The notes under the pieces were generated by a model. The model worked only from the letters and a program-made list of their open reading frames with translations, was not told the DNA's origin and made no database searches. This document shows positions 1 through 37,468 of a stretch of DNA of 37,468 bases, one piece after another; within the stretch, counting starts at the first letter, position 1; every line of letters begins with the position of its first letter. The translations under genes were made by a program, and so were the position numbers. The stretch spans positions 1 to 37,468 of the IMG/VR virus record IMGVR_UViG_3300046804_001349; one strand, given 5' to 3'. The DNA is from a virus.

Positions 1-3000
1 CAAACCCTATAACTAAACTTGCTGGACAAAAAACAATTCAAAAGGTTGGTATCGGCGCATCTGCTTTAGGTGGCGCTGCCCTTGGTGCTGGAATTGGCGG
101 AATGATTGGTTCAGCAGTTCCAATAGTTGGAAATGTTGTTGGAGCAATTATTGGTGGAGGTATTGGAGCAGCAGCAGGAGCAATTGGTGGATTTTTTGCA
201 TCAAAGAAATTTGCACAACAAGCAGGTCAATTAGGGGCAGCCTATGCAGTAGATTCAAAAATTGCAATGGAACAAAATAAGCAAATGCTTGATTCATTTG
301 ATATGTATTATCAAAAAAAGATTGAGGAATTAAGATTGCAGGGGAAAATTAATGAAGCAAATGATATGCAAAATAAGTATATTAGGGAAAGAGATAGACT
401 AACTGGAGCACAGGCAAAACTTCAGGGAGATATTGTTTCACAATACAACAATGCAGGCGGACTTCAAGAAGCAATGATGTCTGGAATGAAAAAAGCAACA
501 ACAGCAAAATATAAAGATAACCCAGATCAGTTGGCGTATCTAGATGTTGTTAACCAGCAAGCAGGAAACCTAAGAAGTTCTGGAGCAATTAGTAGTGGTC
601 AAGAATTTTTAATTCAAGCAAAGATGGCAAGTGGAGATATTCCTCCAGCAGTATTTAGAAGTCTTCTACAGATAGCAACAGACAATAAAGAAATTGCTCC
701 AAAGATGATGAATATTATTACTAAGTTTAGTGGTGCGACCTCCGAGTCAATTGGTGTTGCAGCACAAAATATTCTTAGTGCAAAGGGTACAGTAAACAAA
801 ACAGTACAAACAAAGTTTATTACCAAGGTCGAGGCTTTTGAAAAAGATTCCGATGCTCTTGACTTTACAAAAAATATAATAAAATTAAATAATCTTAATG
901 CGGTTATCCCATCAGATGTTATGGTTAGTTATTATGTAGATCCAAAGAATAAAGAACAATACGATAAACTCAACAAGATGCTTGATAGCATTGAAGGGAA
1001 TAAAGATTTAACTGCAAAAATTGTTTATGAAATTATGCCAGAAGTTAAAGGAACAGCGGCATTTGATGAAGCATACTTTAATACTTTAACTGAAGACCAG
1101 CAAAAGGTTTATACAACAACAATTGCATCATTAATCAATGTTCCAGAACCACAAATTATTGAGAGCGAAGATTTCAAGGCTTGGCGCAAAGAAACTGGAC
1201 CACATGGAGGAGCAGGGGTAACTGGAAGTAAATCCTATATAGTTCAAAAATATATAGAGGCTCAAGGAAATAAGGCTGTAACAGATAATGTTCAGGTAAA
1301 TACAAATGTGCCAGCAGCAACAAACGGTTCTTCTGGTGCAGGAAATCAGGTACAGGCATCACCTCTTGACGACTTAGTAAAGAAACTTAGAGATGTAAGA
1401 AAGAATCAAATCAAAGTTACTGAAGGTTGGGATGCGTCTCGCAAAGCACTAAGTAATTTATTTGGTGGCAATAAAACAATTGACGTGTTTAGTGGTATAG
1501 AAAATGATCTTAGAAAACTAGGTGGAAGCCAAGACTTTATTGAACTCATTGTTGGTATGGATCCAAAAGAATATGAAAAAAGAAAAAATTCATTATTTAA
1601 GTTTGATAATAAAGGAAATATTATTGCTCTTAAAGAAGATGCTAAAAATATTCAAGAAGCACTTAACTCAATAGCCATGGGTGACTGGAATTCAAATATG
1701 GAGGCAGAGTCTAAAACCCTTTCAGATCAAACACTTGCTTTTAATAAGTTATCAAGCCTTGGGGTTCCAGTAGCAAATGCCTATGATTTAATTTCTAATA
1801 AAACTATTGCTGCAGCAATTGCTAATGGAGTAAATGATAAAACTCTTAAGTCTCTTATTGCAAAGTATAAGGCATTAACTGCAGCACAGGAAAAGGCTGC
1901 AGCGGTTTCAGGAGTTAAAACAGATATTGCCCAATTTAAAAAAGACAGAATTCAGGAACAGAGATTAAAAGATAAGTATAGTCCAGAAACTGCTACTGCA
2001 ATTAACTCTGATGAAAACCTAAAGGCTTTAGAAAATGCCATGGCTGCACAGGAGGCCTTGGTTAAAAAGAGAATTGCAAGCGGTGCAGATAAAGAACTTA
2101 TAGTAAGTGCACAGGCGGAACTAAATAGACTTGTTACAGATTTTAATGAAAGGCTAGATCAATTAAAGAGCACAATTGGTTTTATGCAAGATATTTTTGA
2201 TAAGGGATATAGCGATGCTATGCAGGCATTTGATGTTCAAGAGCAGGCGCTTAATATTAAGTTTAACTTAGACACCAAAGAAAGTAATAAAGTAGTTAAA
2301 GAAGCACAAGACATGATTGCTGGAATTCAATATAAGATTGATGACAAGCAGGCAGCACTTAAGGGTATTGAAGATCAAGAACAAAAAATTAACGACAAAT
2401 ATGATGAAAGAATTAAAGCATTAGATGAAATTGAAAAAGCAAATTCATATATTGCTAATCAGCAAAGAGGACAGTTAACACTTGCAGAAGCCTTAACATC
2501 TGGAGATATTGCTGCAGCAGCAAGAGCAGCACAAGATATGAGAGCACAAAGTGCTGCAGATGCTATAACAAAACAAAAGGATGCCATCGAACAATCTAGA
2601 CAATATGAACTTTCTAATGTAAAAGCATACGACCCTGTATCTAAAACATTCAAATCAAGGAAAGAACTTGAAGCAGATATTAAAGATCTTGAAAATCAAA
2701 TTTTTGATATTGAGGAAAAGAAACTTGAGCCAGCACAAGAATTTATTCGTTTAAAGCAAGTTCAATTAGATAAAGATATTGAAGGTTTAACTGTACTTGG
2801 AAAAACAAAAGATGCCTGGGAAGCAATTAAGAATCAAGTAGATCTTGCTATGATTAATAGTAAATCATTTATAGATTCAATTGGAATGGCAATTACCAAT
2901 TATCAGAAATTAATTGATATGTATAAGGCTGATAAGGGTTATGTTGGAGGTATGAGCGCTTCTTCAAATCTTACTGGAACCCCAGGAGTTACTCCTACAC

Positions 3001-3725
3001 CAACACCTACCCCAACTCCAACACCTACTCCTACCCCAACACCTACTCCTACACCAACACCTACTCCTAAAACAAATCCTAATGTAGGAAACATTGATGC
3101 AGTTAATGCTCAAGTTGCTGCAGATCAAGCATCACTAATAGGGGCAATTAAGAGTGGAACAACTTCAAATGTTACACCATCCTCTATTGCTAATAATATG
3201 GCAACATCTTTGCTTGCAGATAAAGCAGCAACTGAGGCACTCGGTGGAGTTTCAGGAGTATTGTCTTCAGCAAGATATACTGGTCAAGCATTACAGTATG
3301 CTGCACAGGCTGCTGCAAAAGAATTCCAAGCAGCAGCATTGCAAAAACTTAAGCAAGCAGAAGCAGCAGCAAAAGCAACAAGAATTGGTGATGAAACTGG
3401 ATGGTTTGGATTATCTACTGGTGGAATAGTTCCTAAATACTTTACAGCAGGTGGATTTGCAAAGGGTACAGATACTGTTCCAGCAATGCTTACCCCAGGA
3501 GAATTTATTATGAGCAAGTATGCTGTAGATTCTTACGGGGTAGATAATTTAAGAAAGATTAATAATGGAGATCCAATTGGCGGAACAGTGTATAATAATA
3601 CATATACATTAACTGTAAACGCAAAGACAGATGCTAATCCAAATGATATTGCACAAGCAGTAATGTCAACAATTAGACAGGTTGATGATAGAAGGGTTAG
3701 GGGGTTAAACAGAAATGGCCGATGA
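1..3725 (+). CDS. Tape measure protein (5'-truncated by window edge)
   Basis: This is the C-terminal 1240 or so residues of the tail tape measure protein, which sets tail length and enters the host envelope during DNA delivery. The frame is open from base 3, upstream of the first ATG at 102, so the start lies outside the window. In order it shows a glycine-zipper hydrophobic stretch (bases 50-210), a long Lys/Glu/Ala/Gln-rich coiled-coil region (about 240-2950), a Thr-Pro repeat linker (2991-3069), an Ala-rich helix (3290-3390), and a C-terminal motif containing VPAMLTPGEFI (about 3478-3513). That last motif is typical of tape measure C-termini in siphophages of Gram-positive hosts. It overlaps the next tail gene by 11 bases. 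Confidence 0.9.
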   Translation, partial: NPITKLAGQKTIQKVGIGASALGGAALGAGIGGMIGSAVPIVGNVVGAIIGGGIGAAAGAIGGFFASKKFAQQAGQLGAAYAVDSKIAMEQNKQMLDSFDMYYQKKIEELRLQGKINEANDMQNKYIRERDRLTGAQAKLQGDIVSQYNNAGGLQEAMMSGMKKATTAKYKDNPDQLAYLDVVNQQAGNLRSSGAISSGQEFLIQAKMASGDIPPAVFRSLLQIATDNKEIAPKMMNIITKFSGATSESIGVAAQNILSAKGTVNKTVQTKFITKVEAFEKDSDALDFTKNIIKLNNLNAVIPSDVMVSYYVDPKNKEQYDKLNKMLDSIEGNKDLTAKIVYEIMPEVKGTAAFDEAYFNTLTEDQQKVYTTTIASLINVPEPQIIESEDFKAWRKETGPHGGAGVTGSKSYIVQKYIEAQGNKAVTDNVQVNTNVPAATNGSSGAGNQVQASPLDDLVKKLRDVRKNQIKVTEGWDASRKALSNLFGGNKTIDVFSGIENDLRKLGGSQDFIELIVGMDPKEYEKRKNSLFKFDNKGNIIALKEDAKNIQEALNSIAMGDWNSNMEAESKTLSDQTLAFNKLSSLGVPVANAYDLISNKTIAAAIANGVNDKTLKSLIAKYKALTAAQEKAAAVSGVKTDIAQFKKDRIQEQRLKDKYSPETATAINSDENLKALENAMAAQEALVKKRIASGADKELIVSAQAELNRLVTDFNERLDQLKSTIGFMQDIFDKGYSDAMQAFDVQEQALNIKFNLDTKESNKVVKEAQDMIAGIQYKIDDKQAALKGIEDQEQKINDKYDERIKALDEIEKANSYIANQQRGQLTLAEALTSGDIAAAARAAQDMRAQSAADAITKQKDAIEQSRQYELSNVKAYDPVSKTFKSRKELEADIKDLENQIFDIEEKKLEPAQEFIRLKQVQLDKDIEGLTVLGKTKDAWEAIKNQVDLAMINSKSFIDSIGMAITNYQKLIDMYKADKGYVGGMSASSNLTGTPGVTPTPTPTPTPTPTPTPTPTPTPTPTPKTNPNVGNIDAVNAQVAADQASLIGAIKSGTTSNVTPSSIANNMATSLLADKAATEALGGVSGVLSSARYTGQALQYAAQAAAKEFQAAALQKLKQAEAAAKATRIGDETGWFGLSTGGIVPKYFTAGGFAKGTDTVPAMLTPGEFIMSKYAVDSYGVDNLRKINNGDPIGGTVYNNTYTLTVNAKTDANPNDIAQAVMSTIRQVDDRRVRGLNRNGR
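2991..3069 (+). repeat. Thr-Pro codon repeat inside the tape measure gene
   Basis: A run of ACN-CCN codons encodes about 13 Thr-Pro dipeptides. At DNA level it is an imperfect tandem array with 6-base subunits and longer near-identical stretches such as CCAACACCTACTCCTAC. It separates the coiled-coil rod from the C-terminal domain and probably forms an extended, stiff linker. Such arrays can change length by slippage. Confidence 0.85.
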
Positions 3726-4353
3726 AGTAGATCCACGGTTTACGTACATGCAAACACGTAAAAAATATGAAAGACCCAGTGGAATGCTATGGTCTGAAAA
3801 TTCTGGTACCCTGATAAATGGTTTGTACATTCCTTATGGTTTAGAAGTTGGAGCAGATTCATCCCTAGAACCAGACAAAACACTGGTAGATCAATTCTTA
3901 ATGCTTACAGATGATAATAGAGCACCCTTAGATTTTTCTAATGAGCGTCTTGAAAAAAGAGAAAGAATGATTAATGGGCGTATGCGCTCATACCATATTG
4001 CAGATAAAATGAAGATAAGCACAAACTGGAATATGATCCCATCTAGATCACACGATAATATTCCTGCGTTTGATCCAGCAACTGGTTTATCTCCACAAAA
4101 GGCCTACACAACAGATGGTGGTGCAGGTGGAGCAGACATGCTTGAATGGTATGAAGCACATAAAGGTTCTTTCTGGGTATTTCTTTCATATGACAGAAAG
4201 GGTATTTTTAAGGGAACAGAAGCACCATATGACCACCTTAGACAATATAACCAACTCATAGAAATGTTTATATCAAATTTCTCATATACTGTAGAAAAAA
4301 GAGGAACAAAATTTGATTATTGGAATGTCTCTCTTACTCTGGAAGAAGTATAA
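3715..4353 (+). CDS. Minor tail protein, distal-tail-like
   Basis: A 212-residue protein directly after the tape measure gene, the usual place of the distal tail protein in siphophages. The start overlaps the tape measure stop by 11 bases and has a GGGGG-containing ribosome binding site at 3700-3704. The sequence is rich in aromatic residues (WFWVFLSY-like segments near residues 145-165) and ends in a beta-rich section, with no signal peptide or membrane segment. The stop overlaps the next start as TAATG, indicating translational coupling. Function is assigned from position; I recognise no catalytic motif. Confidence 0.65.
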   Translation: MADEVDPRFTYMQTRKKYERPSGMLWSENSGTLINGLYIPYGLEVGADSSLEPDKTLVDQFLMLTDDNRAPLDFSNERLEKRERMINGRMRSYHIADKMKISTNWNMIPSRSHDNIPAFDPATGLSPQKAYTTDGGAGGADMLEWYEAHKGSFWVFLSYDRKGIFKGTEAPYDHLRQYNQLIEMFISNFSYTVEKRGTKFDYWNVSLTLEEV

Positions 4354-7300
4354 TGTTTGAAGATAAAGACCTGCAAAATTTCTTAGAAACTTCTCCAGTA
4401 ATAAGAAATAAATCAATCATAACTGCTGAATGGAATATGAATATTCCAACTAACATCAAGCATATAGGAAACTATAGATATCGTCCAACCAAGTCTGGCT
4501 CTATTTATTCTTCTTTGCCTACAAGTTTTGATATAAACGACATTGGTAATTTTTATACAGACGCAACTGACGCAGACGTAGAGATAGATGGAACATTTGA
4601 TGACAGCGATGTGCCAACAACCCTTAGACCTAAAAAAGAAAAACTTAAAACTCTTTATTCTTTAGAAGATTGTTTTGCACAATTTAGACCTAGGTCTGGA
4701 ATTAATAAAGCAGTATTTTTTGAAAATGGAAAACTACACCATCCAAACCTAGTTATGGCAGATAGACCTAGATATTATATGCCAGATAAAGATGATAAAT
4801 TTAAATACTGGACATCATATAGAACAGAGTCTGGACAAGAATATGGAATTGCTTCACTAGTTCGTGGATCACAATATTCGATAGAAGATGCTTGTCCTTT
4901 TGTTGTTTATAAAGAAAAAATTCCAACAAACAGGGTGATTGTTAAAATGCAAACACATACTGGAACAGAAAACCTAGGTCCATTTTCTTCTCCTACAGGA
5001 TCTTTTGCAGACCCATTTTATGGAGAACTAAATCAAAAAACTCCTAGCAAATGGAAGATTCAATTTTTAAAAGAAGGAAATTGGGAAAATATAATATCAT
5101 TTGATCCAGCAGTTAAAAGAAGAGATGGTTCTTCTGTAATTAAAAGCGATGGCTATGTTGAAATTGCGTATGGTTTAATTGTTCCAGAAGAGTGGAGAGC
5201 GAACTTTGTTATAGCAGAAACATACACAACAGAACTTCTTTTGCCAGAACAGTCTGTAGTAGGTTATGCATATTTAATTAAAGAAAATGAAACAGATTTA
5301 GGAACCTACCATATTTGGAACGGTATAGATTATACTAAGTATTCCCCTAAGTACGGCTGGTATATACAAGATGAAACAGTGGATAGATTAACAAACTTTG
5401 TGACTGATGCAACATCTCCAGATGTATTTATTAATAAACTTGATGGCAAACAAAAGTTTAGAGAATTTGAATATATTAGTGGCATACGAGTTGTAGTAGA
5501 AACTATGAATGTAAAAGACTCTACATTTGATCTCCTTGAGATTTCTCCAAGATTGATTTTAAATGTCTCAGATAAAACGCTAGACTATTCTGTTAACAAA
5601 AGCGCATCTGACCTTGGACTATCTGGATTGCCAGTTGGACAATTAATTGCATCTAATGGAAGCATAGTAATATTTGATCACGATCAGGCTTTCAATTCTA
5701 ATAACTCAAATAGTATTATTGCTAAATATATTAATAGACATGTTCAGTTTAAATTTTACGAGGTTATTGTTGATGTAGATGGTTGGGACTATTACGTTCC
5801 AATTAAAACTCTATATTCAGATTCTTTTCCAAAACAAGATTTAATGACCAAGCAGGTTTCTATTTCTTTAAGAGACATGTACTGGTATCTTGAATCAATA
5901 AAGGCTCCTGAAATATTAATGACAGAGGTTTCTGTTAGTTCTGCTGTATCATTATTACTTGACCATATAGGATTTTCTAACTATACATTTAAACGAGTTG
6001 AAAATGAAAAAGAAGTAATTATTCCATACTTCTTTGTTGGGCCAGAACTTAGTGTTGCAGAAGTACTTCAAGACCTTGCTGTTTCAACACAGACAGCAAT
6101 GTTCTTTGATGAATATAATAATTTTGTAATGATGAGCAAAAATTATATAATGCCAACTGCAACACAAAGACCAACAACTTTTGCTCTTAAAGGTACAAAG
6201 GATTTTATAGAAGATAGAGAAATCAAAAATAAAAAAAATAAGCCAAAGTTGGCAAATGTTATTTCTGTATCAACACAAGAAAATTCGGTATACAACGATG
6301 GAGTAATTAATTATAGTACAAGATATATACAGCGATCTATAGGCTCTTTAAAGCAAGCAAGCCTTGTAGACAATGAAAGATACTATACATATAAGCCTGC
6401 ATTGCTTTGGGAAGTTTCTGGAACTCAAAACACTAAGTCAATAAATAATGAAGTAGCAACTCAGTCATCATATGTACTTAGTGCGATCCCTTTAAATTCA
6501 GATTTAACAGCAGATGTGCCACAGGTAAAAAACAATATCATTATTAATAATACAATGAGTCTTGGAGAGGCAGCGTACTGGATCACCAGATATAATGGAT
6601 ATTTTTATTCTCAAGGAGAAATTATAAAATATGATGCAGTTCAGTATAATGTCTCTGGTATCGGAAATGTTTGGATAACATCTACAGAAGATTATCAGTA
6701 TTACTTTTCAAAATTACCATTCAATGGAAAAATATACCCAACAGGCCTAGTAAGAATTTATTCTGAGCCAAAATATGTAGAGCAAAATGGTATAACGGTT
6801 TTACAAAATGGTGAAGTTGAAAAACATGGTCGTGGCCAATTTGGAACAAAGATTGTTGCACATAGTGCAGGCATAGCAGACTATTGGAAATCAGATGACA
6901 ATGTTAAGGGATGCTATATGTCATCTGAATATTTATTTGAAAAAGATTTAACCTTGCCTACAACAGCCGTTGCACCTTCTGGCAAACTTACTGCTTCTGG
7001 AATTTCATCAGATGCTCTTTCACGCACATCTAGCAGAAGTGGTCTTATTAAAAACTTTATGTCAACATCTTTTATAGGAGAGATCAGTACAGCAACTACA
7101 GTACAAAGTGGCACATTGCAGTCATCTGCACTATCTTTGACTGGACCAAACTTTACAACAAAAGAAAGTCCAAGAGATTTTATTTCATATGTTCATAAAC
7201 CTTTACAAGATAATAAATTTAAACATTTTGGAACTAGAATGAGAATTGTTGGTAAAATAGAAAATAGTGAAGACAGAGGACAAACATCAAACGGCTCGGC

Positions 7301-8642
7301 GACATATTATGTAGTTAAGGGAACGACCCCAGATAAAAATATAAATATATCTGGAGGTTCTGGCGGTCTTGCCTTTATGCTAAATTCATCAACAAATGTT
7401 GGATACTATTTTGAAATAGCAGCGCTTGGCGTAGGAAATTTATCTAAAGAAGAAAGAGAAAGCGTTAGTAATGTATTCTTTTATAAAATTAAGTCTGACA
7501 ATGGAAAGGCAGTTCCAATTAAACTTTGGGAAGGTCTTGGAGAAATTACAGTAGATGATGGCAAATTTACAGGCCAAGCAAGAATTGTTGCAGAAGAAAA
7601 TCCAACAGTATATGACCTTGCTGTAGAGTATGAAGACATTGGCAGAATCAGAAGATTCTATTTATATTTAAATGGTAAAATAATCAAAACCGTAGATGAC
7701 TCAGATCCATTGCCAGTATATTCAAACATTGCGTTATTTACAAGAGGCTCTTCAAGAATAATGTTTGAAAATGTTTATGCGCTATGCAATAACTATTCAC
7801 AAAATACAACATTCTCACTTGGCGCACCAGTTACATCAGCATTTGGGGATTCAGATATTGATGTCAACGAATCTTTTAGAAAGTATGCGCTGAGCGGATT
7901 AATTCAAAACACCTATCTATCTGGAATAGGAACATCTGAGCCACCTAAGTACGATATCTTTTTTGAAGAGTTTGGTAGTATTATGAGAGAAGCAGCAACA
8001 TTTAATTTTAAATATGACAAGGCTTACCCAGCATTATATGCAAAATTATCTCCAACATTTAATAAGATTAAGGGGTACGTTGTTTCTGGATTTAGAGCGG
8101 GATCATATGGTGCAGAGTTTATGATCTTTAATGCTACAGATACAGCAATCAGCCTAGATGAAACAACTGGAAACTATTTAAGAGTCCAGGGTGTAACATT
8201 TACACAACAGTCTGATAACAGACTTACGGTTGATGATTATTTTGATAAGCATTCATCAACATCAAATCCAGAATTTATTACAGAAACAACTGTATCTAAT
8301 CCATATAAGATTAAACAGGATTACCAAGATATAAAGTTAAGCAGAATGACATATGGGAAAAAGGATTTTTCTTTAAACACTCCATATATTCAGTCATATG
8401 ATGAGGCAAATAATTTAATGAAATGGCTTGTTGAAAAAATAACAAAGCCAAGAAAATCTATAGGTGTAAAAATATTTGCAATACCAACTATTCAGTTGGG
8501 AGATATTGTTACATTAGATTACGAAGAAAATGGTATTAGCCTTGCTGCACCTTCATCAAGTAGGTTTGTAGTATATAATATAGACTATACAAAAAATTCA
8601 GATGGTCCAGACATGACTGTATTTTTAAGTGAGGTGGTATGA
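4353..8642 (+). CDS. Large minor tail protein with lectin-like domain (tail tip/baseplate)
   Basis: A 1429-residue tail-tip protein. I place the start at 4353, not 4320, because the TAATG junction with the upstream stop and the GGAAGAAG sequence just before it fit coupled translation; 4320 would overlap by 34 bases without need. The N-terminal third is rich in Tyr, Trp and Asp like other tail-tip proteins. Around residues 930-1150 a beta-rich segment (RMRIVGKIE, GGLAFMLNS, FYLYLNGKI) resembles a concanavalin A/LamG-type sandwich that could bind host glycans. The C-terminus (IPTIQLGDIVTLDY) resembles ends of phage hub or tail-associated proteins. It ends in an ATGA overlap. The family-level call is firm; the domain call is inference. 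Confidence 0.75.
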   Translation: MFEDKDLQNFLETSPVIRNKSIITAEWNMNIPTNIKHIGNYRYRPTKSGSIYSSLPTSFDINDIGNFYTDATDADVEIDGTFDDSDVPTTLRPKKEKLKTLYSLEDCFAQFRPRSGINKAVFFENGKLHHPNLVMADRPRYYMPDKDDKFKYWTSYRTESGQEYGIASLVRGSQYSIEDACPFVVYKEKIPTNRVIVKMQTHTGTENLGPFSSPTGSFADPFYGELNQKTPSKWKIQFLKEGNWENIISFDPAVKRRDGSSVIKSDGYVEIAYGLIVPEEWRANFVIAETYTTELLLPEQSVVGYAYLIKENETDLGTYHIWNGIDYTKYSPKYGWYIQDETVDRLTNFVTDATSPDVFINKLDGKQKFREFEYISGIRVVVETMNVKDSTFDLLEISPRLILNVSDKTLDYSVNKSASDLGLSGLPVGQLIASNGSIVIFDHDQAFNSNNSNSIIAKYINRHVQFKFYEVIVDVDGWDYYVPIKTLYSDSFPKQDLMTKQVSISLRDMYWYLESIKAPEILMTEVSVSSAVSLLLDHIGFSNYTFKRVENEKEVIIPYFFVGPELSVAEVLQDLAVSTQTAMFFDEYNNFVMMSKNYIMPTATQRPTTFALKGTKDFIEDREIKNKKNKPKLANVISVSTQENSVYNDGVINYSTRYIQRSIGSLKQASLVDNERYYTYKPALLWEVSGTQNTKSINNEVATQSSYVLSAIPLNSDLTADVPQVKNNIIINNTMSLGEAAYWITRYNGYFYSQGEIIKYDAVQYNVSGIGNVWITSTEDYQYYFSKLPFNGKIYPTGLVRIYSEPKYVEQNGITVLQNGEVEKHGRGQFGTKIVAHSAGIADYWKSDDNVKGCYMSSEYLFEKDLTLPTTAVAPSGKLTASGISSDALSRTSSRSGLIKNFMSTSFIGEISTATTVQSGTLQSSALSLTGPNFTTKESPRDFISYVHKPLQDNKFKHFGTRMRIVGKIENSEDRGQTSNGSATYYVVKGTTPDKNINISGGSGGLAFMLNSSTNVGYYFEIAALGVGNLSKEERESVSNVFFYKIKSDNGKAVPIKLWEGLGEITVDDGKFTGQARIVAEENPTVYDLAVEYEDIGRIRRFYLYLNGKIIKTVDDSDPLPVYSNIALFTRGSSRIMFENVYALCNNYSQNTTFSLGAPVTSAFGDSDIDVNESFRKYALSGLIQNTYLSGIGTSEPPKYDIFFEEFGSIMREAATFNFKYDKAYPALYAKLSPTFNKIKGYVVSGFRAGSYGAEFMIFNATDTAISLDETTGNYLRVQGVTFTQQSDNRLTVDDYFDKHSSTSNPEFITETTVSNPYKIKQDYQDIKLSRMTYGKKDFSLNTPYIQSYDEANNLMKWLVEKITKPRKSIGVKIFAIPTIQLGDIVTLDYEENGISLAAPSSSRFVVYNIDYTKNSDGPDMTVFLSEVV

Positions 8643-9190
8643 TGACAACAGATGCAATAGCGCCATTGCCAACAGCAACTACAACAACCTCTAGCAGTAG
8701 TTCTGTAAAGATTGCAACACCAGATTTAATAATAAAAGATCAAGACATAATGTCTATTGATATTATGACAGATCTAATCTTTGAGGATATTGGCGGACAA
8801 GAACTTGCAACAATTTCTAGACATGACTTAGTTAATGGTCAAAAAATAATTTATACGCCTATTAAAAATTTAACAGATCTTTATTTACAGTATAACCCAA
8901 ATAACATATTAAGACTTCAGTCTTCAGACTCATACTTTAAGTCTTTGTCTCTTTCTATTTTAGACCATCTTCCAAAATGTGGAACTGGGTATGATCTTAT
9001 TCCAAAAGAAAATGAAACAGATAAAACAAAATGGACCAAGGTTCCAAACTGTAAATCTGTATATATTGACCCAATAAGCGGAGACCTTGTGATCAACTTA
9101 ATAAATGTAAAAGATGGGGAACAGGCAGAAATTCAAATATTAACAAGTGGTAGCATCTTTGATGATACAATATATGATGGAGGAAGTTAA
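8639..9190 (+). CDS. Putative minor tail protein
   Basis: A 183-residue protein between two tail genes, overlapping the upstream stop by 4 bases (ATGA). The second of two tandem ATG codons (8642) could also be used. The N-terminus has a Thr/Ser low-complexity run (residues about 10-22) followed by acidic beta-prone sequence. There is no signal peptide, membrane segment or known motif. Its place in the tail operon suggests a baseplate or fibre accessory; the exact role is unknown. Confidence 0.6.
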   Translation: MMTTDAIAPLPTATTTTSSSSSVKIATPDLIIKDQDIMSIDIMTDLIFEDIGGQELATISRHDLVNGQKIIYTPIKNLTDLYLQYNPNNILRLQSSDSYFKSLSLSILDHLPKCGTGYDLIPKENETDKTKWTKVPNCKSVYIDPISGDLVINLINVKDGEQAEIQILTSGSIFDDTIYDGGS

Positions 9191-10543
9191 GTGATAACTA
9201 ATACAGGAAAGAACATTTTAGCCAAGTATCTTGTTGGCCAAACGCCAGCATATGCTTCACATATTGCCGTAGGTTGTGGACCTACCCCAATAGTCTCAGA
9301 TGGAGCATTTGGAGATTATTCTGACAAAAAATCTTTAGACTTTGAAATGTTTCGTGTCCCTATTATTTCAAGAGGATTTGTTGATGACGAGGGTGTTTCA
9401 AAAATAGTATTAACTGCAGAACTACCTACGCAAGAAAGATATGAGATTACAGAGGTCGGAGTATTTTCTGCCGCTTCCAATCCTGCAGCAGGAGCATTTG
9501 ACAGTAAAAATATATATACATTTTCAGATGCAGAAGCATGGAAATATTCTTCTCAGGCTGCAGAGATTCCAACAATATATGAGCCACTGGATGATCGAGT
9601 TGTTAAAATAACAAATGCAGTTATATCTGGAACAACAATAACATATACTACAGATACAGCACATGAATTATCAGAGGGAACAAAAATATCTATTTCTGGA
9701 ATTTCTCCAATAGTGTTTAATTTATCAGATGTTACTATAGCAACAGTGCCAACACCAACAACCTTTACAATTGTAAAAGAGCCAGCAATTAGTGGTACAT
9801 ATTCATCATCTGGTTATTTAATTAACGATGTAGATACTAATATTATTAATCAAGTCTATCCAGTATTTCAAACAAATGCAGACAACAAAATATTTACTAA
9901 CTCTAATAGAGTTTCAAGATATGAAAGATGTAGATTTTTAAATAACATATATGCAATATCTGGAAATAACTCCAACATAAGTATAGATTCAAATGGAAAC
10001 CTTAATGCTGAGAGTGGATCACACTTTATTCAATTAACTGATACAGCGGTTGACTTTAGTAAAAATGCTCCAACAGATGAATTAAGACTTGCTTTTTCTG
10101 TAGTAAATAAAGTAGGTTCAGCAGTAACTCTGCCAACCTCTGTTAGAATTATTATTGAGTTTTCTTCAACTGGAACTTTCAAAAGTGGAAAGTGGGCAAT
10201 TTTTGAAGCATTAGTTGAAGGTAGTGATTATGATTTTTCTACAAATAGATATTTTGTTGTATCAAAACAACTTCAAGAATTAGTAAAAAGTTCAGAATTT
10301 TCATGGGCAGAAATTAACACAGTAAGAATATATGCATCTATTTTTAAAGATTCAAGCACAACTCCAACATCTGATTTTTATGTTTGCTTAGATGGTTTAA
10401 GACTAGAAAATGTAACATCTACTAATTCTGTATATGGACTAACTGGATACTCTGTTATGAGAACTCCAGAAGCAAAAACAATTATTAAATCGGCAAATAC
10501 AACAAACTATATTGAATTTAGATTTGCATTGGATGTACTATAA
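9191..10543 (+). CDS. Minor tail protein / tail fibre
   Basis: A 450-residue protein starting with GTG immediately after the upstream stop; GGAAG at 9182-9186 serves as ribosome binding site. The N-terminus (NTGKNILAKYLVGQ, then YASHIAVGCGP) matches my recollection of the opening of adsorption-apparatus proteins in actinophages, followed by an EITEVGVF segment also common in tail-fibre N-terminal domains. The middle contains beta-rich Ig-like stretches with repeated Gly-Thr-Thr turns, and the C-terminal 170 residues look like a beta-sandwich. It ends in a TAATG overlap with the next gene. Host-recognition involvement is inferred. Confidence 0.7.
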   Translation: MITNTGKNILAKYLVGQTPAYASHIAVGCGPTPIVSDGAFGDYSDKKSLDFEMFRVPIISRGFVDDEGVSKIVLTAELPTQERYEITEVGVFSAASNPAAGAFDSKNIYTFSDAEAWKYSSQAAEIPTIYEPLDDRVVKITNAVISGTTITYTTDTAHELSEGTKISISGISPIVFNLSDVTIATVPTPTTFTIVKEPAISGTYSSSGYLINDVDTNIINQVYPVFQTNADNKIFTNSNRVSRYERCRFLNNIYAISGNNSNISIDSNGNLNAESGSHFIQLTDTAVDFSKNAPTDELRLAFSVVNKVGSAVTLPTSVRIIIEFSSTGTFKSGKWAIFEALVEGSDYDFSTNRYFVVSKQLQELVKSSEFSWAEINTVRIYASIFKDSSTTPTSDFYVCLDGLRLENVTSTNSVYGLTGYSVMRTPEAKTIIKSANTTNYIEFRFALDVL

Positions 10544-10974
10544 TGGCAGATTCTGGAATTAAAAATGTTGTTATTAAAAAAGAATCTTTGGGCAAAGTAA
10601 CATCAGATAATAATCGTGTTGTAAGATTTAGACTTGTAGCAGAAGATAAAAATAGAAAGTCTGCCTGGTCTCAAATATTTTTGGTCAATTCCCAAGCCGT
10701 AAATGTTTTGCCAGGAGATTTAAATGTTGTTGGAAATACAATTTTAGTTAACTGGTCTAATGGATCAGAAGCAACTATTCAGGTAGTTTATGATGTATTT
10801 GCAGCATTTGATGGAGGAAATTTTTCTCATGTAGGAGTTACTGGAAGCACAAGTTATTCTTTTTTAAAAACAGGAACTTCGTCAGTTAGAGTTGTTGTCC
10901 AAATATCTTCAATAAATCCAGCCATAAATTCTAGTATGAAAATTTATGACTCTGGAGTTAGGTCTCTGGTATAA
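10543..10974 (+). CDS. Putative tail protein, fibronectin-III-like
   Basis: A 143-residue all-beta protein coupled to the upstream tail fibre gene by TAATG. Two sections (VVRFRLVAEDKNRKSAWSQIF and ILVNWSNGSE ... YDVFAAFDGG) have the alternating hydrophobic pattern and Trp/Tyr placement of fibronectin type III or Ig-like domains, which often decorate phage tails. There are no cysteines and no signal peptide. The last codons overlap the promoter-like sequence serving the next gene (10967-10975). Confidence 0.55.
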   Translation: MADSGIKNVVIKKESLGKVTSDNNRVVRFRLVAEDKNRKSAWSQIFLVNSQAVNVLPGDLNVVGNTILVNWSNGSEATIQVVYDVFAAFDGGNFSHVGVTGSTSYSFLKTGTSSVRVVVQISSINPAINSSMKIYDSGVRSLV

Positions 10975-10975
10975 T
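10967..10975 (+). promoter_or_regulatory. Extended -10 promoter, leaderless start of 10982 gene
   Basis: TGG followed by TATAAT, with a partial -35 (ATGACT, 10946-10951, 18-base spacing). Only 6 bases lie between TATAAT and the ATG, so transcription should start at the A of the ATG. No Shine-Dalgarno sequence is present. Confidence 0.6.
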
Positions 10976-10981
10976 TATAGT

Positions 10982-11425
10982 ATGGCAATATTACCTGTAC
11001 CAGAGCGAGGACAACCTTTAGATGTAACTTACATTTATCAGATTGTTAAGGCTATTAATGATTTATCTTCTCAGATTTCACCATCAACATATAAGTATGT
11101 AACGGTTGATACCCCAACATCAGGTAAACAAAGCGTAAAGGCTTCAGAGGCCCGTATAATCGGTGGATACGTACAGGTTACAACAAGTACCACCCAGACT
11201 GCGGGATCGTCTCAAACCTTCTCATATGACTTCCCAACAGACTTTAAATTCGCACCAGTGGTAACAGCAACACCTATTAACATAGGAAATACAGATGCTG
11301 GAAAAGATGTTACAGTAACAATAACTGGAGTGTCCACCTCAAGACTAGAGGGAACAGTTAAATTTAATACTGGTGGAGATACAAGTATTGGAATTAACCT
11401 TATAGTGGTTGGAATTCCTAACTAA
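10982..11425 (+). CDS. Putative receptor-binding/tail-fibre tip protein
   Basis: A 147-residue protein and the last gene of the tail block. I choose ATG 10982 because of the -10 box 6 bases upstream; an in-frame ATG at 10946 would overlap the previous gene by 29 bases. The N-terminal 35 residues (ending INDLSSQI) look like a short helical trimerisation segment. The C-terminal 75 residues (FPTDFKFAPVVTATPI onward) resemble the six-stranded H-type lectin beta-sandwich used for sugar binding. It has its own promoter and could be expressed apart from the tail operon. The stop overlaps the next start (TAATG). Confidence 0.5.
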   Translation: MAILPVPERGQPLDVTYIYQIVKAINDLSSQISPSTYKYVTVDTPTSGKQSVKASEARIIGGYVQVTTSTTQTAGSSQTFSYDFPTDFKFAPVVTATPINIGNTDAGKDVTVTITGVSTSRLEGTVKFNTGGDTSIGINLIVVGIPN

Positions 11426-11616
11426 TGATTTCTTGCAAAAAATGTAACGGTAGAGTTTTTATAGATAGACAATATACAGAAATTAATCACATGGAGTTAT
11501 ACTGTATTGCTTGCGGGTCAAGATTTTTTCTTCACCCACCCAGCCAAACAGCGGAGGGAAGATGGCTACTAAAAAAGGAACAATTGAGAGCGAAAAATAC
11601 AATGAGTCACCTGTAA
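11425..11616 (+). CDS. Small zinc-ribbon protein
   Basis: A 63-residue protein with two CxxC pairs (CKKC at residues 4-7 and CIAC at 27-30), the signature of a zinc ribbon that may bind nucleic acid or a polymerase. The start overlaps the preceding stop (TAATG). The 3' end overlaps the following gene by 55 bases, more than other junctions here, so the C-terminal basic tail is encoded within the next gene's 5' end. Specific function unknown. Confidence 0.6.
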   Translation: MISCKKCNGRVFIDRQYTEINHMELYCIACGSRFFLHPPSQTAEGRWLLKKEQLRAKNTMSHL

Positions 11617-12104
11617 TACCAGGTAACAAAAAAGTTTGGTTCCTCAATGGAGACCTTGTAAGAATTCATCATATAAACAGATCCAATGGAATAATGTCTG
11701 TTTATAATATTACAAAAGATCAGATTGAAAGTTGTTTTATTAGTGATTTTAAAAATAAAAGAGAACGAGCATATACAGTTGGGCAGACTGCTGATTTAGT
11801 TAATCGTCATAAAAAATATATGCCATCATTAATGAAACGAGGAGTTATCCCATTTCCAACTGGATCACAAAAAGGTGGCGCTAGAGGTTTTCAGGTAAGA
11901 TCATATTATTCAGAATCGCAAGTAAAAGAGATTCGTGATATACTTGCTTCATATCATATTGGTAGACCAAGAAAAGATAAATTAATTACAAATGATATTA
12001 CGCCTAGTAAAGCAGAGTTGACACGAAGAATGGGCGATGGTATACTTACATATAGGAAAACAGAAGATGGACGATTTGTTCCAATTTGGAATGAATCTAT
12101 TTAA
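11562..12104 (+). CDS. MerR-like helix-turn-helix DNA-binding protein
   Basis: A 180-residue basic protein. ATG 11562 follows GGAGGGA (11553-11559); the in-frame ATG at 11511 lies deep in the previous gene. Residues about 70-130 (YTVGQTADLV ... FQVRSYYSESQVKEI) match a MerR/excisionase-type winged helix. The 134-140 segment GRPRKDK resembles an AT-hook core, which would suit an AT-rich genome. The N-terminal 60 residues are beta-rich, with a WFLNGDLVRIHH segment. It sits at the junction of the tail and replication modules, a sensible place for a regulator. Repressor versus activator cannot be told. Confidence 0.65.
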   Translation: MATKKGTIESEKYNESPVIPGNKKVWFLNGDLVRIHHINRSNGIMSVYNITKDQIESCFISDFKNKRERAYTVGQTADLVNRHKKYMPSLMKRGVIPFPTGSQKGGARGFQVRSYYSESQVKEIRDILASYHIGRPRKDKLITNDITPSKAELTRRMGDGILTYRKTEDGRFVPIWNESI

Positions 12105-12117
12105 CGAAGGGTATAGA

Positions 12118-12327
12118 ATGGAAAACGAACCAACAAAGGTATCTGTAACACTTGGATACACATTAAACCTTGGAAACTTTCAATCACTAAGACTAGATCT
12201 TGGCGTTGTTGATTCAAAGCGTGACGGAGAAAATACAGACCAGGCTTTTGAAAGAGTTTATAAGTTTGTTGAAGATAAACTAACTGCAAAGATTTTGGAA
12301 GCCCAATCGGAGGCTGCTGAAGCATAA
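12118..12327 (+). CDS. Hypothetical protein, 69 residues
   Basis: A small acidic protein between the MerR-like gene and another small unknown. ATG 12118 follows GAAGGG (12106-12111); the longer version from 12037 would overlap the previous gene by 68 bases. The sequence has a beta-hairpin-like N-terminal half (VSVTLGYTLNLGNFQSLRLDLGV) and a helical C-terminal half. Similar compact proteins accompany replication genes in many phages, but I recognise no family. It ends in a TAATG overlap. Confidence 0.6.
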   Translation: MENEPTKVSVTLGYTLNLGNFQSLRLDLGVVDSKRDGENTDQAFERVYKFVEDKLTAKILEAQSEAAEA

Positions 12328-12635
12328 TGGCAGAACGCAAAGACCGTATGGCTTTGCTTTCAAGATACAGCAAGTATCATACCGCAAGGTACGAATCAAA
12401 GCCATCTTTGAATTTAAATGTAGAACAATGGGCATCTGATGCCCTTGTAGAATCATATACCTTGCCAGGATGCTATGACATACTTGAGTATTATTTTTCA
12501 GTTGCAGAGAATCCATCTTGGAATTACTTTGCTTACAATGCAGAAAAAATATTACAGGCACAAAAAGATAAAATCAAAGATAACGAAGAGAGAGCAGAGC
12601 GTAGACGAATGGCTAAGGAGTGGCTGAGTGAATAA
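12327..12635 (+). CDS. Hypothetical protein upstream of helicase
   Basis: A 102-residue, mostly helical protein coupled upstream by TAATG and overlapping the helicase start by 8 bases. The N-terminal half holds aromatic and basic residues (RYSKYHTARYES); the C-terminal 30 residues form a highly charged helix (KDKIKDNEERAERRR). By position it could be a helicase loader or accessory factor, but there is no ATP-binding motif and no recognisable loader signature. Function unknown. Confidence 0.6.
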   Translation: MAERKDRMALLSRYSKYHTARYESKPSLNLNVEQWASDALVESYTLPGCYDILEYYFSVAENPSWNYFAYNAEKILQAQKDKIKDNEERAERRRMAKEWLSE

Positions 12636-13848
12636 CACAGAGTCCAAACTAATTACTGCAGTTCTTCAAGACAAGCAGATGCATGTTCTTCTTCAGGCAA
12701 ATGTTGAAAATCTATTAAGAACGCATGGAGACATTTGGCAATTCATTAGATTATATTTTGAGAATAATGCATCTCTTCCACCAGCAGAATTAGTTACTGA
12801 AAAGTTTAGAGACTTTGAGCCAGTTGCAAATGTAGGAGCAACAAAGCATCACCTAGAAGAACTTCAAGGGGAATATCTAAACGATAGCCTAAAGGATATC
12901 CTTAGATCTGCTGCGACCAATGTTCAAAATAATCAAGGCACAACGGCACTCAATGACCTTATTACTCAAACCTCAGAGTTAAAGAAGAACACATCTGCTA
13001 TCCGTGATATCGATGTTACCGATCTTGAATCTGCTATTGCATATTTTGAAAATGTTAAAAAGCAGCAGGCTCTAGGAATGTCTGGAATTAAAACAGGTCT
13101 TCCAGGATTTGATAATTATCTCCCATCTGGAATTATGCCTGGACAACTTGGGGTGTTTCTTGCTTATCCAGGAATTGGTAAATCATGGCTTGCACTTTAT
13201 TTTGCTGTTCAAGCATGGAAGCAAGGTAAGTCACCTATGGTAATCTCTCTTGAAATGTCAGAGACTGAAGTCCGTAATCGTGTGTTTACGATTATGGGGG
13301 AGGGTCGTTGGTCACATAGAAAGATTAGTAATGGCGAAATTGAAATTGATATGCTTAAAGATTGGCATGCAAAGAATCTTAAGGGCAAGCCAGAGTTCCA
13401 TATCATTTCTAACGACAGTGGTGGAGAAATTAATCCATCAGTACTTCGTGGAAAGATTGATCAATACAAACCAGATTTTGTTATTGTTGACTATCTTCAG
13501 TTGATGGCTCCTAATCAAAAGTCAGATAATGAAACTGTACGAATGAAGAACCTTTCAAGAGAACTTAAACTAATGGCTATTGGAGAAGAAGTACCTATTG
13601 TTGCAATCTCATCTGCTACCCCAGATGATGTTAATGACCTTAGTAGTGTTCCAACACTTGGACAAACTGCTTGGTCTAAACAAATTGCCTATGATGCTGA
13701 CTGGGTAATTGCCCTAGGTCGTTCTGCTAATAGCGATATTATCGAGTGTGCTTTTAGAAAGAACCGTAATGGGTTTATGGGAGATTTCCTAGTACAAGTA
13801 GACTTCGATAAGGGCTACTACAGATATAAAGACTTTGAAGATAAGTAG
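12628..13848 (+). CDS. Replicative DNA helicase, DnaB/RecA-fold
   Basis: A 406-residue replicative helicase that would unwind the fork ahead of the phage polymerase. GTG 12628 is the start, overlapping the previous gene by 8 bases. An N-terminal helical domain (about 1-125) precedes a RecA-type motor. The Walker A is YPGIGKSW (about 180-187), the DnaB-type segment EMSETEVRNR follows, and the Walker B is IVDYLQLM (about 285-292). The protein is shorter than typical 450-residue DnaB. Primase, polymerase and SSB-like genes follow directly, so this is the start of a replisome operon. Confidence 0.88.
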   Translation: MNNTESKLITAVLQDKQMHVLLQANVENLLRTHGDIWQFIRLYFENNASLPPAELVTEKFRDFEPVANVGATKHHLEELQGEYLNDSLKDILRSAATNVQNNQGTTALNDLITQTSELKKNTSAIRDIDVTDLESAIAYFENVKKQQALGMSGIKTGLPGFDNYLPSGIMPGQLGVFLAYPGIGKSWLALYFAVQAWKQGKSPMVISLEMSETEVRNRVFTIMGEGRWSHRKISNGEIEIDMLKDWHAKNLKGKPEFHIISNDSGGEINPSVLRGKIDQYKPDFVIVDYLQLMAPNQKSDNETVRMKNLSRELKLMAIGEEVPIVAISSATPDDVNDLSSVPTLGQTAWSKQIAYDADWVIALGRSANSDIIECAFRKNRNGFMGDFLVQVDFDKGYYRYKDFEDK

Positions 13849-13849
13849 T

Positions 13850-13855
13850 TATAAT
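13850..13855 (+). promoter_or_regulatory. Possible -10 box, near-leaderless start of 13861 gene
   Basis: TATAAT lies 5 bases before ATG 13861, straddling the helicase stop. There is no TGN extension, no clear -35 and no Shine-Dalgarno sequence. It fits the spacing pattern of the leaderless promoters elsewhere in the window but is the weakest of them. Confidence 0.4.
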
Positions 13856-13860
13856 ATGAT

Positions 13861-14214
13861 ATGTCAAAAAATAAGGAGATTTTGCCACCTACGTTCTATC
13901 ATCATAAGCCCATAAAAAGGTTTTATCTTGATGGGATCATTCATGATGACTCCATGATAGGCAGACTTAAAATAGAATATATAAGACTATTAGTATCAGA
14001 AATGAAACTAAGTGGATATGTACCAAGACTTGATCTTGACCCAGACTTCACTATACGCTATAATGATACTAAGAACTTTTTTGAATTTGAATTATCGATA
14101 CAAGCAGTTTACGCAGGGAAAAGGAAAAGCGAATGGATAGCAGGTATAGACGGAACCAATCCAATCTTTATACCGCAGAGCAAGTCAGAAGAGTCCTTAC
14201 AGGATCAGGTGTAG
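13861..14214 (+). CDS. Hypothetical protein between helicase and primase
   Basis: A 117-residue protein with mixed alpha/beta composition. Segments KPIKRFYLDGIIHDD and FFEFELSIQAVYAGKRKSEW have no family I recognise. There is no Shine-Dalgarno sequence before the ATG; a TATAAT lies 5 bases upstream. The last 82 bases overlap the primase reading frame in another frame, a long overlap for this genome. Position suggests a replication accessory role, but this is inference only. Confidence 0.55.
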   Translation: MSKNKEILPPTFYHHKPIKRFYLDGIIHDDSMIGRLKIEYIRLLVSEMKLSGYVPRLDLDPDFTIRYNDTKNFFEFELSIQAVYAGKRKSEWIAGIDGTNPIFIPQSKSEESLQDQV

Positions 14215-15077
14215 ATATTGAATCTGACTTATCAGATAACTACATAATATATTGTCCATTTCACAATAATCATAGAACTCCAGCAGGAGAAGTCCACAAA
14301 CTTAATGGCCTATTCTTTTGCTTCTCATGTCAAAAAACAGCAGACCTGATAGAACTTGTAATGCATACATCTGGTCGTACATATTTTGAAGCAGCAAGAT
14401 ATATCAAGTCAAAAGAAAAGTTAACCAATCTTGTTGATGATATTAATAAAACACTTATTGTTGAAGAAGAATTTAAGCAGTTTGACACAAACATAATGAA
14501 AAGACTTTATGACAATCTTTTAAATTTAGATAGACCTAAAAATTATTTTAAATCAAGACACATAGAGATGCAGTCTTGGTCAAAGTTTCATTTAGGATAT
14601 TCTGATAAACAAGATATGGTTACTGTTCCAATCCACAGTCCAGATGGGATACCTATTGGTTTTGTAGGAAGATCTGTGGAAGGAAAAGATTTTAAGAATA
14701 CTCCAGGATTACCCAAAAGCAAAACACTGTTTAACTTGCATAGAGTTAAGAAATCTGATAAAGTATATGTAGTGGAATCATCATTTGATGCTATTAGGCT
14801 TGACCAAGTTGGACTTCCAGCAGTTGCAACACTTGGAGCCAATGTATCAAACACACAAATAGAATTGCTTCAGAAATACTTCAATAACATAATTGTTATT
14901 GCAGATAATGATGAAGCGGGAGGAAATATGAAAGATAGAATAGTTGAAAAACTATCATCTCGTGTTTCCGTTATTAAACTAAATAATCAATATAAAGATA
15001 TAGGTGATATGCCAGATGAGGAAATAAAGAATTTAGAATTCCAGTTTGACAAATCTATATCACTTATGCTAAACTAA
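14133..15077 (+). CDS. DNA primase, DnaG-like (zinc-binding plus TOPRIM)
   Basis: A 314-residue primase that would make RNA primers for lagging-strand synthesis. The CHC2-type zinc finger uses C41, H44, C63 and C66 (CPFH and CFSC). The TOPRIM catalytic core is at about 210-270, with E215 in YVVESSFDA and D258/D260 in IADNDEAGG. There is no helicase domain; the separate DnaB-like gene supplies it. The ATG at 14133 has AAAAGGAAAA upstream and lies inside the previous gene. No other start precedes the zinc finger in frame, so the 82-base overlap seems real. Confidence 0.85.
   Translation: MDSRYRRNQSNLYTAEQVRRVLTGSGVDIESDLSDNYIIYCPFHNNHRTPAGEVHKLNGLFFCFSCQKTADLIELVMHTSGRTYFEAARYIKSKEKLTNLVDDINKTLIVEEEFKQFDTNIMKRLYDNLLNLDRPKNYFKSRHIEMQSWSKFHLGYSDKQDMVTVPIHSPDGIPIGFVGRSVEGKDFKNTPGLPKSKTLFNLHRVKKSDKVYVVESSFDAIRLDQVGLPAVATLGANVSNTQIELLQKYFNNIIVIADNDEAGGNMKDRIVEKLSSRVSVIKLNNQYKDIGDMPDEEIKNLEFQFDKSISLMLN
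15046..15075 (+). promoter_or_regulatory. Promoter for the SSB-like/polymerase segment
   Basis: TTGACA (15046-15051), 18-base spacer, TGC-extended -10 TAAACT (15070-15075). It lies in the 3' end of the primase gene and would start a leader of about 20 bases carrying AAAGGAG before ATG 15103. Confidence 0.5.
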
Positions 15078-15102
15078 TATAAACAACACAAAGGAGAATA
15101 AC

Positions 15103-15759
15103 ATGAGCGTAGTAAAGGGACTCAAAAACATTAATGCCCTGCTCGATAAGCCAAAGTATGAAAATGATGGACCAAAGGTTAAGTGGCTAAAACTTGCCGA
15201 TGGACAATCAGTTAAGATTCGATTCATTGAAGAACTTGATGAAGATTCTGCAAATTATAATCCAGAGCGTGGACTTGCACTTGTTGTAAAGGAGCACGTA
15301 AATCCAAAGGACTACAAGCGTAAGGCTGTAGATACAATGGATACAGAAGGTCGTGACTGGGCTGAAGAAATGCATCGCAAGGATCCAAAGGCTGGATGGC
15401 GTGGTCGTCTTCGCTTTTATTGCAATGTTCTAGTTGACGATGGTATTGAATCACCATATGTTGCTATTTGGTCAATGGGTATCAGCAAGCAGTCATCGTT
15501 TAACACTATTCGTGAGTATGCTCTTGAAACAGGAAGCATCTCAAATGTTGTATGGAAGTTAAAGCGTAATGGTCAGGGAACTGAAACTAATTACACACTT
15601 ATTCCATCTGCTCCAGACAAGGAGCCGTTTGCTTGGGGAGACATTAAGCCTTACCCACTTGAGTCAGCATTGAAGAAGATTCCATATGCTGAGCAAGAAG
15701 CATATTACTTGGGCTTTGATGGCCCTTCAGTAACTTCATCTACCAACGCTGATTGGTAA
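15103..15759 (+). CDS. Putative single-stranded DNA-binding protein
   Basis: A 218-residue protein between primase and polymerase, with a strong AAAGGAG ribosome binding site 7 bases before the ATG and its own promoter. Lysine is mostly AAG, unlike the AAA-rich neighbours, as expected for an abundantly translated gene. The order of a short basic N-terminus, a long beta-rich core with many Trp/Tyr/Phe (WLKLADGQSVKIRFIEEL; YVAIWSMG), and an acidic aromatic tail (YYLGFDG ... NADW) fits phage gp32-like or OB-fold SSB proteins. I see no zinc site. The assignment rests on position and composition. Confidence 0.6.
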   Translation: MSVVKGLKNINALLDKPKYENDGPKVKWLKLADGQSVKIRFIEELDEDSANYNPERGLALVVKEHVNPKDYKRKAVDTMDTEGRDWAEEMHRKDPKAGWRGRLRFYCNVLVDDGIESPYVAIWSMGISKQSSFNTIREYALETGSISNVVWKLKRNGQGTETNYTLIPSAPDKEPFAWGDIKPYPLESALKKIPYAEQEAYYLGFDGPSVTSSTNADW

Positions 15760-15760
15760 T

Positions 15761-18700
15761 ATGAACTACGTCGGCTTACATGTCCATACACACTATTCAT
15801 TATTTGATGGTGTTGCTACTCCAGAAGAATACGTGAACCGTGCAGTTGAGTTAGGGATGCCAGCAATTGCCATCACTGACCACGGTACTTTATCTGGGCA
15901 TAGGGAACTGCACCGTATTGCAAAAGCAAAGGGCATTAAGCCAATTCTAGGTCTAGAAGGATACATGTGTGCAGACATATCTGATACAAGAGATAAGTCT
16001 GAAAGAGAAGGTCAGCAAGATCTTGTCTATAACCACATTATCCTTCTAGCCAAGAATAAAATTGGTTTAGAAAATTTAAATAAGATTAGTGAACTATCAT
16101 GGACAGACGGTTTCTTTAAGAAGCCAAGATTTGATTTTGCTATATTGGAAAAATATAAAGAGGGCATTATTGTTACATCTGCCTGCCCAAGTAGTGTGCT
16201 CGTTAAAGCCTTAGAAGAAGAAGAGTTTGCACTTGCTAAAAAGTATATTTCCTGGTTTAAAGAACGGTTTGGCGAAGATTACTATATTGAAGTAATGCCA
16301 CACAATGAAGCAAATATAAATAAATATTTAATTGAACTTGCTGATGAATTTAATATCAAGGTTGTTGTTACGCCAGACTGCCACCATGTTGATCCTTCAC
16401 AAAAAGAGGTTCAAGAATTTAAGTTGCTAATGAACACACACGGTAAAGTTCTAAAAGATAGCACATATGAAAAGTCTAAAAAGCAACCAGATATGATGAA
16501 GCGTCTTGATTATCTATATGGAGAAGACCGTCAAATTACTTTTAATAAATTTGATATTCACCTTTTATCTTATGAAGAAATCAAAACCGCAATGGAAGCG
16601 CAAGGTATTGATAGACCAGATATTTATTCAAACACATTGCTATTGGCAGAGTCAGTTGGAGAGTATGACATTAAAGATGGCATGAACCTTCTTCCAGTTC
16701 AGTATAAGAGTCCTGATAAAGAATTGAAGAAGATTGCATACGAGGGTTTGGAACAAAGAGGTTTTGCAGATAACCCAGAATACATTGCAAGAGTTGAAGA
16801 AGAATTAGAAATTATTAAAGACAAAAAGTTTGCTCCATACTTCCTTGTTGTTCAAAGCATGATCGCTTGGGCAAAAAAGGAAGGCATTATGGTAGGGCCA
16901 GGTCGTGGTTCTGCAGCAGGCTCACTGGTATGCTATGCACTTGGCATTACAGATGTTGATCCAATCAAATATGGACTACTGTTCTTCCGTTTTATTAATC
17001 CAGAGCGCAACGACTTTCCTGATATCGATACAGATATTCAAGATTCTCGTCGTGATGAAGTTAAAGATTATTTGGTTAGACAGTATCGACATGTTGCATC
17101 TATTGCCACATTCTTACAATTTAAAGATAAGGGTGTTGTGCGAGATGTTGCAAGAGTCTTAAATATACCTTTATCAGATGTCAATAAGGTACTTAAGTTA
17201 GTAGACACATGGGATGATTTTTGTACATCAAAATCAACAAGAGAATTTCGTGAAAAATATCCAGAGGTAGAAATTTATGGAGAACAACTTCGTGGTCGAA
17301 TTAGGGGTACTGGTATTCATGCTGCAGGAGTTGTTACTAGTAAAGATCCAATCTTTAGGTATGCGCCGATGGAAACTCGTTCTGCTACTGGATCTGACGA
17401 TAGGATTCCAGTGGTTGGAGTCGATATGGAAGAGGCGGAACGAATAGGTTTAATTAAGATAGATGCACTTGGTCTAAAAACACTTAGTGTTATTCAGGAT
17501 TGCGTATCAATGATTAAAGAGAATCATTATAAGGATATTGATTTACATTCAATTAATCTTGATGATCCAAAGATTTATGAAATGCTTTCTGATGGATACA
17601 CAAAGGGTGTGTTCCAATGTGAAGCAACTCCATACACAAATCTTTTAGTAAAGATGGGTGTAAAAAACTTTAACGAACTTGCAGCATCAAATGCTTTGGT
17701 TCGTCCAGGTGCTATGAATACAATTGGTAAAGACTATATTGCTCGTAAACATGGAAAGCAGAATGTTTCTTATAGTCACCAAATTATGAAACCATTTACG
17801 GAGGATACTTATGGTTGCGTTTTATACCAAGAACAAGTTATGCAAGCATGCGTACACCTTGGAGGCATGTCCATGTCGGAAGCAGACAAGGTTAGAAAAA
17901 TCATTGGCAAGAAAAAAGATGCTAAAGAGTTTGACATTTTCAAGGATAAGTTCGTATCTGGTGCGTCTGCTTATATTTCGCCTAACGATGCTAAGGACCT
18001 TTGGCATGACTTTGAAGCACACGCAGGGTACTCATTTAACAAGAGCCATGCGGTTGCGTATTCTACTCTCTCGTATTGGACGGCGTGGTTAAAGTATTAT
18101 TATCCGCTAGAATTTATGTTTGCTCTTCTTAAAAATGAAAAAGATAAAGACAACAGAACAGAGTATTTGATTGAGGCAAAAAGAATTGGTATTCCTATTA
18201 AGTTGCCACACATTAATGACTCAGACTTTGATTTTAAGATTGAGGGTAAGGGTATTCGCTTTGGTTTAACTGGAATTAAATATATTTCTAGCAATATTGC
18301 AGAAAAGTATATTACTGCAAGGCCTTTTAGAAGTTTTAAAGAAGTAGAAGAGTTTACTTTTACAAAAGGCAACGGTGTTAATAGTCGTGCACTTCAGGCT
18401 ATGAATATGATTGGTGCTTTGACATTTCCAGATAATCCAAGAAATGATGATCAGATTAAAGAAAACTTGTATGAATATTTAAACCTTCCAGAGTTTAATA
18501 TAACTATTCCATCACACTATTATGCATTTATCCAAGATGTAGAAGAGTTTGAAGAAAAGGGTTCATACGTTTTACTTGGAATGGTTAAATCAATTAAAAG
18601 AGGCACAGGTTGGTCAAGAGTTGAAGTTCTTGACAAGACTGGAAGTGTTGGAATATTTGATGAGGAGCAAACAGCAATAGAAACTGGTCGCACATATCTT

Positions 18701-19036
18701 ATACTTGCAAATGATAATAGAATTGTTTCTGCAGTTCCTGCTGATGAAATAAAAGGTTCTTCAAATGCACTCGTCAAATTTTTAAGTTATAAGCAATTGC
18801 CATACTCTGATGACGAAATGTTTGTTGTATCATTTAAACCAAGAATTACAAAAACTGGTAAAAAGATGGCATCCTTAACACTTGCAGATACAAGCAGAGA
18901 CCTGCACTCTATCACAGTATTCCCTACATCTTTTGCAAAAGCATATATGCATATTGAAGAAGGAAAATCATATAAATTTAATTTTGGAAAAACAAAAGAC
19001 GGAACCGTAACATTGGAGGATGTACATGTCAGTTAG
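15761..19036 (+). CDS. dnaE: DNA polymerase III alpha subunit (DnaE-type)
   Basis: A 1091-residue C-family replicative polymerase, close to bacterial DnaE length. The N-terminal PHP domain keeps its metal-ligand motifs (HVHTHYS near residues 6-12, ITDHGTL near 39-45, a DCHHV segment near 205). The palm aspartates are in PDIDTDIQDSRRDEV (about residues 420-434) and KIDALGLKTL (about 566-575). Helix-hairpin-helix and OB-fold sections follow (OB near 920-1000). The ATG at 15761 follows the SSB-like gene directly. The stop overlaps the recombinase start by 11 bases. Carrying DnaE, not a PolA-type enzyme, suggests use of a C-family replisome. I see no clamp or clamp-loader gene here, so host ones may be borrowed. 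Confidence 0.93.
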   Translation: MNYVGLHVHTHYSLFDGVATPEEYVNRAVELGMPAIAITDHGTLSGHRELHRIAKAKGIKPILGLEGYMCADISDTRDKSEREGQQDLVYNHIILLAKNKIGLENLNKISELSWTDGFFKKPRFDFAILEKYKEGIIVTSACPSSVLVKALEEEEFALAKKYISWFKERFGEDYYIEVMPHNEANINKYLIELADEFNIKVVVTPDCHHVDPSQKEVQEFKLLMNTHGKVLKDSTYEKSKKQPDMMKRLDYLYGEDRQITFNKFDIHLLSYEEIKTAMEAQGIDRPDIYSNTLLLAESVGEYDIKDGMNLLPVQYKSPDKELKKIAYEGLEQRGFADNPEYIARVEEELEIIKDKKFAPYFLVVQSMIAWAKKEGIMVGPGRGSAAGSLVCYALGITDVDPIKYGLLFFRFINPERNDFPDIDTDIQDSRRDEVKDYLVRQYRHVASIATFLQFKDKGVVRDVARVLNIPLSDVNKVLKLVDTWDDFCTSKSTREFREKYPEVEIYGEQLRGRIRGTGIHAAGVVTSKDPIFRYAPMETRSATGSDDRIPVVGVDMEEAERIGLIKIDALGLKTLSVIQDCVSMIKENHYKDIDLHSINLDDPKIYEMLSDGYTKGVFQCEATPYTNLLVKMGVKNFNELAASNALVRPGAMNTIGKDYIARKHGKQNVSYSHQIMKPFTEDTYGCVLYQEQVMQACVHLGGMSMSEADKVRKIIGKKKDAKEFDIFKDKFVSGASAYISPNDAKDLWHDFEAHAGYSFNKSHAVAYSTLSYWTAWLKYYYPLEFMFALLKNEKDKDNRTEYLIEAKRIGIPIKLPHINDSDFDFKIEGKGIRFGLTGIKYISSNIAEKYITARPFRSFKEVEEFTFTKGNGVNSRALQAMNMIGALTFPDNPRNDDQIKENLYEYLNLPEFNITIPSHYYAFIQDVEEFEEKGSYVLLGMVKSIKRGTGWSRVEVLDKTGSVGIFDEEQTAIETGRTYLILANDNRIVSAVPADEIKGSSNALVKFLSYKQLPYSDDEMFVVSFKPRITKTGKKMASLTLADTSRDLHSITVFPTSFAKAYMHIEEGKSYKFNFGKTKDGTVTLEDVHVS

Positions 19037-20036
19037 TATTGAAGAAGCATTAGCACAACTTGATCCCAAGTTGAGAAAGCGATTAGGTAGTGGTGTAGGT
19101 GTCAACTTTGAATACCAACCAACACCTAGTTATGGATTAAACCGTGCTTTAGGTGGTGGACTTCCATATGGAAGACAAGTCTTGATCTGGGGTTCAAAGT
19201 CTTCTGCAAAGTCTTCTATGTGCCTTCAGATGATTGCTTTAGCCCAAGCAGAGGGAAAGTTATGTGCATGGATTGATTCTGAGATGTCTTATTCGGAAGA
19301 TTGGGCCAGGTCGCTTGGGGTAGATCCAGAAAAATTAATTTATTCACAAGCAAGAACTATCAGCGATATGGTAGATGTTGGTGTAGCATTAATGAATGCT
19401 GGTGTCGATTTAATTGTGGTAGACTCTATTACATCAATGCTTCCTGCAATCTATTTTGAAAAAGATACAGATGAAATGAAGGCTTTGGAAAATACAAAAC
19501 AGATTGGAGCAGAATCTCGTGACTTTAGCAACGCATGGAAAATGCTTAACTATGCTAATAATAAAGTTAAGCCTACTTTGCTTGTGCTTATTAGCCAGTC
19601 TCGTAACAATATTAATGCTATGTATACTAGCCAGCAGCCTAGTGGTGGTCAGGCTACTAAGTTTTATTCCTCTTGCGTTATTAAGTTATTTAGTTCCGAG
19701 TCCGACAATCAAGCGATTAAAGGAAAAATTAAGGTAGGAGATAAATTAATTGAAGAAAAAATTGGCAGAACTATTAAGTGGGAACTTCAATTCTCTAAAA
19801 CTTCTCCAGGGTTCCAATCTGGCGAGTATGATTTTTATTTTAGAGGTGACAATATTGGTCTTGATACCATTGGTGATTTGGTTACTACCGCAGAACTAAA
19901 CGGTATTGTAGAGCGTACAGGAGCATGGTATATCCTTCCTGATGGAACAAAGGTGCAAGGTAAGGAAGCATTTGTTAATCGTGTAAGAGAGGATCTTGAT
20001 TTGCAGGAATCAATCAAGGCCAAACTAAATGGCTAA
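19026..20036 (+). CDS. RecA-like recombinase with altered Walker A
   Basis: A 336-residue RecA-family ATPase for strand exchange or annealing-linked repair during replication. ATG 19026 has GGAGGA (19015-19020) at ideal spacing; the ATG at 19020 sits on that site. The RecA core is visible: GGGLPYGRQVLIWGSK, a DSEMS segment (about 83-87), Walker B LIVVDSITSM (about 136-145) and an ISQSRNN segment. The P-loop reads GSKSSAKS (residues 56-63), with Ala61 where the family has Gly. The C-terminal 90 residues carry a basic, beta-rich region. It may be catalytically unusual. The coding end overlaps the next small gene by 8 bases. Confidence 0.85.
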   Translation: MSVSIEEALAQLDPKLRKRLGSGVGVNFEYQPTPSYGLNRALGGGLPYGRQVLIWGSKSSAKSSMCLQMIALAQAEGKLCAWIDSEMSYSEDWARSLGVDPEKLIYSQARTISDMVDVGVALMNAGVDLIVVDSITSMLPAIYFEKDTDEMKALENTKQIGAESRDFSNAWKMLNYANNKVKPTLLVLISQSRNNINAMYTSQQPSGGQATKFYSSCVIKLFSSESDNQAIKGKIKVGDKLIEEKIGRTIKWELQFSKTSPGFQSGEYDFYFRGDNIGLDTIGDLVTTAELNGIVERTGAWYILPDGTKVQGKEAFVNRVREDLDLQESIKAKLNG

Positions 20037-20205
20037 TTTTACAGTTTATTATGGCAAGTTTATATGCCATGAATGCAAAGCAGAAGTTAAAAGTTTAAGG
20101 CTTTATCCAGAAACAAAAGAAGCAACTTGGATGTGTAAAGATAAACATTTAAGCAGAGTTGGTTTTGGTAGAAAGAAGAAAAAGGATTATGAGCGAGAAG
20201 AGTGA
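20029..20205 (+). CDS. Small zinc-finger-like protein, 58 residues
   Basis: A short gene overlapping the recombinase stop by 8 bases and the next gene by 17 bases. The product carries CHEC (residues 13-16) and a CKDKH segment (36-40), compatible with a four-ligand zinc site, and ends in a very basic, Lys-rich tail (GRKKKKDYE). AAGG at 20017-20020 may serve as ribosome binding site. The tight packing and codon pattern support a real gene. Probable nucleic-acid binder; specific role unknown. Confidence 0.6.
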   Translation: MANFTVYYGKFICHECKAEVKSLRLYPETKEATWMCKDKHLSRVGFGRKKKKDYEREE

Positions 20206-20470
20206 GTCAAAGCGCATTGGCGCTAAACAGCATAAAAACTCTGGTCGTAATACCCAAAAGGGTGATGCTTCTTGGAAAAATTTTGTTGTAGATTTTAAAG
20301 AAGTTGGAAAATCTTTTACATTAAATAAAGATGTCTGGGCAAAGGCAACCACAGATGCCATGAAGAATGGCAAAGATCCAGCCATTGTCGTAGTAATTGG
20401 CGAGGGTAATGCAAAAGTCAGACTTGCTATAATTGAGATGAGTATTTTAGAAGAACTAGTGGAGGAATAA
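20189..20470 (+). CDS. PD-(D/E)xK nuclease-like, Holliday-junction-resolvase-like
   Basis: A 93-residue protein; ATG 20189 follows AAAAAGGAT, while the in-frame ATG at 20159 lacks a good site. The order of conserved-looking elements is an N-terminal SGR, GDASW, VVDFK (a D...(D/E)xK arrangement near residues 25-38), SFTLNKDVWAKA and GKDPAIVVV. This is the pattern of compact phage-encoded resolvase/endonuclease proteins of the PD-(D/E)xK fold. The usual E of ExK is D here. Neighbours are recombinase, Cas4-like and RuvC-like genes, so a role in branch resolution is plausible. It ends in a TAATG overlap. Confidence 0.55.
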   Translation: MSEKSESKRIGAKQHKNSGRNTQKGDASWKNFVVDFKEVGKSFTLNKDVWAKATTDAMKNGKDPAIVVVIGEGNAKVRLAIIEMSILEELVEE

Positions 20471-20775
20471 TGGAACAACAACAAACAACTATAGAGATGG
20501 TAAACGGCCTTTCTGAGATAGCCGATTATATGCAAGATGAAGAATTAACAACAGCCTTAACATTTATTGCTAAGATTATTATAAAGCCAGATATTCCTTT
20601 GAATGTGGCTACGGTTGAAATTGTAAGGCTTCAAGCCATTGCAGCAAAGATGGCTTTTAAGGCAACATGGATGGCTAATGTGGATAAGTCTGATCGTGGA
20701 AAGAAGAATCTTTACTATACTGCAGCAGAGTCTATTAACAATCTTGTCTCAGCGTTGAAGTATATAACTCGATAA
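20470..20775 (+). CDS. Hypothetical helical protein, 101 residues
   Basis: A helical protein coupled to the upstream nuclease-like gene by TAATG. It is made of four or five amphipathic helices, with a DKSDRGKKNLYYTAAESINNL segment near the C-terminus typical of small phage replication-module proteins of unknown function. There is no cysteine, no signal peptide and no membrane segment. A promoter candidate for the next gene starts 3 bases after the stop. Confidence 0.6.
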   Translation: MEQQQTTIEMVNGLSEIADYMQDEELTTALTFIAKIIIKPDIPLNVATVEIVRLQAIAAKMAFKATWMANVDKSDRGKKNLYYTAAESINNLVSALKYITR

Positions 20776-20777
20776 TC

Positions 20778-20786
20778 TGATATACT
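20778..20786 (+). promoter_or_regulatory. Extended -10 promoter before the Cas4-like gene
   Basis: TGA followed by TATACT, 20 bases before the ATG at 20807. A TTGAAG at 20755-20760 is spaced 20 bases, longer than usual. The leader would be about 14 bases, with only a weak GAAACGAGAA ribosome binding site. Confidence 0.45.
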
Positions 20787-20806
20787 TATACTAACCGAAA
20801 CGAGAA

Positions 20807-21625
20807 ATGATGACAAAAAATTTATTACATACAGTTATGTTAAAGCCTGAAGAGAAGCAGATTCATCCAATGGATATTGCAGCATTAGAGGCAAAGATTA
20901 AAGAAGGTTATACGATAAATCGTGTAGATAAGCATACGGTAAAGAAAACCTTTGCTCCTTCTACTATTGCATATGGTCATGGAGAGTGTGCAAGATATTG
21001 GTACCTTGCTTTTGAGGGACAGATATTTGAAGATAATGCAGATGCTTATAGTGCAGCAAACATGACGGCTGGAACATTGTCACACGCAAGAATTCAAAAT
21101 GCTATGATGAATTCAGGTGTTGCAAAGATTTATCGTGATGATGATAATGAGCCAACAACAGAGTTTAAAATTAGACATGATGATCCACCAATTTTTGGAT
21201 ACGGAGATGTCATGCTTGATTGGCAGGGAGAAGAACTCATTGGTGAAATTAAAACCATGATGAATGAGGGATTCGAATATAGAAAGGCTTCAGGTAAGGC
21301 CAAGAATGGTCACCTGATGCAGTTGCTTATATACATGAAGATTCTTAAGAGACCAAAGGGAGTTCTTATTTATGAAAATAAAAATAATCACGAACTACTT
21401 TTGATCCCTGTAGATGTGAACGATCATTACCGTCGGTGGGTAGACCAGGCATTTGATTGGATGAGACAAGTTAGAAAGGCATGGGAAGATAAAACCCTGC
21501 CAACCAAAAACTATAGATCAAACTCCAAGATATGCAAGTCATGCCCAATTAAAAAAGCATGTGAGTCTGCAGGTACAGGCGTATTAAAAATAGCGCCTCT
21601 GGAGATTCTTGGTGAACAATTGTAA
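20807..21625 (+). CDS. Cas4-like RecB-family exonuclease with Fe-S cysteines
   Basis: A 272-residue PD-(D/E)xK nuclease of the Cas4/RecB type. Four cysteines are placed as in Fe-S cluster Cas4 enzymes: C61 near the N-terminus and C243, C246, C252 near the C-terminus. The nuclease core shows H93, D134 (GYGDVML), E147-x-K149 (GEIKT) and Q172 (LMQLLIY). Known Cas4 proteins degrade DNA ends. There is no cas1, cas2 or repeat array in the window, so the likely use is recombination or DNA-end processing with the neighbouring RecA-like protein. The start is one of two tandem ATGs (20807/20810). Confidence 0.82.
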   Translation: MMTKNLLHTVMLKPEEKQIHPMDIAALEAKIKEGYTINRVDKHTVKKTFAPSTIAYGHGECARYWYLAFEGQIFEDNADAYSAANMTAGTLSHARIQNAMMNSGVAKIYRDDDNEPTTEFKIRHDDPPIFGYGDVMLDWQGEELIGEIKTMMNEGFEYRKASGKAKNGHLMQLLIYMKILKRPKGVLIYENKNNHELLLIPVDVNDHYRRWVDQAFDWMRQVRKAWEDKTLPTKNYRSNSKICKSCPIKKACESAGTGVLKIAPLEILGEQL

Positions 21626-21896
21626 ATGCTGCGATAATCAGTTTGAGCCTACTGTATCTTATCAGATATATTGCTCTTCAGATTGTAGGGATATAGCAAC
21701 AAAAGAAAAAATTGCAATGAGATATTTGCAATCAAAGAGACAAAAGCGTAAGGGTAAAATAAGGCTATGTAAGTCTTGTTCTACTCCGCTTTCTATCTAT
21801 AATGATGATCCAGTTTGTTCATCTTGTAGTGTAAATCCTGATGCAGTTCTTAAAGCAATGAAAGAAATAAAAGGTAAAAGCAATGGTAAAAAATAA
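21612..21896 (+). CDS. Double zinc-ribbon protein
   Basis: A 94-residue basic protein with two cysteine clusters: CKCC and CSSDC in the first half, CKSC and CSSC in the second. This suggests two zinc ribbons joined by a Lys/Arg-rich linker (QSKRQKRKGKIRL). GTG 21612 is chosen because GGAG at 21601-21604 lies 7 bases before it; a TTG at 21609 is the alternative. It overlaps the Cas4-like gene by 14 bases and the RuvC-like gene by 14 bases. Probably binds DNA or RNA; specific role unknown. Confidence 0.6.
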   Translation: MNNCKCCDNQFEPTVSYQIYCSSDCRDIATKEKIAMRYLQSKRQKRKGKIRLCKSCSTPLSIYNDDPVCSSCSVNPDAVLKAMKEIKGKSNGKK

Positions 21897-22476
21897 ATGG
21901 GGTATTGAAGTTAAGCCATTAACAATTTGTGCTATTGATGCTAGTACCAATAGCCTTGCCTTTGCTTTATTTAATACCCAACAAGAATCGTTGGGCGTTG
22001 TTGGTAAAATTAATTTTGATGGAAATAATACATATGAAAAAGTTATGGATGCTGGACAAAAGGTCAAAGCATTTTTTGATTACTACGGTGGGTTTGAGGC
22101 AATAGTAATCGAGCATACTGTATTTATGAATAGCCCTAAGACTGCTGCAGATCTTGCATTGGTTCAAGGGGCTATTCTTGGAGCAGCAGGACAATCTGGA
22201 ACAAAAGTTATTGGCAAGGTTGCTCCTATTACATGGCAAAATTATATTGGAAATAAAAAAATATCAAAGGACGAACAATTATTTATTCGTTCACAGAACC
22301 CTGGGAAATCAGCATCTTGGTATAAATCATATGAAAGAAATCTTCGTAAAGAAAGAACAATTAAGTTTATTAATACGATCTATGATAGAACTATTACTGA
22401 TAACGATGTAGCAGATGCCTGCGGTATTGGCCATTGGGCATTAAAAAATTGGTCTAAAGCGGTGGGATTAGAATGA
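21883..22476 (+). CDS. RuvC-like Holliday junction resolvase
   Basis: A 197-residue protein with the RNase H-fold layout of RuvC: first acidic residue D19 in CAIDASTNSLAFA, second E77 in AIVIEHTVF, and the last pair within DNDVADACGIGHWA (D175, D178). RuvC-type enzymes cut four-way junctions, which phages use before packaging. It lies just before the packaging genes. The start overlaps the zinc-ribbon gene by 14 bases, with GGTAAAAGC upstream. It ends in an ATGA overlap. Confidence 0.8.
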   Translation: MVKNKWGIEVKPLTICAIDASTNSLAFALFNTQQESLGVVGKINFDGNNTYEKVMDAGQKVKAFFDYYGGFEAIVIEHTVFMNSPKTAADLALVQGAILGAAGQSGTKVIGKVAPITWQNYIGNKKISKDEQLFIRSQNPGKSASWYKSYERNLRKERTIKFINTIYDRTITDNDVADACGIGHWALKNWSKAVGLE

Positions 22477-22655
22477 GCGATAGAGAACCATTTAATTTTA
22501 AAGAAGAAGAACAAGATATTATTTTAACAGTAAGAACGCTTGTACCAACAAAATGGATCTTGATAGACAGAGAAACTGGGCAAATTTATCAGGGTAGTCC
22601 AAAAGGTTACTGGGATAGACTTGAGCCAGTTATTAAGGTTGACAAGGAGGACTAG
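22473..22655 (+). CDS. Hypothetical protein, 60 residues
   Basis: A small acidic protein coupled by ATGA to the RuvC-like gene and ending directly before a GTG-started HTH gene (TAGTG). The middle (TKWILIDRETGQIYQGSPKGYWDRL) reads like a compact beta-sheet with a Trp/Tyr turn, a pattern I associate with short phage proteins near replication modules. Function unknown. An AAGGAGG within its last codons serves the next gene. Confidence 0.6.
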   Translation: MSDREPFNFKEEEQDIILTVRTLVPTKWILIDRETGQIYQGSPKGYWDRLEPVIKVDKED

Positions 22656-22810
22656 TGTCTGCTAAACTATATACAAGCGAGACTTTTATGCGTAAGCGTT
22701 ACCTTATGGATAAAAAGACTCCAGAAGAAATTGCAAAGGAATGTGGAGTAAGTTTGGAAACTATCTATGTGTACCTTGCCAAGTTTGGATTAAGAAAGAG
22801 TAAGCGATGA
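22655..22810 (+). CDS. Small helix-turn-helix protein, 51 residues
   Basis: GTG 22655 overlaps the previous stop by one base and has a perfect AAGGAGG at 22644-22650. Residues 22-46 (TPEEIAKECGVSLETIYVYL) form a classical helix-turn-helix, and the N-terminus (FMRKRYLMDK) is basic. The stop overlaps the next ATG (ATGA). Its size and position just before DUF3310 and terminase suggest a tiny regulator or packaging-site-binding protein; neither is proven. Confidence 0.7.
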   Translation: MSAKLYTSETFMRKRYLMDKKTPEEIAKECGVSLETIYVYLAKFGLRKSKR

Positions 22811-23049
22811 CCAATAAGTTGAATATTACTGTTGACCAAGTTAACAACCCTATGCATTACACATCAGACCCATCTGGTATTGAGTGTATTGAAATTACCA
22901 GACATCGCAATTTTAATATTGGAAATGCTTTTAAGTATTTGTGGAGAGCAGGACTTAAGGATGAAGAAAAAACTATTCAAGATTTAGAAAAGGCAATCTT
23001 TTATATTAAAGATGAGATAAATAGGTTAGAAGGAAAGTATGACAACTGA
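22807..23049 (+). CDS. DUF3310 protein
   Basis: An 80-residue protein with the DUF3310 signature: NPMHYTS, GIECIEITRHRNFNIGNAFKYLWRAGLKD and DLEKAIFYI (given in pieces; whole domain at residues 13-75). The family is widespread in tailed phages and sometimes fused to or near nucleotide-metabolism proteins; its biochemical role is not settled. It is coupled by ATGA upstream and overlaps the next gene by 11 bases. Confidence 0.85.
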   Translation: MTNKLNITVDQVNNPMHYTSDPSGIECIEITRHRNFNIGNAFKYLWRAGLKDEEKTIQDLEKAIFYIKDEINRLEGKYDN

Positions 23050-23575
23050 AGAAGATTTAGTTAAACATCTTGACCAAGTAAACCTTGTAGTTGAAGAATA
23101 TTTAAAAGGCAATGATCCAACAGTTATTTCAAAAGAATTAGATATTCCACGAACACGGGTTGTTGCATTAATTAATGAGTGGAAAGAAGTCGCATCTGAT
23201 AATGCCGTTATTCGTGCCCGTGCAAAAGAAGCCCTTGCTGGTGCTGACCAACACTATAGTAAACTTATATCAAAATCGTATGAGGTTATTGATGAAGCAA
23301 CAATGACAAACAACCTTAGTGCTAAAACTGCTGCAATTAAACTAGTTATGGATATTGAGTCTAAAAGAATTGACATGCTTCAAAAGGCTGGTCTATTAGA
23401 AAATAAAGAACTTGCTGAAGAAATGATAGAGATTGAGCGTAGACAAGAAGTTCTTGTATCAATATTAAAAGATATAGCAGCAGAATATCCTCAAATTCGT
23501 GATGAAATTATGCGTAGACTTTCATCTTTTGCAAAAGATAATGAGGTGATTACAGTTGTCCACGATGTTCAGTGA
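23039..23575 (+). CDS. Terminase small subunit-like protein
   Basis: A 178-residue protein directly upstream of the large terminase. The N-terminus (about 12-55) contains a helix-turn-helix (YLKGNDPTVISKELDIPRTR), suited to recognising the packaging site. The remainder is a long helical section with heptad-like spacing (KLVMDIESKRIDML ... EMIEIERRQEVL), consistent with oligomerisation. GGAAAG upstream of the ATG may act as ribosome binding site. It overlaps the next gene by 20 bases if the TTG start there is used. Family call is by position and architecture. Confidence 0.65.
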   Translation: MTTEEDLVKHLDQVNLVVEEYLKGNDPTVISKELDIPRTRVVALINEWKEVASDNAVIRARAKEALAGADQHYSKLISKSYEVIDEATMTNNLSAKTAAIKLVMDIESKRIDMLQKAGLLENKELAEEMIEIERRQEVLVSILKDIAAEYPQIRDEIMRRLSSFAKDNEVITVVHDVQ

Positions 23576-25340
23576 TTTTCTTGAAGCATTGCAAGACGAT
23601 CATTTTGAAGAAATTCCTGTAGATGCAAAGACTTTTATTCAAGATGAAAGATATTTGGGGCAACCTGGCCTATCTAATATTCAATATGACATTGTAGAAG
23701 CAATGAGCCAAATATACAAAAAAGAAGATCTCATTAGAATAATGGGAGAAGAAGAAGGTGTACGATATTATGAAAAATATACTAAAAACGAAATCATCCT
23801 CCAACTCGGTAAGGGTAGTGGAAAAGATTTTACTTCTACTGTTGCTTGTTGCTACATTGTGTATAAGTTATTATGCCTTAAGGACCCAGCAAGATATTTC
23901 GGTAAACCCAGTGGCGATGCCATAGACCTTATCAATGTTGCTATTAATGCTCAGCAGGCTAAGAATGTTTTCTTTAAAGGCTTTAAAACAAAGATTGAAA
24001 AGTCACCTTGGTTTGCTGGCAAGTTTTATGCAAAGGCTGATTCAATAGAATTTAACAAATCTATTACTGTTTATTCTGGTCACTCTGAGCGTGAATCACA
24101 TGAGGGTTTGAACTTGCTTCTTGCAGTTCTTGATGAGATTTCTGGTTTTGCATCTGAGGTTGGAACTGGAAATGAACAGGGAAAAACAGCGGACAATATC
24201 TATAAGGCATTCCGTGGTTCCGTAGATTCTCGCTTTCCAGATTTAGGAAAGGTTGTATTGCTTTCATTTCCTCGATACCCTGGAGACTTTATATCAGAAA
24301 GATATGATTCAGTTATTGCAGATAAAGAGGTAATTGAAAGAAGCCATGAGTTTATTATTAATCCATTGCTTCCAGATTCAGATCCAGACAATAAGTTTGA
24401 AATTTCTTGGGATGAAGATCAAATTATTTCATACAAATATCCAGGAGTATTTGCATTAAAAAGACCTACCTGGGAAGTTAATCCAACTAGAAAGATTGAA
24501 GATTTTAAGATTGCTTTTATGACTGATCTTGGAGATGCAATGATGCGTTTTGCTTGTGTTCCAACATTTGCATCTGATGCATTTTTTAAACAAGCAGACA
24601 AAGTACGAGCATGCATGACATTAAGAAACCCAGTAGATACCTTTAAAAGATTTGATGAATCATTTAAACCAGATCCAAATAAAAAATATTATGTACATGC
24701 TGACCTTGCACAAAAGCATGACAAGTGTGCGGTAGCAATTGCACATGTAGAAAAATGGGTAAATATTCAGGTAATTAATAATTATGAACAGGTGGCACCA
24801 ATTGTTGTAGTAGATGCTGTGGCATGGTGGGAACCAAAAGTAGAGGGCCCAGTTAATTTGTCCGAAGTAAAGCAATGGATTCAAAACCTTAGAAGAATTG
24901 GTTTTGATATTGGCATGGTTTCATTTGACCGTTGGCAATCTTTTGATATTCAAAATGAATTGAAGCAGGTTGGAATGAGAACTGATACTGTTTCTGTTGC
25001 TAAAAAACATTACGAGGATATGGCTATGCTTGTGTATGAAGAAAGACTTGCTATGCCTGCAATTGATCTTTTATTTGAGGAATTAACTCAATTAAAGATT
25101 ATGAAAAATGATAAAGTGGATCACCCACGCAAAAAGTCAAAGGACTTAGCCGATGCTGTATGCGGTGCTATTTTTGGTGCTATCTCTTATACTCCAAAAA
25201 ATCTAGACACTGAAGTAGAGGTTCATACTTTTAAAGAAAGACCTAAGCAATTTGACCAAAAAGATGCCAATGTGATACAATATAATCCTAGCCAATTAGA
25301 AGACATAAAAGACTATTTGGATAGGCTAAAAACAATATAA
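23556..25340 (+). CDS. Terminase large subunit
   Basis: A 594-residue packaging motor and nuclease. The ATPase has Walker A GKGSGKD (residues 85-91) and Walker B LLLAVLDE (187-194). The RNase H-like nuclease domain shows YYVHADLAQKHDK (near 376), VSFDRWQSFDI and KSKDLADAVCGA near the C-terminus, placing the three catalytic acids. TTG 23556 is preferred because GAGGTG at 23543-23548 is 7 bases upstream; ATG 23565 is the alternative. The gene is not next to head genes in this window, and replication genes lie upstream. Its 3' end contains a promoter candidate for the surface-protein gene. Confidence 0.92.
   Translation: MSTMFSDFLEALQDDHFEEIPVDAKTFIQDERYLGQPGLSNIQYDIVEAMSQIYKKEDLIRIMGEEEGVRYYEKYTKNEIILQLGKGSGKDFTSTVACCYIVYKLLCLKDPARYFGKPSGDAIDLINVAINAQQAKNVFFKGFKTKIEKSPWFAGKFYAKADSIEFNKSITVYSGHSERESHEGLNLLLAVLDEISGFASEVGTGNEQGKTADNIYKAFRGSVDSRFPDLGKVVLLSFPRYPGDFISERYDSVIADKEVIERSHEFIINPLLPDSDPDNKFEISWDEDQIISYKYPGVFALKRPTWEVNPTRKIEDFKIAFMTDLGDAMMRFACVPTFASDAFFKQADKVRACMTLRNPVDTFKRFDESFKPDPNKKYYVHADLAQKHDKCAVAIAHVEKWVNIQVINNYEQVAPIVVVDAVAWWEPKVEGPVNLSEVKQWIQNLRRIGFDIGMVSFDRWQSFDIQNELKQVGMRTDTVSVAKKHYEDMAMLVYEERLAMPAIDLLFEELTQLKIMKNDKVDHPRKKSKDLADAVCGAIFGAISYTPKNLDTEVEVHTFKERPKQFDQKDANVIQYNPSQLEDIKDYLDRLKTI
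25252..25281 (+). promoter_or_regulatory. Promoter for the Ig-like surface protein
   Basis: TTGACC (25252-25257), 18-base spacer, TGA-extended TACAAT (25276-25281) inside the terminase 3' end. The predicted leader is about 70 bases and includes AAAAGG before ATG 25360. An overlapping TATAAT at 25281-25286 lacks a well-spaced -35. Confidence 0.45.
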
Positions 25341-25359
25341 CAAGAAAAGGAAATATTAA

Positions 25360-26499
25360 ATGAAATCATTTAAGAAAATCGCTCTAGCCGTGGTTGCAGC
25401 CATGACTACCGCAACAATCGTGGCTTCGCCTGCAAGCGCAGCCGTAATGACAGTCGCTGTATCGCTTGACGGAACTGCTAATACAACAGCATCCGCAATT
25501 GCTACACCTGCCTCATTACCAGTTCCAGCAGACAACACAATCGACGCTGCTGATGCACTCAAGTTTGTTGCAACTGTTGATACAGGAACAAATGTTTCTG
25601 TTACAGCAACAAACGCAACAATTGTTTCTGCACTACACACATCTGCTGCACCAGTAGGTGCTGCATCAGGATCGTCATCGTTGACAATCGCAACTGGTAC
25701 AGGAACAACCGCAACATTTTGGGTCTACACAAAGACTACAGCAATTGGTACAGTTGTAATCAATAACGGTGGAACAACTCTTACATACTATGTACAGGGT
25801 ACTGCTGGTAAGATTAACAACCTAACTGTATCTGCACCTGCAACTGGTGCTGCTGGCACAAAGCAGGATATTACAGTTACAGCAACAGACGTATTTGGAA
25901 ACAAGGTTTCTGGTAAGTCAATTACTGCAACAGTATTTGCTGCTACAGCAACACTAGATACAGCAACAGCAACAACTGGTGCTACACTTTCAGATTTTGG
26001 AGTTGCAAAGTTTACTGCAACACTTCCAGCAACTGGTTCACGCACACTAATTACATTTGCTCCAACAACATCTTCTGATGCAACATCTGCAGATGTAACT
26101 GGTCTAACTGCTCGTACACTTGCACCATTTGCAGAAATCACAGTTCGTGATCTTGTATCAGAACTTGCTGCTGAAAAGGCTGCTAAGGATGCAGCACTTG
26201 CTGCTAAGGCAGTTTCAGATGCTGCAGTCGTAAAGGCTGCTGCTGATGCTGCTGCTGCTAAGGTTGCTTCAGATGCTGCTCTTGCAGCAGAAAAGGCTGC
26301 TTCTGCTAAGGCACTTGCTGATGCAAAGACTGCTTCTGATGCAGCACTTGCAAAGGCAATTGCTGACAAGGATGCACAGATCGCTAAGTTGACAGCAGAT
26401 AATTCTGCAGCACTTAAGTCAATCAAGGATGCTTTCAACGCACTTGCAAAGAAGTGGAATGCAAAGAATCCAAAGGCAAAGGTTACTTTGGTTAAGTAA
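25360..26499 (+). CDS. Secreted Ig-like surface protein with Ala-rich coiled coil
   Basis: A 379-residue exported protein. The signal peptide is clear: MKSFKK, a hydrophobic core and cleavage near SPASA (residue 27). Then comes a Thr/Ala-rich beta region (28-140), an invasin/Big-type Ig-like domain (about 145-250; DITVTATDVFGNKVSGKSI), an Ala/Lys/Asp coiled coil (about 265-365) and a basic C-terminus. There is no LPXTG or transmembrane anchor. Lysine is AAG throughout except two codons in the signal peptide, and G+C is higher than its neighbours, suggesting high expression or capture from a host surface-protein gene. It has its own promoter and a strong terminator, so it is a single-gene transcription unit. 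Confidence 0.8.
   Translation: MKSFKKIALAVVAAMTTATIVASPASAAVMTVAVSLDGTANTTASAIATPASLPVPADNTIDAADALKFVATVDTGTNVSVTATNATIVSALHTSAAPVGAASGSSSLTIATGTGTTATFWVYTKTTAIGTVVINNGGTTLTYYVQGTAGKINNLTVSAPATGAAGTKQDITVTATDVFGNKVSGKSITATVFAATATLDTATATTGATLSDFGVAKFTATLPATGSRTLITFAPTTSSDATSADVTGLTARTLAPFAEITVRDLVSELAAEKAAKDAALAAKAVSDAAVVKAAADAAAAKVASDAALAAEKAASAKALADAKTASDAALAKAIADKDAQIAKLTADNSAALKSIKDAFNALAKKWNAKNPKAKVTLVK
26160..26400 (+). repeat. Degenerate Ala/Lys codon repeats in the surface-protein gene
   Basis: Repeated GCTGCT, GATGCT and GCTAAG blocks encode an alternating Ala-rich heptad helix (KAASAKAL, KTASDAAL and similar). The repeats are imperfect, and they generate the long open frame on the opposite strand. 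Confidence 0.7.
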
Positions 26500-26514
26500 T
26501 TAATCCAACAACTG

Positions 26515-26548
26515 GGGGAGTGGGGTAACCTGCTCCCCTTTTTGTTTT
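26515..26548 (+). terminator. Strong intrinsic terminator with GNRA tetraloop
   Basis: A 10-bp stem (26515-26524 pairing with 26529-26538, two G-U pairs) closes a GTAA tetraloop and is followed by TTTTTGTTTT. It ends the surface-protein transcript, 10 bases before the next promoter. Confidence 0.9.
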
Positions 26549-26554
26549 AGGAAA

Positions 26555-26563
26555 TGGTATAAT
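26555..26563 (+). promoter_or_regulatory. Extended -10 promoter, leaderless start of 26570 gene
   Basis: TGG followed by TATAAT, then 6 bases, then ATG. There is no recognisable -35 because the terminator occupies that position, and no Shine-Dalgarno sequence. The predicted +1 is the A of the ATG. Confidence 0.65.
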
Positions 26564-26569
26564 TAAAAT

Positions 26570-27145
26570 ATGTTTGATTTAATAAAAGAAGCAAAAGAAA
26601 ATAGTCACGAAATAGTGTTTGAACAATACCAGTTGCCACAAATAAACTGGGAAGATATGATGAAATACATATATAAAGAATCAACAGTATTTAATAGGAA
26701 CCTTCGTGATAAAGTTGAAAAAGTAAACAATCTTGAAGTATTGGACTTTATTGGTAATATACAACTTCAAAGCAAGTTTTGGTTAGCACCACAAAACCCT
26801 AATCTTTTTGATGAATTGCCTGGAATATCAGAACTACTACTTAAGTTAAATAATGGCATAGACAACAGAAACTGTAGTTATTATAAAAAAATGAACCACG
26901 ATTGCTCCTCTGATTGGCATCCACAAGGAATAAGGATGTCCTTATCAAACAGGCTTGTAAGCGATCACCATGATCCACACGATATCTTTTACTGGCAAAT
27001 ACTTGGAACATCATTTTGGAAGATAGATGGTGGCATAACTTATGAGTTAAAGCCAGGAGATATGCTTTATTTACCACTTGAAAATTCACACGAAGTTTGG
27101 TGTGACGGTCCTAGGGCTGGTTTGTTGATTGATAATCTTAATTAA
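26570..27145 (+). CDS. JmjC/cupin-type 2-oxoglutarate oxygenase-like protein
   Basis: A 191-residue protein with the cupin/JmjC metal pattern: an HxD (H133-x-D135 in SDHHDPHD), a following IFYWQILGTSFWKIDGG strand, KPGDMLYLP, and a distal His (H174 in NSHEVW). In this family the metal hydroxylates protein or small-molecule substrates with 2-oxoglutarate and oxygen. The first 90 residues are helical and unfamiliar. It is preceded by a terminator and a leaderless promoter, so it is independently expressed. The substrate cannot be inferred. A second, unrelated-looking oxygenase lies at 32376-32933. Confidence 0.65.
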   Translation: MFDLIKEAKENSHEIVFEQYQLPQINWEDMMKYIYKESTVFNRNLRDKVEKVNNLEVLDFIGNIQLQSKFWLAPQNPNLFDELPGISELLLKLNNGIDNRNCSYYKKMNHDCSSDWHPQGIRMSLSNRLVSDHHDPHDIFYWQILGTSFWKIDGGITYELKPGDMLYLPLENSHEVWCDGPRAGLLIDNLN

Positions 27146-27146
27146 A

Positions 27147-27155
27147 TGATATAAT
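27147..27155 (+). promoter_or_regulatory. Extended -10 promoter for the PA14 protein
   Basis: TGA followed by TATAAT (27150-27155), with TTGATT at 27125-27130 (19-base spacer). It should start RNA near 27162, giving a leader of about 32 bases with GAGGGGGAAGG (27180-27190). Confidence 0.6.
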
Positions 27156-27193
27156 AACCCTATCAGACATCATGTCTGCGAGGGGGAAGGCAA

Positions 27194-29302
27194 ATAAAAA
27201 GATTAATACGTATAGCAACAGCCACAATATTGGCCTTTGGATGGCTTTTAATAGCCCCTACAGACGCTCATTCTGACGATCCTATAACAATAGGGGCTGA
27301 AAGAATAGAGGCCCTAAATCAGAAGGTTTCAAACCTTAATGATAGTGCCAAATTAGTGTCACTTATTGATGTCGCTCAGGATAAATATGATGCTGCCGTC
27401 ATTGCTAGGGATAATAAGACATCAGCGGAACAAGCCTACACGCAGGCTGTAGAAGCAGAAGCCAATGCCTTGAGTAACTTAAATACAGCACAATCCAACC
27501 TAGAAGATGCCCAAACAGCAGTTGATGATCAAACCTCTATAGTTGCTACAGCCCTAACAAATAAAAATAATGCTAAAGATGCGCTTGATTTAGCCAATTT
27601 AAACCTTCAAACAACACAGGCAAATATGCAAAATAGCGGTGGTGCAGGACTTTCTTATACTGTTTATTATCTTGCTAGGCAAAATGGAGCAGCAGTTACT
27701 GCAGGAGAAACTGGATGCCGTGGTGTTTGGAATTCAAATACAATGTCTCCTGGATCTGCTACCTGCGGTAGATATGAAAACTTTATAGTTAGATTTACTG
27801 GAACAATTACTGTTCCATCATATTGGACATCAACATATTTTGCAGGATATACAGATGATGGATTTAGAATGTATGTTAATGGACAACTTGCAGTTAATAA
27901 CTGGCGAGAGCAGGGATCTACTTGGAGTCCAATGTCTCCAGTTTATGATGTAAGTGAAAATAAAACTTTAAATGTAGAAATTTGGTGGTATAACGGAGGA
28001 GGTCCAGGATACTATCATCTAGGCTGGGCTATTCCTGGTGGATGGACAGGTGCAGGTTGTGATTATACTGGTGGTTGGGGAGTAGGATTTAGTTGTACAC
28101 TCAATACATTTTCTTCTGGATCTGGTCCAACTCAATCACAAATTAATGAATATAATCAAGCACTTGCTGAAAAAAATTCAGCACAAGATGTTTATAATGA
28201 TAAATTAAATATTTATAATCAACAAGTCACAATATTAAATAATTTGCAAGATGATTTAGATCAAGCACAACAAGATAAAGATGATGCACAAACAGCATAT
28301 GAAACTGCACAAACAAATACCTCATCAGCATTAATAGCAAAAGATAATACTACAGAAGTTTATAATCAAGCAATTATAGATATGAATGATGCAATTACTG
28401 CTGCTGAAGAAGAATATATTAAGCAATGGGATTTTGAAGAAAAACAAAGAGTTGCTGCTGCTATTGCCACTGCCCTGGCAAACCAGCCACAGCCTGAACC
28501 ATCAGTAGCCCCAACACCTGCGCCAAGTCCAGAACCAACTAAAGAGGCTCCGCCTACTCCAAAACCAACTGAAGAAGCACCTCCAAGCCCTGCACCATCA
28601 CCAGAGCCAACCAAGGAAACGCCACCTACACCAAAACCAACCCCAGAACCCACAGTGGATCCTCAGCCTACACCAGCGCCTACTCCTGCACCTACACCAG
28701 AACCTACAGTAGAGCCATCACCAGAACCACTACCTGAGCCAAGTGTAGAACCAACAAAAAATACTGAAATAAAGGATGAGGTTCTTGCAGCATTGATCCC
28801 TGAAAAAGGTACGGGAACAGCAGAAGATTTATCTGGCGTTATAGCAAACCTTACAAGCAAAGATAATAAACTAGTTAAACTTTCACCTGAACAAGTAGCA
28901 GCGGTTAGTCAAACACTTAAGGCATTAACAAATGAAGCAAAAGCAGAAGTTGCAAAAAGCCTTGGTATTTCAGCATCAGAAGTTGCTAAAGTTGCAGATG
29001 TTATGAAGTCTAATCCAGAAATTGCAACGGCATTCGTAGAATTCAAGGACAGAGCAGCACAAGCAGGAGATACACCAATGCCATTTACATTGGCAGATGC
29101 TACAACAGAAGTTCAAGCAGAAGCATTTTTATCAGATCCACTTGGAGCAGTATTTAATGTGGACCCACTAGAACTCCTATCCAATTTCTCTGAGTTGGGT
29201 ATGGATATGACAGACGATCAGAGAGAAAAGGCCCAAGAAGTCATTATTCCAGTAATCATTGTTTCACAGGTTGCAAATGTAATGATTGGGATGAGGAGGT
29301 AA
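27194..29302 (+). CDS. Secreted coiled-coil/PA14/Pro-rich surface protein, apparent ATA start
   Basis: About 702 residues if started at ATA 27194. That start gives a complete signal peptide ([16 protein letters not shown], then [10 protein letters not shown]) correctly spaced from GAGGGGG. The only standard option, TTG 27230, removes the basic n-region and has no ribosome binding site. Next come a coiled coil (about 40-150), a PA14-like beta domain (about 155-310; [19 protein letters not shown] is its hallmark), a second coiled coil (315-430), a Pro/Glu/Thr linker (bases 28480-28760) and a helical C-terminal domain. PA14 domains bind carbohydrate. It may be a surface adhesin or a virion-associated receptor binder. 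Confidence 0.75.
28480..28760 (+). repeat. Pro/Glu/Thr-rich repeat linker
   Basis: Degenerate repeats encode [15 protein letters not shown] and PTPAP units, about 90 residues in all. It joins the coiled coil to the C-terminal domain, as wall-spanning linkers do in actinobacterial surface proteins. Confidence 0.75.
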
Positions 29303-29303
29303 T

Positions 29304-29510
29304 ATGAAAATAATCAAGAAAGTTGTAAAGGGATTCTTTACATGGCTTAAAGATGCAGGGTTAGAAATAATTGCTCAGGCATTTACTCTCCTTGGCTTCT
29401 TTATTGCATGGCTTACCCTCACAGGATCAGCAAGAGATATTGTTGGTCTTGCAATTTTAGTTACCACAGTGATTTGGTTAATATCAATTCCACTGAGAAA
29501 GGAGGACTAA
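29304..29510 (+). CDS. Small membrane protein, holin candidate
   Basis: A 68-residue protein with an amphipathic, basic N-terminus (KIIKKVVKGFFTWLK) and two hydrophobic segments (about 23-41 and 45-62), ending with a short charged tail (RKED). GAGGAGG lies 6 bases before the ATG. Small two-span proteins of this kind can be holins. It is paired with a second membrane protein directly downstream, but the endolysin gene is 3.5 kb away. Confidence 0.6.
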   Translation: MKIIKKVVKGFFTWLKDAGLEIIAQAFTLLGFFIAWLTLTGSARDIVGLAILVTTVIWLISIPLRKED

Positions 29511-29512
29511 TT

Positions 29513-29809
29513 ATGGCAAGAAAGAAGGTAGAAGTTATTGAAGAGCCAACACATGTAGGCGGTGGCGCAATTGCAAGCATTAATAATATTGTTATGCGTA
29601 TTGTTGCAGTTTTTGCAGCATCAGGCCTATCTGTTATCGGTGCAGGTGCAGTAGTTGGAATTAGTACAGTTAAGGCTGTTATTCTTGCAGGTACTCTTGG
29701 AGTAGCCACAGTAGTTGAAAGACTGGCTCGTGGATTCCTAGACGATGGCAAACTAACTATTGATGAGATTAATAATGCGTTTAATTCAGTAGATAAAAAG
29801 GCTAATTAG
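29513..29809 (+). CDS. Putative holin-like membrane protein
   Basis: A 98-residue protein. ATG 29513 has AAAGGAGG upstream; the longer frame from 29408 overlaps the previous gene widely. After a charged N-terminus come two hydrophobic, Gly/Ala-rich segments (about 26-52 and 54-70), then a soluble tail (ERLARGFLDDGKLTIDEINNAF) that looks EF-hand-like but lacks a full loop. The tandem arrangement with the previous gene suggests a holin/antiholin pair or a small membrane complex. This is inference. Confidence 0.6.
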   Translation: MARKKVEVIEEPTHVGGGAIASINNIVMRIVAVFAASGLSVIGAGAVVGISTVKAVILAGTLGVATVVERLARGFLDDGKLTIDEINNAFNSVDKKAN

Positions 29810-29825
29810 TCATTATTTACCATAG

Positions 29826-29855
29826 TTGACAGCCCTCTCTGGGTAATGGTATACT
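29826..29855 (+). promoter_or_regulatory. Consensus promoter for the Ntn-hydrolase gene, embedded in a hairpin
   Basis: TTGACA (29826-29831), 18-base spacer, TGG-extended TATACT (29850-29855). The predicted start is near 29862, giving a 24-base leader. The -10 box is half of a dyad, TATACT-TG-AGTATA (29850-29863), a possible operator. Confidence 0.75.
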
Positions 29856-29884
29856 TGAGTATATCTATCTGGAGAGGGCTTTTG
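29831..29884 (+). promoter_or_regulatory. Long hairpin overlapping promoter and ribosome binding site
   Basis: AGCCCTCTC (29831-29839) pairs perfectly with GAGAGGGCT (29872-29880) across a 32-base loop, followed by a short T run. The 3' arm contains the GGAGAGGG ribosome binding site for ATG 29886. RNA read through from upstream can form the hairpin; RNA started at the local promoter lacks the 5' arm. It may also act as a weak terminator. Confidence 0.6.
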
Positions 29885-29885
29885 C

Positions 29886-30410
29886 ATGACTTGTATTGCT
29901 GCAGTAAAACACGAAGGTAAAATTTATATGGCTGGAGATCGTGGTGCTTCAGATGATGGTACTATTTTAGCACTTGATGCCCCAAAAGTTTGGAAGATTG
30001 GTTCATATCTAATTGGTTATGCAGGAGCAATGGATGGAGAAAGAATTCGTTATAATTTTAAACCATCTGCACCAAATATTAAAGATACTGATAAATTCAT
30101 GCAAACAAAATTTGTTAAAGAGTTGCGTGATTTTTATAATGAGTTTTGGGTAGATACATCCAAAGATGGAGATTTAGGTTTAATAGTAGCGGTTCGTGGA
30201 GAAATTTATGAACACAGTTCTGCAGATATGTCCTTATCTAAATATACTCTTCCATATTTAGCAATTGGTTCAGGAGCAGAGTATGCATATGGAGTTCTTT
30301 ATGCAACCGATAAACAAAAAAATGCAAGAAATAGAGTTATGCAAGCAGTAAATGCTGCTATTAAATTTAACCCAGCATGTATGGGTCCAGTTGACATCGT
30401 AAGCCTATAG
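29886..30410 (+). CDS. Proteasome-beta/HslV-like Ntn hydrolase
   Basis: A 174-residue protein, the same length class as HslV. After removal of Met1 the N-terminus is Thr. Thr1, Asp17 (in AGDRG) and Lys33 (in DAPKVWKIG) then fall exactly at the canonical positions of the proteasome beta catalytic triad. A GYAGAMDGER segment matches the oxyanion-loop region, and AIGSGAEYAYGVLYA is typical of the family. It should be a threonine peptidase or a related amidase. No unfoldase gene is visible nearby, so it would need a host ATPase or act alone. Expression appears controlled by the hairpin-embedded promoter. Confidence 0.8.
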   Translation: MTCIAAVKHEGKIYMAGDRGASDDGTILALDAPKVWKIGSYLIGYAGAMDGERIRYNFKPSAPNIKDTDKFMQTKFVKELRDFYNEFWVDTSKDGDLGLIVAVRGEIYEHSSADMSLSKYTLPYLAIGSGAEYAYGVLYATDKQKNARNRVMQAVNAAIKFNPACMGPVDIVSL

Positions 30411-30419
30411 GAGTATACT
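30391..30419 (+). promoter_or_regulatory. Consensus promoter, leaderless start of 30426 gene
   Basis: TTGACA (30391-30396), 17-base spacer, TATACT (30414-30419), then 6 bases and ATG 30426. This is the clearest leaderless promoter in the window: both hexamers are near consensus, and there is no ribosome binding site. Confidence 0.75.
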
Positions 30420-30425
30420 TTTATT

Positions 30426-30644
30426 ATGAGCGAAGATTTTGAAGAAATTTTAAAGGGTATGCAGGATTCGGAATCAGATTTCAATGAGTTTGAAATTTGG
30501 CTTGATAATGGAATTCAGCGGGGATGGGTAACAGAACCATTCTGTAATACTCATGAAGGTGACCCATATATGACAGAAGAAGAAGAGCAAGAGTGGGAAT
30601 CAGGTGGTGACCCATGCCAATTAGTTTTAAAAATCAAACAATAA
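30426..30644 (+). CDS. Small acidic hypothetical protein
   Basis: A 72-residue, very acidic protein (over a quarter Asp/Glu), with FEIWLDNGIQRGWVTEPFCNTHEGDP in the middle and an EEEEQEW stretch. I recall similar short proteins with a WVSEPFC.TH.G-type motif from actinophages, without known function; the Cys/His pair could hold a metal. The start is fixed by the leaderless promoter. It may work as a DNA mimic because of its charge, but this is only a guess. Confidence 0.65.
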   Translation: MSEDFEEILKGMQDSESDFNEFEIWLDNGIQRGWVTEPFCNTHEGDPYMTEEEEQEWESGGDPCQLVLKIKQ

Positions 30645-30661
30645 AAACAACAAGGAGAAAA

Positions 30662-31522
30662 ATGAAAAAGGCAATACTCGCAGTACTATCAGGACTACTT
30701 TTAGTTAGTACTACACAAGCAGTTCATGCAGAAGATCAAAAGGTTTTAGCAATTATTGACACTGCTATTGATTCTAGTAAATTTCCAGCAGTAATTTATG
30801 AAGCATGCTTTACAACTTCTACTACAACTGGATGTCCAAACAAGCAAACCTTCATGGAAGGAAAGGGTGCTGCATCTGCTACTTGGCCAAAGGATTTAAA
30901 TTCTCCAACATATCATGGAGATAGCATGGTTAAGTCTGCACTTACAGTAAATCCTAATGTTAAAATTCTTTTTGTGCGATATTCAGATGTTAGCCAACTT
31001 GGAAATTCTTTAAACACACCAGAGGCTTTAGTAAAGGCCATTGATTGGGTTTCAAAAAATGCTGATAAGTACAGTGTTGATGCAGTGTCAATTAGCCAAT
31101 CATCAATTTCCACGACAAATCTAGCAAAGTGTACATCTGACACACAAACAATAAATGCAATTGCATCACTGAATGCAAAAAATATTCCAACATTTGCTGC
31201 AACTGGCAATGATGGTTCATTGACACAGATTGGATTTCCTTCCTGTATTCCTGGAATTACTGCAATTGCAGCACTTGCAACAGATACAGCATTTGAAAAA
31301 CTTTCAAATAAAGGTCCTGGTGTAGACGGAGTAGCAATTGGAAAGACATCAGTGACTAAGTATAATGGTTATGCAGTAGATATTTATGGAACATCTCCAG
31401 CAACCGTAAAATCAGCATCTTCATATTTAATTAAAGATAACTATACAAGTTTTGCTTCCTATCTTGGATCTCTTTCTAAGGTATCAGTTGCAGGAATATC
31501 GTATATTTTCACCTCAAAGTAA
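30662..31522 (+). CDS. Secreted S8 subtilisin-like serine protease
   Basis: A 286-residue exported protease. ATG 30662 follows AAGGAG; the in-frame ATG at 30614 lies in the previous gene and would bury the signal peptide. The signal peptide is MKKAILAVLSGLLLVSTT with cleavage near VHA (residue 23). The S8 landmarks are in order: catalytic D33 (IIDTAID), H85 (YHGDS), oxyanion N183 (ATGNDGS) and S245 (GTSPAT). There is no obvious propeptide and the core is small. Three cysteines (49, 58, 157) plus C195 could form disulfides. It would act outside the cytoplasm; the target is unknown. Confidence 0.82.
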   Translation: MKKAILAVLSGLLLVSTTQAVHAEDQKVLAIIDTAIDSSKFPAVIYEACFTTSTTTGCPNKQTFMEGKGAASATWPKDLNSPTYHGDSMVKSALTVNPNVKILFVRYSDVSQLGNSLNTPEALVKAIDWVSKNADKYSVDAVSISQSSISTTNLAKCTSDTQTINAIASLNAKNIPTFAATGNDGSLTQIGFPSCIPGITAIAALATDTAFEKLSNKGPGVDGVAIGKTSVTKYNGYAVDIYGTSPATVKSASSYLIKDNYTSFASYLGSLSKVSVAGISYIFTSK

Positions 31523-31570
31523 GCACAAAAGTCCTGGGTATGACTATAAACTGCCCTATAAAAATGGTAG

Positions 31571-31576
31571 TATAAT
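31571..31576 (+). promoter_or_regulatory. -10 box, leaderless start of 31583 gene
   Basis: TATAAT followed by 6 bases and ATG. There is no TGN extension and no convincing -35. No Shine-Dalgarno sequence precedes the ATG. Confidence 0.55.
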
Positions 31577-31582
31577 ATAGAC

Positions 31583-32374
31583 ATGAAATCAATTTATGAC
31601 ATCCCACTAGCCTCTGCAGAAGGCACTCCAAACCACCTTGAACAATACAAGGGTAAGGTAACATTGGTTGTAAATACAACAGTTGGTTGCGGTAACGCTA
31701 ATCAGTTAGAAGTCCTTCAATGGCTTCAGGAAAAGTATAGCAATGATGATTTTGAAATCATTGCAGTACCAACCAATGACTACTGTGGTCCAGGAGTTAC
31801 TAAGGGTAAGTGGTCAGAAGGTATCACATGTGGCTTAGACTCAAAGGCTTATGGCGAAGATGTTTATGGAACAACCTTCAAGTATGCAGAAATGGTTTCT
31901 TCAGTTCCTCACGAAAGAATGAATGAAGTTATTGGTAATGGTTTACCAACAGGTGTAAATGGATTGGGTCAACCAACTCAGCCACCTCACGAGTTGTATG
32001 CAGAAATTTCATCACAGATGAATACCTTAAACTCAATGAAGCATTCATTAGAAGATGGAAATGTTGCTGGTAAGTTTTTATCTCCATGGCTAAACATTGG
32101 TTTTTATGATGGTGCAATCATGGGCGGTAACTATGAAAAGTATCTAATCGATAGAGATGGATATGTAATGAAGCACTTTACATGCACAGTCTTAAACTAT
32201 GATATTGAAAAGACTCTAAAGGAATTTATGATTTCACAAGGACAAAAACCATCAATGGGTGAAGATCGTTCTACTGAAATTTTTGAAGAAGAGTTTGCAT
32301 TTGTTTGTTCTGAAATAGAAAAGGCAATTGCAGGAGCAAGATCAGTTCTTAATCCAGCACTTGTAAAAGCATAA
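31583..32374 (+). CDS. Glutathione-peroxidase-like thiol peroxidase with insertion
   Basis: A 263-residue thioredoxin-fold protein related to glutathione peroxidases. YDIPLAS, LEQYKGKVTLVVNTTVGCGN, LQWLQEKY, IIAVPTND and EKYLIDRDGYVMKHF follow the family's order. The catalytic Cys is C36 (standard Cys codon, no selenocysteine). The usual Gln of the NQF motif is Asp (PTNDYCG), and the Trp of WNF is Gly (GGNYEKY), so two of four active-site residues are changed. About 80 residues are inserted before the last strands, and a C-terminal helix is added. It could reduce peroxides or act as a thiol-based protein. The stop is one base from the convergent gene's stop. Confidence 0.75.
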   Translation: MKSIYDIPLASAEGTPNHLEQYKGKVTLVVNTTVGCGNANQLEVLQWLQEKYSNDDFEIIAVPTNDYCGPGVTKGKWSEGITCGLDSKAYGEDVYGTTFKYAEMVSSVPHERMNEVIGNGLPTGVNGLGQPTQPPHELYAEISSQMNTLNSMKHSLEDGNVAGKFLSPWLNIGFYDGAIMGGNYEKYLIDRDGYVMKHFTCTVLNYDIEKTLKEFMISQGQKPSMGEDRSTEIFEEEFAFVCSEIEKAIAGARSVLNPALVKA

Positions 32375-32375
32375 A

Positions 32376-32933
32376 CTATTTTAATTTTACAAACACGGTC
32401 ATAGAATATCTTGTCCCTAAAGATACTTGTTTAACTCCATGTCTATATGCCTCATGTGCTGGATGTAAAACTAAACTACATGCTTCTGGCTTAATTTTCA
32501 CATCAACATTTGGATAGTATATTTCTCCGCCAGAGTAGTTATCGTTTAAATAGAGTACAATTCCATATTTAAATTTTACTCCCAATCCCTGATCACTATG
32601 AGTTTTCATTTCTTGACCTGGAATTGATCTATATATTCCTTTAAACCCAACATATTCATATATATCTTTATTTAAAAGATCTTTTATTTCTTTTTTAATT
32701 CTATCAAATATATTATTAGTTATTTTATTTTTATCTTTATCAAATTTAGAGCATTTATCTAAAAGCAATATTCTGTTTTCCCATTCATCATTTTCATGTC
32801 TTTCTGTATAGTTATACTGAGACCATTCATCTTCTGTAGCATTTAGGGCTATATCAAGAAGTTGTGCAGATTCTTCTTCCGTTATGAAGTTTTTAAAGAT
32901 AAAAATGTTTGGATCTGGTTTTTCGATTATCAT
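32376..32933 (-). CDS. 2OG-Fe(II) oxygenase, prolyl-4-hydroxylase-like
   Basis: The only minus-strand gene. ATG 32933 gives 185 residues; the longer frame from 33014 would run across the opposing promoter. The double-stranded beta-helix residues are clear: H112-x-D114 (KTHSDQG), distal H165 (YRHGVKQV) and 2OG-binding R175 (GTRYSMTVF), with YLNDNYSGGEIYYPN between. The family hydroxylates proline or similar residues in proteins. A TATACT box on its strand ends 6 bases before the ATG. It is convergent with the peroxidase-like gene (1-base gap) and divergent from the endolysin gene. Confidence 0.85.
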   Translation of the reverse strand: MIIEKPDPNIFIFKNFITEEESAQLLDIALNATEDEWSQYNYTERHENDEWENRILLLDKCSKFDKDKNKITNNIFDRIKKEIKDLLNKDIYEYVGFKGIYRSIPGQEMKTHSDQGLGVKFKYGIVLYLNDNYSGGEIYYPNVDVKIKPEACSLVLHPAHEAYRHGVKQVSLGTRYSMTVFVKLK

Positions 32934-32939
32934 ATATAT

Positions 32940-32945
32940 AGTATA
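32940..32945 (-). promoter_or_regulatory. -10 box, leaderless start of the oxygenase gene
   Basis: AGTATA on the + strand is TATACT on the minus strand, separated from ATG 32933 by exactly 6 bases. The -35 is weak. It is back-to-back with the endolysin promoter. Confidence 0.6.
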
Positions 32946-32960
32946 CACCGTAAACGACTG

Positions 32961-32990
32961 TTGACAGGTAGTAAGTAAATATGCTATAAT
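32961..32990 (+). promoter_or_regulatory. Strong endolysin promoter
   Basis: TTGACA (32961-32966), 18-base spacer, TGC-extended TATAAT (32985-32990). Start is expected near 32997, followed by AAAGGAGG (33003-33010) and ATG 33018. Confidence 0.8.
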
Positions 32991-33004
32991 TAAGTAGAAC
33001 TTAA
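32990..33004. promoter_or_regulatory. Dyad at the endolysin transcription start (operator candidate)
   Basis: TTAAGT-AGA-ACTTAA, a perfect 6-bp inverted repeat with a 3-base centre, sits on the predicted start site. A bound protein would block or time lysis-gene transcription. Confidence 0.4.
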
Positions 33005-33017
33005 AGGAGGCCAAAAC

Positions 33018-33806
33018 ATGGCAGATAAAGGTACAAGAGCACTTCTTCTAGAAATCATTCAGAAAGAAGTTGGAACCGTAGAAGGTCCAAAAGATAATGA
33101 AACAAAGTATGGAGCATACACAAAGGCAAACTTCCTTCCATGGTGTGGCTCATTCGTGAATTGGTCAGCAAATCAGGCTGGCGTAAAGGTTCCAAATACA
33201 GTTTATACACCAGCAGGTGTAGCAGCATTTAAGAAGGCTGGCAAGTGGGTTCCTGTTAAGGGTAATAAGCCACAGGCTGGTTGGGTAGTTTATTTTGATT
33301 TCCCTGGCGGAAGAGACATTGACCATGTTGGTTGGGTACTAAAGGACAACGGCGATGGAACTGCTTGGTGTATTGAAGGAAATACATCTGCAGATGGCAA
33401 AAAGGGATCACAATCAAATGGTGGAGAGTGTGCAAAGAAACTTCGTGCATATGGTCCAAACAAGAAGAACCTTCCAGTATTTATTGCAGGTTATGGCGTA
33501 GTAGATTATCCTGATGCAGACACTCCAGTAATTCCAACGCTTGAAGAAAAGAAGGTTGCACTTGCTGAAGTTGCAAAGTCACAGGGCGTAGAAGTACCAG
33601 CAGTAAAACTATTTAAGCCTTTTAAGATTGGTGCAAAAGGAAATTCTGTAAAGACCATTCAGGTAGCATTAGGAGTTAAGCCAGCAGAGGGTAACTTCGG
33701 ACCAATAACAGATAAGGCTGTTAAGGCTTTTCAAAAGAAAGAAGGCCTACCAGTAAACGGTATTGTTGATGAAGAAACTTATCGCAGAATTAAGGGCGTA
33801 AAGTAA
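33018..33806 (+). CDS. Endolysin: CHAP domain plus peptidoglycan-binding domain
   Basis: A 262-residue lysin. The N-terminal CHAP amidase/endopeptidase shows C43 (PWCGSFVNW), H103 (DIDHVGWV) and E120/N122 (CIEGNTS). A short linker leads to a PG_binding_1 domain (about 195-262; GAKGNSVKTIQVAL, FGPITDKAVKAFQ, GIVDEETYRRI). There is no signal peptide, so export depends on a holin. It is driven by one of the strongest promoters here with a perfect ribosome binding site. The next gene, a membrane protein, starts on the base after the stop. Confidence 0.92.
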   Translation: MADKGTRALLLEIIQKEVGTVEGPKDNETKYGAYTKANFLPWCGSFVNWSANQAGVKVPNTVYTPAGVAAFKKAGKWVPVKGNKPQAGWVVYFDFPGGRDIDHVGWVLKDNGDGTAWCIEGNTSADGKKGSQSNGGECAKKLRAYGPNKKNLPVFIAGYGVVDYPDADTPVIPTLEEKKVALAEVAKSQGVEVPAVKLFKPFKIGAKGNSVKTIQVALGVKPAEGNFGPITDKAVKAFQKKEGLPVNGIVDEETYRRIKGVK

Positions 33807-34007
33807 ATGGAATCAACTAAAAAGTCTTCTGTTAAAACACTTAGTTGGGAAACTTTTCACCTTATAGTACTTGCTGGAATTATTTACCTATTTACTGGTG
33901 AATGGGAATATGCTGGATTTGGAGCATTACTATATATTGGTGTAGAATCTTTGGGATATTTTATTCATGAAAGACTTTGGGCAAAATTTGGAAATAAGGT
34001 AAAATAG
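33807..34007 (+). CDS. DUF2061-like membrane protein
   Basis: A 66-residue protein with the DUF2061 pattern: SSVKTLSWETFHLIV, a YLFTGEW turn, ALLYIGVESLGYFIHERLWAKFG (in pieces, residues 7-60). Two membrane spans are predicted (about 16-30 and 36-52). The family is a small bacterial membrane protein of unknown function. Because it is cotranscribed with the endolysin it could serve as holin or spanin-like partner, but this is inference from position. Confidence 0.7.
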   Translation: MESTKKSSVKTLSWETFHLIVLAGIIYLFTGEWEYAGFGALLYIGVESLGYFIHERLWAKFGNKVK

Positions 34008-34114
34008 TGAGAATTAAAATTATCAAATTTGTTGTCAAAGCACTTGGATATGAATGGTCTGGAGATGAACTAAAACTACCAGTTTGGTATGTTAAAGAAA
34101 AGAAAAAGAAGTAA
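34007..34114 (+). CDS. Very small basic protein, 35 residues
   Basis: GTG 34007 overlaps the preceding stop by one base (TAGTG) and the stop overlaps the next ATG (TAATG), so it fills the gap exactly. The product has a basic hydrophobic N-terminus (RIKIIKFVVKALGYEW), a short acidic turn and a Lys-rich end (KEKKKK). Function unknown; membrane-surface association is possible. Confidence 0.5.
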   Translation: MRIKIIKFVVKALGYEWSGDELKLPVWYVKEKKKK

Positions 34115-34299
34115 TGGCTCTTTACGAATATCACTGCAGCACATGTGTTGATAATTTTATTAAAGAAAGGCCAATTGCATCTGAGGATCCAGGATACAAG
34201 TGTGAAACTTGCAATACTGATCTAACTCGTGTATACTCTAATGTAGGAGCAGTTTTTCACGGAAGTGGATTTTATTCTACTGATAATCGAAAGAAATAG
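34114..34299 (+). CDS. FmdB-family zinc-ribbon protein
   Basis: A 61-residue protein with the FmdB regulatory-type zinc ribbon: YEYHCSTC (C8, C11), ERPIAS, KCETCN (C30, C33) and the C-terminal AVFHGSGFYSTDNRKK typical of the family. In cells these small proteins accompany diverse operons and may regulate them; in actinophages the function is unknown. It is coupled upstream by TAATG. Confidence 0.85.
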   Translation: MALYEYHCSTCVDNFIKERPIASEDPGYKCETCNTDLTRVYSNVGAVFHGSGFYSTDNRKK

Positions 34300-34302
34300 G
34301 GG

Positions 34303-34308
34303 TATACT
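34303..34308 (+). promoter_or_regulatory. -10 box before the DUF7455 gene
   Basis: TATACT touches ATG 34309 and lies 9 bases before in-frame ATG 34318. CTGATA at 34280-34285 is a partial -35 (17-base spacing). Initiation 6-9 bases downstream would exclude ATG 34309 from the RNA, so ATG 34318 is the likelier start. Confidence 0.5.
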
Positions 34309-34317
34309 ATGAGTACT

Positions 34318-34563
34318 ATGATTGACACACCATTAGAGGTTAAAGAGTGGGTACTTAAGGCAACTGATAGATGTGATTCTTGTACTGCAGAAGCACTTGT
34401 ACAGGTGACTGGATTGACTGGAGACTTAATGTTTTGCGGTCATCATTATAACAAGATTATGGATAATGCTGAAGGATATAAAAAGATGATGTCTTTTGCA
34501 ATAACAATTCTTGATGAAAGAGATAAACTTATTGAAAACAAAGCAAAGGGACAAGATTACTAA
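34318..34563 (+). CDS. DUF7455-like protein with CxxC...CxxH site
   Basis: An 81-residue protein (84 if ATG 34309 is used). KATDRCDSCTAEALVQVT and LMFCGHHYNKI match a family common in Actinobacteria: CDSC followed by CGHH forms a zinc-ribbon-like site. The C-terminal helix (FAITILDERDKLIE) is also typical. Function is not established; in hosts it is a conserved small protein. Its presence supports an actinobacterial host. The start choice is decided by the promoter position. It ends in a TAATG overlap with the nuclease gene. Confidence 0.75.
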   Translation: MIDTPLEVKEWVLKATDRCDSCTAEALVQVTGLTGDLMFCGHHYNKIMDNAEGYKKMMSFAITILDERDKLIENKAKGQDY

Positions 34564-35201
34564 TGAAAAAGATAATTTTTGCTGTAGTAGCAGCACTTAC
34601 ATTCTCTACTACTTCTGCATACGCTGCGGGAGTTTCATACAAAGATGCTACAGCAGCACTAAATACTCTTAAGGTTGCAGATGAAGTTCGTACGGGATAT
34701 AAGCGCACACTTTTTAAGCATTGGACTAGCGCTGGAAATGGTTGCGACTCTAGAAAAGCAGTAATTATTTCTGAAGCGCTTGTAAAGCCAAAGGTAGAAT
34801 CAGGATGTAAACTTGTAGGTGGAGAGTGGCTAAGCATTTATGATAATGTTAAGGTAACAGACGCTGGAAAACTAGATGTAGACCATATGGTCCCACTTGC
34901 AGAAGCATGGGATTCAGGAGCGTCTGCATGGGATGCAGCAAAGAAAGAGATGTATGCTAATGATCAAACAGATCCACGCCACCTTATTGCTGTAACTGGT
35001 GCATCAAATAGGTCAAAGTCAGACCAGGATCCAGCAGAATGGATGCCAACTAATAAGGCCTATACTTGTGAATATTTGACAAACTGGGTATCAATTAAAG
35101 TTAGATGGGGTTTGTCTGTAGATAAAACTGAGAAGGCTTTTATTTTAACAAATTTAAAATCATGCAAAAATACTAAGTTTAGTGTGGTTCCAGTAAAGTG
35201 A
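34563..35201 (+). CDS. Secreted HNH nuclease, DUF1524/GmrSD-C-like
   Basis: A 212-residue exported protein. The signal peptide is MKKIIFAVVAALTFSTTSAYA with cleavage after residue 21. The HNH core is LDVDHMVPLAEAWDSG (H108 catalytic), followed by DPRHLIAVTGASNRSKSDQDP (in pieces; H140, N149, K152, D156). This is the DUF1524 pattern of actinobacterial extracellular nucleases. Cysteines 61, 82, 169 and about 197 could form two disulfides. It may degrade free DNA outside the cell, for nutrient recovery or against competing phage DNA. GTGA joins it to the thioredoxin gene. Confidence 0.85.
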   Translation: MKKIIFAVVAALTFSTTSAYAAGVSYKDATAALNTLKVADEVRTGYKRTLFKHWTSAGNGCDSRKAVIISEALVKPKVESGCKLVGGEWLSIYDNVKVTDAGKLDVDHMVPLAEAWDSGASAWDAAKKEMYANDQTDPRHLIAVTGASNRSKSDQDPAEWMPTNKAYTCEYLTNWVSIKVRWGLSVDKTEKAFILTNLKSCKNTKFSVVPVK

Positions 35202-35467
35202 GTAAGGTACTTTATTTTACTGCAACATGGTGTAATCCTTGTGAAAGAACAAAGCCAGTTGCTGAGGAGTTGTTAAATGAAGGCATCATTGATTTTGAGT
35301 TTATTGATGTAGACAACAACCTTGATTTAGTTAAGCAATTTAAAATTTTATCTGTGCCTACCTTTATCCTAGTAGATAATGAACAAGAAATAAAAAGAAT
35401 GAACGGTGCAAAAACACGAGAACAATTTTTAGACTTTGTTGACTACAAGGAAGACACTCATGGATGA
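35198..35467 (+). CDS. Thioredoxin-like protein
   Basis: An 89-residue thioredoxin-fold protein with active site WCNPC (C12, C15) and cis-proline P54 (SVPTFILV). It is shorter than bacterial thioredoxin and glutaredoxin-like in size. GTG 35198 overlaps the nuclease stop by 4 bases. It could recycle phage or host ribonucleotide reductase or the peroxidase-like protein at 31583. As it follows a secreted disulfide-rich nuclease but has no signal peptide, it acts in the cytoplasm. Confidence 0.85.
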   Translation: MSKVLYFTATWCNPCERTKPVAEELLNEGIIDFEFIDVDNNLDLVKQFKILSVPTFILVDNEQEIKRMNGAKTREQFLDFVDYKEDTHG

Positions 35468-35804
35468 GTTTGATATTGTAGATAATTTAATTCTAAATGG
35501 TGGTTTAGAGTTTGCTGGAAAAGATTCAGAAACTGGAGAACCATTATATAGAACAACAGAAAGATTAAAAGATTTAGATTCTCAACTCAGCGAGGAACTT
35601 TCTGCATATTTTTTTGATACAACCCTTAAACTTTGGGAAAAAGGTTTTATAGATATGGATGTAACCGATAGGGATCCAATGATAAAACTAGGTCCAATGG
35701 CTTTTGATATTAATGCTATCAAATCTTTAGAAAAAAATGAAAGAGTTGTTATTGAAGAAATCATAAAAGTTCTTTATAACAAAAATGATATATTAGATAT
35801 CTGA
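35460..35804 (+). CDS. Hypothetical protein, 114 residues
   Basis: An acidic, helical protein. ATG 35460 follows GGAAG; the in-frame ATG at 35436 lies within the thioredoxin gene. Segments MDEFDIVDNLILNGGLEFAG and PLYRTTERLKDLDSQLSEEL have the look of small phage neck/head-completion-region proteins, and I recall similar proteins in actinophages labelled only as hypothetical. No motif assigns a function. It ends before the membrane-protein gene, separated by 7 bases with GAGG. Confidence 0.6.
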   Translation: MDEFDIVDNLILNGGLEFAGKDSETGEPLYRTTERLKDLDSQLSEELSAYFFDTTLKLWEKGFIDMDVTDRDPMIKLGPMAFDINAIKSLEKNERVVIEEIIKVLYNKNDILDI

Positions 35805-35811
35805 GGTGTTC

Positions 35812-36228
35812 ATGAACAACATATATGGTGTTATAGGAACAACGGTAACAGTATTACTGTTATTTTATATTTATTTATTAAAAATTAAATTAAAAAAGAA
35901 AAATAATATTATTGTTAGCCAGTCTATGTTGCAGTATAGATATAGCACAAGAAAATCTTATGCAAGAAAATTAAAGGTTAGAACTCAATCAAAAAATCAT
36001 TACGATAAAACAAATGTTAGAGTTATTATTTTTGATAATAATGCATATTGGATTAAAGATAATATTTTTTATAAGGCTCCAATGGTAGATCAACTTATCG
36101 ATAAAGATGCTGCAGAACAAGTTGACACAATCCATATGGATAAGGTACAATTAGATAAGATGTTGTTCATAATGGACAAACTGAGAGAAGGGATTAACGA
36201 TGATAGTAGGGGTACAAGGGACGAGTAG
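35812..36228 (+). CDS. Membrane-anchored hypothetical protein
   Basis: A 138-residue protein with one N-terminal transmembrane segment (residues about 5-24) followed by a very basic stretch (KIKLKKKNN; RYSTRKSYARKLKVRTQ) and a soluble C-terminal domain. ATG 35812 has GAGG 5 bases away; GTG 35806 sits on that site. The orientation is probably N-out, C-in by the positive-inside rule. The role is unknown; a membrane-tethered nucleic-acid or protein binder would fit the charge. Confidence 0.6.
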   Translation: MNNIYGVIGTTVTVLLLFYIYLLKIKLKKKNNIIVSQSMLQYRYSTRKSYARKLKVRTQSKNHYDKTNVRVIIFDNNAYWIKDNIFYKAPMVDQLIDKDAAEQVDTIHMDKVQLDKMLFIMDKLREGINDDSRGTRDE

Positions 36229-36550
36229 TTTTGATAACTACAATATATTCCTTAGATCGATGGCGGTTGCCCTTTCAGAGTTGTTAGATGATGACAAGGA
36301 ATTTTATATATACTCTGCTGGACCAAATAATATTAATATGATGGCCATGGAGTTTTGTAATCTTTCTGAAAAAGGAATGAAATCTAGAAGGAAAACTATC
36401 AAACTTTTTAAGGTTAGTCCACAATGGTTAGAAGAAAACATATCAGATATTGATCATTTTGCTTTTTTGTCTAACCCAAAAGAGCCAGTATCAAGGCTTG
36501 TTCATATATCAAAACTTAATAATATAAATACAAATGTGTATACATTCTAA
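36200..36550 (+). CDS. Hypothetical Rossmann-like (SLOG/YspA-like) protein
   Basis: A 116-residue protein. The first 45 residues (IVGVQGTSSFDNYNIFLRSM ... FYIYSAGPNNINMMAMEF) follow the beta-alpha-beta pattern of SLOG/YspA-type proteins, where a TGSRxF-like loop and an SGGA-like loop bind nucleotide derivatives; here the loops read QGTSSFDNY and SAGPNNIN. The C-terminal half is a helix with a LEENISDIDHFAFLSNPKE segment. It overlaps the previous gene by 29 bases with AGAAGG upstream. Assignment is tentative. Confidence 0.55.
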   Translation: MIVGVQGTSSFDNYNIFLRSMAVALSELLDDDKEFYIYSAGPNNINMMAMEFCNLSEKGMKSRRKTIKLFKVSPQWLEENISDIDHFAFLSNPKEPVSRLVHISKLNNINTNVYTF

Positions 36551-36564
36551 TGTGCTTTAGCACA
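36551..36564. promoter_or_regulatory. Palindrome in the short gap before the 36584 gene
   Basis: TGTGCT-TT-AGCACA, perfect 6-bp arms, immediately after the previous stop. Too short and without a T run to be a terminator; it could be an operator or a small RNA hairpin in the leader of the downstream gene. Confidence 0.35.
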
Positions 36565-36583
36565 CTAAGAGAACGGAACAAAC

Positions 36584-36796
36584 ATGAAAATAATTAATTC
36601 TTTAGAAACTATGGAATCAATAGTTAGTAAGAATAAACAACTATCTTGGGATGGTTGGACAGTAGTTGAGACCTTTCCATCAGAGAAAGCATACTACTCT
36701 AAGTTTGGCGTTTATAAAAATAATAAGTGGCAAATGAGAAAAGAATTTATTCCTTCTAGTCAAGGGTGGTCAATTCCTGATAAGTATGTGATCTAA
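36584..36796 (+). CDS. Hypothetical protein, 70 residues
   Basis: A small aromatic-rich protein (LSWDGWTVVETFPSEKAYYSKFGVYKNNKWQ in pieces, residues 19-50) that resembles many short phage beta-sheet proteins with repeated Trp. AGAACGGAAC precedes the ATG, a weak ribosome binding site. It directly precedes the WhiB-like gene, so the two are probably co-translated, and the upstream palindrome may regulate both. Confidence 0.6.
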   Translation: MKIINSLETMESIVSKNKQLSWDGWTVVETFPSEKAYYSKFGVYKNNKWQMRKEFIPSSQGWSIPDKYVI

Positions 36797-37078
36797 ATGA
36801 ACAAGTATAAATGGAAAGATAATGCTATTTGTTTAGATTATGACACCAATCTGTTCTTTGATAAGTATGAAGAAGATGAACTATTAAGGCCAGCGATTGA
36901 CGCACTTTGTGCTTCTTGCCCAGTTAGAAAAGAATGTTTTTCTGTTGGAATTTCTGGAAAAGAGTGGGGAGTTTGGGGTGGTGTGTATTTAGAAAATGGT
37001 GAGTTATCAAAAGAATTTTCTAGTCACAAGAGTAAAGATGATTGGGGCTTAACCTGGCAATCATTAACAATGGAGTAA
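36797..37078 (+). CDS. WhiB-like Fe-S transcription factor
   Basis: A 93-residue WhiB-family protein. The four cluster-binding cysteines are C12, C38, C41 and C47 (CLDYDTN; CASCPVRKEC), followed by the GVWGG turn (58-62) and a short C-terminal tail. In Actinobacteria WhiB proteins bind the primary sigma factor's region 4 and redirect transcription; phage versions can shut down or mimic host WhiB. The C-terminal basic/AT-hook region of many host members is not obvious here. ATG follows the previous stop with no gap. It is the strongest host-phylum marker in the window. Confidence 0.92.
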   Translation: MNKYKWKDNAICLDYDTNLFFDKYEEDELLRPAIDALCASCPVRKECFSVGISGKEWGVWGGVYLENGELSKEFSSHKSKDDWGLTWQSLTME

Positions 37079-37079
37079 T

Positions 37080-37322
37080 ATGTATACAGATCAGATGAGA
37101 CGAGCATTTGGCTCTATAAAGCATTTTTGTCCTGCTGGTTTTGTTTTAGATGTTATAGATAATGATCATTTCATAACACTTAGAGCAAGCGAACCACACT
37201 TTATGTCTCTTACAGGAGAAGATAAAGTTCGTGCTGTTGAGTACATGGTTCGTGCTAAAAAAGCATTAGAGGACAATGGTGCAATAGTTTTATTAGTAAG
37301 AGAGGGCGGTAAAGAACAGTGA
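37080..37322 (+). CDS. Hypothetical protein after WhiB
   Basis: An 80-residue protein beginning one base after the WhiB stop. The N-terminal half is a beta-meander (FVLDVIDNDHFITLRASE), the C-terminal half a helix (DKVRAVEYMVRAKKALEDNG) ending with IVLLVREGG. The alpha/beta arrangement is compact and soluble. I know no family or function. GTGA overlap links it to the next partial gene. Confidence 0.6.
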   Translation: MYTDQMRRAFGSIKHFCPAGFVLDVIDNDHFITLRASEPHFMSLTGEDKVRAVEYMVRAKKALEDNGAIVLLVREGGKEQ

Positions 37323-37468
37323 TAGAAACAATATTATTAACTATATTATCTATAATTGCAACATCTTTTATTTTTCTTTATTATATTCAAAAGAAAAAAA
37401 CATCAGAAATAATTACAAGAACAATAGAATTTTTAATGTTACAAGAAGCACAACAGGAAGATAATAAA
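37319..37468 (+). CDS. Small membrane protein, 3' end cut by the window
   Basis: GTG 37319 overlaps the previous stop by 4 bases and the frame stays open for 50 codons to the window edge. The N-terminal 23 residues are strongly hydrophobic (ETILLTILSIIATSFIFLYY), followed by QKKK and a Glu/Gln-rich helix. A single-span, N-out protein of unknown function; the full length cannot be seen. Confidence 0.6.
   Translation, partial: MIETILLTILSIIATSFIFLYYIQKKKTSEIITRTIEFLMLQEAQQEDNK

Follow-up and report, generated by a model that had tools for sequence, protein, structure and literature searches.

The window analysed here, a 37,468-nt stretch of DNA (positions 1 to 37,468 of IMG/VR virus record IMGVR_UViG_3300046804_001349), is one piece of a large phage genome. 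Its + strand carries at 29886-30410 a gene for an HslV/proteasome-like protein of 174 amino acids with a Met-Thr-Cys start, which matches Pfam PF00227 (E 9.5e-6) and phrog_1040, "peptidase HslV family" (E 1.3e-22); phage proteasome homologues (PPH) are a described group (PMC8665760). The genes upstream lie on the same strand, including a small gene at 29513-29809 that is the presumed source of read-through RNA and whose stop codon (29807-29809) falls 16 nt before a TTGACA box, while downstream follow a small gene, a protease-like gene, and an endolysin at 33018. Relatives of the HslV-like gene were encoded in 520 viral contig stretches, and a search of bacterial genomes returned none. The fetched stretches gave 73 distinct upstream sequences, of which one (L025, with a gene inserted in the module) was set aside and 72 were counted. 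These come from ~70 uncultured freshwater phages.

A promoter match within a predicted hairpin

Just ahead of the HslV-like gene, the first-pass annotation had placed a consensus promoter within a hairpin, and we found it as described: TTGACA at 29826-29831, an 18-bp spacer, and TATACT at 29850-29855 preceded by TGG (extended -10, 29847-29855), i.e., a sigma-70-type promoter with an extended -10. Matches of this kind number four in the window against 0.18 expected. We infer promoter activity from these boxes, and the position of the -10 box predicts a local transcription start at 29861-29863; this predicted spacing (6-7 nt from the -10) also fits predicted leaderless genes of these phages.

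RNA folding of the + strand predicted a 22-bp hairpin of -30.2 kcal/mol, in which a basal stem of 15 bp (29831-29845 with 29866-29880) and an apical stem of 7 bp (29848-29854 with 29859-29865, loop TTGA, or UUGA in RNA) are separated by a two-base bulge and four of the pairs are G-U. The pairing claimed earlier, of AGCCCTCTC (29831-29839) with GAGAGGGCT (29872-29880), is indeed perfectly complementary and was understated, these arms being the base of the longer hairpin; of 20,000 random 19-mers of the window, 30 could pair with the downstream stretch over a perfect run of 9 bp. The fold has a z-score of -6.0, its energy was reached by none of 200 shuffles, and it ranked first both among the 59-nt windows of the + strand and among the tested start-codon regions (runner-up, -22.2). 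The - strand version of the region folds more weakly (-18.9 kcal/mol) because four of the + strand pairs are G-U. Scanned against Rfam, the window had no match above the gathering score.

Promoter and hairpin are interleaved. The last A of TTGACA is the outermost base of the hairpin; the 5' arm of the basal stem (AGCCCTCTCTGGGTA, 29831-29845) fills the -35/-10 spacer, is complementary to the Shine-Dalgarno sequence, and would be missing from locally started RNA; and positions 29848-29854 of the extended -10 double as the 5' side of the apical stem, whose predicted 3' side is 29859-29865. By sequence, fold, and comparison with relatives, the 3' arm of the basal stem (29866-29880) contains the ribosome-binding site GGAGAGGG (29871-29878), with GGAG/GAGGG inside the arm. 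Since only 5 nt separate the hairpin from the ATG, the sole ribosome-binding site of the HslV-like gene lies in this arm. In the read-through leader, no in-frame start codon was found between the ribosome site and the upstream in-frame stop, only a GTA/TAT run without a start.

Pairing and covariation among relatives

A strong hairpin was predicted in 69 of the 72 distinct relatives. The three others (L013, L029, and L031) retain the promoter with a weak hairpin, so the hairpin appears dispensable in some lineages. TTGACA is invariant in 72/72, though only its last A lies within the stem, and TATACT is present in 71/72. The TATACT/AGTATA dyad reported in the first-pass annotation is present within the apical stem but was conserved only in part: its inner A-U pairs are near-invariant, and the closing C-G is broken in 28/72 relatives.

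Compensatory change between the arms, proposed earlier as something to look for in relatives, was found, the second pair having switched from G-C to C-G, several pairs from U-A to C-G, and each arm having a matching one-base deletion. Standard pairs occupied 93.1% of the pair cells of the 72 relatives, compared with 41-55% when partners were slid, and double-sided changes numbered 43 versus 13.5 in shuffles. The covariation score was 0.230 versus 0.177 +/- 0.007, with none of 500 shuffles as high, while, of five count measures, two (the number of pairs showing a double change and that of pair types) were not above shuffles. Own arms beat swapped arms by only ~3 kcal/mol on average. The relatives' HslV-like proteins are ~79-100% identical and recombination among them is possible, so these arm changes are not all independent events.

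The kind of mismatch that is tolerated bears on which molecule has been selected. Thirty arm haplotypes comprised 278 Watson-Crick, 85 G-U, 9 A-C, and 18 other cells, whereas their column shuffles gave 85 G-U, 24 A-C, and 62 other. Because an A-C on the + strand is a G-U on the - strand, the tolerance of G-U together with the depletion of A-C points to selection on sense-strand RNA at the hairpin; as the 5' arm is absent from locally started RNA, the RNA under selection would then have to be the read-through RNA.

Each genome has one module, always at the HslV-like gene, with the exception of one genome with an inserted gene; further copies were sought in 18 genomes and none was seen except this insertion derivative. 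There (L025, 285-1110), a foreign gene is flanked by a complete promoter-hairpin on one side and, before the HslV-like gene, by a partial second copy, and the insertion looks as if it was made with duplication of the 3' half of the module.

Proposed read-through silencing and its rivals

Predicted folds of both transcript forms bear out the earlier proposal that read-through RNA hides the ribosome site and local RNA cannot. The site is paired in the predicted read-through fold, and the conserved boxes put the predicted start beyond the 5' arm, leaving local RNA without it. Across the 72 relatives, opening the start region was predicted to cost a median of 17.9 kcal/mol for read-through RNA versus 6.3 kcal/mol for local RNA, and the difference (read-through minus local) exceeded 3 kcal/mol in 70/72. 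Read-through is to be expected, as the upstream stop codon lies 8-20 nt ahead of TTGACA whichever of about four different upstream genes precedes the module, and an upstream ribosome terminating there should not reach the stem.

In the model that we favour, a sigma-70-type promoter would lie within an inverted repeat, with the ribosome site contained in the 3' arm and the promoter spacer filled by the 5' arm. RNA entering from the upstream genes would carry both arms, form a hairpin of 20-22 bp, and give no HslV-like protein, whereas locally started RNA would begin past the 5' arm, form no hairpin, and be translated; the gene would respond to its own promoter only, ignoring the adjacent operon. 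We put at about 0.7 the probability that such a read-through-proof promoter-hairpin explains the module, and we infer the translational repression of read-through RNA from the modelled folds.

A second function on top of this one would be termination, with the hairpin partly releasing upstream transcripts and hiding the ribosome site on RNA that escapes. The short U-run after the stem is compatible with partial release and both effects would act in the same direction; the U-run is, however, unconserved while the pairing is conserved, and we regard this combination as possible but rather doubtful. Its likelihood and that given above for the hairpin switch overlap, as the combination includes the switch.

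That the hairpin is instead the intrinsic terminator of the upstream operon at ~29880, overlapping the next promoter and hiding the ribosome site as a by-product, we consider unlikely. A GC-rich stem at an operon's end runs straight into UUUU or UUUGU, and these phages do put terminators right before promoters, the strong terminator followed directly by an extended -10 promoter at ~26494-26570 of the window, and near 4771 and 116453 of the 119-kb relative G006, being a recurring boundary design. Yet of the hallmarks of an intrinsic terminator, the GC-rich hairpin is found here and a conserved U-rich tract is not. Post-stem sequences among relatives are UUUUGCC, UUUGUC, UCUGUC, or UUCUACC, with only 3-5 U per 8 nt in all 72, and the tails UCUGUC, UUCUACC, and UACCCAAC (the last in L025) keep the stem and lose the U-run, whereas clear terminators of these phages carry TTTTTGTTTT, TTTTTTGTTT, TTTTATTAT, or TTTCTGTTT. 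Nor does termination account for a stem that always covers both the ribosome site and the promoter spacer. Because the U-run is short and unconserved, termination would be at most partial.

It is quite improbable that the hairpin is opened in trans, by a phage protein, a small RNA, or an RNase that switches the read-through RNA on at some stage; no conserved unpaired sequence was noticed beyond the loop TTRA, which is itself set by the -10 box. The long dyad surrounding the promoter would also suit an operator or an extruded cruciform controlling that promoter, but such a DNA-level element is extremely improbable and was rejected on the asymmetry between G-U (common in the stem) and A-C (depleted), a difference to which DNA pairing is blind, and the weaker - strand fold likewise speaks against it.

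Timing, similar modules, and known systems

The first-pass annotation had also assigned to this locus the logic of T4 genes e and soc. The hiding mechanism held up, given the folds, the covariation, and a T4 e control of the same layout, but the timing did not: the local promoter of the HslV-like gene does not fit a T4-type late promoter (TATAAATA) and is of the host sigma-70 type, so that timing is, if anything, reversed relative to T4. In G006, promoters of the structural-gene strand and of the 80-119 kb block are mostly extended -10 without a -35, and -35 boxes occur mainly in the minus-strand block, where several are TTGACA without the TG extension; the promoter of the HslV-like gene combines the -35 and the TG extension, features of both classes. 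A dedicated T4-like late motif was sought, and only the extended -10 class without a -35 was seen. Kayviruses have early promoters with -35 boxes and late ones without (PMC7698491). On these grounds the local promoter would be early or constitutive and the silenced read-through RNA late, the reverse of T4, which is the weakest step of our argument.

Several other promoter arrangements were observed along the way. The window at 30391-30428 contains a perfect TTGACA-17-TATACT ending 6 nt before ATG 30426, where local RNA would be leaderless and the promoter itself encloses the ribosome site (GGAG), which would occur only on read-through RNA, an arrangement of opposite logic to the hairpin of the HslV-like gene. 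Many -10 boxes in G006, and in the window near 26550-26570, stand exactly 6-7 nt before an ATG, which suggests widespread leaderless messages in the G006 phage group. Another perfect TTGACA-17-TATACT (window 12018-12046) lies in a coding frame and recurs in relatives; it may reflect coding constraint or an internal promoter.

Among the fetched loci, we surveyed 125 other promoters that stand before a gene led by a ribosome site. Seven had a spacer that pairs with that site (p <= 0.01), the present module's copy in L025 among them; with only 7/125, such pairing is not general to promoters. Promoters inside ribosome-site hairpins were seen in unrelated phages at L204 3864-3927, L316 821-885, and L145 8518-8572. 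In a Twort-like phage of Staphylococcus (L204/L319), as in Twort, TTGAC(A/G)-17-TATACT lies inside a ribosome-site stem of 13-14 bp, with paired changes between the two. Folding gave this pair -23.7 (z -6.6) and -22.6 (z -4.9) kcal/mol and the L145 case z -5.6, the values for L204 and L145 being selected ones because both were picked for high survey scores. This Twortvirinae module precedes an unrelated small gene (Twort ORF043 and its kayvirus orthologues), in Twort just behind a tail gene, and thus differs from the HslV-like module in both gene and host; in the kayvirus-like orthologues of ORF043, the hairpin is weaker (z -1.5 to -2.3). The Twort-like staphylococcal phages look like an independent case.

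Tentatively, and at somewhat less than even odds, a promoter within a hairpin may be a general device that phages have evolved repeatedly, with the free spacer of a sigma-70 promoter encoding an anti-Shine-Dalgarno arm and an early gene that follows late ones being silenced on late read-through RNA, the T4 logic reversed. The e/soc mechanism is a textbook case drawn from few T4-type genes; the present module would be a compact form of it that uses a host-type promoter and is maintained, as the covariation suggests, across many uncultured freshwater phages. If so, an anti-ribosome-site in a promoter spacer would be a sequence rule that marks read-through-insulated genes in raw sequence, and for such genes RNA abundance is predicted to misreport protein output.

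Related logic is known from a transposon. In IS10/Tn10, RNA reading in from outside folds and hides the ribosome site of the transposase, and local RNA escapes; that system differs in being a transposon end, in using an antisense RNA as well, and in not controlling a phage gene. Similar too are T4 I-TevI, I-TevII, I-TevIII, and segB and Aeh1 mobE, where an inhibitory structure forms on upstream transcripts only and the promoter lies adjacent or within (PMC2988022), but these encode homing endonucleases under middle or late promoters, with no HslV-like gene. A close likeness is that to T4 e (also soc and 49), where the arms flank the promoter, the 5' arm is missing from local RNA, the Shine-Dalgarno sequence is hidden on read-through RNA, and, for e, the hairpin lowers lysozyme synthesis ~100-fold (PMC3014915). 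Run through the same folding code, T4 e gave a stem of -14.9 kcal/mol with TATAAATA in the loop and the same layout, the stem described here being twice as stable. The two differ in that T4 uses late promoters (TATAAATA), whereas here the 5' arm occupies the spacer of a full sigma-70-type promoter with a -35 and an extended -10; neither the gene nor the phage is related to that of the T4 case, and the timing is probably reversed.
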